Source: Umezawaea beigongshangensis
GTDB taxonomy: Bacteria; Actinomycetota; Actinomycetes; Mycobacteriales; Pseudonocardiaceae
Direction: 5' to 3'
Assembly: GCF_016464305.1 (NCBI RefSeq)
Contig: NZ_JAEIOJ010000003.1
Coordinates: forward strand, 124,001 to 188,000
Length of the DNA stretch: 64,000 nt
Made by a program: the position numbers and the translations under genes. Under the pieces are notes generated by a model. The model had not been told where the DNA came from. It saw only the letters and a program-made list of their open reading frames with translations, and did not search any database. Positions 1 through 64,000 of the stretch are shown here, in pieces (position 1 is the stretch's first letter; each line of letters begins with the position of its first letter).

Positions 1-58
1 TGTGGACAACTCAGCGTCCGCCGGGCTGTCGTCGCTGGTCAGAGGCCGTCAAGGGGCG

Positions 59-955
59 TCAGGAGGTGCTGTCGGGGCGGTGGCCGCCCGGCCAGCTGGC
101 GAAGTACGCGGCCACCACGTCGTCGGCGCCGTGCCCCTGCGAGACGGCTCGGCGCAGCCGCGCGCCGACCGCTTCGGCGACGTCGAGCTGCACCCCGGCG
201 AGGATCGCGGCCTCGGCGACCAGGCGGGCGTCCTTCTCGGCGTTGGCGGCGGAGAAGCTGGGCTCGTAGTTCTCCGCGATGACGGCGCGTCCCTTGCCCT
301 GGAGGTACGGGCTGTCGACGCCTCCGCCGGACACGGCGTCGAGGAAGTCGTGCGGGTCGACGTCGAGTCCCTGCGCGAGGGCGATCGCCTCGCCGGTGGC
401 GCCGACGATCGCGAGGACCCAGCTGTTGGCGACGAGCTTGAGCCGCGATCCCGCCGCTCCGGCGCCGGAGTCGCCGACCCACCGGGTGCGGTGGCCGATG
501 GTGTCGAAGATCGGCTGGACCCGATCGCGGATCTCCGGCGCTCCGGCGGCGAGCACGACCAGTTCGCCGTTCTCGGCGGGCTGCTGGGAGCCGAGGACGG
601 GGGCGTCGACGAAGGCGACGCCGAGTTCGTCGGCGAGCCGGGCGTGGTGTTCGGTGGCGTGGACGCCGACGGTGCTGGACTGAATCCAGACCGCGTCACT
701 CGACAGGGCGTCCGCCACTGCGGTGATGGTCTCGGTGACGGCCGAGCCGTCGCTCAGCAGGGTGATGATCACGTCGGCGCCGGAGACGGCGTCGGCGGGC
801 GTGTCGGTCACCAGCACCCCGCGGGCGGTGAGCGGTTCGGCGCGGGAGCGGGTGCGGTTCCAGGCGCGGACGGTGAAGCCGTCGGCTGCGAGGTTGGCTG
901 CGACGGGCAGACCCAGGATGCCGGTGCCGAGCACCGCGACAGTGGTTTGCGGCAT
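59..955 (-). CDS. NAD(P)-dependent beta-hydroxyacid dehydrogenase (6PGDH-like)
   Basis: A 298-residue protein of the 3-hydroxyisobutyrate dehydrogenase/6-phosphogluconate dehydrogenase superfamily, which oxidises beta-hydroxyacids or reduces semialdehydes with NAD(P). The N-terminus has the Rossmann motif GTGILG at about residues 10-15. The substrate motif DAPVLGSQ lies near 118-124. The conserved catalytic lysine is K173, within GSRLKLVANSW. Length is normal for the family. The start has a clear start codon at the Rossmann fold with no spare N-terminal extension. It is monocistronic as far as visible. The exact substrate cannot be read from sequence; imine reductase-like activity is an alternative because the superfamily is broad. 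Confidence 0.85.
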   Translation of the reverse strand: MPQTTVAVLGTGILGLPVAANLAADGFTVRAWNRTRSRAEPLTARGVLVTDTPADAVSGADVIITLLSDGSAVTETITAVADALSSDAVWIQSSTVGVHATEHHARLADELGVAFVDAPVLGSQQPAENGELVVLAAGAPEIRDRVQPIFDTIGHRTRWVGDSGAGAAGSRLKLVANSWVLAIVGATGEAIALAQGLDVDPHDFLDAVSGGGVDSPYLQGKGRAVIAENYEPSFSAANAEKDARLVAEAAILAGVQLDVAEAVGARLRRAVSQGHGADDVVAAYFASWPGGHRPDSTS

Positions 956-1006
956 GGGGGAAGCGTGTCACCCCGCCGCTCTCGGCGCGCTCCGGGACAC
1001 GAGAAA

Positions 1007-1049
1007 CCCCGCGTTGCTGCCGGGTCGGGGGTCCGACAGCAACGCGGGG
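1007..1049 (-). terminator. Hairpin with 13-bp perfect stem
   Basis: The arms at 1007-1019 and 1037-1049 are perfect complements (CCCCGCGTTGCTG and its reverse complement). On the minus strand the stem is followed by TTTCTCG, so it reads as a terminator for minus-strand transcripts arriving from the small gene at 1260-1418. It lies just upstream of the dehydrogenase and would insulate it. Confidence 0.65.
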
Positions 1050-1148
1050 TCATCTGGAACATCGAGAAGCCGTTGCGATCCGTTACACACCGGTTGATCT
1101 GTGACCCGAGTCACCACTCGTCCGTGCGACTCCTCCGCAACAGCAACA

Positions 1149-1179
1149 GGGCCCGGCGCGCGGGAGGTGCGCCGGGCCC
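1149..1179. terminator. Hairpin, 11-bp GC stem
   Basis: Arms 1149-1159 and 1169-1179 (GGGCCCGGCGC and complement) form a strong stem downstream of the minus-strand small gene. A pyrimidine-rich run follows on the plus strand. It is likely the first terminator of the small gene. The remaining bases between 956 and 1259 show no coding signal. Confidence 0.6.
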
Positions 1180-1259
1180 TGCTCTTCCCCCCTTTGTGAC
1201 TCGCGCGCGCCGACCGGGGGCTGCCCGGTGTCGATCGGGCGTCGGTGCAGCGCGATGTC

Positions 1260-1418
1260 TCAGCGCAGGTTCGTCGCCTGGGCCTGCGCCATGACGATCA
1301 GCTCGTGGCGCATCGCGGTCGTGGCCGCGTTGTCGATCGCACGGTTGACCGCCTTGCGGTTGCGAGCCTCAACACGACGAGCGCGAAGCTTCGCGGCGAT
1401 GTTCATCGCTGTATTCAT
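1260..1418 (-). CDS. Small basic conserved hypothetical protein (52 aa)
   Basis: A 52-residue basic protein, rich in Ala, Arg and Asn (for example KLRARRVEARNRKAV), predicted as a long helix. A GAGAGG ribosome-binding site lies directly before the first ATG (1418). The second in-frame ATG at 1403 has a better spacing and may be the true start, giving 47 residues. Two hairpins lie downstream. I do not recognise a named family. Strong Shine-Dalgarno and terminator context support a real gene; a DNA- or RNA-binding role is only a guess from its charge. Confidence 0.6.
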   Translation of the reverse strand: MNTAMNIAAKLRARRVEARNRKAVNRAIDNAATTAMRHELIVMAQAQATNLR

Positions 1419-1758
1419 CCCTCTCGAAAACCTTGGTTGACCCTGTGACACAAGTATGCACCTTTGAGTCGCCTGGCGCACGCGTTTCAACGGTGAGGTG
1501 GGGCACAAGCCTACGAATCAACGGTGTCAACCACTGTTCACCCAGCTTTCCCCCGACACAGGCACGTTCCGCCGAATGGGGGACACAGCCCGAGCGGCTC
1601 GCGCGGGAACGGCCCCGGACAGGCCCGGACGACGCCGCGCGGAGGAGAACCGCTGGTGGGAGGACCGGTCCTCGCGACCGAGCGGGAAGCGGCCGAGGTG
1701 CACCGCGGTGAGAGCGCGACGGTTGCGCGCGGGGCGTCGGCGCGGGTTGGCTCGGGGC
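1419..1758. other. Intergenic region
   Basis: About 340 bases between two divergent genes, the small basic protein and the SIMPL protein. It should hold both promoters. I see no convincing RNA gene or repeat. The overlapping open frames here look like shadows. Confidence 0.5.
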
Positions 1759-2385
1759 ATGGCTGAAGTGGTGACCAGGGGAATCGGCAGGGTCGAGCGG
1801 ACCGCCGACCGCGCGCAGGTGGACGTCAGCTTCGAGACGGTCGGCGGTGACCGCGACGAGGCGGTCACCCGGCTGACGGAGCAGGTGCGCGCGGTGGAGC
1901 CGCTGCTCGGCGGCGACGGCGTGGAGGTGCGGTCGCGCACCCTGTCGGTGCACGACAACTGGGACGGCGAGCGGCGCGCGGGCAGCCGGGCGGTGCAGCA
2001 CTACGTGCTGCGCGTGACGGAGCTCGGCGAGCTGGACGGCCTGCTCTCGGGGCTGGTGCAGGCCGGCCCGCAGTGGTTGAACGGGCCGACGTGGGAGCTG
2101 CGGGACGACGCGGAGGCCGTGCGGGAGGCGCAGGGAGAGGCGGTGGCGAACGCGCGGCGGCGCGCGGAGAACTACGCGGCTGCGCTGGGTGCGCTGCTCG
2201 GGCCGTTGCAGCGGCTGTCGGACGGCGACTCCGACGTGTGGCAGGCCGAGTCGGGTCAGCCGATGATGTCGCGCGCCCACGCCGGTGGCGGGACGGCGGG
2301 GGCGGACGTGGGTGAGCTGAACCTGCAGGCGCAGCAGATCACCGTGACGGTCCGCTGCACGGCGGCGTGGACGTTGCTGAACTGA
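1759..2385 (+). CDS. SIMPL domain-containing protein (DUF541)
   Basis: A 208-residue cytosolic protein of the SIMPL/DUF541 family. The start ATG at 1759 begins MAEVVTRGIGRVERTADRAQ, the typical family N-terminus (a short glycine-bearing strand, then a 'DxAxVxxxVET' strand). There is no signal peptide, unlike periplasmic BP26 homologues of Gram-negatives. The middle has the usual pattern of 'VRSRTLSVHDNWD...' strand and 'REAQGEAVANARRRAENYA' helix. Function of the family is poorly defined (channel-forming oligomers and IRAK interaction are reported for relatives). It converges on the thiolase with a shared terminator. Confidence 0.8.
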   Translation: MAEVVTRGIGRVERTADRAQVDVSFETVGGDRDEAVTRLTEQVRAVEPLLGGDGVEVRSRTLSVHDNWDGERRAGSRAVQHYVLRVTELGELDGLLSGLVQAGPQWLNGPTWELRDDAEAVREAQGEAVANARRRAENYAAALGALLGPLQRLSDGDSDVWQAESGQPMMSRAHAGGGTAGADVGELNLQAQQITVTVRCTAAWTLLN

Positions 2386-2390
2386 CGCGG

Positions 2391-2425
2391 CGGCGGCCGC
2401 CCCGGTCGAGCCGGGGTGGCCGCCG
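2391..2425. terminator. Bidirectional terminator hairpin
   Basis: Arms CGGCGGCC (2391-2398) with GGCCGCCG (2418-2425), and inner arms CCCCGG (2400-2405) with CCGGGG (2411-2416), lie between the convergent SIMPL and thiolase genes. Confidence 0.65.
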
Positions 2426-2431
2426 TCCGGG

Positions 2432-3709
2432 TCAGCGCTCCAGGATCGCCGTGACGCCCTGGCCGCCCGCCGCGCAGAGGGAGATCAGGCCGCGGCCGGA
2501 GCCGCGCTCCGCCAGCAGCTTCGCGAGGGTGGCGACGATGCGGCCGCCGGTGGCGGCGAACGGGTGGCCCGCGGCGAGCGACGAGCCGTTGACGTTGAGC
2601 TTGGCGCGGTCGATCGAGCCGAGCGGGGCGTCGCGGCCGAGCCTGGTCCGGCAGAAGTCCGGGTCCTCCCACGCGGCGAGTGTGGCGAGCACCTGCGAGG
2701 CGAACGCCTCGTGGATCTCGTAGAAGTCGAAGTCCTGCAACGAGGTCCCGGCGCGGTCGAGCATCCGGGGCACGGCGTGCACGGGGGCCGTGAGCAGGCC
2801 GTCGCCGCCGTGGACGTGGTCGACGGCGGCGGTCTCGGTGAAGGTCAGGTGGGCGAGCACGGGGATGCTGTGCGCGGCGGCCCACTCGTCGCTGGCGAGC
2901 AGCACGACCGACGCGCCGTCCGACAGGGGCGTGGAGTTGCCCGCGGTCATCGTGGCGCCCTCGCCGCGGCCGAAGACGGGCGAGAGCTTCGCGAGCTTCT
3001 CCGCCGTGGAGTCGGGCCGCAGGTTCTGGTCCCTGGTCAGGCCGAGGTACGGGGTGACGAGGTCGTCGAAGAACCCGCGCTCGTAGGCGGCGGCGAGGTG
3101 CTGGTGGCTCGCGGCGGCGAGTTCGTCCTGCGCCTCGCGGGCGATGCCCCACTCCTTCGCCGTGACGGCGGCGTGCTCCCCCATGGACAGGCCGGTGCGC
3201 GGTTCGCCGTTGCGCGGCAGGTCGGGCACGACGAAGCCGGGGCGCAGCTTCGCGAGCAGCTTGATCCGGGCCGCCGTGCTCCGGGTCCGGTTGAGCTCCA
3301 GCAGCAGCGCGCGCAGGCCCTCGTTGACGCCGATGGGGGCGTCGCTGGTGGTGTCGACGCCCCCGGCGACGCCGGAGTCGATCTGCCCGAGGGCGATCTT
3401 GTTCGCGACGGTGGTGATCGCCTGGAGGCCGGTGCCGCACGCCTGCTGCACGTCGTGGGCGGGGGTCTCGGGGGAGAGCCTGCTGCCGAGCACGGCTTCG
3501 CGGGTGAGGTTGAAGTCCCGGCTGTGCTTGAGGACCGCTCCGGCGACGACCTCGCCGAGGCGTTCGCCCCGGAGCCCGAAGCGGCTGACGAGGCCGTCCA
3601 GCGTGGTCGTGAGCATGTCCTGGTTCGAGGCGGTGGCGTACGGGCCGTTCGAGCGCGCGAACGGAATCCGGTTGCCGCCGAGGATCGCGACTCGCTTGAT
3701 GCTGGCCAT
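2432..3709 (-). CDS. fadA2: Acetyl-CoA C-acetyltransferase (thiolase), FadA2-like
   Basis: A 425-residue thiolase. It cleaves 3-ketoacyl-CoA to acetyl-CoA and a shortened acyl-CoA, or the reverse. The nucleophile is C91 in QQACGTG. Later motifs are NGSSLAAGHPFAATG, EIHEAFA (catalytic His) and the C-terminal CAAGGQG (second Cys), all intact. It is divergent from a FabG4-like reductase and MaoC dehydratase. The same neighbours flank fadA2 in mycobacteria (fadA2, fabG4, htdX), so the FadA2/FadI assignment rests on both motifs and synteny. The shared intergenic region has two palindromic boxes predicted to bind the TetR encoded at 5918-6568. Confidence 0.9.
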   Translation of the reverse strand: MASIKRVAILGGNRIPFARSNGPYATASNQDMLTTTLDGLVSRFGLRGERLGEVVAGAVLKHSRDFNLTREAVLGSRLSPETPAHDVQQACGTGLQAITTVANKIALGQIDSGVAGGVDTTSDAPIGVNEGLRALLLELNRTRSTAARIKLLAKLRPGFVVPDLPRNGEPRTGLSMGEHAAVTAKEWGIAREAQDELAAASHQHLAAAYERGFFDDLVTPYLGLTRDQNLRPDSTAEKLAKLSPVFGRGEGATMTAGNSTPLSDGASVVLLASDEWAAAHSIPVLAHLTFTETAAVDHVHGGDGLLTAPVHAVPRMLDRAGTSLQDFDFYEIHEAFASQVLATLAAWEDPDFCRTRLGRDAPLGSIDRAKLNVNGSSLAAGHPFAATGGRIVATLAKLLAERGSGRGLISLCAAGGQGVTAILER

Positions 3710-3721
3710 GTCGCCACTCTA

Positions 3722-3753
3722 CCTACTGGAAAGTAGACTTACCAGCGAGTAGG
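3722..3753. promoter_or_regulatory. Tandem 16-bp operator pair of predicted TetR regulon
   Basis: Two immediately adjacent boxes: CCTACTGGAAAGTAGA (3722-3737) and CTTACCAGCGAGTAGG (3738-3753). Both fit CYTACY-N4-AGTAG. The same tandem arrangement occurs at 6615-6646. They sit between the divergent thiolase and FabG-like starts, 16 bases before the latter. A TetR dimer pair is the natural reader; the TetR gene at 5918-6568 is inferred to be it. Confidence 0.75.
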
Positions 3754-3768
3754 GAGTGTGATGTCCGC

Positions 3769-5097
3769 ATGGACCGGTACCAGAAGTTCGCCACGTCGAC
3801 CCTCGGACGGCGGGTGGTCCCGCGGCTCGGCCTGCCCACGCCCCACCAGCTTCGCCGGTACGCGCCGGGCACGCCGGCGCTCGACGGCCCCGTGCTGCTC
3901 GGCGGCGGCGAGCGGCTGACGCGGACCGCGGCCGGGGTGTGCGAGGCGATCGGCGCCGACGTGCACGCCGCGCCGGTGGAGGGCCAGCGGTACGCGGCGG
4001 TCGTCTTCGACGCCACCGGCATCACCGACAGCACGAAGCTGCGGGCGCTGCACGACTTCTTCCACCCCGTGATCCGCTCGGTCGGCGCGTCGGGCCGCGT
4101 CGTCGTCCTCGGCAGCCCGCCCGCCGAGCAGACCGACGCCAGGACCCGCGTCGCGCAGCGCGCCCTGGAGGGCTTCACCCGCTCGGTCGGCAAGGAGCTC
4201 AAGCGCGGCGCGACGTCCCAGCTCGTGCTGGTCGGCGAGGGCGCGGAGGGCGAGGTCGAGTCGACGCTGCGGTTCCTGCTCTCCGCCAGGTCGGCCTACG
4301 TCTCCGGTCAGGTCGTGCGGATCGGCCCGGCACCGGTGAGCGAGCCCGCGGACTGGGAGCACCCGCTCGCCGGGAAGGTCGCACTGGTCACGGGCGCGTC
4401 GCGCGGCATCGGCGCGGCCACCGCCGAGGTGCTCGGCCGCGACGGCGCGCACGTCGTCTGCCTGGACGTGCCCGCGCGGGGCGGCGAGCTGTCGGAGGTG
4501 GCCAACCGGGTCGGCGGATCGTCCTTCCAGCTCGACGTCACCGCGGCGGACGCGCCGAAGAAGCTCGTGGACCACCTGCTCCAGCGGCACGGCGGCGTCG
4601 ACGTCGTCGTGCACAACGCGGGCATCACCAGGGACAAGACGCTCGGCCGCATGGACGCCGCGCTCTGGGACGCCGTCGTCGCCGTCAACCTGTCGAGCCA
4701 GGAGCGGATCAACGACGAGCTGTTCGGCCGCGACGCGCTGCGACCCGGCGGCCGGATCGTGGGCGTCTCGTCCATCTCCGGGATCGCGGGCAACGCCGGG
4801 CAGACGAACTACGCCACGACCAAGGCGGGCGTGATCGGCATGGTCGACGCGCTCGCCGGTGAGCTGGCCTCCCGCGGCGGCACGATCAACGCCGTCGCGC
4901 CGGGCTTCATCGAGACCCGGATGACCGCCGCCGTGCCGCTGCTCGTCCGCGAGGCGGGCCGCCGGATGAACAGCACGTCCCAGGGCGGGCTGCCGGTCGA
5001 CGTCGCCGAGACCGTCGCCTGGTTCGCGAACCCGGCTTCGGCGGGCGTGAACGGCAACGTCGTCCGCGTGTGCGGTCAGAGCCTGCTGGGGGCGTGA
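3769..5097 (+). CDS. fabG4: High-molecular-weight 3-oxoacyl-ACP/CoA reductase, FabG4-like
   Basis: A 442-residue short-chain dehydrogenase of the long FabG type. The N-terminal ~200 residues form a degenerate flavodoxin-like/Rossmann half. The C-terminal half is a complete ketoreductase: TGASRGIG at 208-215, NAG 283-285, catalytic Ser near 335-338, Y348 and K352. This two-domain form matches mycobacterial FabG4, an NADH-dependent 3-oxoacyl reductase. It would supply the reductive or oxidative 3-hydroxyacyl step between the thiolase and the MaoC dehydratase. Its TGA overlaps the GTG of the next gene (GTGA), so the two are translationally coupled. Confidence 0.9.
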   Translation: MDRYQKFATSTLGRRVVPRLGLPTPHQLRRYAPGTPALDGPVLLGGGERLTRTAAGVCEAIGADVHAAPVEGQRYAAVVFDATGITDSTKLRALHDFFHPVIRSVGASGRVVVLGSPPAEQTDARTRVAQRALEGFTRSVGKELKRGATSQLVLVGEGAEGEVESTLRFLLSARSAYVSGQVVRIGPAPVSEPADWEHPLAGKVALVTGASRGIGAATAEVLGRDGAHVVCLDVPARGGELSEVANRVGGSSFQLDVTAADAPKKLVDHLLQRHGGVDVVVHNAGITRDKTLGRMDAALWDAVVAVNLSSQERINDELFGRDALRPGGRIVGVSSISGIAGNAGQTNYATTKAGVIGMVDALAGELASRGGTINAVAPGFIETRMTAAVPLLVREAGRRMNSTSQGGLPVDVAETVAWFANPASAGVNGNVVRVCGQSLLGA

Positions 5098-5921
5098 GCG
5101 CCGTGAACCTCGCCCTCCTCCACGCCAGAGCGGGCCTCACGGCGTTCGCGAAGCGCGGCGGCGACCTGCCCGGCACCGAGCGGACGCTGTCCGGCGTCAC
5201 CGCGGACCGGGCGCACCTCGCCGCCTACGACCGGGTGTGCGGGTTCCGGTTGCGCGACGAGCTGCCCGTGACCTATCCGCACGTGCTGGGCTTCACGCAG
5301 CAGCTGGCCCTGATGACCGCGCGGGACTTCCCGTTCGCACTGCCCGGCCTGGTGCACGTCGGCAACCGCGTCGAGTGGACGCGCCCGCTGCGCGCCGACG
5401 ACGTGCTGACGCTGCGGGTGCGCGCGCGCGACGCGCGACCGCACGAGCGCGGCACGCAGTTCGACGTGATCACCGCCGTGGAGGCCGGGGGCGAGGCCGT
5501 GTGGACCGGCACGTCGACCTACCTCAAGCGCGGTTCCGGTGCCGGTTCCGGTTCCGGCGAGCGAGAGCGCTCCGCGCCCCCGACGCCCGCCGCGGTGTGG
5601 CGGGTGCCGGGCGACACCGGCCGCCGCTACGCCGACGTGTCGGGCGACCGCAACCCCATCCACCTGCACGCGCTCACCGCGAGGGCGTTCGGCTTCCCGC
5701 GCGCCATCGCGCACGGCATGTGGAGCGCGGCGCGCTGCCTGGCCGCGCTGGAGGGCAGGCTGCCGGACGCGGGCAGCGTCGCCGTGAACTTCAAGGCACC
5801 GGTGCTGCTGCCCGCCGAGGTCGCGTTCGACGCGCGCGCCGACGGCGGGACGTGGCACTTCGGCCTGCGCGACGCCCGCAGCGGGAAACCGCACCTGGAC
5901 GGCGTGGTGACCAGCGCCTAA
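5094..5921 (+). CDS. htdX: MaoC-family 3-hydroxyacyl-thioester dehydratase, HtdX-like
   Basis: A 275-residue double hot-dog protein. The C-terminal MaoC domain has the hydratase-2 motif GDRNPIH with catalytic Asp at about 185 and His at about 190, followed by AFGFPRAIAHGMW. The two hot-dog halves are joined by a Gly/Ser/Glu linker near 147-159. I chose the GTG at 5094 because it overlaps the fabG stop (GTGA); the GTG at 5103 is an alternative. Placement after a FabG4-like gene matches the mycobacterial fabG4-htdX pair. The stop overlaps the convergent TetR stop by 3 bases. Confidence 0.85.
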   Translation: MSAVNLALLHARAGLTAFAKRGGDLPGTERTLSGVTADRAHLAAYDRVCGFRLRDELPVTYPHVLGFTQQLALMTARDFPFALPGLVHVGNRVEWTRPLRADDVLTLRVRARDARPHERGTQFDVITAVEAGGEAVWTGTSTYLKRGSGAGSGSGERERSAPPTPAAVWRVPGDTGRRYADVSGDRNPIHLHALTARAFGFPRAIAHGMWSAARCLAALEGRLPDAGSVAVNFKAPVLLPAEVAFDARADGGTWHFGLRDARSGKPHLDGVVTSA

Positions 5922-6568
5922 CGCCGTGCCGGCGGGTGCCAGACGGCGCCTTCCACGAGGTCGCCGAAGCCCAGCCACACCAGGTTCATCAGGCGCGCGG
6001 CGACGACGGCGGCGGGCTCCTCGGGGTTGTCGAGCCACCAGTCGGCGAGCGACTCTCCCGCGCCGACCAGGGCGGCGGCGAGGCTCTGCGCCTCCTGGCC
6101 CCTGGCCCGCTCCGACGCGTTCTCCAGCAGCGCGGCGACCAGGCCGATGGCCCGGCCGCGCATGTCGTTGAGCTCGGCGGCGAACGGCCCTCCCTGCGAG
6201 CTGGCCTGCCGGTGCAGCACCTGCCAGCTCGCCCGGTTCTCGCCGACGAAGTCGAAGAACGCGCGCAGGCCCGTCCACAGCTGCACGTCCGCCGCCCGGT
6301 CCACCTCGACGCCGTCGGCGATGGCCTCCATCAGACGGGTGGCCTCGCGCCGGATGCAGGTCGCGAACAGCTCTTCCTTGGAGCCGAGGTAGGCGTAGAG
6401 CATGGGCTTGGAGATGCCCGCGACGTCGGAGATCTCGTCCATCGACGCGGCGTGGAAACCCAGGCGCGAGAAGACGTCGACGGCGGCGTCCAGGATCTGC
6501 CTCTCCCGCACCGCGCGGGGAAGTCTCTTCGCTCTGCCGGCTCGGACCGGCTGGTCAGCTTGCATCAC
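5918..6568 (-). CDS. TetR-family transcriptional regulator
   Basis: A 216-residue TetR repressor. The N-terminal HTH spans roughly residues 22-68 with the typical core ISKPMLYAYLGSKEELF. The C-terminal ligand domain is divergent, as usual. It is transcribed divergently from the SCP2/acyl-CoA dehydrogenase pair, and its own upstream region contains the tandem boxes at 6615-6646. The same boxes lie upstream of the thiolase and fabG4-like genes. An acyl-CoA or lipid ligand is inferred from the regulated genes. A short Met-Met start leaves the exact N-terminus uncertain by one residue. Confidence 0.88.
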   Translation of the reverse strand: MMQADQPVRAGRAKRLPRAVRERQILDAAVDVFSRLGFHAASMDEISDVAGISKPMLYAYLGSKEELFATCIRREATRLMEAIADGVEVDRAADVQLWTGLRAFFDFVGENRASWQVLHRQASSQGGPFAAELNDMRGRAIGLVAALLENASERARGQEAQSLAAALVGAGESLADWWLDNPEEPAAVVAARLMNLVWLGFGDLVEGAVWHPPARR

Positions 6569-6614
6569 ACCCCCTGAGGACCAGAGAAGATTATCGAAGT
6601 TGCTTGCAGCCTTA

Positions 6615-6646
6615 CCTACTCATGAGTAGTCTTACTGGCCAGTAGG
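6615..6646. promoter_or_regulatory. Second tandem 16-bp operator pair
   Basis: CCTACTCATGAGTAGT (6615-6630) is directly followed by CTTACTGGCCAGTAGG (6631-6646). The core of the first is a perfect palindrome (CTACTCATGAGTAG) and so is the core of the second (TACTGGCCAGTA). The spacing and order of the two boxes are identical to 3722-3753. It lies between tetR and the SCP2 gene, so it should control both, giving autoregulation. Confidence 0.8.
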
Positions 6647-6661
6647 TACTGGAGGTGCCCC

Positions 6662-7312
6662 ATGACCATCGACCTCACCACCGAGGCGGTCGCGAAGCTC
6701 AGCCCGGCGGAGCTCATCAGCACGCTCAAGCAGGTCGATCCGGCCGATCCCGCCCTGGCTGGCGTCGACATCGACGCCGTCGCCCGCGGCGTCGACCCCA
6801 AGAAGCTCGGCAAGGACGAGTTCGCCGACCTGCTCTCCGCGCTGAGCGACCTCGCCGTCGCCAGCACGGCCTTCGACCTCGCCGCGATGGACGCCCAGAA
6901 CTTCGCACGCATCATCTCGCGCGCGTCCAAGGACCAGATCGAGACCGTCACCTCGCGGCCCGGTCTGCGCGAGCGCGTGCTCGACGAGGTGTTCCGGCGC
7001 ATGGAGAGCCACTTCCGCAGCGACCGCGCCGGCGCGACGAGGGCCGTGGTGCACTTCCGCCTCACCGGCGGGTTCGGCGAGGACGGGTACGACCGCTACG
7101 AGGCCGTCGTCGAGAACGCCGAGTGCACGATCAACAAGGGCGAGACCCGCGAGCCGCGCGCGACCGTGACGCTGCCGCCCGTCGAGTTCCTGAAGCTCGC
7201 CACCGGGAACGCGTCCGCCCCGGTGCTGTTCATGACCGGCAAGCTCAAGGTCACGGGGGACCTGGGTTTCGCGGCCGGGTTCATGTCGCTGTTCACCATT
7301 CCGAAGGCATAG
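6662..7312 (+). CDS. SCP2 sterol-binding domain protein
   Basis: A 216-residue protein. The C-terminal ~100 residues carry an SCP2 sterol-carrier fold (FRLTGG...[16 protein letters not shown]...[16 protein letters not shown]), which binds sterols or fatty acyl-CoA. The N-terminal half is a helical SCP2-associated region. The start ATG has a good GGAGG site about 8 bases upstream. It is 11 bases before the acyl-CoA dehydrogenase and surely in the same operon. A role in presenting or storing lipid substrates for that enzyme is inference. Confidence 0.85.
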
Positions 7313-7323
7313 GGGTTTCGCAC

Positions 7324-8538
7324 ATGGGCGGCTTCTCTCTGGAGCTGAACGAGGACCAGACCGATCTCCGCGACTGGGTGCACGGCTTCGCGGAGGACGT
7401 GATCCGCCCCGCCGCGTCGGAGTGGGACGAGCGGGAGGAGACGCCGTGGCCGGTGATCCAGGAGGCCGCCAAGATCGGCCTCTACGGCTTCGAGGCCCTC
7501 GCGACGTGGTTCGCCGACCCGATCGGCCTGTCGCTGCCGATCGCCACCGAGGAGCTGTTCTGGGGTGACGCGGGCATCGCGCTCGCGCTGATGGGCACCG
7601 GTCTCGCCGCGGCGGGCATCTTCGCCTCCGGCGAACCCGAGCAGCTCGCCGAGTGGGTGCCGGAGTGCTTCGGCACCGAGGACGACCCGAAGCTCGCCGC
7701 GTTCTGCGCCTCCGAGCCGCAGGCGGGCTCCGACGTCGCCGGGTACCGGACGCGGGCCCGCTACGACGAGGCCACCGACGAGTGGGTCCTCAACGGGCAG
7801 AAGGCGTGGGCCACCAACGGCGGCATCGCGAACGTGCACGTCGTGACCGCCGTCGTGGACCCCGAACTGGGCGCGCGCGGCCAGGCGGGCTTCATCGTCC
7901 CGCCCGGCACGCCCGGCCTGTCGAGCCCCGGCAAGATCAAGAAGCACGGCATGCGCGCCTCCCACACCGCCGACGTGTTCCTCGACGACGTCCGCGTGCC
8001 CGGCAGGTGCCTGCTGGGCGGCAGGGAGCGCCTGGAGCACCGCCTCGCCCGAGCCCGCGAGGGCCAGAGGGCGGGCGGCCAGGCCGCCATGGCGACGTTC
8101 GAGACCACCAGGCCCACGGTCGGCGCGATGGCGATCGGCGTGGCCAGGGCGGCGTACGAGTACTCGCTGGAGTACGCGAAGACCCGCGAGGCGTTCGGCC
8201 GCAAGATCATCGAGAACCAGTCCATCGCGTTCGACCTGGCGAACATGAGGATGGAGATCGACGCGGCCCGGATGCTGGTGTGGCGCGCGGCGTGGATGGG
8301 CCGCAACAACGTCCCCTTCACGGCGGGCGAGGGCTCGATGTCGAAGCTCAAGGCGGGCGAGGTGTCCGTGTGGGCGACGGAACGCGCGATTCACGTCCTG
8401 GGCGGCGCGGGCTACACCCGCGAGCACCCGGTGGAGCGGATGCACCGGGACGCGAAGATCTTCACCATCTTCGAGGGGACGAGCGAGATCCAGCGGTTGG
8501 TGGTGGCCAGGGCCATCTCCGGCATGTACATCCGCTGA
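7324..8538 (+). CDS. Acyl-CoA dehydrogenase (3' end rebuilt by the integrated element)
   Basis: A 404-residue FAD-dependent acyl-CoA dehydrogenase that forms the 2,3-enoyl-CoA. It shows the FAD/substrate motif [10 protein letters not shown], the KAWATNGG segment and the C-terminal signature FEGTSEIQR with the expected catalytic glutamate at E384. I chose ATG 7324, downstream of the SCP2 stop, because the protein then begins at the family N-terminus. The last codons lie in the attachment core at 8455-8516. The bases after the core differ from the chromosomal copy at 22132-22153 only synonymously, so the element rebuilds an intact C-terminus (ISGMYIR). Confidence 0.92.
8455..8516. repeat. attL core direct repeat
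   Basis: These 62 bases are identical to 22070-22131 and encode the [17 protein letters not shown] segment of the acyl-CoA dehydrogenase. Upstream bases differ from the right copy, and downstream identity breaks at synonymous positions, so the crossover lies within this core. Confidence 0.9.
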
Positions 8539-8574
8539 CTCGATCACCTCAGGCCGTCATCAGGCCGTGTGAGC

Positions 8575-8608
8575 GGACGGGGTCCTCCGGGGGCGGAAGA
8601 CCCCGTCC
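8575..8608. terminator. Hairpin with 10-bp perfect stem after the acyl-CoA dehydrogenase
   Basis: GGACGGGGTC (8575-8584) pairs with GACCCCGTCC (8599-8608), 36 bases beyond the dehydrogenase stop. It is carried by the element and could replace the chromosomal terminator now displaced to 22172-22200. It overlaps the integrase remnant. Confidence 0.6.
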
Positions 8609-8776
8609 ACCGCTGTGCGAGCGCGCTGGTGGCTGGACGACATCAGGTGCGTGTACGTCCGCAGCGTGAAGCCGGGGTCCTCGTGCCCCAGGTACTCCGC
8701 CAGCTCCTTGATCGACACGCCCTGAGCGAGCAGCACCGAGGCGTAGAGGTGCCGCATCGCGTGCATCCCGTCCTGC
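8597..8776. repeat. Direct repeat of integrase 3' end (copy 1 of 2)
   Basis: About 180 bases closely match 9618-9797 at an offset of 1021. The two copies bracket a 0.84-kb AT-rich segment with one membrane-protein gene. The pattern suggests recombination between related integrases or insertion of cargo between them. Confidence 0.85.
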
Positions 8777-8828
8777 AGCGCATCACGAAAGGCACTACCT
8801 GTGAACATGACTTTCTAATAATCGTTTT

Positions 8829-8851
8829 GCATTTTGCGATTCGCAAAATGC
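8829..8851. promoter_or_regulatory. Near-perfect 23-bp palindrome upstream of the membrane-protein gene
   Basis: GCATTTTGCGA (8829-8839) and TCGCAAAATGC (8841-8851) are exact complements separated by a single base. It lies 77 bases before the start of the membrane-protein gene, in AT-rich DNA. An operator for a repressor is the simplest reading; the short loop argues against a classical terminator. Confidence 0.5.
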
Positions 8852-8928
8852 AACTGTCGGTACTTTTATTTCGCTGGCTTCCGCTGTAGAATTATTGGAG
8901 GTTTCAGTTCGCCAGTCGAGAGGTTAGT

Positions 8929-9504
8929 ATGAAAATCGGAAACATAGTCACACGAGGAAAACGATCCCAAATGGATCGTTCAGAAAATCAAATACACCTG
9001 CCAGGAGTAAGCGTCGAAGAAAATGGGAAAGCTAAGGTTGATTTTCAACGAGAACTCTACAAAGTAGCCGATGCCCGAGTGGCAAGCCTGGACCAACAAG
9101 CCACTATACTAATAGCAGGAGCAATAGCCGTAGCGGGTTACACAGTAAGCGCTGCAATTAACGAAAGACTATCCGGAGTCTTCCTCGTACCAATTTTGCT
9201 TTGTGCTACTTTTAGCGTAATAACATCCTTGTATGCCCGACTTAACCATCCGCGACTACCAGGAAGGCGCAACCGTGACATGTACCAAGCGAAGCAAGGA
9301 GCCCGAAACGCCTGTAAGGGCGTACGCGCCCTCCGTCCCGCACAGAGCTCAACACGCGTAAATATACAGATGTTCGAAGCATGGAAGATGCTTTCAGACT
9401 CGTCAGATAAACGCAGGGAGCAGAAGCAGCGCATATACGCAGCCGCGGTACTCCTGCTGGTTCTAGAGCTAGCCTTCTTCCTTGTAGGCCTCCACTGCAA
9501 CTAA
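8929..9504 (+). CDS. Three-helix membrane protein, Pycsar/SLATT effector-like
   Basis: A 191-residue protein of AT-rich composition unlike its neighbours. Predicted membrane segments: about residues 58-77, 82-104 and 169-188. The first is preceded by the charged stretch RELYKVADARVASLDQQAT. A soluble polar segment of about 60 residues separates helix 2 from helix 3. A helix pair with a preceding 'D-A-R-x-x-x-L' element resembles PycTM (DUF5706) and SLATT effectors, which kill infected cells by membrane disruption; this is inference from layout, and no cyclase or nucleotide sensor is adjacent. A GAGAGG site precedes the ATG. It is flanked by two copies of the integrase 3' end, so it arrived as cargo. 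Confidence 0.65.
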   Translation: MKIGNIVTRGKRSQMDRSENQIHLPGVSVEENGKAKVDFQRELYKVADARVASLDQQATILIAGAIAVAGYTVSAAINERLSGVFLVPILLCATFSVITSLYARLNHPRLPGRRNRDMYQAKQGARNACKGVRALRPAQSSTRVNIQMFEAWKMLSDSSDKRREQKQRIYAAAVLLLVLELAFFLVGLHCN

Positions 9505-9583
9505 TTCATGGTTATCGCGGAGTCAAAATACAAAATGACCTCCTTTCGTCAAAATGAACCAAATATTATATATTCACCCAAAA

Positions 9584-10243
9584 CTAAGCGGTCAATTCTA
9601 CACTTCTACCTGCCCTGAAGAATTCGTCCACCGCCACACGGGCGCGCTGGTGGCTGGACGGCATCAGGTGCGTGTACGTCCGCAGCGTGAAGCCGGGGTC
9701 CTCGTGCCCCAGGTACTCCGCCAGCTCCTTGATCGACACGCCCTGAGCGAGCAGCACCGAGGCGTAGAGGTGCCGCATCGCATGCATCCCGTCCTGCCGC
9801 TTGCCGTAGTCGAGCCCCGCGCGCGTGAACGCCGGACCCCACACCGACTTGTTGAACAGGTCGCCCGAGTAGAGCGTCCCGTCCTCCCGCGTCACGAGCA
9901 CCCGCACCGTCACCGGCCGCCCGCCCGGCTCGCCCCACGGCAGCGTCACGTCCACCGCCGGGTACTCCTCCGCGTAGGCGTCGAGGTCTTCCAGCACCCC
10001 GGCCGAGATCGGCACCTGCCGCTCCTTGTTGCGCTTGGGCGCGGAGAACACGAGCTGCCGCCCCACCATCCGGATCTGCCGCACGACGTTGACGACCATC
10101 TCCTCCCGGTCCACGTCGTCCGGGGAGAAACCCAGGATCTCTCCCTGCCGCAGCCCCAGGCCCGCCCCGAGGTGCGCCACGACCGTGAACCGCCTGGGCA
10201 GGGCGAGCTGCACCCGCCGCAGGCGCGCTTCCGTCCACGGCAC
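9584..10243 (-). CDS. int: Tyrosine integrase, catalytic domain (downstream of in-frame stop)
   Basis: A 219-residue catalytic part of an AICE tyrosine recombinase. It holds GAGLGLRQGEILG (first Arg), the lysine-bearing KRNKERQVPI strand, HAMRH (His-x-x-Arg) and the nucleophile Tyr in RTYTHLM. It is in the same frame as the N-terminal part at 10253-10804; only a TGA at 10253-10255 separates them. A GTG at 10243 directly follows the stop region (KVVPWT...), so reinitiation could yield a separate catalytic domain. Otherwise this is the 3' half of a pseudogene of about 406 codons. Confidence 0.85.
   Translation of the reverse strand: MPWTEARLRRVQLALPRRFTVVAHLGAGLGLRQGEILGFSPDDVDREEMVVNVVRQIRMVGRQLVFSAPKRNKERQVPISAGVLEDLDAYAEEYPAVDVTLPWGEPGGRPVTVRVLVTREDGTLYSGDLFNKSVWGPAFTRAGLDYGKRQDGMHAMRHLYASVLLAQGVSIKELAEYLGHEDPGFTLRTYTHLMPSSHQRARVAVDEFFRAGRSVELTA
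9618..9797. repeat. Direct repeat of integrase 3' end (copy 2 of 2)
   Basis: Partner of 8597-8776. This copy is continuous with the rest of the integrase catalytic domain, so it is the resident version. Confidence 0.85.
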
Positions 10244-10252
10244 GACCTTCCG

Positions 10253-10804
10253 TCAGGACCGCTGAGGCCGCTTGATGCTCCGCACCGCGCAGGGGTTGCG
10301 GTGAATCCGCTTGTCGTCCACCGCCGAGTTCAGCACCGACGACAAGGTCTCGTAGAGCACGGCCTGATAGGTCGCGCCGAGCTTGGCGCCATGCAGGGTG
10401 CCCAGCCACTCCCGGACGACCTGCGGCGTGATCGAGACGACCTGCCGCTTGCCGAAGAACGGGTAGATCCGGCTCCGCAGCCGGCTTCTGATCGTCTGCC
10501 GGGTGCTGGCGTCCGACGAGTAGCCCTTCAACCAGTTCTCGGCCTGTTCCTCGAAGGTGATCCGCCCCGCGTTCGGGTCGACGTACTTCCCCTTGCGCTT
10601 GTCCGACTCCACTTCGAGCAGGAAATCGTCAGCGCGCTTCTTCTGCCGGTCCGGGAAGCTCTTCGAGCACTCCTTTCCGTCCGGGTCGAGGTAACGCACC
10701 TTGTAGCGCAACCCCGTGCCGTACAGCGAGGTCTTGACCCTGGCGACTTCCTTCGTCACCGGGTCGCGGACCTCCTTCCACCAGCGATCTTGCACGTGTC
10801 CCAC
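10253..10804 (-). CDS. int: Tyrosine integrase, N-terminal arm- and core-binding domains (stops early)
   Basis: A 183-residue N-terminal part of the AICE integrase. It carries an AP2-like arm-binding segment (WWKEVRDP...GLRYKVRYLDPDGKE) and a SAM-like core-binding domain (TFEEQAENWLKGY...QVVREWLGTLHG). It starts with GTG 10804 after a GGGAGAGG site. Translation ends at an in-frame TGA after KRPQRS, and the next codons (RKVVPWTEARL) continue the protein in frame. A CGA-to-TGA change would explain it. The DNA-binding half is thus separated from the catalytic half. Confidence 0.85.
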   Translation of the reverse strand: MGHVQDRWWKEVRDPVTKEVARVKTSLYGTGLRYKVRYLDPDGKECSKSFPDRQKKRADDFLLEVESDKRKGKYVDPNAGRITFEEQAENWLKGYSSDASTRQTIRSRLRSRIYPFFGKRQVVSITPQVVREWLGTLHGAKLGATYQAVLYETLSSVLNSAVDDKRIHRNPCAVRSIKRPQRS

Positions 10805-10840
10805 GACAGACCTCTCCCGTTGATCGAATTGCGAAAATTT

Positions 10841-11038
10841 CTAGGCCGCGTCTTCCACGGCGAGCCCGTCGAACCACTCCCGGACCCTCACCGGGTCGTA
10901 GCGCAGGTGCTTTCCGACTTTCCGCGCCGGAGGCCCGTAGCCCTTCGAACGCCACCCGCGAACGGTGTGCACCGGAACGCCGAGGAAGTCCGACAGGTCG
11001 TGGACGGTCCAGAGCGGTTCGATCTTCCCGACAGACAT
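10841..11038 (-). CDS. xis: Excisionase (MerR-like HTH)
   Basis: A 65-residue DNA-binding protein. The winged-helix core is WTVHDLSDFLGVPVHTVRGW, followed by the usual GPPARKVGKHLRYDPVRVREW. This is the standard AICE excisionase, which binds attP arms and drives the integrase towards excision. I chose ATG 11038 because it has a GGGGGAGAAG site; the upstream ATG at 11056 lacks one. It lies between the replication initiator and the integrase, in the pSAM2 order rep-xis-int. Confidence 0.88.
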   Translation of the reverse strand: MSVGKIEPLWTVHDLSDFLGVPVHTVRGWRSKGYGPPARKVGKHLRYDPVRVREWFDGLAVEDAA

Positions 11039-11052
11039 GCTTCTCCCCCTGT

Positions 11053-12669
11053 TCACGCAGCTAGCGACGTTGCCGAACTGTCGTGCTCCCCCGGTGGTGG
11101 TTGTGCCGAGGCGAGCAGTGCGGCGGTGTACTCAGCCTTCCAGCGCCGTCGTTCGGCCACGGCCCGCAGCAGCATGTGCTGTCGGGGAGGCACGTTCGGG
11201 TCACCGGGTTGGACGTTGTTCCACACGACCCGCTTGGGCTGGTCGTCCTGCGTGATGCCGACGTCGGCGAGGAGTTGCCGGACGAACGTCCGCCGGTCGT
11301 GCTTGTGATCGGCCAGCGACTTGCCCGACCACTTCCGGGAGACGAGGACCCGCCGTCCGGCGACGCCGAGGGTGGAGCGCTTGTGCGCCTTGCCCTTGCA
11401 CACGCCGGGCGTCATGGACTGCCGTGCGCCGCGTGGCTGGACGCCGTAGAGCAGCCAGACCGGGCACTGCGGCGAGCACGGGGTGACGGCCAACTCGGCG
11501 CACAGCCGGTCGGCGTGCTCCTCCTGCCGGGTGGTCGTGGCCGCGTAGCACTCGCTGATGCTCTTGGTGAGGTACTTGGTCAGGTAGCCGATGTGCCGAC
11601 CGGCTTCCGGGGTGCCGCCGAGGATGCCCTTGGAGTGCACCTGGACCCCGAACCGCGCCACGTGAGCCGGTCGTTCGACCTGGTCGAGGGCTTCTTGCCA
11701 GGTGGGCAGGGCTGTGCGGGTGTCCGGGTCCACGAAGCCCCGGACGTGCAGGTTCCACACCGGCAGCCGGTCGCCGGAGTAGACGATCTCGTCATGGTTG
11801 GGCCACCAGACCTGGTGGTAGGTGGCTTCGGCGACCGCTCGCAGTTCGGCACGGGAGATGCTGCCCCGCACGGCGGCGTGCCAGTGCGGCGCCAGTCGCC
11901 GCTGTGGTTCGACGGTGGAGAAGTACTGGACCTCCCAGCCGACGCAGCGGCGGAGGTTCTGCACGAACCGGTCCAGCAGCGCGGCGAAGTGCACCGCGTC
12001 GCGAGCCGCCCGCCGGTAGTCGTAGCGCGCCGGGTCGACCGGCGTGCCGTCCGAGCGGACCTTGCCGTAGCTGTCGAGGGTGAGCGTGAGGAAGGTCGAG
12101 GGCCGGTACTTGCCGCCGTACACCCGTCCGAGGGTGCGTTTGGCCACTGGCCGCCGAGGCAGGTTCGGCGCGTCCTGCCGCCGCCGGGTCGACCGCTTGC
12201 GGGCCAGCTTCGGCCGGGGCTCGACGGACGGGAGCGCACCGCGGACTCCCATGCCACGCAGCTCCGCGTCCACGTCGCCGATCTCCTCCCGTACCTCCTC
12301 CGCTCCGGTCTCGTCGCCCTCCTCCAGTGCCGTCCGATACGCCTTGACCAGGTCAGCGCGGTAGGCGGTCAGCTCCTTCTGCTCCCCGGTCGGGGTGTCA
12401 GGGGTGAAGTCGGGTTCGTCGGCGAGGTGCCAGCCCTCGCGGCACTGGGCCATGCGCAGCCGCCGGTTCTTCTCCGCGCAGGTGGGGCACACGCTGGCCA
12501 CGGTGGAGCCGCAGAGGACGGGGATGATCTCCACTCGTCCGGTGTCGAGGTCGAGGCGTTCTTTGGCCAGTGGCCGCACGCAGACCCCGTGCTCCTCGGC
12601 CACGGCGCGGGCGACGTCGAGGGCCGCCAGCTTGCGCATCCGGTCGGCGCGGGTCAGGTACTCGCTCAC
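11053..12669 (-). CDS. repSA: RepSA-like rolling-circle replication initiator
   Basis: A 538-residue replication initiator. It has cysteine pairs near 61-64 (CPTC) in an N-terminal zinc-binding segment. The HUH endonuclease motifs follow: FLTLTL about 193-198, PHWHA about 261-265 (the His-x-His pair), and the tyrosine motif YLTKYLTK about 362-369. It nicks the AICE double-strand origin for replication of the excised circle before transfer. The GTG at 12669 overlaps the TGA of the translocase gene (GTGA), so the two are coupled. The origin itself is often inside or near rep; I could not place it. Confidence 0.9.
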   Translation of the reverse strand: MSEYLTRADRMRKLAALDVARAVAEEHGVCVRPLAKERLDLDTGRVEIIPVLCGSTVASVCPTCAEKNRRLRMAQCREGWHLADEPDFTPDTPTGEQKELTAYRADLVKAYRTALEEGDETGAEEVREEIGDVDAELRGMGVRGALPSVEPRPKLARKRSTRRRQDAPNLPRRPVAKRTLGRVYGGKYRPSTFLTLTLDSYGKVRSDGTPVDPARYDYRRAARDAVHFAALLDRFVQNLRRCVGWEVQYFSTVEPQRRLAPHWHAAVRGSISRAELRAVAEATYHQVWWPNHDEIVYSGDRLPVWNLHVRGFVDPDTRTALPTWQEALDQVERPAHVARFGVQVHSKGILGGTPEAGRHIGYLTKYLTKSISECYAATTTRQEEHADRLCAELAVTPCSPQCPVWLLYGVQPRGARQSMTPGVCKGKAHKRSTLGVAGRRVLVSRKWSGKSLADHKHDRRTFVRQLLADVGITQDDQPKRVVWNNVQPGDPNVPPRQHMLLRAVAERRRWKAEYTAALLASAQPPPGEHDSSATSLAA

Positions 12670-14171
12670 GCCGCCACCCCCTCGTGACCGGTGGCCGGGG
12701 GCTCCACGATCGGGAGGGTGTGCACGGTGGCTTGGCCAGCGGCCAAGTAGCCCCGAAGGGTGGAAAGGTCCGTGTCGGTGACGTGGAAGGCCCGAGCCCG
12801 CACCGGCTCCCGGACGCCCTCCTGCCGCACCCACGCCACGCCGGGGGTGTCCTCCGCGATCTCCTGAGCCGCAGCGCCACGAGCCCGAGCGCCGTCGCCG
12901 AGGACCATGTCCACCTGCGCCGGTTCGTCCAGCCGCAGCGCCACGCGGGTGGAGAACAGGTGCCGGAACCCCACGACCTCCTTGCGCGGGTCCTGCACCA
13001 GGCCGACGAGGGCGAAGCCGGGAGCGCGGCCCTGCGAGGTGATCGTCTGCACGGCCTGCGCCGCGCGTTCCCGCAGCTTGCGGTCGGGCTGGTAGGCGAT
13101 GACGTCGGCCAGCTCGTCCACGATCAGCACGGTGAACGGCTCACCGGTCTCCCGAGCCCACAACCGCCGCACACCCCGGTACCGAGCGGCGCGCTCCTTC
13201 ACCTGTGCTGCAACGGTTTCCAGCAGTTCGACCGCGTCCGGGCCGTTGTCGTAGACGATGCGCTCGAAGGCTTCCGGGCACTGCCCGAGTTCCATCCCGC
13301 CCTTGGGGTCGATGCCCACCAGGCGCACGAGACCGGCCCGGACGGCGGGGGCGAGCTGCCACACGATCGACCACAGCACCGAGCCCTTGCCCGCGCCGGG
13401 CACGCCGACGACGAGGACCTGCGAGCCGAGCAGTCGCAGCCGCCAGGGCCGACCGGTCTCGGTCCGGCCGACGATCACGCGCTTGACGTCGACGCCCTCA
13501 GCGTCGGTCGCCAGTTCCGGCACCGGGACGGGCCGGTGAAGCGGGTCACGGTGGACGAGGTCGAGTTCCAGCAGCCGGGGCCGCAGCACCCGACCCCGGC
13601 ACGAGGTCGCCCCGAACGAGTGCGCCAGCCCGTCGCGCTGCGCCTCCCAGGTGGCCGGGGACTGCGCCGGGATCATCCGCACGCGCACGCGCACCCGGTC
13701 CCGCCAGCCCTCAGCCCGCACCCGTCCCAGCCGGGGCCGGTACTCCTTGCGGTCCGGGGTGGCCTTGGCCAGCTCCGCCAGCCGCACGACGGTCCGCCAG
13801 CGCGGCACGTAGACAGTGGCCCGCCGCCACTCCGACAGCGCCCGGTGCCAGGCGTGCCGCACGAACGAGGCCCGCGCCCAGCGTGCCCAGGCCAGCAGCA
13901 CGAGCACCAGGACCACACCACCGACGACCAGGCCCCACGGCCCGAACGAGCGGTAGACCAGCAGCCCCACCAGCGGCAGCGACACCGCCAGCGGGTACCG
14001 CACGACCAGCCGCACCGCCCGCGCCAGCAGCCAGGCGGCGACGAGGGCCAGGAGGACGGGCAGCGCCGCGAGCTTCCACCAGCCGGGCAGGTAGGCCCAC
14101 CAGGGCAGCCGGGGACGGGAGACCTCGAACGGGGCCGGATCGACCCACTTGCTTCCACCGGGGCCGCGCAT
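12666..14171 (-). CDS. traSA: FtsK/SpoIIIE-type conjugative DNA translocase (TraB/TraSA)
   Basis: A 501-residue membrane ATPase that moves double-stranded DNA between mycelia. Two or three membrane helices lie at about residues 35-95. The ATPase has Walker A GVPGAGKGS (about 256-264), the IDPKGGMELG motif shared by TraB proteins, and Walker B VLIVDELADV (about 348-357). The ATG at 14171 overlaps the stop of the zinc-ribbon peptide (TGATG). A long upstream extension in the same frame has no start signal and overlaps that peptide, so I excluded it. Confidence 0.9.
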   Translation of the reverse strand: MRGPGGSKWVDPAPFEVSRPRLPWWAYLPGWWKLAALPVLLALVAAWLLARAVRLVVRYPLAVSLPLVGLLVYRSFGPWGLVVGGVVLVLVLLAWARWARASFVRHAWHRALSEWRRATVYVPRWRTVVRLAELAKATPDRKEYRPRLGRVRAEGWRDRVRVRVRMIPAQSPATWEAQRDGLAHSFGATSCRGRVLRPRLLELDLVHRDPLHRPVPVPELATDAEGVDVKRVIVGRTETGRPWRLRLLGSQVLVVGVPGAGKGSVLWSIVWQLAPAVRAGLVRLVGIDPKGGMELGQCPEAFERIVYDNGPDAVELLETVAAQVKERAARYRGVRRLWARETGEPFTVLIVDELADVIAYQPDRKLRERAAQAVQTITSQGRAPGFALVGLVQDPRKEVVGFRHLFSTRVALRLDEPAQVDMVLGDGARARGAAAQEIAEDTPGVAWVRQEGVREPVRARAFHVTDTDLSTLRGYLAAGQATVHTLPIVEPPATGHEGVAA

Positions 14172-14323
14172 CAGCGCCCACCCCCGAACTCCAGCGGCAG
14201 GACACCGGCACAGGTGTCGCACTCGGTCTGACCGGGCAGCAGCCGGGCGAAGCGCTGGCAACGGGCGCAGCGCGTTCGGGTGGCCCCCTCTGGCGCGCGA
14301 TCGCGCCGTGGTTCTACGCTCAT
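14171..14323 (-). CDS. Small zinc-ribbon peptide (50 aa)
   Basis: A 50-residue protein with two CxxC knuckles, CARC (about 19-22) and CDTC (about 35-38), fitting a zinc ribbon. The ATG at 14323 follows a GGAGTG site, and its TGA overlaps the translocase ATG (TGATG). Coupling to the translocase suggests a role in transfer or DNA contact. Similar tiny CxxC proteins are common beside tra in AICEs; the function is unknown. Confidence 0.7.
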   Translation of the reverse strand: MSVEPRRDRAPEGATRTRCARCQRFARLLPGQTECDTCAGVLPLEFGGGR

Positions 14324-14488
14324 GTTCGTTCACTCCGCATCGCGTGGTGGACAGCGCAGGAGCGGCGAGGTTGGTAGCCGGTTTCCGCTCCTGCTGCTGC
14401 TCTTCCTTGCGCCGCAACAAGACGTGCGGCATCGCCACGTGACCCCGCAAGATCACGCGGACTGTTTCAAATGGACTGTTGGCGGTTC

Positions 14489-14758
14489 TCAGGCGCTCGT
14501 GGCGTCGGACCTCCCGCGAAGCTCCCGGCCGATCTCCTCGGCCTTGGCCCGCTCGCGGTTGGCCCAGTACACCGCCTCGTGGTGATGCCCCCGGTCGACC
14601 TCCGCGACCAGCGCGTAGACCTGCGCACTGCGCTGGTGGAACTCCCGCCGCACCTGCGGCTCAGCGCCGGGCGCTGGTTGCAGCCGCCCCACCGCGCCGT
14701 GCGCCTCCATCAACGTCCGGGCCTGCATCGCCAGCGGCCAACCCTCCGCCTGCCCCAC
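14489..14758 (-). CDS. AICE hypothetical protein (89 aa)
   Basis: An 89-residue soluble, helix-rich protein (ARTLMEAHGAVGRLQ ... EAVYWANRERAKAEEIGRELRG). It lies four bases after the next upstream gene and about 165 bases before the zinc-ribbon peptide. The position matches small spread (Spd)-type genes of AICEs, but I recognise no domain. Real coding is supported by the tight packing with its neighbours. Confidence 0.65.
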   Translation of the reverse strand: MGQAEGWPLAMQARTLMEAHGAVGRLQPAPGAEPQVRREFHQRSAQVYALVAEVDRGHHHEAVYWANRERAKAEEIGRELRGRSDATSA

Positions 14759-14761
14759 GGC

Positions 14762-15022
14762 TCACCCCTCCCCGCCCAGGTCACCGCGCAGGGCGTGCCG
14801 CCCCTGGGTCTCGTCCAGGTGATCGGCCAGCTTCGCCGCCTCGCGCGACAACTCCCGGCAGAACCGGGCCAGCACATCAGCACCACCGGGGAACGGCGGG
14901 AGCTGCACCGCCATGTTCACCGGGTCCAGGTAGATCACCAGCGCCGGAAGCTCGGAGGTGATGTGCACCAGCGCCGCAGCCGCATCCCGCCCCGGCGTGC
15001 ACGTCACGTTGAAGCCCATCAC
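14762..15022 (-). CDS. AICE hypothetical protein (86 aa)
   Basis: An 86-residue protein (HITSELPALVIYLDPVNMAVQLPPF, then a helical C-terminus ending GEG). The GTG at 15022 overlaps the TGA of the upstream gene as GTGA; the ATG at 15019 is equally placed as TGATG. Both fit coupled translation. No family recognised; probable member of the transfer or spread operon. Confidence 0.65.
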   Translation of the reverse strand: MMGFNVTCTPGRDAAAALVHITSELPALVIYLDPVNMAVQLPPFPGGADVLARFCRELSREAAKLADHLDETQGRHALRGDLGGEG

Positions 15023-15237
15023 CGCCCACCTCCCGCGCTCTGAGCGGCTTCCAACTGCTCTTTGCCGTGGTGGATCGCGGCGAGCAGGCCGGACAGCGCG
15101 CCCTGGTCCACGAGCAGCACCGCCGGGAACGCCTGCCCGAGCCGAACCTCCACCCGATCGGCGAACGGCATGGCCGTAGCCCGGATGGGTAAGTCGGCCG
15201 TGACGTGGACCCGAACCATGTCCGCCATGCCGGTCAC
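15019..15237 (-). CDS. AICE hypothetical protein (72 aa)
   Basis: A 72-residue protein (MADMVRVHVTADLPIRATAM, then VEVRLGQAFPAVLLVD and a basic helix). The GTG at 15237 overlaps the stop of the Pra-like gene (GTGA). No known domain. It forms part of a string of overlapping genes from 15686 down to 14762. Confidence 0.65.
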   Translation of the reverse strand: MTGMADMVRVHVTADLPIRATAMPFADRVEVRLGQAFPAVLLVDQGALSGLLAAIHHGKEQLEAAQSAGGGR

Positions 15238-15686
15238 GCCGCCTTGGGCGCGGCCTTGGCGACCACCGGCTTCATGCCGGCTGCCCGCAGGCTGTAGGCC
15301 AGCTTCGCCCGGCACCGGTGACGCTCACCAGGACCACCCGAGCGGCACGCCTTGTCATCGACCCACGGCGTCAGCGTCAGCCCCTCGAACACCACCGGCC
15401 GCACGTCCGTCCCCGGAATCGCCTCCGGTGGCACCGGCTGATGCGGAGCAGCGATCTTCACCGTCACCACCGCGTCAGCCTTGCGCTCCGCCGCCTGATC
15501 GATCACCAGCACCGACCACACCAACAGCCCGGACTCCTTGTCCGTCTCCTGCTGCAGCGGCAGCCCCTTCGCCCGCTCCTCAGCCGGCTCGAACCGCAGC
15601 ACCGGCTCCACACCCATCACCAACGCACCCCGTGGAAACACGTAGTCGTGAGTCGCCGGGAGCCTGCTCCCACCCGTGATCGCCAT
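15234..15686 (-). CDS. Pra-like AICE activator protein
   Basis: A 150-residue protein (N-terminus MAITGGSRLPATHDYVFPRG, then GVEPVLRFE, ETDKESGLLVWSV, VTVKIAAPHQPVPPE, VVFEGLTLTPWVD). The pattern of fixed blocks matches the AICE protein annotated as replication, integration and excision activator (Pra of pSAM2), from memory of the family. It heads the minus-strand operon and is divergent from the HTH-PLD regulator, which would fit a switch. The assignment is moderate because I cannot align it. Confidence 0.6.
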   Translation of the reverse strand: MAITGGSRLPATHDYVFPRGALVMGVEPVLRFEPAEERAKGLPLQQETDKESGLLVWSVLVIDQAAERKADAVVTVKIAAPHQPVPPEAIPGTDVRPVVFEGLTLTPWVDDKACRSGGPGERHRCRAKLAYSLRAAGMKPVVAKAAPKAA

Positions 15687-15793
15687 CGCTGCACTTCTTC
15701 GTCATCGCCGGTCAAGCTCGTCGCCTGACGTCTCGGCAACCACTACTTTCGGTGTAAAGGCGGGACGGGAGCACCGCATGGCGGAATTTCTAG

Positions 15794-15821
15794 AGACGTC
15801 CTTGCTAGGTTGAAGACGTCC
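15794..15821. promoter_or_regulatory. Direct repeat in divergent AICE control region
   Basis: AGACGTCC occurs at 15794-15801 and again at 15814-15821, two helical turns apart, 24 bases before the regulator start. TAGGTT between them could be a -10 element. It is a candidate operator for the HTH-PLD regulator in the ~158-base divergent region 15687-15844. Confidence 0.4.
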
Positions 15822-15844
15822 CAACTTGTCAACGAGGGGGAGTC

Positions 15845-16588
15845 TTGCCGAACGAGCGACTGCGGGATGCGCTGCTGCGCAACGGTGTGGACCTGTTACA
15901 GGTCGCCAAGGCCACGGGCGTGGACCCCAAGACCGTCGAGCGGTGGATCACCAAGGACCGCACGCCCTACCCGCGTCACCGCCACACCATCGCCTCCCTG
16001 GTCCGCGAGCCGGAGACCTACCTGTGGCCGGACGCGATAGGCGAGGCCCGCAAGGCCGAGATCAGCGGTTCAGAGGTCGTGCGGGTCTACCCGCACCGCC
16101 ACGCCGTCACCGCCGACACCTGGACGCACCTGATCAACGACACCAAGGTCAGCATCTCGATCCTGGTCTACGCGGCCATGTTCATGGTCGACAACCCGGC
16201 CCTCATCCGAACCCTGCGAGCCAAGGCCGAGGGCGGCGTGAAGATCCGCATACTGCTCGGCGACCCCACGAGCCGGGAGGTAGCTCGCCGCAGCGAGGAG
16301 GAGGGCATCGGCAAGGGCACGCTTCCCGCGAAGATCCGCAACGCGCTGGCAATCTACAAGCCGTTGGCCGACGTGCCGGGGGTGGACATCCGCGTGCACG
16401 GCACAACCCTCTACAACTCGATCTACCGCTTCGATGACGAGATGCTTGTGAACACGCATGTGCACGGCTTCATGGCAGCTCACGCGCCGGTCCTGCACCT
16501 ACGGCGGTTGTCCGGAGGCGACCTCTTCGAGACATACTTGGAAAGCTTCCAAGGCGTGTGGGACAACGCCAAGCCCTCGAAGCGGTAA
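15845..16588 (+). CDS. HTH regulator with PLD-like C-terminal domain
   Basis: A 247-residue protein. The N-terminal ~60 residues form an XRE-like HTH (LLQVAKATGVDPKTVERW). The C-terminal part resembles a phospholipase-D-like/SMODS-associated fold (SISILVYAAMFMVD ... GGVKIRILLGDP ... YRFDDEMLVNTHVHG), though the canonical HxK motif is not clear. Start TTG 15845 has a strong GAGGGGGA site. This regulator beside a Nudix gene is a recurring AICE module, occupying the place of korSA in pSAM2. A repressor of the divergent Pra-like operon is inferred. Confidence 0.75.
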   Translation: MPNERLRDALLRNGVDLLQVAKATGVDPKTVERWITKDRTPYPRHRHTIASLVREPETYLWPDAIGEARKAEISGSEVVRVYPHRHAVTADTWTHLINDTKVSISILVYAAMFMVDNPALIRTLRAKAEGGVKIRILLGDPTSREVARRSEEEGIGKGTLPAKIRNALAIYKPLADVPGVDIRVHGTTLYNSIYRFDDEMLVNTHVHGFMAAHAPVLHLRRLSGGDLFETYLESFQGVWDNAKPSKR

Positions 16589-16598
16589 GGAGACAGAC

Positions 16599-17072
16599 AT
16601 GGCACGTACCGACTACTTCCACGACCCCAATGCCCCGAAGGCCAACAGTATCGTGGTCGCGGTGACCGCGTTCGTCCAGGACGATCAAGGTCATCTGCTC
16701 ATGATCAGGCGCACGGATAGTGACCTTTACTCAATCCCAGGAGGACAACAAGACATTGGTGAGACAGTTGGCCGCACCGTCATACGTGAAGTCAAGGAAG
16801 AGACCGGCATAGATGTAGAGCCCAAAGAAGTTATCGGAATCTACTCTGATCCTGCACATGTCATATCTTACGCAAACGGGGAGGTGCGTCAAGAATTTTC
16901 TATCTGCTTCCGCGCCCAACCAATAGGAGGGGTAATTCACACTAGCAGCGAGTCCAGCGAAGTGCAATGGATTGCACGCGGAGAATTAAATTCTCTTAAT
17001 ATTCATCCGTCAATCCAGTTGCGCATTCAACACGGGTTTGAAATCCGAAATAGGGTCTATTTCTCTTTGTAG
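16599..17072 (+). CDS. Nudix hydrolase, Pif-like position
   Basis: A 157-residue Nudix protein. The Nudix box is complete: G(x5)E(x7)REVKEETGI, starting at GGQQDIGETV. It begins 10 bases after the regulator stop with an AAGGAGA site. In pSAM2 the Nudix protein Pif blocks transfer between cells that already hold the element; that role is inferred from position. The second half becomes AT-rich. Its end overlaps the convergent HD gene by 16 bases. Confidence 0.85.
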   Translation: MARTDYFHDPNAPKANSIVVAVTAFVQDDQGHLLMIRRTDSDLYSIPGGQQDIGETVGRTVIREVKEETGIDVEPKEVIGIYSDPAHVISYANGEVRQEFSICFRAQPIGGVIHTSSESSEVQWIARGELNSLNIHPSIQLRIQHGFEIRNRVYFSL

Positions 17073-17623
17073 AAAATCTTTTCCTGTTTTAATTTCATTT
17101 CTGTTCGATTAACGACAGATAGGAGTTCCGACTCGGCTTGTTCAATAAAGATGGAAACAATATCATGAGGACCGTACCGTTTCTGAATTTCCTTCACGCG
17201 CTTCGCAAAAGTTTTTGGCGCACCGTCAGGAGTTGTAGTCATATCCGCCCACCACAAAGCATCTCTAATAGACGTTCTCTCATCTCGCCATGAGGAAAGC
17301 TCTAAAGACAAACCACGCATACCGGCCTCACGATATGCGCATGAATGGTGGGCAACCAAGCCACATATACGATTGTCCACACCTTGTGCTTCCAAGTACC
17401 TAGCGCCATCTAAGGGGTGAAATCCTGTTACCACCACACCGGGCGCATATCCAATGTCATGCAGGAGAGCTGCTGCAGTCAGAACCTGCGCCTCGTCATT
17501 GGAATAAACACCACCTATAGATTCCACCTTTGCGACTACTCCTTGAATATGTTTCCACCTTCGAGGAAGAGTATCGGCAAATAAATTTAAAGCGATCTCG
17601 TAAGCCCACTGCACTGAAGACAT
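17057..17623 (-). CDS. HD-domain phosphohydrolase
   Basis: A 188-residue HD-domain protein. The metal ligands are visible: His in RRWKHIQGV (about 25), LLHDIGYAPG with H55-D56, GFHPLDGARYL, and a later HHSCAYR. It is related to HDIG-type nucleotide phosphohydrolases. It is AT-rich relative to the backbone. It is convergent with the Nudix gene and directly left of the IS element. Substrate unknown; small HD proteins are common beside Nudix in these elements. Confidence 0.8.
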   Translation of the reverse strand: MSSVQWAYEIALNLFADTLPRRWKHIQGVVAKVESIGGVYSNDEAQVLTAAALLHDIGYAPGVVVTGFHPLDGARYLEAQGVDNRICGLVAHHSCAYREAGMRGLSLELSSWRDERTSIRDALWWADMTTTPDGAPKTFAKRVKEIQKRYGPHDIVSIFIEQAESELLSVVNRTEMKLKQEKIFYKEK

Positions 17624-17686
17624 ACGGCAATCTTAGTGCCTGTATCCGAGCTTGGTCGGGCGGAGAAGCTTTGGTGCGCAGACAGG

Positions 17687-17738
17687 GGAACTCCTGGTAG
17701 ATCGGACGGTGTCTATGCGCCGTTCCACCAGGAGTTCC
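17687..17738. other. Inverted repeat in IS leader
   Basis: GGAACTCCTGGT (17687-17698) pairs exactly with ACCAGGAGTTCC (17727-17738), just before the transposase start. In a transcript it would form a 12-bp stem that could block impinging transcription or sequester the start region. It lies inside the IS left end. Confidence 0.55.
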
Positions 17739-17739
17739 G

Positions 17740-18627
17740 TTGTTATCGTGCCCGATCCCCGCGGGCGGTTCGACCGCGGGTAGCCCGTGCTGCCGCCTGG
17801 CCGCCTCCCACCAGCCCACTCGACGGACAAGGCGGTATCCCACCGACCTCACCGACGCCCAGTGGGCCGAACTGGACCCGCTGTTGCCCGACCCCGCATG
17901 TCTGGCCGGTCGGGGCGGGCGGTGGGAGAAGCACTGCCGCCGCCTGATCGTGGACGCGATCGGCTACGTGGTCGACAACGGCATCAAATGGCGCGCTCTG
18001 CCCGCCGACTTCCCGCCCCGGCCCACGGTCCACAAGCGCTTCGCCCTGTGGGAGAAGGCCGGTGCCACGCAGCGGTTGCTCGACGCGTTGCGCGACCGGG
18101 TCCGGCTCGCGGAAGGGCGGGTGGCGGCGCCGTCGGCGACGGTCATGGACTCGCAGTCGGTACGCGCCGCCGAGACCGTAGGCCGGGCCACCCGGGGCTG
18201 GGACGGTGGCAAGAAGGTCGCGGGGCGCAAGCGCCACATCGTGGTGGACACCATGGGACTGCTGTTAACGGTGCTGGTGACCCCGGCTTCGACGCAGGAT
18301 CGAGTCGCCGCCCGCAGCCTGTTGCGGCGCCTGCGTGACACCGGAGGCAAGCGGGTGGCGCTGGTGTGGGCAGACGGCGGTTACACCGGCTCTCTGCTCG
18401 GCTGGGCCCGAGCAACCCCGGGCCTGCTGGTGGAGATCGTCCAACGCCCGCAAGTGCCGTACTTCACCGTGCTGCCACGAAGGTGGGTGGTAGAGCGGAC
18501 TCTGGCATGGATCAGCGGACACCGCCGCTGCGTCCGCGACTACGAACGCCTACGCCACCACCACGAGGCCATGGTCCGCTGGTCCATGATCCGCATCACC
18601 AGCCGCCGACTCACCCAACCCCAGTAG
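17740..18627 (+). CDS. IS5-family transposase
   Basis: A transposase of up to 295 residues. The N-terminal domain begins RRYPTDLTDAQWAELDPLLP, followed by an IS5/IS1182-type DDE core: TVMDSQSVRAAE (first Asp), VDTMGLLLTVLVTPAS, VWADGGYTG (second Asp) and the C-terminal WVVERTLAWISGHRRC with the catalytic Glu. All catalytic residues are present and the frame is open, so it may be active. The start is uncertain; TTG 17740 gives the longest form. Confidence 0.85.
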   Translation: MLSCPIPAGGSTAGSPCCRLAASHQPTRRTRRYPTDLTDAQWAELDPLLPDPACLAGRGGRWEKHCRRLIVDAIGYVVDNGIKWRALPADFPPRPTVHKRFALWEKAGATQRLLDALRDRVRLAEGRVAAPSATVMDSQSVRAAETVGRATRGWDGGKKVAGRKRHIVVDTMGLLLTVLVTPASTQDRVAARSLLRRLRDTGGKRVALVWADGGYTGSLLGWARATPGLLVEIVQRPQVPYFTVLPRRWVVERTLAWISGHRRCVRDYERLRHHHEAMVRWSMIRITSRRLTQPQ

Positions 18628-18833
18628 CTCGGAAACAGCTACTTAGATGCTGCAAGTCCATAGCACCTCCAGTAGATCAAAGTTGCAGCTCATCCGTCGC
18701 TATCCCACAGTGAAGCGGGCTCCAAGCTCTGTCATCGACCACAACTGCTAAGCGTTCAAACACGCACAGTAACCAAGTGCAGACTAAAGCTACACTTTCT
18801 GTCAACGCACGACACCGGGAGCAGCAGACTGTC

Positions 18834-19658
18834 ATGGGTAACAGCTATCCTTCAAGCATGAGCACCAGAGTAACCAATAATAAGTCTATAGATACCAATG
18901 ATCGCGAAAGCGTTATAAGCCGTGCACTAAAGTTTATCGATGAACGCAACCTAGGCGATTCACTGGCTACAATGCTTTACGGAAGTTACGCGCGAGGAAC
19001 TGAAGTCAAAGAATCAGATATTGATCTACTACAACTAGTAGAACGATCTCCTAAGGCATATGATTTTAACCATATCAGCGTTACGCAATACACACCACTA
19101 CACCTGAAGATAATGGCGCAAGAGGGGAGTTTGTTCGTTCTACACCTTAAGATCGAAGGCATCTCGGTATACGATCATAAAAATATTCTCGCTGGATGCT
19201 TGAACGAGTATACGGCACCAAAAAGCTACGATTTGGTAAAGGAAGAACTGGCTATTGCAGCGCGCGCCCTTAACCCCTCATTGCTAGACACTGATCAGCA
19301 TCTAAAAAGCCTAACCAGGCTAGGTATCTATATCCTGAGGACTCTCGCTTATATAAAGTGCACGGAAGCGGGCACACCAACTTTCGATATCGATAACGCA
19401 GAAAAAATTCTTCAAGATAAACGGCTTACCGGGCCGGTACAGAATCGCAGGAAATGGGAGATTTCCCCAGATAATCTACAAAATATCTATGATGTAATCG
19501 TCGACAACCTTCCTAGCGCAGAGGAGAATAGATACAAAACTCTCGAAGAGATCGCTGTCGCCAACTCTCATTACCGACACGCTTCTGCGTTGATAGCAAA
19601 CGTTATTAGCGGATCCAAGACAATAGATTACGCAGCTCTAGCATTGCCTCCGCTATGA
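18834..19658 (+). CDS. MNT-type nucleotidyltransferase (gene 1 of candidate defence operon)
   Basis: A 274-residue protein of the polymerase-beta-like minimal nucleotidyltransferase superfamily. The signature is GSYARG (about 50-55) followed by SDIDLL with the two metal-binding aspartates (about 62 and 64). The rest is mostly helical and may act as a substrate or partner domain (ALKFIDERN..., then LTRLGIYILRTLAYIK). I chose ATG 18834; ATG 18858 and a GTG at 18777 are alternatives. DNA is AT-rich. The TGA overlaps the ATG of the phosphatase gene (ATGA). Such enzymes AMPylate proteins or tRNA in toxin-antitoxin and defence systems; the target here is unknown. Confidence 0.8.
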   Translation: MGNSYPSSMSTRVTNNKSIDTNDRESVISRALKFIDERNLGDSLATMLYGSYARGTEVKESDIDLLQLVERSPKAYDFNHISVTQYTPLHLKIMAQEGSLFVLHLKIEGISVYDHKNILAGCLNEYTAPKSYDLVKEELAIAARALNPSLLDTDQHLKSLTRLGIYILRTLAYIKCTEAGTPTFDIDNAEKILQDKRLTGPVQNRRKWEISPDNLQNIYDVIVDNLPSAEENRYKTLEEIAVANSHYRHASALIANVISGSKTIDYAALALPPL

Positions 19659-20341
19659 TTGACAACAGGGAAGAAATACTCGTTGTCGGAGATGTTCACG
19701 GAGTTTTAACTCCACTTCGCAAGGTTCTTGCATACGCTTTTGCAACTAAAATTACTACGGTTTTTCTCGGCGACTACGTGAACCGAGGACCCAACTCTCG
19801 CGCAGTCATTGAAACTCTTATACACGCAAAAAAAACCTTAGGGAACCATCTCATCCTACTTCGAGGTAATCATGAAGTAGCATTGCTAGATTTCCTAGCC
19901 ACCGGAGATATGGGTCAGCTCATAAAAATGGGTGGACTGTCAACAGTAAAAAGTTACTTAGGAGATGCAACCGATAGGCCATTTAAAAGGTTTAAAGATG
20001 AATTTCCAATCGATCACAAAAGGATGCTCGAGTCGACGGAAATCTACTTTGAGACGCCTAATTACCTTATATCTCATACGGGATTGAACCCAAATAATCC
20101 AAAAGATAGATCTCTAGAATCCATGGTATTGGGAAGTTTTAGGACCCTGTTTTCACCCCATGCTAACTTTTCTAAAAAGCTTGTTGTAGCAGGGCACTAT
20201 GTCCAACGCGATGGGGAGCCATTCATGTCAGATCGATTTATTTGTCTTGATACTGGTTGCGGATCTAGGCCGGGAGCTCCTCTAACCGCTATGCTGCTCC
20301 CCAGTAGGAGGACCATGAAGTACGGGGGTTCACAAATATGA
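19655..20341 (+). CDS. PPP-family metallophosphatase (gene 2 of candidate defence operon)
   Basis: A 228-residue metallophosphatase of the PPP/ApaH-like family. It has GDVHG (12-16), GDYVNRGP (39-46; Asn replaces the usual Asp of GDxVDRG), LLRGNHE (68-74), SHTGL and VAGHY, covering the two-metal site. Relatives dephosphorylate proteins or cleave dinucleoside polyphosphates. It overlaps both neighbours by four bases (ATGA at each end), so all three are co-translated. Reversal of the nucleotidyltransferase modification, or hydrolysis of a signalling nucleotide, is a testable inference. Confidence 0.85.
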   Translation: MIDNREEILVVGDVHGVLTPLRKVLAYAFATKITTVFLGDYVNRGPNSRAVIETLIHAKKTLGNHLILLRGNHEVALLDFLATGDMGQLIKMGGLSTVKSYLGDATDRPFKRFKDEFPIDHKRMLESTEIYFETPNYLISHTGLNPNNPKDRSLESMVLGSFRTLFSPHANFSKKLVVAGHYVQRDGEPFMSDRFICLDTGCGSRPGAPLTAMLLPSRRTMKYGGSQI

Positions 20342-21468
20342 CAGATCCGATTCGACAACGACGGGAACTACAGGGAGCTTTGCATCGGAACGAAAAAGTT
20401 CTCTGCATACATTATGCTTGTGGGAATTTTTTTGAGGTTACCGATAAGCCTGTTGCGATTACATGTATCGCCTTGTCGGAGCCGAGCGATGCTGGGGGAA
20501 CTATACACGAACGCTCCTATTCTATTGCAAATTCATCTCCCAGCAGTAATGTCGAAGACAGGGAAAAGGACCTACTGACCAGGTTTTACAATGATGTACT
20601 CTCCGCCTCTGACGCGCGAGTAGTTCACTGGAATATGAACCGTTCGAGCTACGGGTTCAACGCAATCTCCGCTCGATACAGGTTCCTCTTTGAGGAGGAT
20701 CCTCCTTTTAATTTTAGGCAGGACAGGCTATACGACCTGGACTCGATAATTGGACATTCGTACGGCGACGACTTTGCGAAGCACCCCAAGTTGCGCAATT
20801 TGGCCTCATTGAACAGCCTATACATGCCGTTTTTTCGCGAGGGACGAGAAGAAGCGGAAGCCATAAAGAACGGCGACTACGGTTTGATTGAGAGGTCAAC
20901 TTCAGAAAAGGCACATTTGATCAGCATATTGCTGACTCGTCTCACGAATGGGTCGCTTAGGACCCAAAACTCAGTTGGTGCAGTAGAGTTTGCCCACCAA
21001 CACTTGGATGCTGTTGCACTAATTCTAGCACTTGCAGATCGATTCCGCTATGTTGAGCGTGCCTTGTTGCGACGTCACAATAATCGAAGCACGCTCACAG
21101 TCGAAGACGAGTACGATGCGCAAGATCTATTCCGCGCACTTCTCGTTCAGTTCTTTGATGACGTTCGCCCGGAAGACTGGGCTCCTCAATTCGGCGGCGG
21201 AGCTTCTCGGATTGATTTCGTTATACCCGATTTCGAACTGGCTATCGAACTAAAATACACCCGCGAAGGCCTGACTGATCGAAAACTCGGCGAAGAACTA
21301 ATAGTAGATAGAGACAAATATGCAGCCAAGGGTGGAGTGAGCCACCTCATTTGTCTAGTTTTCGACTATGACGGCCGTCTAGCGAATCCGAGGGGAATAG
21401 AAAGCGATCTAACTCGGGATGTAAGCAATGAACATATTGCGGTGACTGTCAAAATTCTTGATCGGTGA
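20338..21468 (+). CDS. PD-(D/E)XK nuclease-domain protein (gene 3 of candidate defence operon)
   Basis: A 376-residue protein. The C-terminal ~95 residues form a PD-(D/E)XK nuclease: D293 in SRIDFVI, E304-x-K306 in LAIELKYTREG, then KLGEELIVD and a strand LICLVFDYDG. The N-terminal ~160 residues look like a separate domain (VVHWNMNRSSYGF, LYDLDSIIGHSYG, KLRNLASLN) whose layout hints at a degenerate RNase H/DnaQ-like fold; this is weak. A helical linker (about 185-275) joins them. It is the likely effector of the operon. Composition is AT-rich. A strong hairpin follows the stop. Confidence 0.8.
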   Translation: MTDPIRQRRELQGALHRNEKVLCIHYACGNFFEVTDKPVAITCIALSEPSDAGGTIHERSYSIANSSPSSNVEDREKDLLTRFYNDVLSASDARVVHWNMNRSSYGFNAISARYRFLFEEDPPFNFRQDRLYDLDSIIGHSYGDDFAKHPKLRNLASLNSLYMPFFREGREEAEAIKNGDYGLIERSTSEKAHLISILLTRLTNGSLRTQNSVGAVEFAHQHLDAVALILALADRFRYVERALLRRHNNRSTLTVEDEYDAQDLFRALLVQFFDDVRPEDWAPQFGGGASRIDFVIPDFELAIELKYTREGLTDRKLGEELIVDRDKYAAKGGVSHLICLVFDYDGRLANPRGIESDLTRDVSNEHIAVTVKILDR

Positions 21469-21498
21469 TCTTCCCGAATCTGCCTCTACAGGATTAAG

Positions 21499-21521
21499 GC
21501 GCGCCGCCGACGGCGGCGCGC
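21499..21521. terminator. 23-bp palindrome after the three-gene operon
   Basis: GCGCGCCGCCG (21499-21509) and CGGCGGCGCGC (21511-21521) are exact complements around one base, 30 bases beyond the nuclease stop. GC-rich against an AT-rich operon. Likely the operon terminator, though the tiny loop would open by one or two pairs. Confidence 0.55.
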
Positions 21522-22069
21522 TGCGGGCCGGTCACGCTGGCACCGGGGCCGCATCCATCCCGGCAGGCCAGGCTGCCGCTTCGCTACGCCTGGCCGCCGG
21601 GCGACGCAGCCCCGACCAGGGTGCGGCTACATACCACCGCCAGCGGCACGTACTCCCGGCCTGCTTCTGCCCTGACGATCGCGCGACACGAGGCTTGACC
21701 GAGCTGGGCACGGCGATCGACGCCCGTCGACGCTTCGCGCCAACGGCCATGAGCATGAGGGGTCACCTCTGTGCCGTGTGGACATGAACTTCGGCCGCCC
21801 GGTCCCCAAGGTCACGTGTCTCCGGTGCCCGAGCACGACAACGGCCGGTAGGTCCGTGTCCAGGTCGAAGGTTTGCCTTGGCACGGGCCTACCGGCCGCG
21901 TGGTCGACCTCGTATCGAGGCGACGCAAGGTGTGGTGATCAACTCTCAGACCGTCTCCAGGCCGTGAGAAGTCGGACAAGGTGGATCAACGACGACGAAC
22001 GACGAGCAGGAACGCGCAGCTCAGCTGCCGTCCGACGTGAACGAGCCGAGGTAGCCCACAGGGCCGCGC
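21522..22069. other. Non-coding right end of the AICE with long inverted repeat
   Basis: About 550 bases without a convincing gene. It contains a 17-bp stem with one mismatch: CGGCCGGTAGGTCCGTG (21842-21858) against CACGGGCCTACCGGCCG (21882-21898), with a 23-base loop. Other short repeats occur (CCAGGC / GCCTGG near 21570-21595). Position next to attR and the lack of coding suggest a cis site: clt transfer locus, origin, or arm-binding sites. Which of these cannot be decided by eye. Confidence 0.45.
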
Positions 22070-22131
22070 AAGATCTTCACCATCTTCGAGGGGACGAGCG
22101 AGATCCAGCGGTTGGTGGTGGCCAGGGCCAT
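22070..22131. repeat. attR core direct repeat
   Basis: These 62 bases are identical to 8455-8516. They are followed by the original chromosomal end of the acyl-CoA dehydrogenase (codons for ISGMYIR and TGA at 22151-22153) and its terminator. No start or upstream coding precedes it, so it is a cut-off 3' fragment of the target gene. Confidence 0.9.
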
Positions 22132-22171
22132 TTCGGGGATGTACATCCGCTGACGCGGGTCGTCGTGGTGG

Positions 22172-22200
22172 GCGGGGTCCTCCGGCTCGGAGGGCCCCGC
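22172..22200. terminator. Chromosomal terminator of the acyl-CoA dehydrogenase
   Basis: GCGGGGTCCTCCG (22172-22184) pairs with CGGAGGGCCCCGC (22188-22200), with one mismatch, 19 bases after the displaced stop. This was the native terminator before integration. Confidence 0.65.
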
Positions 22201-22228
22201 TGTCGGCCCCGCGAGGCAGGATGGGGGC

Positions 22229-22537
22229 GTGAGCGAACTCGACGCCAGGGCTGCCGACGTGGCGGCCGCGGCCCGGCACATGCTGGCCCAGTTCCCCGAG
22301 GGCCGTCACGGGCGGCTGCACACCCACGGCGCCGTGCACGGCATCCGGCCCCAGGCGTGGATCGCCGGGATCGTGGTGCCCGCGCCGACCTGCCACGTCG
22401 GCTCCGGGTCGTGGGACTTCACCCGTCTGGTGCCCACCACGGACCCGGTGACGTGCGGGCGGTGCCTGCACAGCGCCGAGCACCGCACCACGCCGCTGCC
22501 CGAGGCCGATCAGCTCAGCCTGCTCGACCTGCGGTAG
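22229..22537 (+). CDS. Hypothetical protein with possible zinc site (102 aa)
   Basis: A 102-residue soluble protein starting at GTG 22229. The N-terminus is helical. The middle has CHVGSGSWDF, then TCGRCLHSAEH, so a Cys/His metal site is possible. No family recognised. Codon use is typical for the host, supporting a real gene. It was probably downstream of the acyl-CoA dehydrogenase before the AICE inserted. Confidence 0.6.
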   Translation: MSELDARAADVAAAARHMLAQFPEGRHGRLHTHGAVHGIRPQAWIAGIVVPAPTCHVGSGSWDFTRLVPTTDPVTCGRCLHSAEHRTTPLPEADQLSLLDLR

Positions 22538-22626
22538 CGCGGCCGTCGACCCCTAGGGGTGCGCGGCGCGAAGTCCGGGGAGATCCAGGATGTCACGCTG
22601 CGCGTCCGCGCCGATACTCGTGGATC

Positions 22627-22959
22627 ATGAGGACGAACCCGAATCTTCCCAGCACGCACGAGGAGAAGCTCGCCCTGCGGGACGCGCTCACCTCCGGCCC
22701 GCGGTACGTCGTGTCGTCCGAGGTGACCGTGGTGGTGCTCGACGAGGAGCAGGTGCGGCGCGAGGCCCTGGCGAAGATCGACGAGGTGAGGTTCAGCGAT
22801 CCGGCCGCGGCCGAGCGGGTACGCGCGGACGTGCGGGGCGACACCGCCAGTGCGTTGTCGTTCCTGGCCGATCCCGGCCGGGTGCTCGCGGGCGTGGCGG
22901 GGGTGCACGGCCGCGACGCCGGCCACACCGTCCGTACTGGGGGCGCGACCGCGTCGTAG
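22627..22959 (+). CDS. Hypothetical protein (110 aa)
   Basis: A 110-residue protein starting at ATG 22627 (MRTNPNLPSTHEEKLALRDA, then YVVSSEVTVVVLDEEQVRRE and a helical RFSDPAAAERVRADVRGDTA). No known domain. The host-like codon pattern supports it. The last ~20 residues (GVHGRDAGHTVRTGG) run towards the VOC remnant and may be altered by local decay. Confidence 0.5.
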   Translation: MRTNPNLPSTHEEKLALRDALTSGPRYVVSSEVTVVVLDEEQVRREALAKIDEVRFSDPAAAERVRADVRGDTASALSFLADPGRVLAGVAGVHGRDAGHTVRTGGATAS

Positions 22960-22965
22960 TCCACG

Positions 22966-23090
22966 GCCGGTTGTGCTCCGAGGTACTCGGTAGCGAGGTG
23001 AACCGGCCCGACCGGGTCTGGCGGGTGTTCGCCGACCCGGCCGGGCACCCGTTCTGCCTCGTGCGGGAGCGAGCCGCCGTCAGATGGCCT
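22966..23090 (+). pseudogene. Remnant of a VOC/glyoxalase-like protein C-terminus
   Basis: One frame reads VHGRLCSEVLGSEVN, then RPDRVWRVFADPAGHPFCLV. The ending VFADPAGHPFCLV is the hallmark of the C-terminal strand of VOC/glyoxalase-like proteins. No start or upstream VOC fold is present and the end runs into the MerR gene. I read it as a truncated fossil. Confidence 0.5.
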
Positions 23091-24009
23091 CCATCAGCCA
23101 CTTCCGCTCGGCCACCGTCGACGGCACGGCGGGCCAGCCGTTGATCGTCGCCAGGAGCTGCCAGTAGCGCTCGGCGCGCGGGTCGCCGCCGTGCTCCTCG
23201 CGCTCGCGCAGCCACCCGCGCAGCGACTCGTCGTTCGGGCGGCCGAACGCCTCCGACCAGCGGGCCAGCGCTCGCTCCGCCACCTCGGCGCCCTCGGGCG
23301 AGCGGGGGTCGACACCCGCCGCCATCGCCGCCGCGGCCTGCTCGACGGCGAACGCGTGCGCCGCCCTGACCTCCTCGGTGAGGATCATCGACTCGCCCGC
23401 CGCGCGAGCCGCCGCGTGCTCCTCCGACAGTCCGCGGATCAGCGCGCGGAAGTCCGGGTCGCGCACCAGGTTCGCCAGCTCGACCCACGCCCGGAGCTGC
23501 TCGGGGCTCGGGTCCTCCGGCAGCTCGATCTTCACCGACGTCATCATCGCGGCGAACGCGGGCTCCAGGTCCAGCCCGCCGAAGACCTCCTCCAGGAAGT
23601 CGTCGAGGATGCGCTGCCGCTCCTGTTCGGACAGCGTCGCCAGGTCGTGCATCAGTTCCACCTCTCCCTCCACCGGTTCCCGCTTCGCCACAGCGCGCAG
23701 CACGGCGCGGCGCAGCCGCAGCGTCCGCATCTGCGCGTCGATCGCCTCGGCGTGGACGCGCGCCACGTCCGCGAGGGTCACCTCGCGGGCCAGCACGCGC
23801 TGCACGGTGGGCAGGTCCACGCCCAGCTCGCGCAGGGTGCGCACGAGCTTGAGCCGCGCCAGGTGGGTGACGTCGTACGTGCGGTACCCGCTGCTGGTGC
23901 GCCCGCCCTCCGGCACGACGCCGGAGTCGGAGTAGAAGCGGATGGTCCGCACGGACAGGCCGCTCAGCCTGGCCAGCTCGCCGATCGAGTAGCCGTTCAC
24001 GGGGTCCAC
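23080..24009 (-). CDS. MerR-family transcriptional regulator
   Basis: A 309-residue MerR regulator. The N-terminal winged helix is complete (YSIGELARLSGLSVRTIRFYSD, then RTYDVTHLARLKLVRTLRELG). The long C-terminal ~190 residues are helical and resemble the TipAS-like or drug-sensing extension of actinobacterial MerR proteins (SEQERQRILDDFLEEVFGG). Start is GTG 24009 or GTG 24000. A perfect inverted repeat lies just upstream at 24018-24032, which fits autoregulation. The ligand is unknown. Confidence 0.85.
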   Translation of the reverse strand: MDPVNGYSIGELARLSGLSVRTIRFYSDSGVVPEGGRTSSGYRTYDVTHLARLKLVRTLRELGVDLPTVQRVLAREVTLADVARVHAEAIDAQMRTLRLRRAVLRAVAKREPVEGEVELMHDLATLSEQERQRILDDFLEEVFGGLDLEPAFAAMMTSVKIELPEDPSPEQLRAWVELANLVRDPDFRALIRGLSEEHAAARAAGESMILTEEVRAAHAFAVEQAAAAMAAGVDPRSPEGAEVAERALARWSEAFGRPNDESLRGWLREREEHGGDPRAERYWQLLATINGWPAVPSTVAERKWLMEAI

Positions 24010-24017
24010 GATGAGGT

Positions 24018-24032
24018 CTCCAGTCGCTGGAG
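24018..24032. promoter_or_regulatory. Predicted MerR operator
   Basis: CTCCAGTCGCTGGAG is a perfect inverted repeat (CTCCAG-N3-CTGGAG), nine bases before the merR start. MerR-type regulators bind such repeats between the -35 and -10 elements. Confidence 0.65.
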
Positions 24033-24053
24033 GGTCAAGCGGTGAACGAGAAC

Positions 24054-24084
24054 GAGCACCGCGAACGTGGTGTTCGCGGTGCTC
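24054..24084. terminator. Terminator hairpin of the dehydrogenase operon
   Basis: GAGCACCGCGAAC (24054-24066) pairs exactly with GTTCGCGGTGCTC (24072-24084). It lies downstream of the E2 gene on the minus strand and upstream of merR. Confidence 0.65.
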
Positions 24085-24143
24085 GAACGCTCAACTCGCG
24101 GTGCCCGAACGCTCAACTCGCCGTGCCTGAACGCTCAACTCGC
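24085..24143. repeat. Three tandem 22-bp repeats
   Basis: GAACGCTCAACTCGC occurs at 24085-24099, 24107-24121 and 24129-24143, a period of 22 bases. The seven bases between copies vary slightly. The array lies between the E2 stop and the terminator. It is too short and lacks unique spacers, so it is not a CRISPR. Confidence 0.8.
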
Positions 24144-24146
24144 GGG

Positions 24147-25487
24147 TCAGTAGGTCAGGGCCACGGCCGGGTCGGACATCAGGGTGCCCACGTCGGCCAG
24201 GAACTGGCTGCCCTGCTGGCCGTCGACCACGCGGTGGTCGAAGCTCAGGGCCAGCTGGCAGACCTTGCGGGGGACCACCTGGCCGTCCACCACCCAGGGC
24301 ATGTCGCGGATCGCGCCGAACGCGAGGATCGCGGACTCGCCGGGGTTGATGATCGGCGTGCCGGTGTCCACGCCGAAGACGCCCACGTTGGTGATGGTGA
24401 TGGTGCCGTTCACCATGTCCGCCGGTGGCGTCCTCCCCTCCCGCGCGGTCGTGGCCAGGGCGTCGAGCGCCTCGGCCAGCTCGCGCAGCGACATGCGGTC
24501 GGCGTCGCGGACCTTCGGCACGACCAGGCCGCGCGGCGTCGCCGCCGCGATGCCCAGGTGGACGTAGTCCTTGTAGACGATCTCGCCGGTCGCCGCGTCC
24601 CACGTCGCGTTCACGTCGGGGGTGCGGCGCGCGGCCAGGACCACGGCCTTCGCGCAGAACGCCAGCGGCGTCAGCTTCACGCCGCCGAACTCGCGGGAGT
24701 TCTTCAGCCTGGCGCGCAGCTCCATCATCGGCGTGACGTCGACGGTCAGGAACTCCGTGACGTGCGGCGCGGTGAACGCGCTGTCGACCATGGCCTGCGC
24801 GGTGGCCCGCCGGACGCCCTTGACCGGCACGCGCCGCTCGCGCGCTCCGGTGTCGGGCGCGGGTGCGGGAGCGGGAGCCTGCGCGCGCTCCACGTCCTCC
24901 CTGGTGATCACACCGCCGGGACCTGACCCGGTCAGCGCGTGCAGGTCGACTCCCAGGTCCTTGGCGAGCTTGCGCACCGGCGGCTTGGCCAGCGGCACCG
25001 GACCACCGGGAGCGGGGACCACCGGGGCGGGAGCGGGAGCGGGGACCACCGGAGCCGGGGCCACCGGCGCGGCGGCCGCGACCACCGGGGGCGCCTTGCG
25101 GGTCCGGCGCGTGGCCGCGCCCGCCTTCGGGCCGTACCCGACGAGCGTGGCGATCCGGCCGCCCGGCATCTCCTCGCCGATCTTGCCGCTGGACGTGCCG
25201 TTGACCGGCGCGTCGGCGACCGGAGCGGGAGCGGACCCGGACGGGTCGGTGTCGATGGTGATGATCGGGACGCCGACCTCGACGGTCTGCCCGATCTCCA
25301 CCAGGAGTTCGGTGACCACGCCCTCCCACGGGCAGGGCAGCTCGACGGCGGCCTTGGCGGTCTCGATCTCCACGATGATCTGGTTGACCGTCACCGCGTC
25401 GCCCGGCTTCACGTGCCAGGTCAGGATTTCGGCCTCGGTGAGCCCCTCCGCCGTGTCGGGCAGGGGGAACCGCTGGTACTTCGGCAT
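24147..25487 (-). CDS. bkdC: 2-oxoacid dehydrogenase E2, dihydrolipoamide acyltransferase
   Basis: A 446-residue E2 core protein. One lipoyl domain (about 1-80) has the lipoylated lysine K45 in ETAKA. Pro/Ala/Val-rich linkers flank the peripheral-subunit-binding domain (about 170-203, VRKLAKDLGVDL, GPGGVITREDVE). The C-terminal catalytic domain ends with SFDHRVVDG, bearing the catalytic His. It transfers acyl groups from E1 to CoA. Third gene of an E1 alpha-E1 beta-E2 operon. Branched-chain 2-oxoacids are the likely substrates, by analogy with actinobacterial BkdABC; pyruvate cannot be excluded. Confidence 0.88.
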   Translation of the reverse strand: MPKYQRFPLPDTAEGLTEAEILTWHVKPGDAVTVNQIIVEIETAKAAVELPCPWEGVVTELLVEIGQTVEVGVPIITIDTDPSGSAPAPVADAPVNGTSSGKIGEEMPGGRIATLVGYGPKAGAATRRTRKAPPVVAAAAPVAPAPVVPAPAPAPVVPAPGGPVPLAKPPVRKLAKDLGVDLHALTGSGPGGVITREDVERAQAPAPAPAPDTGARERRVPVKGVRRATAQAMVDSAFTAPHVTEFLTVDVTPMMELRARLKNSREFGGVKLTPLAFCAKAVVLAARRTPDVNATWDAATGEIVYKDYVHLGIAAATPRGLVVPKVRDADRMSLRELAEALDALATTAREGRTPPADMVNGTITITNVGVFGVDTGTPIINPGESAILAFGAIRDMPWVVDGQVVPRKVCQLALSFDHRVVDGQQGSQFLADVGTLMSDPAVALTY

Positions 25488-25502
25488 GTTCTGCTGTCTC
25501 CC

Positions 25503-26525
25503 CTACCAGGCCAGCGAGCGGTCGACGGCGTGCAGCACCCGGTCGAGGTCCGGGAGGAACTCCTCCTCCAGCTTCGACGGCGGGTACGGGGTGTCGAACC
25601 CCGTCACCCGCAGCACCGGCGCTTGCAGGGAGTAGAAGCACTCCTGCTGCACCTTCGCCGCGATCTCGCTGGAGATGGACGACTCGCTCGGCGCCTCGCT
25701 GACGACGACCAGCCGGCCGGTGCGGCGCACCGACTCGTGGACCGGGGCCAGGTCCAGCGGGGACAGCGTCCGGAGGTCGATCACCTCCAGCTCGGTGCCG
25801 TCCTCCGCGGCGGCAGCGGCGGCGTCCAGGCAGGTGCGGACCATCGGGCCGTAGGCGACGAGGGTGGCCGCGGTGCCCGTGCGCAGGACGCGCGAGGCGA
25901 ACAGCGGGCCGGGGCGGGCCGTCGTGTCGACCTCGCCCTTCTCGTAGTAGCGGCGCTTGGGCTCGAAGAACAGCACCGGGTCCTCGCACGCGATGGCCTG
26001 CTGGATCATCCAGTAGGCGTCGGCGGGGTTGGAGCAGGAGACGACCTTGAGCCCCGCGGTGTGCGCGAAGTAGGACTCGGGCGACTCGGAGTGGTGCTCG
26101 ACCGCACCGATGCCGCCGCCGAACGGCACGCGGATCACCATCGGCAGCGTGATGCGGCCCTGCGTGCGGTAGTGCAGCTTCGCGACCTGGCTGACGATCT
26201 GGTCGAAGCCGGGGAAGATGAAGCCGTCGAACTGGATCTCGCACACCGGCCGGTACCCGCGGATCGCGAGGCCCACGGCGGTGCCGATGATGCCGGACTC
26301 GGCCAGCGGCGTGTCCAGGACGCGCTGCTCGCCGAAGTCCTTCTGGAGGCCGTCGGTGATGCGGAAGACGCCGCCGAGCTTGCCGATGTCCTCTCCCATC
26401 ACGACGACCTTCGGGTCGGCCTCCATGGCCGCCCGCAGGCCGGAGTTGAGGGCCTTGGAGATCGTCAGCGTCTGCGTGGGGGACGCGCCGCCGGTGCCGG
26501 CGCGGTCCATCGTCGGAGCAGCCAT
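25503..26525 (-). CDS. bkdB: 2-oxoacid dehydrogenase E1 beta subunit
   Basis: A 340-residue transketolase-type beta subunit. Conserved stretches are VVVMGEDIGKLGGVFRIT, VLDTPLAESGIIGTAVGLA, and FGGGIGAVEHHSESPESYF. A short N-terminal extension (about 20 residues) precedes the domain. The ATG overlaps the TGA of E1 alpha by one base (TGATG), so the subunits are made in step. E1 decarboxylates the 2-oxoacid and acylates the E2 lipoyl group. Confidence 0.9.
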   Translation of the reverse strand: MAAPTMDRAGTGGASPTQTLTISKALNSGLRAAMEADPKVVVMGEDIGKLGGVFRITDGLQKDFGEQRVLDTPLAESGIIGTAVGLAIRGYRPVCEIQFDGFIFPGFDQIVSQVAKLHYRTQGRITLPMVIRVPFGGGIGAVEHHSESPESYFAHTAGLKVVSCSNPADAYWMIQQAIACEDPVLFFEPKRRYYEKGEVDTTARPGPLFASRVLRTGTAATLVAYGPMVRTCLDAAAAAAEDGTELEVIDLRTLSPLDLAPVHESVRRTGRLVVVSEAPSESSISSEIAAKVQQECFYSLQAPVLRVTGFDTPYPPSKLEEEFLPDLDRVLHAVDRSLAW

Positions 26526-27721
26526 CAGTGCTCACCTCCCGCGAAACCGGAGACGTAGTCGAGGAACTCGTCGCGCTGGGCGTCCAGCACGGGGCTGGCC
26601 TCGGCGTAGACGCCGGAGAAGATCCGCTGCGCCGGGGGCTCCGGCATGGCCACGCAGAAGTCGCGCAGCTCCGCCGCGAGCACGTCGGCCTCGGCCTCGA
26701 CGCCCTCGAAGTACGCCGCGTCGGCCCACTGCTGCTTGACGAGGTGGACCTTGACCCGCTCGATGGGGTCCTTGAGCTTCCACATCTCCAGCTCGTCGGA
26801 CAGCCGGTAGCGGGTGGGGTCGTCGGAGGTGGTGTGGGCGTCCATCCGGTAGGTGAACGCCTCGATCAGGACGGGCCCGTTGCCGTTGCGGCACTCGTCG
26901 AGCGCCCAGCGGGTGACGGCGAGCGTGGCGAGCACGTCGTTGCCGTCGACCCGGATGCCGGGGAAGCCGTAGCCGCGGGCGCGCTGGTACAGCGGCAGGC
27001 GCGACTGGCGCTCGGTGGGCTCGGAGATCGCCCACTGGTTGTTCTGGCAGAAGAACACGAGCGGCGCGTCGTAGACGGCTCCCCAGACGAAGCCCTCGTG
27101 CACGTCGCCCTGGCTGGTGGCGCCGTCGCCGAAGAAGCAGATCGTGGCCTCGCCGTCGTCGTCGCCGACCGCGCCGTCGAACTTCTGGCCCATGGCGTAC
27201 CCGGCGGCGTTGAGGACCTGGTTGCCGATGACGATCGTGTAGGGGTGGAAGCGCTTCTCCAGCGGGTCCCACGTGCCGTGGTCGGTGCCGCGGAAGATGC
27301 CGAGCAGGTCGGTCGGGGGGATGCCGCGGCACCAGGCGATGCCGTGCTCGCGGTAGCTGGGGAACGCCATGTCGGTGGGCCGCATCGCGCGGCCGGCGCC
27401 GATCTGCGCGGCCTCCTGGCCGAGCAGGGGGACCCAGATGCCGAGCTGGCCCTTGCGCTGCAGCGCGTTGGCCTCCCGGTCGACGCGCCGGACGAGCACC
27501 ATGTCGCGGTACAGGCCGCGCAGCTCCTCGGCCGTGACGTCGATGTCGAAGTCGGGGTGCTGGACCCGCTCGCCCTCCGGGGTGAGGAGCTGCACCAGGT
27601 CGGCGCCGCCCTCGTCCGTTGCTCGCAAGCCCGCGATGACCTGTTCCGCGGTGGGTCTGGCCGCTGTCGCGGCCGGACCCGCGTCGGGTTCGGGGCGCGT
27701 CCACTGCTCGGGAGACGACAT
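26525..27721 (-). CDS. bkdA: 2-oxoacid dehydrogenase E1 alpha subunit
   Basis: A 398-residue thiamine-diphosphate enzyme subunit. The TPP motif is intact: GDGATSQGDVHEGFVWG to NNQWAIS (GDG-x(n)-NN). The phosphorylation-loop region YRMDAHTTSDDPTRYR is present. I chose ATG 27721 (MSSPEQWTRPEPD), which gives a normal length; the open frame further upstream is not protein-like. First gene of the operon; the 347-base divergent region to the M20 peptidase must hold its promoter. Confidence 0.9.
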   Translation of the reverse strand: MSSPEQWTRPEPDAGPAATAARPTAEQVIAGLRATDEGGADLVQLLTPEGERVQHPDFDIDVTAEELRGLYRDMVLVRRVDREANALQRKGQLGIWVPLLGQEAAQIGAGRAMRPTDMAFPSYREHGIAWCRGIPPTDLLGIFRGTDHGTWDPLEKRFHPYTIVIGNQVLNAAGYAMGQKFDGAVGDDDGEATICFFGDGATSQGDVHEGFVWGAVYDAPLVFFCQNNQWAISEPTERQSRLPLYQRARGYGFPGIRVDGNDVLATLAVTRWALDECRNGNGPVLIEAFTYRMDAHTTSDDPTRYRLSDELEMWKLKDPIERVKVHLVKQQWADAAYFEGVEAEADVLAAELRDFCVAMPEPPAQRIFSGVYAEASPVLDAQRDEFLDYVSGFAGGEH

Positions 27722-28068
27722 GCGCCTCACTCCTCGTCTACGAGGCCGCCCGGTCGCTCGTGACGACCTCGTGCGGCGTGCGCCACCGATCACCGCCGCC
27801 CTGGTGAGAGCGTTGCGGCGACCGTCGGCGCTGACGGTGCTTTCCATCCACATCCTGACACGGGGCGGGCCCCTGGTGTGAGCCCCGTCCCACCTGACAG
27901 TACGAACTGCAACGTGCTGATCAGCCGAAACAGTGGGAAGGTCCACCTCCGACGGTCCCGGCGAGAGCGGCGGCGCGTGAACGGCCGTGACTGCGTTACC
28001 GCTCGTTAACGCCATTCAACGGCAGAACGCGGCCGACCGGAAGCCCCCGCCCGTGACAGGATCGGGCC
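27722..28068. other. Divergent intergenic region
   Basis: About 347 bases between the E1 alpha gene and the M20 peptidase. It has a GC-rich segment (GGGGCGGGCCCC near 27865) that can fold, but no gene. Promoters for both operons are expected here; I could not fix -10 elements. Confidence 0.4.
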
Positions 28069-29478
28069 GTGGACCGATCAGCACTCACCAGCACCGTTCG
28101 CGGGCTCTGGGAGGACGACGTCCTCCCCAGCCTGTCCGACCTCGTCGCCATCCCGGCGCTGTCCCCCGCGTTCGACCCGGACTGGGCGGACAACGGGCAG
28201 CTCGACGCCGCGATCGAGCACGTCAGCGCGTGGATCGCCGACCGCGCTCTGCCCGGCGCGCGACCGGAGGTCGTCCAGCTCCCCGGCCGCACGCCGCTGC
28301 TGCTCGTGGACGTCCCCGCCACCGCGGGCGCGCAGGACGCGGGGACCGTCCTGCTCTACGGGCACCTCGACAAGCAGCCGCCGGTCGCCGACTGGTCCGC
28401 GGGCCTCGGGCCGTGGAGCCCGGTCGTGCGGGACGGCCGGCTCTACGGGCGCGGCGCGGCCGACGACGGCTACTCGGCGTACGCGGCGACGGCGGCGATC
28501 GAGGCCGTGCGCGCGGCGGGCGGCTCGCACGGGCGCTGCGTGGTGCTGCTGGAGACCGGCGAGGAGTCCGGCAGCCCCGACCTGCCCGCCTACCTGGAGC
28601 ACCTGTCCGACCGGCTCGGCGAGGTCTCGCTCGTCGTGTGCCTGGACTCGGGCGGCAACGACTACGAGCGCATGTGGCTGACGACGTCGCTGCGCGGCCT
28701 GGTGCAGGTCGCGCTCACCGTCCGGGTGCTGCGCTCCGGGCAGCACTCCGGCATGGTCAGCGGCATCGTGCCCAGCTCGTTCCGCGTCGCGCGGCAGCTG
28801 CTGGACCGCGTGGAGGACTCGGCGACCGGCGAGGTGCTGGTGCGCGAGATGCACGTCGACGTCCCGGAGAACCGGCTCGCCGAGCTGCGCGAGGCCGTCG
28901 CGGCGGCGCCCGGCGCGCTGACCGGCCTGCCCGCGATCTCGGCGCTGGTCAGCGAGGACGAGGCGCAGCTCGCCCTCAACGTCGGGTGGAAGCCGACGCT
29001 GTCGGTCACCGGCGCGGACGGCCTGCCGAAGCCGGACGACGCGGGCAACGTGCTGAGGCCGTTCACGACGCTCGTGCTGAGCTTCCGGCTGCCGCCGACC
29101 GCCGACTCCGCCGCCGCCCTGGAGGCCCTGCGGACCCTGCTCACGACCGACGTGCCCCACGACGCGCAGGTCGAGCTGAGCCGCGTGGAGCACGCGGACG
29201 GGTGGAACGCGCCGGAGCTGGCGCCGTGGCTGCGCGCGGCGCTGGACGACGCGGGCGAGAGCGTGTTCGACGCGCCGTGGCGGACCGTGTCGCTGGGCGG
29301 GTCGATCCCGTTCATGGGCCTGCTGCACGCGGCCTACCCGGACGCGCAGTTCCTGGTGACGGGAGCGGTCGGGCCGGACTCGAACATGCACGTGCCGGAC
29401 GAGTCGCTGAACCTGGCGCACGCCGCACGGATCACCGAGGGCGTGGCGCTGGCCCTGCACGCGCACTCCCAGCGCTGA
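28069..29478 (+). CDS. M20-family metallopeptidase
   Basis: A 469-residue di-zinc M20/M28 peptidase (carnosinase/dipeptidase type). Metal ligands appear in YGHLDKQPPV (His, Asp), GRGAADDGY (bridging Asp), ETGEESGSPD (catalytic and metal Glu) and CLDSGG. The lid/dimerisation domain begins near SGQHSGMVSG. It hydrolyses dipeptides or N-acyl amino acids in the cytosol. Length is normal. Start GTG at 28069 with start-proximal MDRSALTSTVRGLWEDDVLP. Monocistronic with a following terminator. Confidence 0.88.
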   Translation: MDRSALTSTVRGLWEDDVLPSLSDLVAIPALSPAFDPDWADNGQLDAAIEHVSAWIADRALPGARPEVVQLPGRTPLLLVDVPATAGAQDAGTVLLYGHLDKQPPVADWSAGLGPWSPVVRDGRLYGRGAADDGYSAYAATAAIEAVRAAGGSHGRCVVLLETGEESGSPDLPAYLEHLSDRLGEVSLVVCLDSGGNDYERMWLTTSLRGLVQVALTVRVLRSGQHSGMVSGIVPSSFRVARQLLDRVEDSATGEVLVREMHVDVPENRLAELREAVAAAPGALTGLPAISALVSEDEAQLALNVGWKPTLSVTGADGLPKPDDAGNVLRPFTTLVLSFRLPPTADSAAALEALRTLLTTDVPHDAQVELSRVEHADGWNAPELAPWLRAALDDAGESVFDAPWRTVSLGGSIPFMGLLHAAYPDAQFLVTGAVGPDSNMHVPDESLNLAHAARITEGVALALHAHSQR

Positions 29479-29499
29479 TCACTCTCCGTGACGACCGTG

Positions 29500-29540
29500 C
29501 GGACGGCGTGGACCGGCCCGGAGCCGGTCCGCGCCGTCCG
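29500..29540. terminator. Hairpin after the M20 peptidase
   Basis: CGGACGGCG (29500-29508) pairs with CGCCGTCCG (29532-29540), and the inner GGACCGGC pairs with GCCGGTCC. A long GC stem 21 bases after the stop. Confidence 0.65.
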
Positions 29541-29649
29541 GACGAGACCCGGTGTCGCACCACCTGCGGATTCGCGGCGGGGGTCGTCGCGACACGCTGA
29601 GCTGGGGGTATTCACGGTATAACCCGCGAGTAACCGGCAAGCTGCACCG

Positions 29650-32328
<2,679 letters not shown>

Positions 32329-32347
32329 GTCGCGCCGGATCTCACGA

Positions 32348-32375
32348 CGGAGAGCGCTCGTCCGGGCGCTCTCCG
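32348..32375. terminator. Hairpin after the glucosidase
   Basis: CGGAGAGCGC (32348-32357) pairs exactly with GCGCTCTCCG (32366-32375), 20 bases past the stop. Confidence 0.7.
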
Positions 32376-32547
32376 TACCGGTGTTGTGTGACGTGGGCCG
32401 TTCCGGGGAAGAACTTCCGGTGGACGGTCGCGAGTGACGCAAGATTCATGCACTTGAACGCGCTGTAACACGCGCGTGCTGTCCACAGGGTGGAACAAGT
32501 GGCAATATTCCGGACACTCGTCCGACAGAGTTACGAGGAGTGACGCA

Positions 32548-33369
32548 GTGGCCCGTCGTACCAGGCAGCAGTTGCTCGCCCTGATCCCCGCGCTGGGACT
32601 CGCCGCCGCGGCGGTGTCCGGCTGCGCGACCAGCACGAACACGTCCACGGGCACCACGGAGGGCGGCATCGCGCTGGTGGAGGCGGGCAAGCTGACGACC
32701 TGCACCCACCTGTCCTACAAGCCCTTCCAGTTCAGCCAGGGCGACGAGACGGTCGGCTTCGACGTGGACCTCGTGGACCTGGTCGCCAAGGAGCTGGGCG
32801 TCGAGCAGAAGATCTTCGACACCCCGTTCGAGACGATCACCTCCGGCGAGGCGTTCAAGAGCAGCAAGTGCGACCTCGCCGCCGCCGGCATGACCATCAA
32901 CGACGCGCGCAAGGAGTCGATCGACTTCTCCGACCCGTACTTCGACGCCAGCCAGGCGCTGCTGGTCAAGAAGGGCTCGGGCATCACCGACCTGGCCTCC
33001 CTGCGCGGCAAGAAGATCGGCGTGCAGCTGGAGACGACCGGTGAGGAGTACGCGAACGCCAACAAGGACGCCAACGGCTACGAGGTCATCCAGTTCGAGG
33101 ACCTCCCGCTGATGGAGACCGCCGTGCGCACCGGCGCCGTCGACGCCGCGATCAACGACAACGGTGTCCTCCTCGACTACGTCAAGGAGTTCCCGGACAC
33201 CGAGGTCACCAAGGAGTTCGAGACCGGTGAGCAGTACGGCATCGGCGTCGAGAAGGGCAACACCGAACTCCTGAACAAGATCAACGAGGTCGTGAAGAAG
33301 GCCAAGGAGAGCGGCGAGTACGACACGATCTACGAGAAGTGGTTCGGCAAGAAGCCGGAGAGCAAGTAA
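32548..33369 (+). CDS. Amino-acid ABC transporter substrate-binding lipoprotein
   Basis: A 273-residue polar amino-acid-binding protein (SBP family 3). It has a lipoprotein signal: basic start VARRTRQQ, hydrophobic core, lipobox AVSGC with Cys26. The mature protein shows KPFQFSQGDETVGFDVDLVDLVAKELG and FSDPYFDASQALLVKKGSG, both typical. Start GTG 32548 has a GAGGAG site. It captures a polar amino acid outside the membrane for the permease and ATPase encoded next. A hairpin separates it from the permease. Confidence 0.9.
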   Translation: MARRTRQQLLALIPALGLAAAAVSGCATSTNTSTGTTEGGIALVEAGKLTTCTHLSYKPFQFSQGDETVGFDVDLVDLVAKELGVEQKIFDTPFETITSGEAFKSSKCDLAAAGMTINDARKESIDFSDPYFDASQALLVKKGSGITDLASLRGKKIGVQLETTGEEYANANKDANGYEVIQFEDLPLMETAVRTGAVDAAINDNGVLLDYVKEFPDTEVTKEFETGEQYGIGVEKGNTELLNKINEVVKKAKESGEYDTIYEKWFGKKPESK

Positions 33370-33380
33370 CCGGTCGACCG

Positions 33381-33411
33381 CGGGGCCGGTGCTGATCGAG
33401 CACCGGCCCCG
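33381..33411. terminator. Intra-operon hairpin (attenuator) after the binding protein
   Basis: CGGGGCCGGTGCT (33381-33393) pairs exactly with AGCACCGGCCCCG (33399-33411). It lies between the binding-protein stop and the permease start. It should cut transcript levels so that the binding protein is made in excess. Confidence 0.7.
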
Positions 33412-33450
33412 CGGCGTTGTTCCGAACCCTCCGCACCCAGGAGCTCTCCC

Positions 33451-34271
33451 ATGGCACTCTCGAAGCGCAAGCGGGCACAGGTGTTCCGCGGCGCTCAGTA
33501 CGGACTGCTGGTCCTCGTGGTCCTCGTCGTCGCGCTCGTCGCCGACTGGGGCGAGATCAAGCGGGCGTTCTTCAACCTCGACATCGCCGCGTCGATGTTC
33601 CCCGGCGTCATCACGATCGCGTTGAAGAACACGATCGTCTACACGGCACTCGGCTTCGGGTTCGGTCTGGCACTGGGCCTGGTGCTGGCGCTGATGAAGC
33701 TGTCGTCCGTCGCGCCGTACCGGTGGATCGCGACGATCTACATCGAGTTCTTCCGCGGCGTCCCGGCGCTGCTGGTGTTCATCGCGCTGAGCTTCGGCGT
33801 CCCGCTGGCGTTCCAGCTCCAGTTCGACATCTACTCGACGGTCATGCTCGCGCTGGGCATCGTCGGCGCCGCCTACATGGCGGAGACGATCCGCGCGGGC
33901 CTGCAGGCCGTGCCGAAGGGCCAGGTCGAGGCGGCGCGCTCGCTCGGCATGTCGCAGGGCCGCGCGATGATCAGCATCGTGATCCCGCAGGCGTTCCGGA
34001 TCGTCCTGCCGCCGCTGACCAACGAGCTGATCCTGCTGACGAAGGACTCGTCGCTGATCTACATCATCGGTCTGGCGCGCGACCAGTACGAGCTGACGAA
34101 GTTCGGCCGCGAGACGCTGAGCCGCAGCCCGTCGCTGACCCCGATCCTGGTGGTCGGCCTGTGCTACTTGATCATCACGCTGCCGCTGGGCTACCTGTCG
34201 CGGTACCTGGAGCGGCGCACCGGCGGCAAGAAGGTCAGCTCGCCCGAGTCGACCGGTCTGGGGGTGTCGGC

Positions 34272-34275
<4 letters not shown>
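33451..34275 (+). CDS. Amino-acid ABC transporter permease
   Basis: A 274-residue inner-membrane permease of the HisMQ type with about five membrane helices. The EAA loop is visible: [23 protein letters not shown]. The start has a GGAGCTCTCCC region upstream. Its TGA overlaps the ATPase ATG (ATGA). It pairs with the binding protein and ATPase as an importer; a homodimeric permease is likely because only one gene is present. Confidence 0.9.
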
Positions 34276-35045
<770 letters not shown>

Positions 35046-35059
35046 TCGGTTACTGTCGG

Positions 35060-35093
35060 TCGGGCGCCGGTTCCCCTCGGGACCGGCGCCCGA
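35060..35093. terminator. Terminator of the amino-acid transporter operon
   Basis: TCGGGCGCCGGT (35060-35071) pairs exactly with ACCGGCGCCCGA (35082-35093). Confidence 0.7.
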
Positions 35094-35121
35094 CCGCTGT
35101 TCGGGGGAGGGTGACGGCACC

Positions 35122-37287
35122 GTGGAGGAGCGCGCGCGGGTGCTGGACGTCTTCGACCCCCACCCGCCCCGGTCGTCGCGGATGCCGGCGGCCGACGTGC
35201 TCAGGGGCGTCGTGGACGGCGACAACGGGCCGTGGCCGCTGCGCCGCAGGGCCAGCGCGCAGCCCGTGGTGCGCGTGTCCGACCGGTTCCTCACCGGCCA
35301 GCTGGACCTGCGGGCGATGGAGCTGCCCTACCTGCTGGAGTTCGTGAACTGCCGCTTCGAGCAGCCGCCCGACCTGCGGCAGAGCAGCATCGCGGGCGTC
35401 GAGTTCGACCACTGCTGGCTGCCGGGGCTGTCGGGCCGCAACCTGCGCAGCACCAACGACGTGGCCCTGATCGACAGCACGGTCACCGGCCTGCTGGACC
35501 TCAACGACGCCGACGTCGGCGGGTCGCTGCTGCTCGGCCGCACGACGCTGCGGGCGACGGGCCGGCTGGCGCTGCACGCGGACCGGCTGGTCGTCGCGGG
35601 AGCCCTGCTGGCGCACCGCGTCGACGTCGAGGGCGAGCTGCGCACGGCCGGCGCGCGCATCGGCGGCAACTGCAACTTCAGCGGCTCGACGCTGCGCAAC
35701 CCGGCCGGGTTCGTCGTCAACGGCAACGGGATGCAGGTCGGCGGCAACCTCGTGTTCGCGACGCTGGGCGCCGACCACCCGTTCACCGCGACCGGCACGC
35801 TGTTCCTGCCCAACGCGCGGATCAGCTCGGCGCTGACGCTGCGCGGGGCGGTGCTGACCGCGGGCGAGCCCACCGCCTCGGACGACGACGACCCGCACGC
35901 CGACCCGCGCGCGACGGTCGTGCTGGACCGCGTCGAGGTCAGCGGCGACGTGGAGCTGGACCGCGGTTTCCGCAGCGACGGCACGGTGCGCCTGGTCAAC
36001 GCGGGCGTGGGCGGCACGCTGTCGCTGGCGGGCGCGGTGCTGCGCGCGGCCGGGGAGGGCACCGACGGCGATCCCACCGGGTTCGGGCGGGCCGTGCACC
36101 TGGACGGCGCGGAGATCAACGGCGACATCACCGCGCGCGGCGTGACCGTGCGCGGCCAGCTGCGGATGGTGGACGTCCTGGTCAGGGGCAGTCTGGTGCT
36201 CAACCGCGCCGAGCTGGCGAACCCGCGCGCGGACGCGCTGCTGGCCAACCGCTGCCGCGTCGGCAGCAACCTCACCGCGCGGGACGCCGAGGTCGAGGGC
36301 GGGCTGGAGCTGCGCGGCGTGGTGATCGGCGCGAACCTCGACCTGCGCGGCAGCCGCATCACCGCGCCCGGCCGCAACCGCTACTCCCACGACGAGAAGC
36401 CGTCCGTGGACATCGGTGGCGCGACCGTCGGCCGCGACCTGGTGTGCGCGTCGGGGCACAAGGAGTTCGTCGCGCACGGCGGCGTGCGGACCCGGCGCGC
36501 GGTCGTCGGCCGGATGGCGAACTTCTCCGGCGCCGTGCTGGGGCACCGGCTCGACAGCCACGCGCTCAACGCGCTGGGGATGCAGGTGCAGGAGCTCGTG
36601 CTGACGACGGTGAGCCCGCCGCGCGGCGACGTGACGCTGCGGCACGCGCGCTGCACGACGCTGGACGACAACGAGGCGTTCTGGAACGCCACCGGGCGCA
36701 TCGACCTCGACGACTTCCGCTACGACTCGTTCGCGAACGCCGTCGACCTGCGCGACGACGACGAGATCGAGCGGCGGCTGCGCTGGCTGCGCCAGGCGAT
36801 GCGGCGCAGCTACCAGCCCGGCCCCTACGACCAGCTCGCCGTGATGCTCCGGGCCGGCGGGAACGACGAGCACGCCTCGACGGTGCTGATGGAGAAGCAG
36901 CGGCTGCGGCACGTCGCGGTCGCCGAGGGCACGCGGCGGCCGCTCGCGCCGCTGGTGCTGCTGTGGAGCTTCCTTCAGCGGTCGATGGTGGGCTACGGCT
37001 ACCGGCCGGCGCGCGCGCTGGGGTGGCTCGTCGTGTCGTGGGTGCTGGGCAGCGTGTGGTTCTCCGTGCGTCCGGACCTGGTGGTGATCAACTCCGACGA
37101 CACGCTGCCGTGGAACCCGTGGCTGTTCACGATCGACCTGCTGGTGCCCATCGTGGACTTCGGCAACAAGAACCGCTGGCAGACGCCGGGCGCCTCGCAG
37201 TGGGTGGCGGTGCTGATGATCGTCACCGGCTGGACGCTGGCCACGACGGTCGCGGCGGGCCTCACCCGGATGCTCAAACGCACCTGA
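35122..37287 (+). CDS. Large beta-helix-like membrane protein
   Basis: A 721-residue protein. Residues 1-~560 are built of degenerate repeats about 20 residues long, of the form (S/A/N)-L-x-L-x-G-(A/T)-x-(L/V), typical of a right-handed beta-helix (pentapeptide/bactofilin-like). A helical segment RQAMRRSYQPGPYDQLAVMLR follows, then two or more C-terminal membrane helices (about 625-645, 690-715). Actinobacterial relatives are labelled membrane-associated oxidoreductase without clear evidence; I see no cofactor motif. Start GTG 35122. The role may be structural at the membrane. Confidence 0.7.
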   Translation: MEERARVLDVFDPHPPRSSRMPAADVLRGVVDGDNGPWPLRRRASAQPVVRVSDRFLTGQLDLRAMELPYLLEFVNCRFEQPPDLRQSSIAGVEFDHCWLPGLSGRNLRSTNDVALIDSTVTGLLDLNDADVGGSLLLGRTTLRATGRLALHADRLVVAGALLAHRVDVEGELRTAGARIGGNCNFSGSTLRNPAGFVVNGNGMQVGGNLVFATLGADHPFTATGTLFLPNARISSALTLRGAVLTAGEPTASDDDDPHADPRATVVLDRVEVSGDVELDRGFRSDGTVRLVNAGVGGTLSLAGAVLRAAGEGTDGDPTGFGRAVHLDGAEINGDITARGVTVRGQLRMVDVLVRGSLVLNRAELANPRADALLANRCRVGSNLTARDAEVEGGLELRGVVIGANLDLRGSRITAPGRNRYSHDEKPSVDIGGATVGRDLVCASGHKEFVAHGGVRTRRAVVGRMANFSGAVLGHRLDSHALNALGMQVQELVLTTVSPPRGDVTLRHARCTTLDDNEAFWNATGRIDLDDFRYDSFANAVDLRDDDEIERRLRWLRQAMRRSYQPGPYDQLAVMLRAGGNDEHASTVLMEKQRLRHVAVAEGTRRPLAPLVLLWSFLQRSMVGYGYRPARALGWLVVSWVLGSVWFSVRPDLVVINSDDTLPWNPWLFTIDLLVPIVDFGNKNRWQTPGASQWVAVLMIVTGWTLATTVAAGLTRMLKRT

Positions 37288-37368
37288 CCCGTCCGGGTGA
37301 AGGAACTCCACGACGGGGCGACTAACGTCCCCGGCGTCGTGACGGGTTCGGACCGGATGTGGTGGACA

Positions 37369-38274
37369 GTGACTGATCGGGTGCTGGCGCTGGACGTCGG
37401 TGGCACGAAGATCGCCGCCGGGATCGTCGACCGCGACGGGCAGGTGGTGCGCGCCGTGCGGGTGCCCACGCCGACCGCCAGCGCGGACGCGACGTGGCAG
37501 GCGGTCGTGACCGCCGCCGAGCAGGCGCTGCGCGGCGAGGAGGTCGCCGCCGTGGGCATCGCCTGCGCCGGTCCGGTCGACGTGGTCGCGGGCACCGCGA
37601 GCCCCATCAACGTGCCGGAGTGGCGGGAGTTCCCGCTGCGCGACCGCGTCGCCGACCTGGTGCCGGGCTCGCGGGTGGAGCTGGCGGGCGACGGCGTGTG
37701 CATGGCGCTGGGCGAGCACTGGCGCGGCGCCGGCCGGGACAGCCGCTTCATGGTGGGCCTCGTCGTGTCGACGGGCGTCGGCGGCGGACTGGTGTTCGGC
37801 GGGCGGCCCTACGGCGGTCGCAGCGGCAACGCCGGGCACGTCGGGCACGTCGTGGTCGAGCCGGACGGCCTGCCCTGCACGTGCGGCGGGCGCGGCTGCG
37901 CGGAGACCGTCGCGGGCGGGCCGCGGATGGTGGCGTGGGCGCGGTCGCTGGGCTGGCAGGCCCCGGCGCACGCCGACGCGGCGCACCTGGCCGCCGCCGC
38001 GCTCGCGGGCGAGGAGATCCCGCGCACGGCGTTCGAGCGCGCCGGGCGCGGTGTGGGCCTGGCCATCGCCGCCACGGCCGCCGTGTGCGACCTCGACCTG
38101 GCCGTGGTGGGCGGCGGGGTGGCGCAGGCCGGTGACCTGCTGTTCGACCCGATCGCGCGCACGCTGGACGAGCACGCCGGACTGTCCTACCTGGCGGGTC
38201 TGCGGGTCGTCCCGGCCGAGCTGGGCGGCCAGGCCGGTCTGGTGGGCGCGGCGGCGCTCGTGGTCGACCGCTAG
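37369..38274 (+). CDS. ROK-family sugar kinase (glucokinase-like)
   Basis: A 301-residue ROK kinase. The ATP phosphate loop ALDVGGTKIAAGIVD is at the N-terminus. The ROK signature with the zinc ligands is CTCGGRGCAET, preceded by GHVGHVVVEPDG with the metal-binding His. Catalytic Asp lies in LAGDGVCMALGE. It phosphorylates glucose or a related hexose with ATP. I chose GTG 37369 (VTDRVLALDVGG); upstream starts add a non-conserved tail. Its stop overlaps the convergent ATPase gene by three bases. Confidence 0.88.
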   Translation: MTDRVLALDVGGTKIAAGIVDRDGQVVRAVRVPTPTASADATWQAVVTAAEQALRGEEVAAVGIACAGPVDVVAGTASPINVPEWREFPLRDRVADLVPGSRVELAGDGVCMALGEHWRGAGRDSRFMVGLVVSTGVGGGLVFGGRPYGGRSGNAGHVGHVVVEPDGLPCTCGGRGCAETVAGGPRMVAWARSLGWQAPAHADAAHLAAAALAGEEIPRTAFERAGRGVGLAIAATAAVCDLDLAVVGGGVAQAGDLLFDPIARTLDEHAGLSYLAGLRVVPAELGGQAGLVGAAALVVDR

Positions 38275-40670
38275 CGTCCGAGGCGCGCTCGGGCGGCGTT
38301 CAGGTCCTCCAGCACGGCGTTCCCCCCGGCCTCGTCCCCCATCTCGAACCGGCACTGCGCGAGGAACTCCAGCGCGTCCAGGACGTCCGGGTGGCCCGGC
38401 GGGTGCACCCGGACCAGGTCGTCCAGCAGCGCCTCCACGTCCTTCGCCGCCCGGTCGGGCGCTCCGGCGTGGACGTGCGCCGCGGCGAGACCGCCGCGCA
38501 CGCCGAGGACGACCGGATCGGTCGGCTCCAGGAACCGGCTGGCGTCGGCCAGCAGCTCCTCCAGCGCCGTCACCGCCGCGGCGGTGTCACCGGCCATGCT
38601 CCGCCACAGCGCCAGGTCGCCCCTGGTGGTCAGCACGGCGGTGTGCGAGGGGCCCAGCACCCGCACCAGGTCGGTCAGCAGCGTCTCCAGGGCGAACACC
38701 GTCTCGGCGGGGTCGCTGTCCTCCGCGCGCCACGAGGCCACCCGGCCGCGCAGCCCCAGGGTCCTCGGGTGCTCCGGCCCCAGCAGGCGGACGTGGTCGG
38801 CCAGCAGCGCCTCCGCGCCGGCCACGGCGCTGCGATCGCCCGCCTCCACGCGCCACCGCACCAGGGACGAGCGCACGGCGAGGACGTCGGGGTGGTCCCG
38901 CCCGCAGACGCGCGCCAGGTCGGGCAGCAGCCCCTCCAGCACGGCGACCGCCGCGCCGGGCCGCTCGGTCATGCCCAGCGCCTCCGCGGCGTGCGCGCGG
39001 GCCAGCAGCACCACGGCGTCGTCCGGCCCGAACAGCAGCTCCAGCTCGGGGACCAGCGCGTCGAACGCGGCGCGGGCGGCGGACGGGTGCCCGGCCCTGC
39101 CGCGCAGGGCTGCGTTCTCCACCCGCGCGGACGACGTCGTCCGGTCGTCGGGGCCGAGGACCCGCAGGAGGTCGGGCAGCAGCCGCTCCGACTCGCTGGC
39201 CGCGGCGGCCGGGTCGACGACACCGGTCCAGCGGATCAGGTTGTTGCGCGCGGTCAGGGTGGCCAGGTCGTCCGAGCTGTGGTGCGCCTCCAGCTCGGCG
39301 ACCAGCCTCTCCAGGTGAGCGGTGGCCTCCGCGATCAGGCCGCCCTCGCCCAGGCTGTCGCCCGTGCGGAACAGCACCGGGTGCGCGTGGGGGCGCAGCA
39401 GGGCCGGACCGGCGTGGTCGTGCAGGGCGTCGGCGTTGGCGCGCAGCACGTGCGCGAGGTCGCGGTCCCGCTCGACCTCGGGCCACACCTGGACGAGCGC
39501 GTCGGCCGCCGCGCGCGCCGCGGCGGCCAGCCGCGGTGGTGCGCACGCCTCGCGGGTGGTGCGCTGCACCAGCCCGTGCACCCGCACGGCGCGGTGCCCG
39601 CCGCCGGGGTCGTGCCCGAGCAGGCTGAGGACGTGCAGGCACGCCGTCGCGTCGCGCACCTCGTCGGCGGCCACGTCGCGACCGGCCGCGGCGGCCAGGT
39701 GGGCACGGGCGGCCGGCGCGGTGAGCACGGCCAGCGGCACGCCGTTGGGGTCGAGCACGGACGCCAGTTCCAGCAGCGGGCGGGCGAGGCCGACCGGCCT
39801 CATCGCGTCGGCGAGCTCCACGGACATCGACCACGTCGCCGCGACGGAGGCGGTGTGCTCGTCGGGCAGCGCGTCGTCCTCCGGCAGCAGGTCGACCAGG
39901 GACCGGCGCCGGTCGGCGAGCCGTTCCCGGTAGTCCGCGCAGGTCAGCAGCCGGTCGGCGACGTGCGCGGCGGCCTGGGCGAGCGCCAGCGGCAGGTGGC
40001 CCAGGTCCTCGGCGAGACCGCGCAGCTGGTCGGGGTCCTGGCCGGGCAGGACGGCGTCGAGGTACGCGAACGACTGCTCCGGCGTGAACACGTCGACGTC
40101 GACGAGCGTCCGGTTCGCGACGAGGGCGTGGTGCCGGCTGCGGCTGGTCACCACGACCCGGCCGGTGGGGTGCGGCGGCGGCCACAGCCCGCGCAGGTGG
40201 TTCGGCGCGCGCACGTCGTCGAGCACGACGAGCCAGCGCACGCCGGAGGTGTTCAGCCACTGCGCGAACCGCTGCGCGCCCCGCTCCGGGTCGGCGTCGG
40301 CCGACCCGAGGACGTCGGCGGCCACCCCGGCGTACGCGGACACGACAGCCTCGCGCGACGTGGCGGTGACCCACAGCAGCAGGTCCAGCTCCCCCACCTG
40401 CCACAGCGTCTGGGCGAGGTGCGCGGCGAACTGCGTCTTGCCCGCGCCGCCCAGGCCGCACAGCACGACGGTGCCCTCGACCGGGACGGCGTCGCGCGGC
40501 TGGAAGTGCGCGGCGGGCAGCGGCACCGCACCGGCCCGGTACGGCCGCACGGGCTCGGCGGGCGCGGAGGAGTTGATGTAGATGTCGCCGGTTCCCCCGC
40601 CGACCTGGAAGAGGTTCCCGCCCGCTCCCACGGCCGCGTCGGCGGTGTTCACCGGTGGCTCGGTCGTCAT
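38271..40670 (-). CDS. NB-ARC/STAND ATPase with TPR repeats
   Basis: A 799-residue signalling ATPase. The N-terminus has a short acidic/Gly segment ending GDIYINSS. The NB-ARC NTPase follows: Walker A CGLGGAGKTQ (71-80), Walker B WLVVLDDV (about 145-152), then VTSRSRHHAL sensor and LPLALAQAAAHVADR. The remainder (about 390-799) is made of tetratricopeptide-like helical repeats of about 42 residues. STAND proteins switch on ligand binding; many bacterial ones act in defence or development. No effector domain is visible at either end, so it may act with a partner. Confidence 0.85.
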   Translation of the reverse strand: MTTEPPVNTADAAVGAGGNLFQVGGGTGDIYINSSAPAEPVRPYRAGAVPLPAAHFQPRDAVPVEGTVVLCGLGGAGKTQFAAHLAQTLWQVGELDLLLWVTATSREAVVSAYAGVAADVLGSADADPERGAQRFAQWLNTSGVRWLVVLDDVRAPNHLRGLWPPPHPTGRVVVTSRSRHHALVANRTLVDVDVFTPEQSFAYLDAVLPGQDPDQLRGLAEDLGHLPLALAQAAAHVADRLLTCADYRERLADRRRSLVDLLPEDDALPDEHTASVAATWSMSVELADAMRPVGLARPLLELASVLDPNGVPLAVLTAPAARAHLAAAAGRDVAADEVRDATACLHVLSLLGHDPGGGHRAVRVHGLVQRTTREACAPPRLAAAARAAADALVQVWPEVERDRDLAHVLRANADALHDHAGPALLRPHAHPVLFRTGDSLGEGGLIAEATAHLERLVAELEAHHSSDDLATLTARNNLIRWTGVVDPAAAASESERLLPDLLRVLGPDDRTTSSARVENAALRGRAGHPSAARAAFDALVPELELLFGPDDAVVLLARAHAAEALGMTERPGAAVAVLEGLLPDLARVCGRDHPDVLAVRSSLVRWRVEAGDRSAVAGAEALLADHVRLLGPEHPRTLGLRGRVASWRAEDSDPAETVFALETLLTDLVRVLGPSHTAVLTTRGDLALWRSMAGDTAAAVTALEELLADASRFLEPTDPVVLGVRGGLAAAHVHAGAPDRAAKDVEALLDDLVRVHPPGHPDVLDALEFLAQCRFEMGDEAGGNAVLEDLNAARARLGR

Positions 40671-40767
40671 CCGCTTCCCCCTCGCGGCCCAACCTAACGC
40701 GCGCCGACGGCGGGACGCGGTGAAATGCGCTCGATCGGAGCACGCCGGACGTTCTACCTTCGGTCAG

Positions 40768-41424
40768 GTGACCGAGAAGTCCGAGCAGCACTGGGAAGAG
40801 CAGGCCCGCAACTGGATCGCCTGGGTCCGCGAGCCCCGGATGGACTCCTACTGGACCTACCGGGACGCGTTCCTCGACCTCGTTCCCGCTCCCGGTCTCG
40901 CGACCCTGGACCAGGGCTGCGGGGAGGGCAGGGTGGCGCGCGACCTCGCCGCGCGCGGGCACCGGGTGACCGGGATCGACGCCTCCCCCACGCTGGTGGA
41001 CGCCGCCGCGCGGGCGCATCCCGAGGGCGAGTACCTCGTGGCCGACGCCGCCGCGCTGCCGCTGGACGACGACCGGTTCGACCTGGTGGTCGCCTACAAC
41101 GTGCTGATGGACGTGTCCGACGTGGACGGTTTCCTGCGCGAGTCGGCGCGGGTGCTCGTGACCGGCGGACGGCTGTGCCTGTCCATCACCCACCCGATCA
41201 CGAACGGGACCGATCGGGCGCACCCGTACTTCGAGCAGAACTGGTACACCGAGCCGGTCGAGCGGAACGGGCTGCCGATGGTGTTCGGCGGCTGGAGCCG
41301 CCCGCTGTCCGCGTACACCTCCGCGCTGGAGAGCGCGGGGTTCCTGATCGAGGCGGTGCGCGAACCGCGCTGGCAGGACGTGCCGACGCCCTACCACCTG
41401 TGGCTGCGGGCGCTCCTGCCCTGA
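40768..41424 (+). CDS. Class I SAM-dependent methyltransferase
   Basis: A 218-residue methyltransferase. The SAM motif I is LDQGCGEGRVARDLAARG, motif II VTGIDASPTLVDAA, and the VADAAALPLDDDRFDLVV stretch matches the Methyltransf_11 fold. I chose GTG 40768 (VTEKSEQHWEEQARNW), in keeping with the family's short N-terminus. It is divergent from the NB-ARC gene and ends in a perfect terminator. The substrate is unknown. Confidence 0.85.
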   Translation: MTEKSEQHWEEQARNWIAWVREPRMDSYWTYRDAFLDLVPAPGLATLDQGCGEGRVARDLAARGHRVTGIDASPTLVDAAARAHPEGEYLVADAAALPLDDDRFDLVVAYNVLMDVSDVDGFLRESARVLVTGGRLCLSITHPITNGTDRAHPYFEQNWYTEPVERNGLPMVFGGWSRPLSAYTSALESAGFLIEAVREPRWQDVPTPYHLWLRALLP

Positions 41425-41429
41425 GACGC

Positions 41430-41465
41430 CTCCGGCGCCGGTCCCCGCGGGGACCGGCGCCGGAG
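41430..41465. terminator. Perfect 36-bp palindromic terminator
   Basis: CTCCGGCGCCGGTCCCCG (41430-41447) and its exact complement (41448-41465) lie between the convergent methyltransferase and symporter genes. It should work in both directions. Confidence 0.75.
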
Positions 41466-41475
41466 CGCGCCGCGA

Positions 41476-43110
41476 TCAGTGCGTGGCGATGGCGCGGACG
41501 CGCGGGCTGTCCTCGTCCACGTGGTAGTCCGCCGCGCTGGTCTGGTCGGTGCCGTTGAACACCCCGGCCCTCCGGGCGACGAGGGTGACCAGGACGGCGA
41601 CCAGGAGGTTCGCGACCACCGCGACCGCGCCGACGTAGATCTGCGTGGGCGACCCGGCGAACGGGTGCCAGCCGAGCAGCGACAGCTTGTCCAGCGTCAG
41701 CGCGGAACCGCCGAAGTGCGCCTTGTTCGCCGCCGGGTTGGGGATCGTGTACAGCAGGTACATGCCCCAGCCCATGCCGGCGACCCACCCGGCGACCAGG
41801 CCCCACACGTGGAACCAGCGCGTGTAGAGCGCGATGGCCACGGCCGGGAGCGTCTGGAGGATCATGACGCCGCCGATGAGCTGGAGGTCGATGGAGAACT
41901 GCGGGTCGACGAACACGATGAACGCGACCGCGCCGAACTTCACGACCAGCGAGGCGAGCTTGGCCTGCTTGGCCTCCTCGGCGGGCGTGGCGCTCTTCTT
42001 GACGTACTCCTTGTAGATGTTGCGGGTCCACAGGTTGGCCGCCGCGATCGACATGATCGCCGCCGGGACCAGCGCGCCGATGCCGATGGCGGCGAAGGCG
42101 ACGCCCGCGAACCACGCCGGGAACTCCTGGCCGAACAGGACGGGCACGATGGTGTTCGTGTCCGGACGGCCGGTCGCCTGGTTCGTGATCGGCTTGCTGC
42201 CCGCGCTGATCGCGACGAAGCCGAGCATCGCCAGCAGGCCCAGCAGCAGCGAGTACGCGGGCAGCGCCACCATGTTCCGCTTGATGACCTTGCGTCCGCG
42301 CGAGGCGAGGATGCCGGTCAGCGAGTGCGGGTACAGGAACAGCGCCAGTGCCGAGCCCAGCGCCAGCGTCGCGTACTGGAGCTGGTTGTTCGCGGTCAGC
42401 AGGACGCCGTCCGCCTTGGACTCGGTGGCGTCGAACTTGGCCTGCGCGGTGTCGAAGATCGCGCCCCAGCCGCCGAACTTCGACGGCAGGTAGATCACGG
42501 CGACGATGATCACCAGGTAGATCAGGGAGTCCTTGACGAACGCGATCAGCGCCGGAGCCCGCAGCCCGGACTGGTAGGTGTAGAGCGCGAGGATCAGGAA
42601 CGCGATGAACAGCGGCAGGTGGCCGAGGACGCCGCCGCCGTTGAGGCCCATCGTCCGCAGCACCGCCTCGAGGCCGACGAGCTGGAGCGCGATGTAGGGC
42701 ATCGTCGCGACGATGCCGGTGACCGCGACGATCAGCGCCAGCCAGTGCGAGCCGTAGCGCCCGCGCACGAAGTCGGCCGGCGTGACGTAGCCGTGCACGC
42801 GGGACACCGACCACATGCGCACCAGGGGCAGGAAGACGATCGGGTACAGCACCACCGTGTAGGGCAGCGCGTAGAAGCCCAGCGCGCCCGCGCCGAACAC
42901 CAGCGCGGGGACGGCGACGAACGTGTACGCGGTGTAGAGGTCACCGCCGACGAGGAACCAGGTGATCCAGGAGCCGAACTTCCGGCCGCCCAGTCCCCAC
43001 TCGTCGAGGTGTTCGAGGGTGTCGCCCGCCTTCCACTTCGCCGCGACGAAGCCGAGCACCGTCACCACCAGGAACAGGACGGTGAAGACCACCAACTCGG
43101 TCCACTGCAT
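41476..43110 (-). CDS. Sodium:solute symporter (SSS family)
   Basis: A 544-residue symporter with about 13 membrane helices. Family features: LGGRKFGSWITWFLVGGDLYTAYTF near the N-terminus, GYVTPADFVRGRYGS, and AIGIGALVPAAIMSIAAANLWTRNIYKEY with the sodium-site Ser/Ala pattern. It imports organic acids or amino acids with sodium. The ATG at 43110 overlaps the DUF3311 stop (TGATG). The two proteins are a standard pair in actinobacteria, with the DUF3311 protein possibly a small accessory subunit. Confidence 0.9.
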   Translation of the reverse strand: MQWTELVVFTVLFLVVTVLGFVAAKWKAGDTLEHLDEWGLGGRKFGSWITWFLVGGDLYTAYTFVAVPALVFGAGALGFYALPYTVVLYPIVFLPLVRMWSVSRVHGYVTPADFVRGRYGSHWLALIVAVTGIVATMPYIALQLVGLEAVLRTMGLNGGGVLGHLPLFIAFLILALYTYQSGLRAPALIAFVKDSLIYLVIIVAVIYLPSKFGGWGAIFDTAQAKFDATESKADGVLLTANNQLQYATLALGSALALFLYPHSLTGILASRGRKVIKRNMVALPAYSLLLGLLAMLGFVAISAGSKPITNQATGRPDTNTIVPVLFGQEFPAWFAGVAFAAIGIGALVPAAIMSIAAANLWTRNIYKEYVKKSATPAEEAKQAKLASLVVKFGAVAFIVFVDPQFSIDLQLIGGVMILQTLPAVAIALYTRWFHVWGLVAGWVAGMGWGMYLLYTIPNPAANKAHFGGSALTLDKLSLLGWHPFAGSPTQIYVGAVAVVANLLVAVLVTLVARRAGVFNGTDQTSAADYHVDEDSPRVRAIATH

Positions 43111-43538
43111 CAGTTCTTCCCCCCGGCCTTCCGCTGCGCGGACTTCTTCTGCGCGACCTTCTTCTGGGCGACCTTCTTCTGGACGGCCTTCTTCTGGGCT
43201 GCGCCCCTCTGGGTCCCCGTCTTCCCGGTCCCGGTCTTCTCTGTGCCGGTCTTCTCTGTGCTGGTCTTCTCGGCGACGTCGAGGTCGTCCACGTCCAGCA
43301 GGTCGTCCCCGGCCTCGACGGGCTCGTCGCGCGTCATGACGAAGACGACGCCGACGCAGAGGACGCCGACCGGCACGAAGGCGAACTGGTACCAGTAGAA
43401 GAACGGGAGTCCGAGGACGCGAGGCCCGTCCGCGTTGAACCACGACGTGACGAGCATCAGCAGTGGAACCAGCAGCAGCAGGTTCCAGTTGGACCACCGC
43501 AGGCCGTTGTCGGCCCCGGTCTGTCGTGCAGACGGCAT
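43110..43538 (-). CDS. DUF3311 small membrane protein with repetitive Lys-rich tail
   Basis: A 142-residue protein. Two membrane helices (NLLLLVPLLMLVTSWF and the FFYWYQFAFVPVGVLCVGVVFV segment) form the DUF3311 domain. The C-terminal tail is unusual: a run of TEKTGTEKTGTGKTGT repeats, then QKKAVQKKVAQKKVAQ repeats, giving a long basic, low-complexity tail. I chose ATG 43538 after a GGAGGGG site. It is coupled to the symporter. Tail function is unknown; contact with lipid heads or cell-wall acid is a guess. Confidence 0.82.
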   Translation of the reverse strand: MPSARQTGADNGLRWSNWNLLLLVPLLMLVTSWFNADGPRVLGLPFFYWYQFAFVPVGVLCVGVVFVMTRDEPVEAGDDLLDVDDLDVAEKTSTEKTGTEKTGTGKTGTQRGAAQKKAVQKKVAQKKVAQKKSAQRKAGGKN

Positions 43539-43668
43539 GGCTGCCCCTCCGTGCGCCCGAGACAACTCCCGGCAGGTTGTTGCGCGGATGCTAGGCCGTA
43601 CCGCCGACGCACGTCATCGTGTCGAGCGCATTACCGCGCCCTGACGTAGTGGAATCGTGATCGGACGG

Positions 43669-44367
43669 TCACACGCCCCGCAGCCTGCTCAGGATGTGGT
43701 TCTCCGCCACGTCGAAGTAGCGCACCAGCGCCTCCTCCGCCTCGGGCAGCCGGTCGGCGTCCAGCAGGGCGAGCAGGTCGCGGTTCATCGGGACGTAGTC
43801 GCGGTAGAACTCGCTCGGGTCGCCCATGACCCAGAACGCCAGGCGCAGTTCGGCGAGGAGCCGTTCGACCTGCTCGTCCAGCCGGGCGCTGCCCGCGAGA
43901 CCGGTGATCGCCTGGTGGAAGCGGATGTTCGCGGTGCCGACGTCGACCCAGCGCTCGTCAGCGGCGGCGTCGACGCCCGCGTGCACGGCGTCGCGCACGG
44001 TCTGCCTGGCCTCGTCGGTCGCCTCGTGCCAGCGGTGCAGCGCCCCGCCCTCGATCACGCGGCGGGCGACGTAGAGATCGCTGACGTCGGCGACGTCCGG
44101 GGTGCGGACGAAGACGCCGCGGCTGTACTCGTGGACGAGCAGCCGCTCGTGGGTGAGCAGCCGGAACGCCTCGCGCAGCGTGTTGCGGGAGACCCCGAGC
44201 GCACCGCCGATGGCCTCCTCGGACAGCTTCAGCCCCGGCAGGAGGTCGCCCTCCAGCACTCGCGAGCGCAGCACGTCGGCGACCCGCTCCGCCGTGCTCG
44301 CGCGCTCCAGGTCCGCCCGCCCCCCGGCCAACGAGTTGAGCCAGTCGCCGGCCTGCGCGGTTGTCAT
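43669..44367 (-). CDS. GntR-family (FCD) transcriptional regulator
   Basis: A 232-residue GntR regulator of the FadR/FCD subfamily. The winged helix is at about 22-88 (ADVLRSRVLEGDLLPGLKLSEEAIGGALGVSRNTLREAFRLL). The FCD domain (about 95-225) has the metal-binding residues in DLYVARRVIEGGAL, ANIRFHQAITGLAG. ATG 44367 was chosen as the family N-terminus. A perfect GntR-type palindrome lies 43 bases upstream. It may once have controlled the pyroglutamate genes now decayed next door. Confidence 0.88.
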   Translation of the reverse strand: MTTAQAGDWLNSLAGGRADLERASTAERVADVLRSRVLEGDLLPGLKLSEEAIGGALGVSRNTLREAFRLLTHERLLVHEYSRGVFVRTPDVADVSDLYVARRVIEGGALHRWHEATDEARQTVRDAVHAGVDAAADERWVDVGTANIRFHQAITGLAGSARLDEQVERLLAELRLAFWVMGDPSEFYRDYVPMNRDLLALLDADRLPEAEEALVRYFDVAENHILSRLRGV

Positions 44368-44409
44368 GGTCGTCAGTCTAGGACCGCGCCGCACCATCGG
44401 AGTATTGTG

Positions 44410-44426
44410 GGATTGTTGAACAATCC
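44410..44426. promoter_or_regulatory. Predicted GntR operator
   Basis: GGATTGTTGAACAATCC is a perfect 17-base palindrome about the central G, matching the TTGT-N-ACAA pattern of FCD-type GntR sites. It sits between the gntR gene and the PxpA remnant and should control both directions. Confidence 0.75.
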
Positions 44427-44452
44427 TTGCGCTGGTGGTCGGAGGTGAGGAC

Positions 44453-44817
44453 CGTGGACCCGAACGCGCGAGCCGCTCGCACCCGCGTCGCCACGTCACG
44501 CCGCACACCGCGCTCGGGCGGCACGAGGCGCAGGCCGACGCCGTGGTCGGCGCGGTCCGCGCCCACGACCCGCGCCTGGTGGTGCTCGGTCTGCCCGGCG
44601 CTGTGCTGCACGACCCGGCGGAGATCGCGCGCCGCTGCGTCGTGCTCGCCACCGAGGGCTGGATCAGCAGCACCGACGGGCACCCCGTGCGGATGCGCGC
44701 CGACTCGTTCTGCGTGCACGGGGACGCGCCGGGAGCCGTGGACGTGGCGCGGTGCGGGACGCGCTCGTCGGCGCGGGCGTCGCCCTCCGGCCGTTCACCA
44801 CCGAGGCGGTGGATGTG
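44453..44817 (+). pseudogene. Decayed LamB/YcsF (5-oxoprolinase subunit PxpA) remnant
   Basis: One frame reads TPHTALGRHEAQADAVVGAV, then VVLGLPGA, then PAEIARRCVVLATEGWISS and RADSFCVHGDAPGAVDVAR. A shift near 44751 moves the rest (VRDALVGAGVALRPFT) into another frame. These blocks match the C-terminal half of PxpA, where a longer segment normally separates LGLPG from the PAEIA block. The 5' half is absent. So it has lost its start, has an internal deletion and a frameshift. Confidence 0.7.
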
Positions 44818-44860
44818 AACTCATTGGACCGGTGGCCGGTATCGGGATGACCCCGCGAGG

Positions 44861-46162
44861 GTGAACGATCATGCGGTGAAGAACTCCACTCGACCGGTCC
44901 GGCTGCTGGGCGCGCTGCTCCCCGCGGCCGTGACCCTCGCGCTGCTCGCGACCCCAGGACTCGCGAACGCCGCCCCCGCCCCCTGTTACGACACGACCGC
45001 CGCGCTGACCGCGGAGGAGCAGCGCCTCGACGACGTCCTCCCCGGCGGCACCACCGCCGTCGGCCCCGAGCTGGTGCGCCTCGCCGGCTTCGAGGACGAC
45101 GTCGCCGCGTTCACCTCCCGCCTGTGCGGGACGAGCACCCGGCAGGCGCAGGAGCTCGCCTCGTCGGCCGGGACCGCGCTGTGGAAGGCGGCCGTGGCCC
45201 GCGCCCGGTCCGCTCAGGCGTCCTGGGACGCCTACGACGACCGCCCGCTGTACTGGGCGCGGCTGTCGATGACCAGGGCGCTGCGCCAGTGGCAGCCCGC
45301 GCGCGGCCAGCTCGACGCCGTCACCCGCACCCGGCTCGTCGACTCCCTCGACCGGGCGTCGCGCGGCGTCACCGACGTGGCGTTCTCCGGCCAGCCGGAC
45401 GTGCGCCGGATCGTCGTGACCGGGTTCGACCCGTTCCAGCTCGACGGCCCGTCCGTGCGCCGCGGCAACCCCGCCGGCGTGGCCGCGCTCCAGCTCGACG
45501 GCAGGGTGATCGACACGCCGCAGGGCAGGGTCGTCGTGCAGGCCGCCGTGCTGCCGGTGCTGTGGGGCGCGTTCGACCAGGGGATCGTCGAGGCCGTCTA
45601 CGGCGAGGCGCTGCGCGCCCGCAACGCGCCGCACGCGATCGTGACGCTCAGCCAGGGCCGCCCCGGCCAGTTCGACGTCGAGCGGTGGGCGGCCCGCTGG
45701 CGCGGTGGCTTCCCGGACAACAACGGCCTGTCGTCGGTGGGCACCGTGCCCGACGCCGCCGGGTGGCCGCAGCCCGCGGCGGAGTTCGTCGAGACGACGC
45801 TGCCGCACCAGAAGATGATCGACGCGGGCACCGGGCCGTTCACCGTGCGGCTCAACCGGTCGTTCTGCGAGTGGCCGCTCGGCTCGACGCCCGGCACCGT
45901 CCCCTACGACTGCCGGACCGACGAGCCCACCCCCGGCGCGGTCGCCGCGGTCGGCGGCGGCGGCGACTACCTGTCCAACGAGAGCATGTACCGGGCCAAC
46001 CGGGTGCGGCTCGGCGCGGGCGCGACGTCCGTGCTCGGCGGCCACCTGCACACGCCGGTGCTCGACCAGCCGGCCGACCCGGCCGCGCTCACCGACGCCG
46101 CGTTCGAGGCGCAGCGCAGGCAGATCGCCGATCAGGCCATCGCCCTCGTCGCCCTGGTGTGA
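44861..46162 (+). CDS. Secreted pyroglutamyl-peptidase-like (C15) protein
   Basis: A 433-residue exported protein. A signal peptide (NSTRPVRLLGALLPAAV core, cleavage after LANA) leads. The C15-like domain has VTGFDPFQLDGPSVRRGNPAG, matching the pyrrolidone carboxypeptidase start (VTGFxPF...NPS). The remainder is longer than the ~215-residue cytosolic enzymes, with an N-terminal extension of ~150 residues and four or more cysteines. It would remove N-terminal pyroglutamate from peptides outside the cell. Start GTG 44861 or GTG 44876. The catalytic Glu/Cys/His triad was not fully located, so activity is uncertain. Confidence 0.72.
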   Translation: MNDHAVKNSTRPVRLLGALLPAAVTLALLATPGLANAAPAPCYDTTAALTAEEQRLDDVLPGGTTAVGPELVRLAGFEDDVAAFTSRLCGTSTRQAQELASSAGTALWKAAVARARSAQASWDAYDDRPLYWARLSMTRALRQWQPARGQLDAVTRTRLVDSLDRASRGVTDVAFSGQPDVRRIVVTGFDPFQLDGPSVRRGNPAGVAALQLDGRVIDTPQGRVVVQAAVLPVLWGAFDQGIVEAVYGEALRARNAPHAIVTLSQGRPGQFDVERWAARWRGGFPDNNGLSSVGTVPDAAGWPQPAAEFVETTLPHQKMIDAGTGPFTVRLNRSFCEWPLGSTPGTVPYDCRTDEPTPGAVAAVGGGGDYLSNESMYRANRVRLGAGATSVLGGHLHTPVLDQPADPAALTDAAFEAQRRQIADQAIALVALV

Positions 46163-46180
46163 CCTCAGTACTGTGACCCC

Positions 46181-47047
46181 GTGATCGGTGTGCGACGAGC
46201 GCTGGCAGCGGTGATCACGCCGCTGGCGCTCGTCGCGTGCACCGACCGGATCTCCGGCTCGCCCGACGTCGGACCCACGACGTCACCCGCGTCGACGACG
46301 ACCGGCCCGCCCGCCACGCGCGTGCTCGCGACGCAGCTGCCCAAGCAGGGCCAGTGCCTCGACACGACGAGCTTCACGCCGATCGGCTGCGAGCAGCGCC
46401 ACGACGCCGAGGTGGTGCAGGTCGGTGAGCTGACCGGCCTGTCCGACGCCCCTCCCGCCGAGCACGACCTGCGGCGGGCCGTGCTCCCGGTGTGCCGCGC
46501 GGCCGTGAACGACTACCTGGGCAGCGCCGACACCGACGCCACCCGGTTGCAGGTGCGGGCGTTCTGGCCGAACTCCGAGGGCTGGGAGCAGGGCGACCGG
46601 TGGCGGGTGTGCACGGTCGTGGAGCTGACCCCGGCCGAGGAACCCGTGTGGCGGACCGGTTCCCTGCGCGGTGTCCTCGCCGCGTCCGGGTTCGGCACCT
46701 TCCAGCTCTGCGCGGCCGGATCGCCCTCGGCGCAGGAGGAGCTCGCCCTCGTGTCCTGCGACGAACCGCACCTCGCGGAGACCGTGCCCGGTGTGCTGCG
46801 GCTCGGCGAGCCGGGCGACCCCGTGCCGTCGCAGGAGCAGGTCGACGCCGCGGCGCGGGAGCACTGCACCGCCGCCGTCACCGGCTACCTGGGCACGACG
46901 AGCCGGACGGACGTGTTCCCGGCGTGGCGGACCTTCGGCACGCGGGGCTGGTCGGAGGGCTTCACCAGCGCCACCTGCTACGCCGAGGCCACCCGTCCGC
47001 ACTCCGGACGGCTGTGGGGCATCGGCGGCAACCCCCTGCCCGGCTGA
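46181..47047 (+). CDS. Septum-formation-family lipoprotein
   Basis: A 288-residue lipoprotein with the actinobacterial septum-formation (Septum_form) fold in two copies. The lipobox is LALVAC near residue 20. Each repeat has a QCLDTTSFTPIGCEQRHDAEVVQ-like start: the first near residue 57, the second at FQLCAAG...LVSCDEPHLAETV near 172. Each contains Cys pairs likely to form disulfides. A Thr/Pro/Ser-rich linker follows the lipid site. Likely surface-anchored; role in septation is from family name only. GTG 46181 is the start. Confidence 0.75.
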   Translation: MIGVRRALAAVITPLALVACTDRISGSPDVGPTTSPASTTTGPPATRVLATQLPKQGQCLDTTSFTPIGCEQRHDAEVVQVGELTGLSDAPPAEHDLRRAVLPVCRAAVNDYLGSADTDATRLQVRAFWPNSEGWEQGDRWRVCTVVELTPAEEPVWRTGSLRGVLAASGFGTFQLCAAGSPSAQEELALVSCDEPHLAETVPGVLRLGEPGDPVPSQEQVDAAAREHCTAAVTGYLGTTSRTDVFPAWRTFGTRGWSEGFTSATCYAEATRPHSGRLWGIGGNPLPG

Positions 47048-47048
47048 G

Positions 47049-47123
47049 TTCTCCACAGCCGGCGGCGCGGAGTCCACAGACGTCCACAGGCTGTGCACAG
47101 ATCCGTCCACAACCTGTGGACAA
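47049..47123. promoter_or_regulatory. Cluster of DnaA-box-like sequences
   Basis: TGTGGACAA (47115-47123) is an exact reverse DnaA box (TTGTCCACA). TTCTCCACA (47049-47057) has one mismatch. GAGTCCACA (47070-47078), ACGTCCACA (47080-47088) and CCGTCCACA (47103-47111) have two. They are packed into 75 bases between two convergent genes. A further exact box lies at positions 1-9 of the window. dnaA and dnaN are not nearby. Confidence 0.65.
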
Positions 47124-47152
47124 CTCAGCGAACTCCCTGCTCCGAGCGCAGA

Positions 47153-47186
47153 GAACCCCGGTGGGCACCGTTGACCACCGGGGTTC
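47153..47186. terminator. Convergent-gene terminator
   Basis: GAACCCCGGTGG (47153-47164) pairs exactly with CCACCGGGGTTC (47175-47186), between the lipoprotein and pckG stops. Confidence 0.75.
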
Positions 47187-47205
47187 CGACCTGGGGAGCG
47201 TCAGC

Positions 47206-49017
47206 TCAGCCGAGCCGCTGCTTCAGCGCCTCGAACTCGTCGCGCAGCGACGTGGGGAGCGTGTCGCCGATCTTGTCGAACCACTCCTGGATCAGCGGCA
47301 GCTCGGCACGCCACTCGTCGGCGTCGAACACCAGCGACGCCTCGACGTCCTCGCGCGGGGCGTCGAGGTCCGACAGGTCCAGCTCGTCCGCGGTCGGCAC
47401 GTACCCGATCGGGGTCTCCCGCGCGGCGGACCCGCCCTCGATGCGCTCGATCGCCCACTTCAGGACGCGCGCGTTCTCGCCGAACCCCGGCCACAGGAAG
47501 CGCTCGTCCTCGCCGCGCCGGAACCAGTTCACGTAGAAGATCTTCGGGAGCTTCCGCGCGTCGGCGCTCTTGCCGAGCGAGATCCAGTGGTTGAAGTAGT
47601 CACCGGCGTTGTAGCCGATGAACGGCAGCATCGCCATCGGGTCGCGGCGCACCACGCCGGTCTCGCCCACCGCGGCGGCCGTGGTCTCCGACGACAGCGT
47701 GGCGCCCATGAAGACACCGTGCTGCCAGTCGCGCGACTCCGTGATCAGCGGGATCGTCGTGGCGCGACGGCCGCCGAAGAAGATCGCCGAGATCGGCACG
47801 CCCTTCGGGTCGTCCCACTCGGGGGCCTTGATGTCGCACTGGTCGATCGGCGTGCAGTAGCGGGAGTTCGGGTGCGACGACAGCTCGTCGGAGTCCGGCG
47901 TCCAGTCCTGCTTCTTCCACGAGGTGAGGTGCGCGGGCGGCTCGCCCATGCCCTCCCACCACACGTCGCCGTCGTCGGTCAGGGCGACGTTCGTGAACAG
48001 CGAGTTGCCCTTCTCGATCGTGCGCATCGCGTTCGGGTTGGTGTGGTAGTCGGTGCCGGGCGCGACGCCGAAGAAGCCGTTCTCCGGGTTCACGGCGTAG
48101 AGCTGGCCGTCGTCGCCGAAGCGCATCCAGGCGATGTCGTCGCCCAGCGTCTCGACCTTCCAGCCGGGGATCGTCGGCTCCAGCATCGCCAGGTTGGTCT
48201 TGCCGCAGGCCGACGGGAACGCGGCCGCGATGAAGTAGACCCTCTGCTCGGGCGAGGTGAGCTTGAGGATCAGCATGTGCTCGGCGAGCCAGCCCTCGTC
48301 GCGCGCCATCACCGAGGCGATGCGCAGCGAGTAGCACTTCTTGCCCAGCAGGGCGTTGCCGCCGTAGCCGGAGCCGTAGCTCCAGATCATCCGCTCCTCG
48401 GGGAACTGGACGATGTACTTCGTGTCGTTGCACGGCCACGCCACGTCGGCCCGGCCGTCCTCCAGCGGAGCGCCCAGCGAGTGCAGCGCGGGCACGAAGT
48501 CGGCGTCCTCGCCGAAGCGGGCCAGCGCCCTGGCGCCCATGCGCGTCATGATGTGCATCGACACCACGACGTACTCCGAGTCGGTGATCTCGACGCCGAG
48601 CATCGGCTTCTCCGCGTCGAGCGGACCCATGCAGAACGGGATCACGTACATCGTGCGACCGCGCATCGAGCCCCGGTAGAGCTCGGTCATGGTCGCCTTC
48701 ATCTCGTCCGGCGCCATCCAGTTGTTCGTGGGACCCGCGTCCTCGGGGTTCACCGAACAGATGAAGGTGCGCTCCTCGACACGCGCCACATCGGTCGGGT
48801 CAGAAGCCGCCCAGAACGAGTTGGGCTTCTTCTTCAACGGCACGAACGTGCCCGCGTCGACGAGTTTTTTCGTCAGGCGATCCCATTCAGCGGGGGAACC
48901 GTCGGCCCACACCACCTCGTCGGGGCCGGTCAGTTCGGCGACTTCGCGCACCCACGACAGCAGGCGCTGGTGGTTGGTCGGTGCCTGGTCGAGACCGGGA
49001 ATGGTCACTGCCGTCAT
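47206..49017 (-). CDS. pckG: Phosphoenolpyruvate carboxykinase (GTP)
   Basis: A 603-residue GTP-dependent PEPCK. The kinase P-loop is FPSACGKTN (267-275) with the reactive cysteine. Substrate and metal stretches include [39 protein letters not shown], and [23 protein letters not shown] for guanine binding. Length is standard. It converts oxaloacetate to PEP in gluconeogenesis. Monocistronic, with a ~325-base upstream region. Actinobacteria use the GTP form, which supports the taxonomic call. Confidence 0.97.
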
Positions 49018-49293
49018 CTCGTCTCGTCTCCTGACTGAACGCCAAACGCCCGCGCGGACGACGCTGCCCGTGCCCGGACTGCGGCGTCCTCGCGGAAATG
49101 GCTCCGCCCACCCCTGAGGGGTGTACGGGTTCTGGGGATGGACAGAGGTTAGCCGGGACGATCAGCACCAACACCCGCCCGACCTGTCGGGTCGCTCACA
49201 AAACCGATTCTGGAATCGATTCAGCATCCATTCACGTGACAGAACACGATCCGACTCCCGAGTGACCCCGGAAGAGGGATCGAAAAAACAAGA
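49018..49293. other. Upstream region of pckG
   Basis: About 276 bases with no gene. It holds the pckG promoter. A region of mild AT richness near 49200-49250 (AAAACCGATTCTGGAATCGAT) includes the palindrome-like CGATTC-TGGAATCG at 49204-49217. No riboswitch recognised. Confidence 0.4.
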
Positions 49294-49327
49294 GGGCCGG
49301 TGTGCGGTATCCACCACACACCGGCCC
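49294..49327 (-). terminator. Intrinsic terminator with U-tract
   Basis: GGGCCGGTGTG (49294-49304) pairs with CACACCGGCCC (49317-49327). On the minus strand it is followed by CTCTTGTTTTTTCG, a real U-tract. It ends the acidic-protein gene at 49342 and is the clearest rho-independent terminator in the window. Confidence 0.85.
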
Positions 49328-49341
49328 CGATCTGAAAGCGT

Positions 49342-50040
49342 TCAGTTGGGACTGATCCACTGCCCGGTGGTCGAGTCGATCCGCACGACGCCCTCCACGG
49401 TCACCGGGGTCTCGTCGTCGCCCCAGCCGTCGAGCGCCCCGCTGCGCGCGTCGGGCACGTACTTGCCGTCCGAGCCGATGTGGCCCGTCTCGACCTCGGT
49501 CCACCCGTCGCCGTCCCGCTCGGACATCGTCACGTCGCCCTCGGAGGTGATCTCCGTGGCGAGGTCGGCGTCGCCGTCGCCGTCCGCGTCGGTGAACAAC
49601 CACGTGTCGCCGTCGTCGTCGCGCACGACGGCGGTGTCCGCGCGTCCGTCGCCGTCGGTGTCCTCGGTGGCGGGACCGACCTCCTTCGAGCCGTCCTCGC
49701 TCGTGACGACGATGGTGCTGTCGTCACCGGTGTTGGTCCGCTGCTCGCGGCGGTCGTCGCCGGAGTCGCTCGGATCGACCGCGACCCACTCGCCGTCGTC
49801 CTCGTCGAACTTCGCCTGCGAGACGAGCTGGCCGTTCTCGTCGTAGGTGCTCATCAGGTCGGCGACGCCGTCGTCGTCCGTGTCGCTGAACGCGAGGTGC
49901 CCGCCGTCGTCCGTCTCGACGACCGCGCTCTCGTTCACGCCGTCGTCGTCGAGGTCGTAGGTGGCCTCCGCGGTGTAGTCCTCGTCCTCCACGGTGACCT
50001 TGAGCTCGCCGTCGGCTCCGCCGTTCTCGTCGATGTACAC
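49342..50040 (-). CDS. Acidic Asp-rich repeat protein (DUF6802-like)
   Basis: A 232-residue very acidic protein. Repeating blocks such as DLDDDGVNESAVVETDDGG, DTDDDGVADLM, DTDGDGRADTAVV and DADGDGDADLATE resemble calcium-binding type-3/FG-GAP-like loops. No signal peptide is visible at the chosen start (MYIDENGGADGELKV), so it would be cytosolic unless exported another way. The C-terminus has WISPN. It matches the actinobacterial acidic family I recall as DUF6802; function unknown. It ends in a strong terminator. Confidence 0.72.
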   Translation of the reverse strand: MYIDENGGADGELKVTVEDEDYTAEATYDLDDDGVNESAVVETDDGGHLAFSDTDDDGVADLMSTYDENGQLVSQAKFDEDDGEWVAVDPSDSGDDRREQRTNTGDDSTIVVTSEDGSKEVGPATEDTDGDGRADTAVVRDDDGDTWLFTDADGDGDADLATEITSEGDVTMSERDGDGWTEVETGHIGSDGKYVPDARSGALDGWGDDETPVTVEGVVRIDSTTGQWISPN

Positions 50041-50155
50041 CGGGGCACCCCTCCTGGTTCAGTGGTACCGGTAGGACTCGCCGCGAGCGCGGTCGGTTCC
50101 ACGCTACCGGCCCGAACACCGACGCCCCGGCCCCGGCGCGTGCCCCGGAGCGCGG

Positions 50156-52000
50156 TCAGCGGTCGCGGACGCTGCGGATGCGGCCCAGCAGGGAGTCCAC
50201 CTTCTCCCGGCCGCCGCGCACCTCCGCCAGGCGCTTGACCACGGCCTGGAGTTCGCGGGAGCGCTCGCTCGTCTCCATCTTCAGCGCCTTGTCGACCTCG
50301 CGCAGCTCCGTCTCGATCGCCTCGATGCGCTTGGTCAGGGCCTCGTCCAGGGCGAGCGACAGGGCCTGTTCCGCCTCGATGAGCTGTTCGGCCACGAGCT
50401 GGTCCAGGGTCGAGCGCGCGTCGGCGATGGAGTCCGAGAGCCACTGCTTCACGTGCTGCCTGTCGGCGGACTGCTTGCGGGTGCGGGCCATCCACCAGCC
50501 CGCGCCGAGGCCCAGGACGATCGTCACCGGCAGCACGATCGGGTTCAGCGCCGACACGCCGAACGCGGCGAGCGGCACGGCGGCCAGCTTGCTCGCGCCC
50601 ATGCCGCCCGACACGCCCATGAACACCAGCAGCTTGTCCTCGGCCGTCGGCGGGCGCTTGTCCGGCGGGCGGAGGACCACCGGCGGGTGCGGCGCGCGGG
50701 CGAACTGACCCCGGATCACGGCCAGCTCCTGCGGGGAGAACAGCTCGGCCAGCGCGGCGTCGGCGACGCGGGACAGGCGGTGCGACACGGCCGCGCTGAT
50801 GCGGCCGGACACCAGCTGGAGTGCGACGTCCACCTGGTGCGGCACACCGGGCAGCGCCTCGCGGCCAGCGGCGTCGACGGCGTGCCGGAACCACGTCTGC
50901 ACGTCCCGCATCTGGCGGCTGACCTCGTGGGCGTTCTCCACCCTGGCCCGCTGCACCTCCCCGCGCAGCTTCAGCTGCCAGCCGCGGGTGGACGAGCGGC
51001 GCTCGACCGCCAGCTCCTCGCGGCGGGTGCGCAGGGCGCGCGCCTCCTCCTCGCCGGTGGTCAGCGCGCGCTGCTCGGCCTCCAGCTTCACGACCTGCTC
51101 GTCGAGCACGGTCGACAGGCGGCGCAGGGCGTTGGCCTCGCCGAGCATCGCGGCACGGCCGACCACCAGCTCCTGCAGCGCGGCCTGGAGCTCGGCCACG
51201 CCGGAGCGCTCGCGCAGCATCGCCGCCGCGTCCGGGTTGGGCGCCTTGGCCGCCATCTCGAACAGCCGCGCCGACACCGGGTGGAACACGGCATCGGCGA
51301 AGCGCGGGGCGTGCTCGGCCAGCAGGGCCCGGTTCGCGTCGAGCACCTGCCGCCAGCCGCGGTACTGGTCGGTCTTGGCCAGCGCGAACACGACGGTCTC
51401 GACGCGCTCGCCGACGGTGCTCAGGAACGTCAGCTCGCCCCTGGTGAACGGCGCGGAGGCGTCCACGACGAACAGCAGCGCGGTGGCCGTCGCCGCGGCC
51501 TCGGCCGCCAGTTCGCCGTGCACGGAGCTCAGGCCGCCCACCCCGGGGGTGTCGACCAGCGTCATGCGCTCCAGCAGCGGGACGGGCACGTCGACCTCGA
51601 CGTGCCGCGGCGGGAGCTGACCGGCGGGCAGCTCGTGGGCCGCGGACACCCAGTGCACGAGGTCGGCCGGGTCGAACGGCACGGGTTCGTGCTGGCCCGG
51701 GTAGCAGGCGCGGGCCGCCCACCGCTCGGCGTGGGAGAAGACGAGGTACGTGGCGGTGGCGACCTCGGCGTCCACCGGCGACAGGCCTGGCGTCGCGAGC
51801 ACGGCGTTGACCAGGGAGCTCTTGCCGCGGTTGGTCTCCCCGACCACGACGACGCTCGGCGCGCGCCCCCTGCGCTCGCGGGCCTCGTCGATCCACTCGG
51901 CGGCGCGCGGATCGAGGCCGCGCACCAGCGCGGTGAGCTTCTCCCTGGTCTGGCGGACGAGCTGCGGCAGCGTCACCGACGTCGTCGGGGGCACGCTCAC
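50156..52000 (-). CDS. Dynamin-like GTPase (second of the operon)
   Basis: A 614-residue dynamin-family GTPase. G1 is GETNRGKS (54-61), G3 DTPGVGG (about 152), G4-like AKTDQYRGW. Long helical stretches follow (EALRTRREELAVERR and others) with a hydrophobic membrane segment at about 470-500 (LAAFGVSALNPIVLPVTIVLG), then a coiled C-terminus. GTG 52000 overlaps the grpE-like stop (GTGA). Bacterial dynamins such as Streptomyces DynA/DynB shape or repair membranes at septa; that is the probable role. Confidence 0.85.
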   Translation of the reverse strand: MSVPPTTSVTLPQLVRQTREKLTALVRGLDPRAAEWIDEARERRGRAPSVVVVGETNRGKSSLVNAVLATPGLSPVDAEVATATYLVFSHAERWAARACYPGQHEPVPFDPADLVHWVSAAHELPAGQLPPRHVEVDVPVPLLERMTLVDTPGVGGLSSVHGELAAEAAATATALLFVVDASAPFTRGELTFLSTVGERVETVVFALAKTDQYRGWRQVLDANRALLAEHAPRFADAVFHPVSARLFEMAAKAPNPDAAAMLRERSGVAELQAALQELVVGRAAMLGEANALRRLSTVLDEQVVKLEAEQRALTTGEEEARALRTRREELAVERRSSTRGWQLKLRGEVQRARVENAHEVSRQMRDVQTWFRHAVDAAGREALPGVPHQVDVALQLVSGRISAAVSHRLSRVADAALAELFSPQELAVIRGQFARAPHPPVVLRPPDKRPPTAEDKLLVFMGVSGGMGASKLAAVPLAAFGVSALNPIVLPVTIVLGLGAGWWMARTRKQSADRQHVKQWLSDSIADARSTLDQLVAEQLIEAEQALSLALDEALTKRIEAIETELREVDKALKMETSERSRELQAVVKRLAEVRGGREKVDSLLGRIRSVRDR

Positions 52001-52410
52001 GTCCGCGAGGTGTAGACGGTGACGATGGGCGGGCGCAGCGTCCTGCCCCGGTCCACGAAGCCGACGACCTCGGTCTCCGCGACCACGCCGTCGAGGCGCG
52101 GGTCGTCGGTGTGCACGGTGCCGCCCGCCTCGTGCAGCGACGGGTCGAACCGCTGGCCGTCCGGCCGCCACGCGACGACGCCGATCGCGGCGAGGCCGTC
52201 CTCCAGACGCTCCACGACGCCGGAGCTGCGCGCGCGGTCCAGCGCGTAGAGGCAGAGCTGGACCAGCGCGCGGCGTTCGCCGAGCGCCTGGTCGAGCAGC
52301 TCGTCACCGATCGTCTCCGTCAGGGGTGCCGCCACACCGGCTACCGACGCGACCGGGAGCTGTTCGGTTCCCGGCTCGTCCTGCCGGGCTCGTCGTGACC
52401 ACGGGCTCAC
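51997..52410 (-). CDS. GrpE-like nucleotide exchange factor
   Basis: A 137-residue GrpE-like protein. The N-terminal part is shorter than canonical GrpE and helical (ETIGDELLDQALGERRALVQ). The C-terminal beta-domain has the signature GQRFDPSLHEAGGTV and ends GFVDRGRTLRPPIVTVY. It overlaps both dynamin genes by four bases (GTGA). GrpE releases ADP from DnaK/Hsp70; no hsp70 gene lies nearby, so it would act on a DnaK-like partner elsewhere or on the GTPases. Confidence 0.82.
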   Translation of the reverse strand: MSPWSRRARQDEPGTEQLPVASVAGVAAPLTETIGDELLDQALGERRALVQLCLYALDRARSSGVVERLEDGLAAIGVVAWRPDGQRFDPSLHEAGGTVHTDDPRLDGVVAETEVVGFVDRGRTLRPPIVTVYTSRT

Positions 52411-53990
52411 CGCCGCCGCCCTCCGCCGCTGCCGCGCAACTGCTGCCAGACGAGGAAGTAGGCCCGGTGCACGACGTGGGCGACGCGGCTCTGCGCCGGG
52501 GTCGCGCCGAACGAGGCGAACGAGCGCCACCAGCCCGCCCGCTCCAGGGCGTGGGCCGCCAGCTCCTGCGGCGGCCGTCCCGGCAGGCCGAGCTGCTCGG
52601 CGATCTCGGGGCTGCTGCCGACGCGCAGGACCTCGTCCACGAGGTCCTGCGGCATGGCGACCGCGCCGGACGCGACGAGCGTCAGCGCCTCCAGCAGCCG
52701 GAGCTGGTGCGCCTCGGGCTTGGCGAGGAGGACCTCGATGGCGTTGTGCACGCGCTGCCGCTCGCCGGGATCGCCCGAGGCGTGGGCGAGCGCGGTGACC
52801 GAGGCGAGGGCGGCGGCGGCCTTGATGCCGTCGGCGCGGGAGCCGAACACGGCCCCCAGCTTGCCGCGCACCAGGTCGAGTCCGGACGAGTCGAGCAGCC
52901 TGCGGCGCAGGGCGCCCGCGGTGATCTCGGGCTCGGCGTCGATCGCGGCGAGCGCGCAGCCGATGCCGTAGAGGTCGAGCTTCTCCAGCAGCCGGACGCG
53001 GGTGCCCGCCGGCACGTCGCACTCCCAGCTGGCGAACAGGTCGGCCGACAGCAGGATCGTGTCGCGGGTGGCCCGGTCGAGCTGGGCGAGGGCGCGCAGC
53101 GAGTCGGCGTCGGCCGAGGTGAAGCCGCCGGTCTCGGCGGACTCGGCGAGCAGGCCCATCACCGGGATCACGTCGGCGACCCGCGGTCGCAGGCCGTGCG
53201 CCTGCTTCTCGGCGAGGAGCTGGGCGGCCCTCCACACGTCGCCGCCGGAGCCCTCGACGGACTCGGGGGCGATCGTGTCGGCCTTGTTGAGCACGGCGAT
53301 GGCGTTGACCGGTCCCGCCTCGCGGCTGGCGGTGGCCGCGGTGAACGCGGCGAGCGCCTGCTGGTCGTCGGCGCGCACGCCCTGCGTGACGACGTAGAGC
53401 ACGGCCTCCGCTCCGGCGACGGCGCTGCGGGACACCGGGTCGAGCTCGTCGCCGCGCACGCCGAGCAGCTCCTCCGTGCGGGCCACGGACGCCGCGTCGA
53501 GCGAGCCCAGACCGGGGGTGTCGATCACCGTGAGGTCGCGCAGCACCGCGTTGGTGAGGTACGCCTCCAGGTGCGACACGCGGTCCACGTCGACGCCGAG
53601 GGAGGCGGGGATCATGCCACCGGGGTCGAACGGCAGCACCTGCTTGCGGCCGTCGGTGAAGACGATCTCGATGCGGTCGACCGTGCCGTACTGGAAGCGG
53701 GTGACGAGCCGGGTGCACTCGCCGACGTCGGTCGGCGCGACCCGGCGGCCGATGAGCGCGTTGACGAGCGTGGACTTGCCGGACTTGATGCGTCCGGCGA
53801 CCGCGACCTGCAACGGGGCCGACAGCCTGCGCAGCACCTCGCCGAACCCGGCGGCGGTGCGCGGGGACACCTGCCGCTGGAGCGCGACGCACAGCTCGGC
53901 GACGGCGGCCGACAGCGGACCGGCGAACTGCTGGCCCGTCGTCCCCGGTGTCGTCCCTGGTGGCGCGGTCACGGTGTCAGATCGTGCCAC
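52407..53990 (-). CDS. Dynamin-like GTPase (first of the operon)
   Basis: A 527-residue dynamin-family GTPase. G1 is GRIKSGKST (66-74), G3 DTPGLGSLD, G4 LNKADTI. The N-terminus is Pro/Thr-rich, and the C-terminal half is helical without a clear membrane helix. I chose GTG 53990 (VARSDTVTAPPG), with a GGGGGAC site; a GTG at 54035 gives 15 more residues. Co-transcribed with the GrpE-like and second GTPase genes. The pair likely forms a hetero-oligomer. Confidence 0.85.
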   Translation of the reverse strand: MARSDTVTAPPGTTPGTTGQQFAGPLSAAVAELCVALQRQVSPRTAAGFGEVLRRLSAPLQVAVAGRIKSGKSTLVNALIGRRVAPTDVGECTRLVTRFQYGTVDRIEIVFTDGRKQVLPFDPGGMIPASLGVDVDRVSHLEAYLTNAVLRDLTVIDTPGLGSLDAASVARTEELLGVRGDELDPVSRSAVAGAEAVLYVVTQGVRADDQQALAAFTAATASREAGPVNAIAVLNKADTIAPESVEGSGGDVWRAAQLLAEKQAHGLRPRVADVIPVMGLLAESAETGGFTSADADSLRALAQLDRATRDTILLSADLFASWECDVPAGTRVRLLEKLDLYGIGCALAAIDAEPEITAGALRRRLLDSSGLDLVRGKLGAVFGSRADGIKAAAALASVTALAHASGDPGERQRVHNAIEVLLAKPEAHQLRLLEALTLVASGAVAMPQDLVDEVLRVGSSPEIAEQLGLPGRPPQELAAHALERAGWWRSFASFGATPAQSRVAHVVHRAYFLVWQQLRGSGGGRRR

Positions 53991-54080
53991 GACGCCGTCC
54001 CCCGGTGGAGGGGGAACCGTTTCTCCGGCTCGCACCCCGGGTAACCGGCCGAGTGGTGATCACCTGGAAGGAGCCACCAC

Positions 54081-54554
54081 ATGGACAACGGCTACGTGAC
54101 GTTCTTGGTCCTGGGGATAGTTCTGGTGGCGATCGACGGCCACCTGATCTACCGGGCGGGCAAGGGGTACCTGCACACGGCGTACGGCAGCCCGGAATCC
54201 GCGCAGGCCATGAACCGCATGGTCACGGTGCTGTTCCACCTGGTCGTGCTGGGTCTGGTCTTCCTGATCTCGCTGATCGACGTGGAGACCGGTGACCGGA
54301 CGAAGGACGTCATCGCGCGTCTGGGCATCCTCCTGCTGCTGATCGCCGCGGCGCACGCGGTGACCATGACCATCCTGGGCCGCATCCGCGACCGCGCGAT
54401 CCAGCAGCAGCTCGCCGACGAGATGGCCGAGGAGCACCGCCAGTTCGAGGTGCGACACCGCGAGGACGGCATCCCGCACCAGCCGACCCAGTCGCCGCAG
54501 GTAGTCGAGCAGACCGCGGTGGAGCAGACGACGCGCGAGCCCCGCTCCAGGTAG
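54081..54554 (+). CDS. Three-helix membrane protein, unknown function
   Basis: A 157-residue membrane protein. Helices at about residues 5-24 (FLVLGIVLVAIDGHLIY), 48-68 (VTVLFHLVVLGLVFLISLI) and 80-102 (LGILLLLIAAAHAVTM). A polar C-terminal tail has TAVEQTTREPRSR. ATG 54081 has a GGAGCC site. Divergent from the dynamin operon, so possibly related in function, but no domain is recognised. Confidence 0.7.
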   Translation: MDNGYVTFLVLGIVLVAIDGHLIYRAGKGYLHTAYGSPESAQAMNRMVTVLFHLVVLGLVFLISLIDVETGDRTKDVIARLGILLLLIAAAHAVTMTILGRIRDRAIQQQLADEMAEEHRQFEVRHREDGIPHQPTQSPQVVEQTAVEQTTREPRSR

Positions 54555-54635
54555 GCGCTCTCCGCACGGGTGTTCTCCGGGTGATCTCCCCGGTACGCGG
54601 CCGCGCGCGGCGACCGGGCGACGGTGCTGAGGTCG

Positions 54636-54669
54636 AGAGCGGCCCCGATCAGCGGATCGGGGCCGCTCT
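54636..54669. terminator. Terminator between convergent genes
   Basis: AGAGCGGCCCCGATC (54636-54650) pairs exactly with its complement (54655-54669); a 15-bp stem with a 4-base loop. Confidence 0.8.
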
Positions 54670-54698
54670 GCTGCGGCGGGGCGGCCAGGACGGAGCGA

Positions 54699-55607
54699 TC
54701 ACGCGTTCGCACGGGCCCACCGCGCCCGGTGGGGCGGGTCGACGAACAGCCACCAGCACGCCAGGGCCACGAGCTGGCCGAACACCGCCACCGCCCACAG
54801 CGCGGACCCGCTCGCCGGGAGCCAGCCGGGCACGGCCGGGCTCCCCGGCACCTGGTCGAACGACGCGATCTTCGACAGGCGCGTCCCGGCGGTGGACATC
54901 AGCACCCCGGTGATCGCGACGCCCACTCCCACCGCGACCCGCGCGCTGCGCGTCCGCAGGACGGCGTCGACGTCCGGATCGCCGGACGCGGGCCTGACCA
55001 GGGCAGCGCGCACGACCGCCGCGACCACGAGCAGGGTGAGGACGAGGCCGCCGAGGACCCACCACGGCGTTCCGTCGAGCAGTTCGCCGCGGTTCAGCGG
55101 GGTCGTCGTGACACCGTCCGGTCCCTCGATCTGGCCGTCGACGACCCGCTCGGCCACCTGCTCGACCCAGTCCCGCGCGGCGAGCGCGGCGGCGACGAGG
55201 GCGAGCGTCGCGGCGGCGAACACCCCGAGGACCGCCACGGCCGTGCGCGGCACCAGGTCGAACACGCCGCGGTGGGCGGGGCTCACCACGCGGTGCCGGT
55301 CGCTGCCGGGTCGCAGGGCCGTCAGCTCGGCCAGCAGCGCGCCGCTCAGGAGCGTGACGAGCAGCCCCGAGACGAGGCCGTCCACGGGCAGCGGCACGGC
55401 CGGCCAGGCGCAGGCGACGAAGAGCCACGGGTAGAGCAGCCGCCGCCGCTTGAGGTAGCGGACGGCCTCGGCCACCTGCGGCGGCGTCGGCTCGCCGATC
55501 TTCCAGCGGCGGAGCAACCACGTCGCGACGCCGTCGGTCGGCCACAGCAGCACGAGCAGCACGAGACCGGTGCTCGCGGCGATCAGGACGTCCCGCACGA
55601 CGACCAC
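54699..55607 (-). CDS. Multi-pass membrane protein, unknown function
   Basis: A 302-residue membrane protein with about six or seven helices (for example IAASTGLVLLVLLW, LVSGLLVTLLSGALLAEL, VLGVFAAATLALVAAAL, LGGLVLTLLVVAAVV). No known domain. Start is uncertain: GTG 55607 has a weak site and follows directly before VVVRDVLIAA; a TTG at 55664 would add 19 residues. It is convergent with the three-helix protein and divergent from the histidine kinase. Confidence 0.65.
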   Translation of the reverse strand: MVVVRDVLIAASTGLVLLVLLWPTDGVATWLLRRWKIGEPTPPQVAEAVRYLKRRRLLYPWLFVACAWPAVPLPVDGLVSGLLVTLLSGALLAELTALRPGSDRHRVVSPAHRGVFDLVPRTAVAVLGVFAAATLALVAAALAARDWVEQVAERVVDGQIEGPDGVTTTPLNRGELLDGTPWWVLGGLVLTLLVVAAVVRAALVRPASGDPDVDAVLRTRSARVAVGVGVAITGVLMSTAGTRLSKIASFDQVPGSPAVPGWLPASGSALWAVAVFGQLVALACWWLFVDPPHRARWARANA

Positions 55608-55728
55608 CCCCGGAATCTTTCTACCAGCGACCCGCCGCAGCACCGCGACCGTCGTCAACCGCAAGTCGTACGGGTCGTCAGCCCGTGGCGCGACGCGCTG
55701 TCGTTCGCACGCTGCCTAACCTGATCCC

Positions 55729-56907
55729 GTGCGGCGGCTGAGTCTGTGGATGCGTGCTCACCCGACCTTCGGGGACTCCCTGACGGCCGGGCTCCTCGTG
55801 TTCTCCGACCTGGTCGGGGCGGCGGCGCTGGGCACCCTGCCCCTCCCCCTCCACCTGCTGATTGGCCTGCTGCTGGTCTGCCCGATCGTGCTGCGCCGCA
55901 AGCACCCGCTGCTCGCCGGCTACGTGATCCTCGCCGGAGCGTTCCTCCAGCTCGTCACGCACGGCCTCGACCACGAGGGATCACCGCTGCGGACGGCGGA
56001 CCTGGCGCTGGCCGTCGCGCTCTACACGATGGTCGCCTACGTGGGCCGCAAGCAGGCGCTCCTCTACGCGCTCCTGCTCGCGATCGGCACGTTCCTGTGG
56101 GCCGTGTTCGTCATCGGCACGATCGAGGCCGTCCCCGCCGTCTTCGCCATCGCGCTGATCCTGGGGTCGTCCTGGGCGCTCGGCGAGTTCGTGGGAGCGC
56201 GCCGGGCCTACCACGCCGAGCTGGAGCAGCGGCTGAAGCTGCTGGAGACCGAGCGCGACCAGCAGGCGAAGCTCGCCGTGAGCGAGGAGCGGTCGCGCAT
56301 CGCCCGCGAGCTGCACGACGTCGTCGCCCACGCGGTGAGCGTGATGGTCGTGCAGGCCGACGGCGCCGGGTACGCGATCCGCACCGACCCGGAACTCGCC
56401 GAACGGGCCGTCCGCACGATCTCCGAGACGGGACGCCAGGCGCTCACCGAGCTGCGCAGGCTGCTCGGCGTGCTGCGGGCGGAGGACCAGTTCGCCCCGC
56501 AGTGGGTGCCGCAGCCCGACGCGCGCGGCCTGGCCGAACTGGTGGAGAACTGCCGCGCGTCGGGCCTGCCGGTGGTCCTGGAGGTCATGGGCGACCTGGA
56601 CGACCTGCCGGCCGGGCTGGGACTCGGCGTGTACCGGATCGTGCAGGAGGCGCTGACCAACACGCTCAAGCACGCCGGGACCGGCGCGACCGCGGTGGTG
56701 CGGGTGATCCGCGTCGACGACCGGGTCGAGCTGGAGGTCCTCGACGACGGCTTCGGCACGCCGAACGACCTCGTCGCGGTGTCCGGCGGCAACGGGCTGA
56801 TCGGGATGCGCGAGCGCGCCGGTGTGCTGGGCGGGACGATCGAGACGGGCCCCAACCCCGGCGGCGGGTGGCGCGTCCGCGTCACCCTGCCCGTCACCGG
56901 AACCTAG
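55729..56907 (+). CDS. Sensor histidine kinase, NarL type (HisKA_3)
   Basis: A 392-residue membrane sensor kinase. Four to five helices occupy about residues 15-160. The HisKA_3 box RSRIARELHDVVAHAVSVMV has the phosphoryl-accepting His. The ATPase domain has LTNTLKHAG, VLDDGFGTPND and GNGLIGMRERAGVLGG. It is 101 bases before the response regulator, in one operon. The stimulus is unknown; the helical N-terminus suggests membrane state or antibiotics. Confidence 0.88.
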   Translation: MRRLSLWMRAHPTFGDSLTAGLLVFSDLVGAAALGTLPLPLHLLIGLLLVCPIVLRRKHPLLAGYVILAGAFLQLVTHGLDHEGSPLRTADLALAVALYTMVAYVGRKQALLYALLLAIGTFLWAVFVIGTIEAVPAVFAIALILGSSWALGEFVGARRAYHAELEQRLKLLETERDQQAKLAVSEERSRIARELHDVVAHAVSVMVVQADGAGYAIRTDPELAERAVRTISETGRQALTELRRLLGVLRAEDQFAPQWVPQPDARGLAELVENCRASGLPVVLEVMGDLDDLPAGLGLGVYRIVQEALTNTLKHAGTGATAVVRVIRVDDRVELEVLDDGFGTPNDLVAVSGGNGLIGMRERAGVLGGTIETGPNPGGGWRVRVTLPVTGT

Positions 56908-57008
56908 GTCGTGTTCCGGAGGTCTCGGCCGGTGGCGGCCGTGATCGGCGTGGTTCCGGGCGGGACGGGGAGGACACGGACCTCGGGAGCGCGGCCTAGG
57001 GTGATCGC

Positions 57009-57665
57009 GTGATTCGTGTGCTGCTCGTCGACGACCAGGAACTCATGCGGATGGGCTTCCGGATGGTGCTCGGCGCCCAGGAGGACGTCGCCGTCGTCGG
57101 CGAGGCCGGTGACGGGCTCCAGGCCGTGCGCCTGGCCGAGGAACTGCGTCCGGACGTGGTGCTGATGGACGTCCGGATGCCCGTGCTCGACGGCGTGGAG
57201 GCGACCAAGCGGATCACCGCGGCGGCGACGTCCAAGGTGCTCGTGATGACCACGTTCGACATGGACGAGTACGCGCTGTCCGCCCTGCGCAACGGGGCCA
57301 GCGGCTTCCTGCTCAAGGACACCCCGCCGAACGACCTCGTGTCCGCGCTGCGGGCCGTGGCCAGCGGGGACGCCGTCGTGTCGCCGAGCGTGACGAAGCG
57401 CCTGCTGGCGCGCTTCCTCGGCGAGGGCGGCGGCGAACTGCGGGACGCGACCGTGCTCGACGCGCTGACCGAGCGGGAGCGCGAGGTGCTCGTGCTCATC
57501 GCGAAGGGCCTGTCCAACACGGAGCTCGCCCGGAAGCTGTTCCTGTCGGAGGCGACGGTGAAGACGCACGTGGGGCGCATCCTGGCGAAGCTGGAGCTGC
57601 GCGACCGCGTCCAGGCCGTCGTGCTGGCCTACGAGACGGGCCTGGTCCGCCCCGGCGACGTGTAG
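57009..57665 (+). CDS. LuxR/NarL-family response regulator
   Basis: A 218-residue response regulator. The receiver domain has the phosphorylated Asp in DVVLMDVRMP (about 53), with LLVDDQE acidic pocket at the N-terminus and the Lys in LLKDTPP. The C-terminal HTH is LTEREREVLVLIAKGLSNTELARKLFLSEATVKTHV. Partner of the kinase just upstream. Confidence 0.92.
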   Translation: MIRVLLVDDQELMRMGFRMVLGAQEDVAVVGEAGDGLQAVRLAEELRPDVVLMDVRMPVLDGVEATKRITAAATSKVLVMTTFDMDEYALSALRNGASGFLLKDTPPNDLVSALRAVASGDAVVSPSVTKRLLARFLGEGGGELRDATVLDALTEREREVLVLIAKGLSNTELARKLFLSEATVKTHVGRILAKLELRDRVQAVVLAYETGLVRPGDV

Positions 57666-57752
57666 GGGCCGGTCTCGGCACGGCGTCGGTGCACCGCGGT
57701 TCGGCCCGATCGACGAACCGCGATCTCCGCACCGAGCCGTAGAGTGCGAGCA

Positions 57753-58553
57753 GTGGCACAACCGCACTGGAGACCCCGACTCGTCGCCCTCGACATCGAC
57801 GGCACCATCGCCAGGAGCGGCGAGAACGACATCGCCCCCGCCGTCCGCGCCTCGATCAACCGCGCGGTCGAGCACGGTGCCCACGTGGTGCTCTCGACCG
57901 GCCGCAGCCTCATCGGCACCACGCCGGTCGCCGACGACCTCGCCCTGCCCGACTCGCTGTCGCTGTGCTCCAACGGCGCCGTGTGGTGGGACTCCGGCAC
58001 CCGCGAGGTCGTCCGGCACACGACGTTCGACCCGGCGCCCGCGGTCGAGGCGCTGCGCGCGCTGCTGCCCGGCGCGGTGTTCGCCGTCGAGATCACCGGC
58101 GTGGGCAACGCGGCGTTCGGCCGCTTCCCCGAGGGCGAGCTGTGGGGCGTGGTCCAGCAGGTCGACCTGGCCGGGCTCGTGACGCGGCCGACCGCGAGGC
58201 TGGTCGCGCGCTGGAACGACCACACCCCGGCCGAGCTGGGCCTGCGGGTCGCCGAGCTGGAGCTGCCCGGCACGGCCTGGAGCTCCGACCACACCGAGCC
58301 GTGGCTGACCGTCGTGCCGGCCGGCGTGTCGAAGGGCTCCGCGCTGGAGGAGCTGCGCGTGCAGCTGGGCGTGGCCGCCGAGGACACCCTGGCCGTCGGC
58401 GACGGCCACAACGACGTGGAGATGCTCCGCTGGGCGGCCAGGGGCGTGGCCATGGGACAGGCGCCCGCGACGGTGCGAGCGGCGGCGGACGAGGTGACGG
58501 CCACGGTCCTGGAGGACGGCGCGGCCATGGCCCTGGACAAGTACTTCCCCTGA
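57753..58553 (+). CDS. HAD-family (Cof-type) phosphatase
   Basis: A 266-residue HAD phosphatase of the Cof/IIB subfamily. Motif I is VALDIDGTIA (nucleophile Asp), motif II LSTGR, motif III the Lys in GVSKGSALEEL, motif IV GDGHNDVEML. It dephosphorylates sugar phosphates or nucleotides in the cytosol. GTG 57753 was chosen because TAGAGT at 57739-57744 could be a -10 for leaderless transcription; a GTG at 57744 is the alternative. Confidence 0.85.
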   Translation: MAQPHWRPRLVALDIDGTIARSGENDIAPAVRASINRAVEHGAHVVLSTGRSLIGTTPVADDLALPDSLSLCSNGAVWWDSGTREVVRHTTFDPAPAVEALRALLPGAVFAVEITGVGNAAFGRFPEGELWGVVQQVDLAGLVTRPTARLVARWNDHTPAELGLRVAELELPGTAWSSDHTEPWLTVVPAGVSKGSALEELRVQLGVAAEDTLAVGDGHNDVEMLRWAARGVAMGQAPATVRAAADEVTATVLEDGAAMALDKYFP

Positions 58554-58675
58554 CCGCCGGACGGCCGCCCCCGGACGCTCGACGCGCCGTGCCCGCACGC
58601 CGGAGGCTCGACGGTCCGGCCGCGACCCTGAGAAAACGGCGTGAAGTACTAGGGGAGCACTCAGGGTGATCACGG

Positions 58676-58707
58676 ATTACTGCGACCGAGGTATCGGACA
58701 CAGTAAT
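58676..58707. promoter_or_regulatory. Inverted repeat in ABC operon promoter region
   Basis: ATTACTG (58676-58682) and CAGTAAT (58701-58707) are exact complements 18 bases apart, 105 bases before the first ABC ATPase. The AT-rich arms in GC-rich DNA suggest a regulator site. Confidence 0.4.
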
Positions 58708-58811
58708 ACTGAAGTCGGACCCGCCCGGCGACTACGGACCGATGTGCCGGAGGTGGGTTCCGGGGCAGGGTTGTGGTCGATGTCGGGGAAGAACGTTCTG
58801 GGGGAGAGCTC

Positions 58812-59759
58812 ATGATCGAGGCAATCGGCCTCACCAAGCGGTACGGGAAGACGGTGGCCGTCGACGACCTGTCGTTCTCCGTCGCACCCGGCCGCGTGAC
58901 CGGGTTCCTCGGTCCGAACGGCGCCGGGAAGTCCACCACCATGCGGATGATGCTGGGGCTGGACACCCCGACCGCGGGCAAGGTCCTCATCGACGGCAGG
59001 CCCTACCGCCAGATCGACCGTCCGCTGCGGACCGTCGGCGCGCTGCTGGACGCCAAGTGGGTGCACCCGAACCGCTCGGCGCGCGCCCACCTCCAGTGGA
59101 TGGCCAAGTCCAACGGCCTGCCCGACCGCCGCGTCGACGAGGTCCTCGACCTGGTCGGCCTGACGAAGGTCGCGAAGCGCCGGGCCGGCGGCTACTCCCT
59201 CGGCATGTCGCAGCGGCTCGGCATCGCGGGCGCCCTGCTGGGCGACCCGAAGGTGCTGCTGTTCGACGAGCCGGTCAACGGCCTCGACCCGGAGGGCATC
59301 CTCTGGATCCGCAAGTTCATGCAGGGCCTCGCCGCCGAGGGCCGCACGGTCCTCGTGTCGAGCCACCTGCTGTCGGAGATGGCGGTGACCGCGCAGGACC
59401 TCGTGGTCATCGGTCGCGGCAAGCTCATCTCGCAGAGCACCACGACCGAGTTCGTCGAGCGCTCCACCGAGAACTCCGTCCTGGTCCGCAGCCCCGAGCT
59501 GCCGAAGCTGCACTCGCTGCTGGTGGACAAGGGCTTCACCGTGCGCGAGGAGGACACCTCCGCGCTGACCGTCACCGGCGCGACGAGCGACCAGATCGGC
59601 GACCTCGCCGGAGCGAACGGCGTCGTGCTGCACGAGCTGAGCCCGCAGCGCGGCTCCCTGGAGCAGGCGTTCATGCAGCTCACCGGCGACTCCGTCGAGT
59701 ACCACGCAGAACTGGCCGAGGTCGTCGACACCGCCGCCCTCGCCCCGGCAGGGAAGTGA
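58812..59759 (+). CDS. ABC transporter ATP-binding protein (DrrA-like)
   Basis: A 315-residue ATPase of the DrrA/antibiotic-export type. Walker A GPNGAGKST, the signature LGMSQRLGIAGAL (degenerate LSGGQ), Walker B VLLFDEPVNGLDPEG and VSSHLLSEM. The C-terminal ~80 residues form the DrrA-type regulatory extension. Start ATG 58812 with a GGGAG site. It is four bases from the permease gene and powers it. A paralogue lies at 60703-61650. Confidence 0.9.
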   Translation: MIEAIGLTKRYGKTVAVDDLSFSVAPGRVTGFLGPNGAGKSTTMRMMLGLDTPTAGKVLIDGRPYRQIDRPLRTVGALLDAKWVHPNRSARAHLQWMAKSNGLPDRRVDEVLDLVGLTKVAKRRAGGYSLGMSQRLGIAGALLGDPKVLLFDEPVNGLDPEGILWIRKFMQGLAAEGRTVLVSSHLLSEMAVTAQDLVVIGRGKLISQSTTTEFVERSTENSVLVRSPELPKLHSLLVDKGFTVREEDTSALTVTGATSDQIGDLAGANGVVLHELSPQRGSLEQAFMQLTGDSVEYHAELAEVVDTAALAPAGK

Positions 59760-59763
59760 CCCG

Positions 59764-60528
59764 ATGACTCAGCTCGCAGTCGAACGCATCAAGCTCTTCT
59801 CCACCCGCTCGCCGTGGTGGTGCATGGCGCTGGCGCTGGGCATCACGGTGGGCCTCACCGCGATCATCGCGGCCAACTCGAACGACGAGTTCCCGCTGAC
59901 CGTCCAGGCCACGCAGTTCGCCCACACCTTCGGCCTCTACGTGATCATGGTGATGGCGGCGCTCGCGATCACCACCGAGTACCGCTTCGGCACGATCAGG
60001 GCCACGTTCCAGGCGGTGCCGAACCGGATCTCGCCGCTGGTCGCCAAGGCCGTCGTCGTGGCCGTGCTCGCCGGGATCGTCGGCGAGATCACCGCGTTCG
60101 CGTCGTGGGGCGTGTCGAAGCTCCTCCAGCCCGACATGACCCTCGCGCTGGACTCCGCCAACGACTGGCGGCACGTGGCCGGTGTCGGCCTCGTCTACGC
60201 CGTGGGCGCCGTCCTCGCGCTGGCCGTGGGACTGCTCGTGCGGCAGACCGCGGCGGCCGTCGCGATCATCCTGGTCTTCCCGCTGCTGGTGGAGAGCCTG
60301 GTCGGGCTCATCCCGAAGATCGGCACGGACATCCAGGAGTGGCTGCCGTTCCAGTCGGCCAGCAACTTCGTCCTGGGCGGCCCGGACCTGAGCGGTCGTC
60401 CGACCGACGCGGGCCCGCCGCAGATGGACCTCCCGCTGAGCCCGTGGGGTTCGCTCGCCTACTTCACGGCCATCTCGGTGGCCCTGCTCGTCGTGGCGCT
60501 CGTGGTGACCACCAAGCGCGACGCGTGA
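59764..60528 (+). CDS. ABC transporter permease (ABC-2 type)
   Basis: A 254-residue permease with about six helices: WWCMALALGITVGLTAIIAA, FGLYVIMVMAALAITTEYRFGTIRATF, and others. The TEYRFGTIR stretch is the conserved cytosolic element of this family. Five bases after the ATPase. It exports an unidentified small hydrophobic compound. Confidence 0.85.
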   Translation: MTQLAVERIKLFSTRSPWWCMALALGITVGLTAIIAANSNDEFPLTVQATQFAHTFGLYVIMVMAALAITTEYRFGTIRATFQAVPNRISPLVAKAVVVAVLAGIVGEITAFASWGVSKLLQPDMTLALDSANDWRHVAGVGLVYAVGAVLALAVGLLVRQTAAAVAIILVFPLLVESLVGLIPKIGTDIQEWLPFQSASNFVLGGPDLSGRPTDAGPPQMDLPLSPWGSLAYFTAISVALLVVALVVTTKRDA

Positions 60529-60585
60529 CCAGCGCGGGTCGCGCGGCGGCGGGGGGAGCCGCGCGCGGCCCGGACCGGGGGAGAT

Positions 60586-60625
60586 GAGGAGCCCGGACCA
60601 CCTGGGGAGGTGGTCCGGGCTCCTC
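60586..60625. terminator. Terminator after the ABC permease
   Basis: An 18-bp perfect stem (60586-60603 and 60608-60625) with a GGGG loop, directly before the second ABC ATPase gene. Confidence 0.8.
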
Positions 60626-60702
60626 GTCGTCGGACGGGGGATCGCGGTGCGCCGCCGAGTGCGCGACCGTGAGGACGTTCACCCGAGCGAAGTGGAGCAG
60701 CC

Positions 60703-61650
60703 GTGATCGAAGTAGAGGAGCTCACCAAGCACTACGGCAGGACCGTGGCCGTGGACGGCCTGTCGTTCACCGTGCGGCCGGGGCGGGTGACCGGCTTCCT
60801 CGGCCCGAACGGCGCGGGCAAGTCCACCACCATGCGGATGATCCTGGGCCTGGACGGGCCCACGCGGGGGTGCGCGCTCGTCGAGGGGCGGCCCTACCGG
60901 CAGCTGCGCGACCCGCTGCGCGTCGTCGGCGCGCTGCTCGACGCCACGTGGGTGCACCCGAACCGCTCCGCCCGCTCCCACCTGCGCTGGCTCGCGAGGT
61001 CGAACGGCATCTCCGTCCGCCGGGTGGACGAGGTGCTGGAGGTGGTGGGGCTGACCGCCGTCGCGAACCGCAGGGCCGGCGGGTTCTCCCTCGGCATGTC
61101 GCAGCGCCTGGGCATCGCGGGAGCGCTGCTCGGCGACCCGCGGGTGCTGCTGTTCGACGAGCCGGTCAACGGCCTCGATCCCGAGGGCATCGTGTGGATC
61201 AGGCGGTTCCTGCACCGGCTGGCCGACGAGGGCCGGACGGTGTTCGTGTCGAGCCACCTGCTGTCGGAGATGGCGCAGACCGCGCAGGACCTCGTCGTCA
61301 TCGGTCGCGGGAAGCTGATCGCGCAGACCAGCACGGCGCAGTTCGTGCGGGACGCGACCGAGGACACCGTCCGCGTCCGCTCCCCGCAGGCGCAGCGGCT
61401 GCGCACGCTGCTCGGTGGCCGGGCGCGGATCACCGACGACCCGGTGCACGGGGCGCTGGTCGTGCACGGCCTGGAACCGGCCGCGATCGGCGAGCTGGCC
61501 GCCGCGCACGACGTCGTGCTGCACGAGCTGAGCCCGCAGCGCGGCTCCCTGGAGGAGGCGTTCATGCAGCTGACCGGGGAGGCCGTGGAGTACCACGGCC
61601 ACGACGATCAGGCGCCGCCCGACGAACCGCCCGGTGGTCTGCGCCAGTAG
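60703..61650 (+). CDS. ABC transporter ATP-binding protein, tandem paralogue without permease
   Basis: A 315-residue paralogue of the ATPase at 58812-59759, exactly the same length and with nearly the same motifs: Walker A GPNGAGKST, LGMSQRLGIAGAL, DEPVNGLDPEG, VSSHLLSEM, and LHELSPQRGSLEEAFMQLTG. The N- and C-terminal thirds have diverged more. A terminator precedes it, so it has its own promoter. No permease follows. It could use the first permease, or be a spare ATPase. Its 3' end overlaps the convergent mycosin gene by 43 bases. Confidence 0.88.
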   Translation: MIEVEELTKHYGRTVAVDGLSFTVRPGRVTGFLGPNGAGKSTTMRMILGLDGPTRGCALVEGRPYRQLRDPLRVVGALLDATWVHPNRSARSHLRWLARSNGISVRRVDEVLEVVGLTAVANRRAGGFSLGMSQRLGIAGALLGDPRVLLFDEPVNGLDPEGIVWIRRFLHRLADEGRTVFVSSHLLSEMAQTAQDLVVIGRGKLIAQTSTAQFVRDATEDTVRVRSPQAQRLRTLLGGRARITDDPVHGALVVHGLEPAAIGELAAAHDVVLHELSPQRGSLEEAFMQLTGEAVEYHGHDDQAPPDEPPGGLRQ

Positions 61651-62879
61651 GCGTCGTACTCGTCACCGGTGATCGGCGGCCAGTGCGGCTCCGGCGGGGC
61701 CGCGAGCGGCGGCGGCGGCAGTGGGTGCGCCGGGACCGCGGTGCGCCGGTTGCGCGCCGTGGCCACCGCCAGCAGACCGGCGCCCAGGCCGACCGCGAGC
61801 AGGCCCGTCCCGACGAGGAACGGCACCTTCGACGGCACCGCGGGCGCCGAGGCGCGCGGGGTCTGCGACGGCTCGCCGCCGGCGCCGCTGCTGGCCCCGG
61901 TGGCGGTGATCCGCTCCGGCGGCAGCAGCGGGTTGCGACTCACCGGAGGCACGTCGGCGGTGAGCGCGGCGACCGGGTCGACGACGCCGAAGCCGGTGAG
62001 GTCGTCGCGGCCCGGCTCCTGCACGTCCGTCGCGGTGCTGATCAGCCGGTTCACCACGTCGGCCGCGCTCATGCCGGGGTAGCGGGCGCGCACCAGCGCG
62101 GCGACGCCGGCCACGATCGCCGACGCGGAGCTCGTCCCGGCGACCTCGGCGTAGCCGGTGTCGTAGACCGACACCGGCATCGCGGTCACGATCGTCTCCG
62201 CCGGGGCGGCGAGCACGGTCTCGTGCCCGGTGTTGGACTCCTGCCACGGCTCACCGGCCCTGGTGGTGCCCGCGACGGCCAGCACACCGCGGATGTTCGC
62301 CGGAGCGGACACCTCGCCGCTCTCGTTGCCGGTCGACGCGACGAGGACCACGTCGTGCTCCACGGCGTGGTTCACCGCCGTGACGAGCGCCGGCGTGGCG
62401 CGGCTCTGGAACCCCAGCGACAGGTTGATCACCTGCGCGCCGTTGTCGACGGCCCAGCGGATGCTGTCGGCGACGACGGTCAGGCCGAACTGGTCGGCGT
62501 CGGAGCTGGCGACGGGGAGGATCTTCGCGGCGGGAGCGATGCCGAGCACGCCCCCGGCCACGCCGCTGCCCGCGATGGTGGCGGCCATCGCCGTGCCGTG
62601 CCCGTCGGTGTCGGTGTGCCCGTCGGAACCGGCGGACGCGCCGAAGCCGGTTCCGGGCAGCACCTGCCCGATCAGGTCGGGGTGGGAGGCGTCGACGCCG
62701 GAGTCGACGACGGCCACGACCACGCCCTCACCGTCGGTGATCTGCTGAGCTGCTGGAACACCGAGGGCGTCGAGGTGCCACTCCTGCTCCTGGATCGTCT
62801 GCCCGTGTGCGGGCGCGGGGGACAGGAGCGGGAGCAGCGCCGCGACGGCGAGCGCTCCCGCTCGGGTGAGCAGTGACAA
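61608..62879 (-). CDS. mycP: Mycosin-type (type VII secretion) subtilase
   Basis: A 423-residue membrane-anchored subtilisin-like protease of the S8A mycosin type. A signal peptide leads (LLTRAGALAVAALLPLLSPAPAHG). Catalytic residues: Asp in VAVVDSGVD, His in DGHGTAMA, Ser in VAGTSSASAIVAGVAAL. A Pro-rich linker and a C-terminal membrane helix (VPFLVGTGLLAVGLGAGLLA) precede a short proline-rich tail. In ESX loci this protein stabilises the secretion machine. No other ESX gene is in the window. The start is uncertain; TTG 62879 gives the full signal. Confidence 0.85.
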   Translation of the reverse strand: MSLLTRAGALAVAALLPLLSPAPAHGQTIQEQEWHLDALGVPAAQQITDGEGVVVAVVDSGVDASHPDLIGQVLPGTGFGASAGSDGHTDTDGHGTAMAATIAGSGVAGGVLGIAPAAKILPVASSDADQFGLTVVADSIRWAVDNGAQVINLSLGFQSRATPALVTAVNHAVEHDVVLVASTGNESGEVSAPANIRGVLAVAGTTRAGEPWQESNTGHETVLAAPAETIVTAMPVSVYDTGYAEVAGTSSASAIVAGVAALVRARYPGMSAADVVNRLISTATDVQEPGRDDLTGFGVVDPVAALTADVPPVSRNPLLPPERITATGASSGAGGEPSQTPRASAPAVPSKVPFLVGTGLLAVGLGAGLLAVATARNRRTAVPAHPLPPPPLAAPPEPHWPPITGDEYDAYWRRPPGGSSGGA

Positions 62880-63155
62880 CAGACCCCCAGTGCGTGCGAC
62901 GAGCCCTGCTTCCTCATCGTGCGCGGACGCCGAAGCGCAACGTGCGTGAGGTCACACGGACCTGCCCGTTCGGTCGTCCGGAGCAGGGGTGGAGTAAACA
63001 CCACGTGAACTCCAGCACAGGTACATGACTTGCAGGGCCGAACAGGCTCATATGGAAGGTAACCAGGCGCGTAACCCTCGGCACAACGCCGTGATCCGGG
63101 TGTGGTTGCGGGCGAAAACGGATATCCCCGTCGGGAACTCTCCGGAGGTGAACCC

Positions 63156-63767
63156 GTGACGGTCCTTGATCCGAACATGGCCGGCTCGTCAGTGTCCCGG
63201 TCGTCGCTGTCGTTCGAACACCAGGCGTCCCCGGTCCCGCAACCGCGTGCACGCGGTCTGCGGATCGAGGGTCTGGCCAGTCTCGACTGGTCGGACGTCA
63301 TCGAGACCACTGCGGTCGCCGACCTGGCCACCTCTCCCGCGGAGGCCAGGTCCTCGTGGATCAGCCGGGCGGACGAGCAGCAGGTGCTCGCCCGGTTCCG
63401 CGCGGTGTGCGAGTTCGACTCGCGCCCGCCGTCCCCGTGGTGGCTCCGGGCGCTGCACCGCGGGAAGCTCCCGTCCAGGGCCGCCGGGTTCGCGGTCGAG
63501 GACGAGGTGACGGAACTCCTGTCGTCGCGTCCCGGCTGGGTCTTCGTGCCGTGGGCGGACGCCGGCGAGGTCGGCCACTGGGAGTTCGTGCCGTCGGAGA
63601 GCGGTGTGTACGGCCCGGCCGAGCCGACGACCGTGCGGTTCACCGACACGCACCCGGGGTGGGTCGACCTGCTGCCGGCGCACCGCGGGCCCGGCCTCGC
63701 GCAGGCCATCCCGTTCACCGTCGCCGACCTGCGCGAGCAGATCGAGGACATCGAGAACATCGCCTGA
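63156..63767 (+). CDS. Hypothetical protein (203 aa)
   Basis: A 203-residue soluble protein. The first ~45 residues are Ser/Pro-rich; the rest has a compact region PSPWWLRALHRGKLPSRAAG and PGWVFVPWADAGEVGHWEF. GTG 63156 follows a GGAGGTG site. No domain recognised. Its promoter region (62880-63155) is shared with the divergent mycosin; both may be regulated together, but no linkage is proven. Confidence 0.6.
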   Translation: MTVLDPNMAGSSVSRSSLSFEHQASPVPQPRARGLRIEGLASLDWSDVIETTAVADLATSPAEARSSWISRADEQQVLARFRAVCEFDSRPPSPWWLRALHRGKLPSRAAGFAVEDEVTELLSSRPGWVFVPWADAGEVGHWEFVPSESGVYGPAEPTTVRFTDTHPGWVDLLPAHRGPGLAQAIPFTVADLREQIEDIENIA

Positions 63768-63872
63768 CGCGACACCTCCGCCGAGCCCCGTGGACACCTC
63801 GTCCGCGGGGCTCTCGCGTGCCCGGCTCCCCTCGTTGCGCGTCCGCCCGGAGCAGGTGGCAGGCTTCCCGGC

Positions 63873-64000
63873 GTGACTCCGAGCCTGAACCGCCCCCCGC
63901 ACCACCGCACGATCGTCAGCTACGTCCAGCGCGGCGAGCGGATGACGGTCGGGCAGCAGCGGGCGTGGGACGAGCACTGGGGCGCGCTCGGCAACGAGGT
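63873..64000 (+). CDS. trmB: tRNA (guanine-N7-)-methyltransferase, 5' end only
   Basis: The window ends inside this gene. The 42 visible codons read VTPSLNRPPHHRTIVSYVQR, GERMTVGQQRAW, DEHWGALG. This matches the N-terminus of actinobacterial TrmB (a basic stretch, then the SYVxRxGRxT-like and QxxA pattern). TrmB makes m7G46 in tRNA. The start GTG 63873 is supported by a host-like leader. The catalytic SAM domain lies beyond the edge. Confidence 0.65.
   Translation, partial: MTPSLNRPPHHRTIVSYVQRGERMTVGQQRAWDEHWGALGNE

Follow-up and report, generated by a model that had tools for sequence, protein, structure and literature searches.

The window, the 64,000-nucleotide stretch of Umezawaea beigongshangensis DNA analysed here, carries three minus-strand genes in the order dynA (52407..54035; 542 aa from GTG 54035), GrpE2 (51997..52410; 137 aa) and dynB (50156..52000; 614 aa), which encode an IniC-side dynamin-like GTPase, a GrpE paralogue and an IniA-side dynamin-like GTPase, respectively. 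Both junctions are GTGA overlaps: the dynA stop codon (52409-52407) overlaps the GrpE2 start at 52410, and the GrpE2 stop codon (51999-51997) overlaps the dynB start at 52000. A sequence-only reading of the locus had described two dynamins around a GrpE-like gene joined by such overlaps, and reading frames, Pfam matches and fold comparison bear this out. The dynA frame is open from GTG 54035, with GTG 53990 and 53972 as other in-frame candidate starts; GTG 53990, chosen in the earlier reading, and GTG 54035 are equally likely starts. A promoter-consensus scan found 0 sites against 0.1 expected.

In 19 of 20 same-family stretches, DUF6802 and pckG genes accompany the three genes, and 18 of these 19 also contain the histidine kinase gene. 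Because the grouping recurs in this way, it is not due to chance. The DUF6802 gene (49342..50040, minus strand) encodes an acidic repeat protein of 232 aa (PF20615, 35.2 bits) and is a probable fourth member of the gene set. It lies downstream of dynB in 19/20 same-family stretches, in one of them (L064) past pckG and on the opposite strand, and a homologue is also found downstream of dynB in Nakamurella (L196). After the gene, a pattern scan places a terminator-like stem-loop with a T run (49293..49328, minus strand), which is weak on its own (1 found versus a mean of 0.7 in shuffles). The GTP-dependent PEP carboxykinase gene pckG (47206..49017, minus strand; PEPCK Pfam matches and synteny) is a syntenic landmark outside the machine. 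An ABC transporter pair (58773..60528, plus strand), whose membrane subunit has a Pfam match below the cut-off, serves as a further landmark.

Both dynamin-like proteins contain a dynamin GTPase domain, with Dynamin_N matches of 50.2 bits (dynA) and 54.3 bits (dynB) above the cut-off of 27 bits. The G1 and G3 motifs read GRIKSGKS and DTPG (at 172) in dynA and GETNRGKS and DTPG in dynB. In the tree, dynA groups with the IniC of its own genome and the other dynA sequences (support 100/100), while dynB falls on the IniA side and has IniA (6j72, E 4.4e-17) as its best solved relative. A hydropathy scan detects a hydrophobic stretch at about residues 472-505 of dynB and no hydrophobic segment in dynA.

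The PF01025 match of GrpE2 (29.7 bits, cut-off 25.8) covers only residues 67-132, that is, the head. The AlphaFold (AF2) monomer model (mean pLDDT 86.9; block means 95-98 from residue 41 on) shows helices at residues 30-59 (30 residues) and 63-75 (13 residues), a beta head at 78-135 and a poorly predicted N-terminus. In a fold comparison against the PDB, the first seven rows are all GrpE (1dkg_B: Z 11.3, 126 residues, 3.9 Å); as in our other PDB comparisons, only listed rows count, and unlisted families may also match. Pfam and fold comparison thus identify a genuine GrpE beta head, and invariant residues further support the assignment of GrpE2 as a GrpE paralogue. The head is under strong purifying selection: in 18 close pairs picked by hand, not independent of one another because of shared members, the median dN/dS is 0.063 for the GrpE2 head, 0.100 for dynB and 0.112 for dynA. 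GrpE2 as a decaying remnant is rejected, given that head dN/dS is at most 0.198 in these hand-picked pairs. The GrpE2 tree is uncertainly rooted and contains several long branches; in it, type A, which has no linked Hsp70, falls within the Hsp70-linked types (support 93/84 for A+B+D, leaving C outside). A hydrophobic span is present in 10/10 type B, C and D GrpE2 proteins scanned and in 0/19 of type A.

GrpE-like proteins lead to the question of an Hsp70 partner. The gene content of the window operon includes no hsp70 gene, nor do the Pseudonocardiaceae operons of the same gene order that were read, and to this extent the description of the dynamins and GrpE as being without Hsp70 holds. However, this is a local state that does not characterise the system. 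The neighbourhood survey proposed in the sequence-only reading finds that, in eight families outside Pseudonocardiaceae, stretches of up to 20 kb with dynA, GrpE2 and dynB also hold an Hsp70-like gene, with differing flanks. Linkage was counted in 7/7 cases in f51 (taken as Nakamurellaceae), 5/5 and 11/11 in two overlapping samples of Streptosporangiaceae, 4/4 in Frankiaceae, 2/2 in f52, 4/4 in f59, 1/1 in f57, 1/1 in f58 and 4/5 in f50, where the exception is a 4.2-kb contig. The Hsp70 gene lies about 7 kb off in f58 and at one f59 locus. The earlier reading had named homologous operons that always include hsp70, with a loss here, as the outcome that would count against it; this is largely what is found, but not "always", as 11 of 12 f3 operons and the single f15 operon have no Hsp70 in the stretch. 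Likewise, L235 has both dynamins and GrpE2 and no Hsp70 within 14.7 kb. GrpE2 copies also occur where no dynamins were detected (L106, L112-L114, L229, L237).

A counterpart of the window locus is found in Nakamurella aerolata (L196), where the syntenic site reads ABC pair, Hsp70, dynA, GrpE2, dynB and DUF6802. Because the Nakamurella Hsp70 gene stands directly before dynA, between the ABC pair and dynA, the operonic Hsp70 gene was probably lost or moved in the lineage of the window. Elsewhere, the L068 cluster also encodes a J-domain protein (35.6 bits, cut-off 27.8), and a type E set (L116) consists of dynA, GrpE (41.5 bits) and dynB, followed by an Hsp70-like gene past an IS607-like insertion; L116 is below the recount thresholds, and its Hsp70 sits on a very long branch.

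Six Hsp70-like proteins were checked for their domain make-up, five from dynamin neighbourhoods and one unlinked paralogue of the window genome (C1, see below). All six match the HSP70 profile above the cut-off and thus have a DnaK-type ATPase domain, and in all six the C-terminal peptide-binding domain is unmatched, with the best PF00012 match stopping at profile position 368-375 of 599. In some Hsp70-like proteins, a membrane span or WD40 repeats follow the ATPase domain. The modelled ATPase domain of the Nakamurella operonic Hsp70 aligns with DnaK (Z 36.7, 341 residues) and with 1dkg_D, the DnaK chain of the GrpE complex, over 336 residues, and the protein is 30% identical to the DnaK of the window genome. 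The sequence-only reading had suggested a chaperone step in the assembly or disassembly of a membrane-remodelling complex. An Hsp70-type step is indeed what a GrpE fold linked to dynamins suggests, but the label "chaperone" is doubtful because in 6/6 proteins the best match to the Hsp70 profile extends no further than the ATPase domain.

The window genome holds a housekeeping dnaK-grpE pair on the same contig, about 80 kb from the operon, and three more Hsp70-like genes on other contigs, C1, C55 and C44. One of these, C1 (G000:C1:115900-117774), encodes a membrane-spanning protein, which within its genome comes closest to the ATPase domain encoded in the Nakamurella operon (62% over 351 residues). 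C1 is nevertheless rejected as a relocated operonic Hsp70, as its sisters in a wider tree are non-operonic paralogues from Nakamurellaceae (95/94). A second one, on C55, is T7SS-linked and has a long branch and an unsure tree position. Among 150 genomes of the family, the C1 protein is matched at E 1e-50 or better in 123/123 genomes with GrpE2 and in 13/27 without, a count that ignores kinship, the 14 double-negative genomes falling in four genera. GrpE2 does not strictly co-occur with close C1 orthologues among the 123: 21 of them, as well as the L068 genome, give only weak best matches (E 1e-63 to 1e-108) and have no close C1 orthologue. We assume these weak matches to be T7SS-type cousins.

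Taken with the syntenic Hsp70 genes in the sister families, these data make it fairly probable that this branch of dynamin-pair operons is controlled by an Hsp70-type ATPase switch that is reset by GrpE2 and, in the window genome, supplied by an unlinked gene. DynA (IniC side) and DynB (IniA side, with a putative hydrophobic hairpin) would assemble with each other on the membrane's inner face. The ATP switch might be a dedicated Hsp70-like protein that has a DnaK-type ATPase domain but, in the copies checked, no match to a peptide-binding domain, and that is in some cases tied to the membrane or to WD40 repeats. GrpE2 would be the nucleotide exchange factor resetting it, and the reset might cause the dynamin assembly to be loaded or taken apart. 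In Pseudonocardiaceae, where the operonic Hsp70 gene would have been lost or moved, GrpE2 may serve an Hsp70-like protein encoded elsewhere; the best candidates here are the C1 gene or its T7SS-linked cousin on C55. We infer the binding of GrpE2 to Hsp70, the direction of its effect on the dynamins and the identity of the unlinked partner from homology and gene neighbourhood.

Alternatively, GrpE2 might have left the Hsp70 cycle in Pseudonocardiaceae and now be a structural adaptor between DynA and DynB, comparable to a small subunit of a dynamin complex. The Hsp70-free operons read in this family would fit such a role, as would the two 4-bp overlaps, which suggest tight coupling of GrpE2 to the dynamins, and the lack of a hydrophobic anchor in all 19 type A proteins. 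However, the conserved part of GrpE2 is the head, which Hsp70-linked operons keep as well, and both dynamins show a higher dN/dS than this head. Moreover, a divergent Hsp70-like ATPase is retained in every GrpE2 genome of the family sample. We therefore regard the adaptor role as unlikely.

Somewhat less likely still, GrpE2 could be an alternative exchange factor that brings the housekeeping DnaK to the dynamins. The location of dnaK on the same contig and the GrpE fold kept by GrpE2 are compatible with this idea, but GrpE2 is far from the housekeeping GrpE (33% over 93 residues), and in most other families the Hsp70s neighbouring it are divergent and fall outside the DnaK clade in the tree. 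Furthermore, stretches with a GrpE-like gene near a DnaK-like Hsp70 form a separate set with no detected dynamins (L110, L111, L115, L117-L120). That the neighbourhood is merely a shared envelope-stress locus whose proteins act separately is very improbable: some clusters do hold sigma-factor-like genes, a kinase and acidic repeat proteins, and neighbours vary between families, but the association repeats in eight families with different flanks, and the sole C1-type Hsp70 match (at E 1e-40) of each of four f50 genomes is operonic every time.

The control of bacterial dynamins, including how they are switched on and removed from membranes, is poorly known. The operon and the sister-family Hsp70-type ATPase name concrete candidate regulators in cultivable soil actinomycetes and suggest that the Hsp70-GrpE nucleotide cycle was co-opted as a switch without peptide binding. 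More tentatively, a GrpE-reset ATPase of the Hsp70 fold, not a peptide chaperone, might serve actinomycetes in general as a dedicated switch of dynamin pairs that could extend across the membrane and act from an unlinked gene, thereby adding an ATP-driven control layer.

Parts of this arrangement have precedents. Compared with the DnaK-GrpE pair (1dkg, 8gb3, 4ani), GrpE2 shares the head fold and the Nakamurella operonic Hsp70 the DnaK-type ATPase domain, whereas GrpE2 is shorter, with a first helix of 30 residues in the model, and a peptide-binding match is absent from the Hsp70-like proteins examined. That Hsp70 genes can lie close to those of bacterial dynamins has already been reported: a DnaK-domain gene lies downstream of cyanobacterial dynamin-like protein genes, and the authors suggest linked activity (PMC5827413). 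By description this resembles the dynamin and Hsp70-domain genes of the sister families, but the system is not an actinomycete dynamin pair and the text has 0 occurrences of GrpE. The GAP1-N2 GTPase conflict systems combine HSP70, including forms without the peptide-binding domain, with GrpE and DnaJ near the membrane and occur in actinobacteria (PMC7159879); they rely on GAP1 and a different type of GTPase, and "dynamin" does not appear in the main text. Among the literature matches listed, in which subscription journals are thinly covered, no report connects bacterial dynamins to GrpE.

The mycobacterial iniBAC operon with IniR likewise has paired dynamin-like GTPases (as far as described in the parts of PMC6715688 and PMC5760070 consulted, which do not mention GrpE). 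However, its order is iniA then iniC, whereas in the window the IniC-like gene comes first and GrpE2 lies in the middle. A search with the genome's own IniB, once overlapping hits were removed, left nothing in the window at 1e-5. Without iniB and with another gene order, the window operon is not filed as iniBAC. At a separate iniBAC-like locus (L009), the same genome encodes an Hsp70-like ATPase-domain protein and a regulator of the LuxR type, which by its place and domains looks like IniR.

The three core genes lie on the minus strand of the window (G000:C33:124001-188000), part of a 6.5-Mb genome. dynA (52407-54035) encodes a dynamin-like GTPase of 542 aa if read from the first GTG start at 54035, while GTG 53990 and GTG 53972 are alternative in-frame starts, and the alignment of most relatives begins only at about residue 20-40. 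It is followed by the gene for a GrpE-like protein of 137 aa (GrpE2; 51997-52410) and by dynB (50156-52000; 614 aa), the three being joined by two GTGA overlaps. A DUF6802 gene (49342-50040) for an acidic, aspartate-rich repeat protein lies 115 bases past dynB, and a terminator-like stem-loop comes next. Both dynamins and the GrpE head exceed Pfam cut-offs. IniA is the top solved-structure relative of DynB (E 4.4e-17), and in a tree with the genome's own iniC and iniA, dynA falls on the IniC side and dynB on the IniA side (both 100/100). Acidic aspartate-rich repeat proteins repeatedly adjoin the dynamin pair: DUF6802 proteins in the window and Nakamurella, and a small DGDG-repeat protein in Streptosporangiaceae (L105:8696-8980).

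The Pfam GrpE profile covers only residues 67-132 of GrpE2. An AlphaFold model (29 sequences; mean pLDDT 86.9) shows two helices and a beta head, and its VIA-align comparison returned GrpE chains in all top seven rows (1dkg_B: Z 11.3, 126 residues, 3.9 Å), the first non-GrpE row having Z 5.8. Most invariant residues sit in the head (alignments of 16 and 29 sequences). For 18 pairs of closely related Pseudonocardiaceae loci, the median dN/dS of the head is 0.063 (maximum 0.198), compared with 0.112 for dynA, 0.100 for dynB and 0.127 for pckG.

GrpE2 is found at E 6e-15 or better in 123 of 150 same-family genomes, the window's own included, a family we infer to be Pseudonocardiaceae; six others have weak, housekeeping-level GrpE matches only and 21 have none. 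dynA-GrpE2-dynB, DUF6802 and pckG occur together in 19/20 same-family stretches (pckG and DUF6802 inverted in L064), with a histidine kinase in 18 of the 19. None of these 19 contains an Hsp70 gene; of the 20 stretches read, one was 14.8 kb long. The remaining stretch, L068, has a cluster of another kind, which is the fullest set seen (L068:6114-14996 and 17226-18257): dynA, a Ser/Thr protein kinase, a GrpE2 with a membrane anchor, dynB and an Hsp70-like gene encoding the ATPase domain are grouped, and a J-domain protein is encoded close by.

Beyond the family, 394 genomes of the class were searched; 31 gave matches at 1e-7, three of them Pseudonocardiaceae, and 24 stretches were taken, one of which is an extension of L068. 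Clusters of f20 and f19 (taken as Frankiaceae and Streptosporangiaceae) combine dynA, GrpE2 and dynB with between one and three Hsp70-like genes. Scanning named genomes yielded 53 loci, all with the three core genes. An Hsp70-like gene occurs in 13 of them (Parafrankia soli, 11 Streptosporangiaceae and Nakamurella aerolata), 39 are of the Pseudonocardiaceae type with pckG and no Hsp70 (one labelled Nocardia sp.), and for the last the contig is too short for a verdict. An order-wide search (397 genomes, 107 matches) and 36 stretches from it added families f3, f50, f51 (taken as Nakamurellaceae), f52, f57, f58 and f59. All loci with the three genes were recounted from sequence, the Hsp70-like gene being sought in stretches of up to 20 kb, in samples that overlap (e.g. 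L101/L148, L103/L153, L207/L196). It is present in f51 (7/7), f50 (4/5), f52 (2/2), f59 (4/4), f57 (1/1), f58 (1/1), Frankiaceae (4/4 and 1/1), Streptosporangiaceae (5/5 and 11/11) and named Nakamurellaceae (1/1); in f58 and one f59 locus it lies about 7 kb from the dynamins. The same recount gives 0/19, 0/40 and 0/2 for Pseudonocardiaceae, to which the L068 type adds 1/1, 0/1 for the window, 1/12 for f3 and 0/1 for f15.

The Nakamurella aerolata locus (L196) runs ABC pair, Hsp70-like gene (5498-7543), dynA, GrpE2, inserted genes, dynB and DUF6802, and the window has a homologous ABC pair at 58773-60528. Hsp70 lies directly 5' of dynA in 6/7 f51 loci, and four of these six also have the ABC pair. 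In f50, four loci read Hsp70, dynA, GrpE2, dynB, three of them also with pckG. The window operon thus resembles the Nakamurella/f50 arrangement with the Hsp70 gene taken out. The GrpE2 tree is broadly consistent with this, with Streptosporangiaceae outside and Frankiaceae and L068 sister to the Hsp70-less type (93/84), although its root and long branches are unsure. A hydrophobic span is present in 10/10 scanned GrpE2 proteins of the Hsp70-linked types (B, C and D) versus 0/19 of the Hsp70-less type A; scans of L106 and two proteins of type E (the L116 set) found none.

The analysis establishes homology, gene order, distribution, folds and selection, whereas the mechanism is inferred. We consider it somewhat probable that GrpE2 serves an Hsp70-type ATPase which lacks peptide binding and gates DynA/DynB, with the partner encoded elsewhere in Pseudonocardiaceae. 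GrpE2 would exchange nucleotide on this ATPase, which would in turn gate dynamin assembly at the membrane, acting in Pseudonocardiaceae from elsewhere in the genome. Alternatively, GrpE2 might be an adaptor with no Hsp70 involved. A candidate partner, C1 (G000:C1:115900-117774), is an Hsp70-like gene of the window's genome unlinked to the operon. Among the 150 family genomes it is matched at E 1e-50 or better in 123/123 GrpE2 genomes versus 13/27 without GrpE2 (Fisher p 1e-12, which ignores kinship; the 14 genomes with neither fall in four genera). A close C1 orthologue is not universal, the best match being weak in 21/123 GrpE2 genomes and in the L068 genome. GrpE2 might also serve DnaK; in types B, C and D, the Hsp70-like proteins linked to dynamins fall outside the DnaK clade, and the operonic Nakamurella protein is 62% identical to C1 over 351 residues, 45% to C55 (another unlinked Hsp70-like gene) and 30% to DnaK.

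As for a partner encoded elsewhere, C1 groups with non-operonic Nakamurellaceae paralogues (95/94), and therefore the operonic copy itself seems lost in the window's genome. Relocation of a partner is exemplified by family f3: six of its Hsp70 genes share a clade with the operonic genes of f52/f57/f59 (100/99), yet lie away from the operon, at 54 to 300 kb on the same contig in five genomes and about 960 kb in the sixth. C55 adjoins a T7SS gene. At L007:9236-11197 in the window's genome, the gene for an ATPase-domain protein of the Hsp70 type, bearing a hydrophobic span, comes immediately after a gene that by eye resembles T7SS EccC.

In all six Hsp70-like proteins profiled (own C1 and C44, L196, L101, L103 and L068), no peptide-binding domain was matched, the top-scoring Hsp70-profile match ending at position 368-375 of 599. 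A hydrophobic span follows the ATPase domain in C1, C55 and L196, and the Parafrankia protein adjoining the dynamin pair (L101:12853-15087) fuses this domain to WD40 repeats. Nine sequences suffice for a good model of the L196 ATPase domain (pLDDT 86.5). Its alignment with DnaK spans 341 residues (Z 36.7) and that with the DnaK chain in the GrpE complex spans 336, so it should have the lobes contacted by GrpE in that complex.

The genome also has an iniBAC-like locus (L009:4171-12327) with an Hsp70 ATPase-domain gene and an IniR-like LuxR regulator. iniB and iniA adjoin its Hsp70 in 5/5 loci (this genome and four relatives), and this Hsp70, matched at 1e-60 in 57/150 family genomes, is less widespread than GrpE2. 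Passages in two papers are precedents for an Hsp70-dynamin link: in M. smegmatis a dnaK-like gene adjoins iniR (PMC5760070), and some cyanobacterial dynamins have a DnaK-domain gene downstream (PMC5827413). GrpE is absent from those passages on Hsp70 near iniR or dynamins.

A window-type operon is also carried by L099, from an f15 genome of another order (listed contamination 5); a stray contig or a transfer could explain this. The recount left out L106, L110-L121, L229 and L237, in which not all three genes passed the thresholds. In L110, L111, L115 and L117-L120, GrpE-like genes lie near DnaK-like Hsp70 genes, with no dynamins detected, which recalls the GAP1-N2 theme described in PMC7159879. 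By gene calls, L116 has dynA, GrpE, dynB and an Hsp70-like gene beyond an IS607-like insertion; this element (L116:12093-14017), lying between dynB and the Hsp70-like gene, carries by eye resolvase-like and TnpB-like genes.
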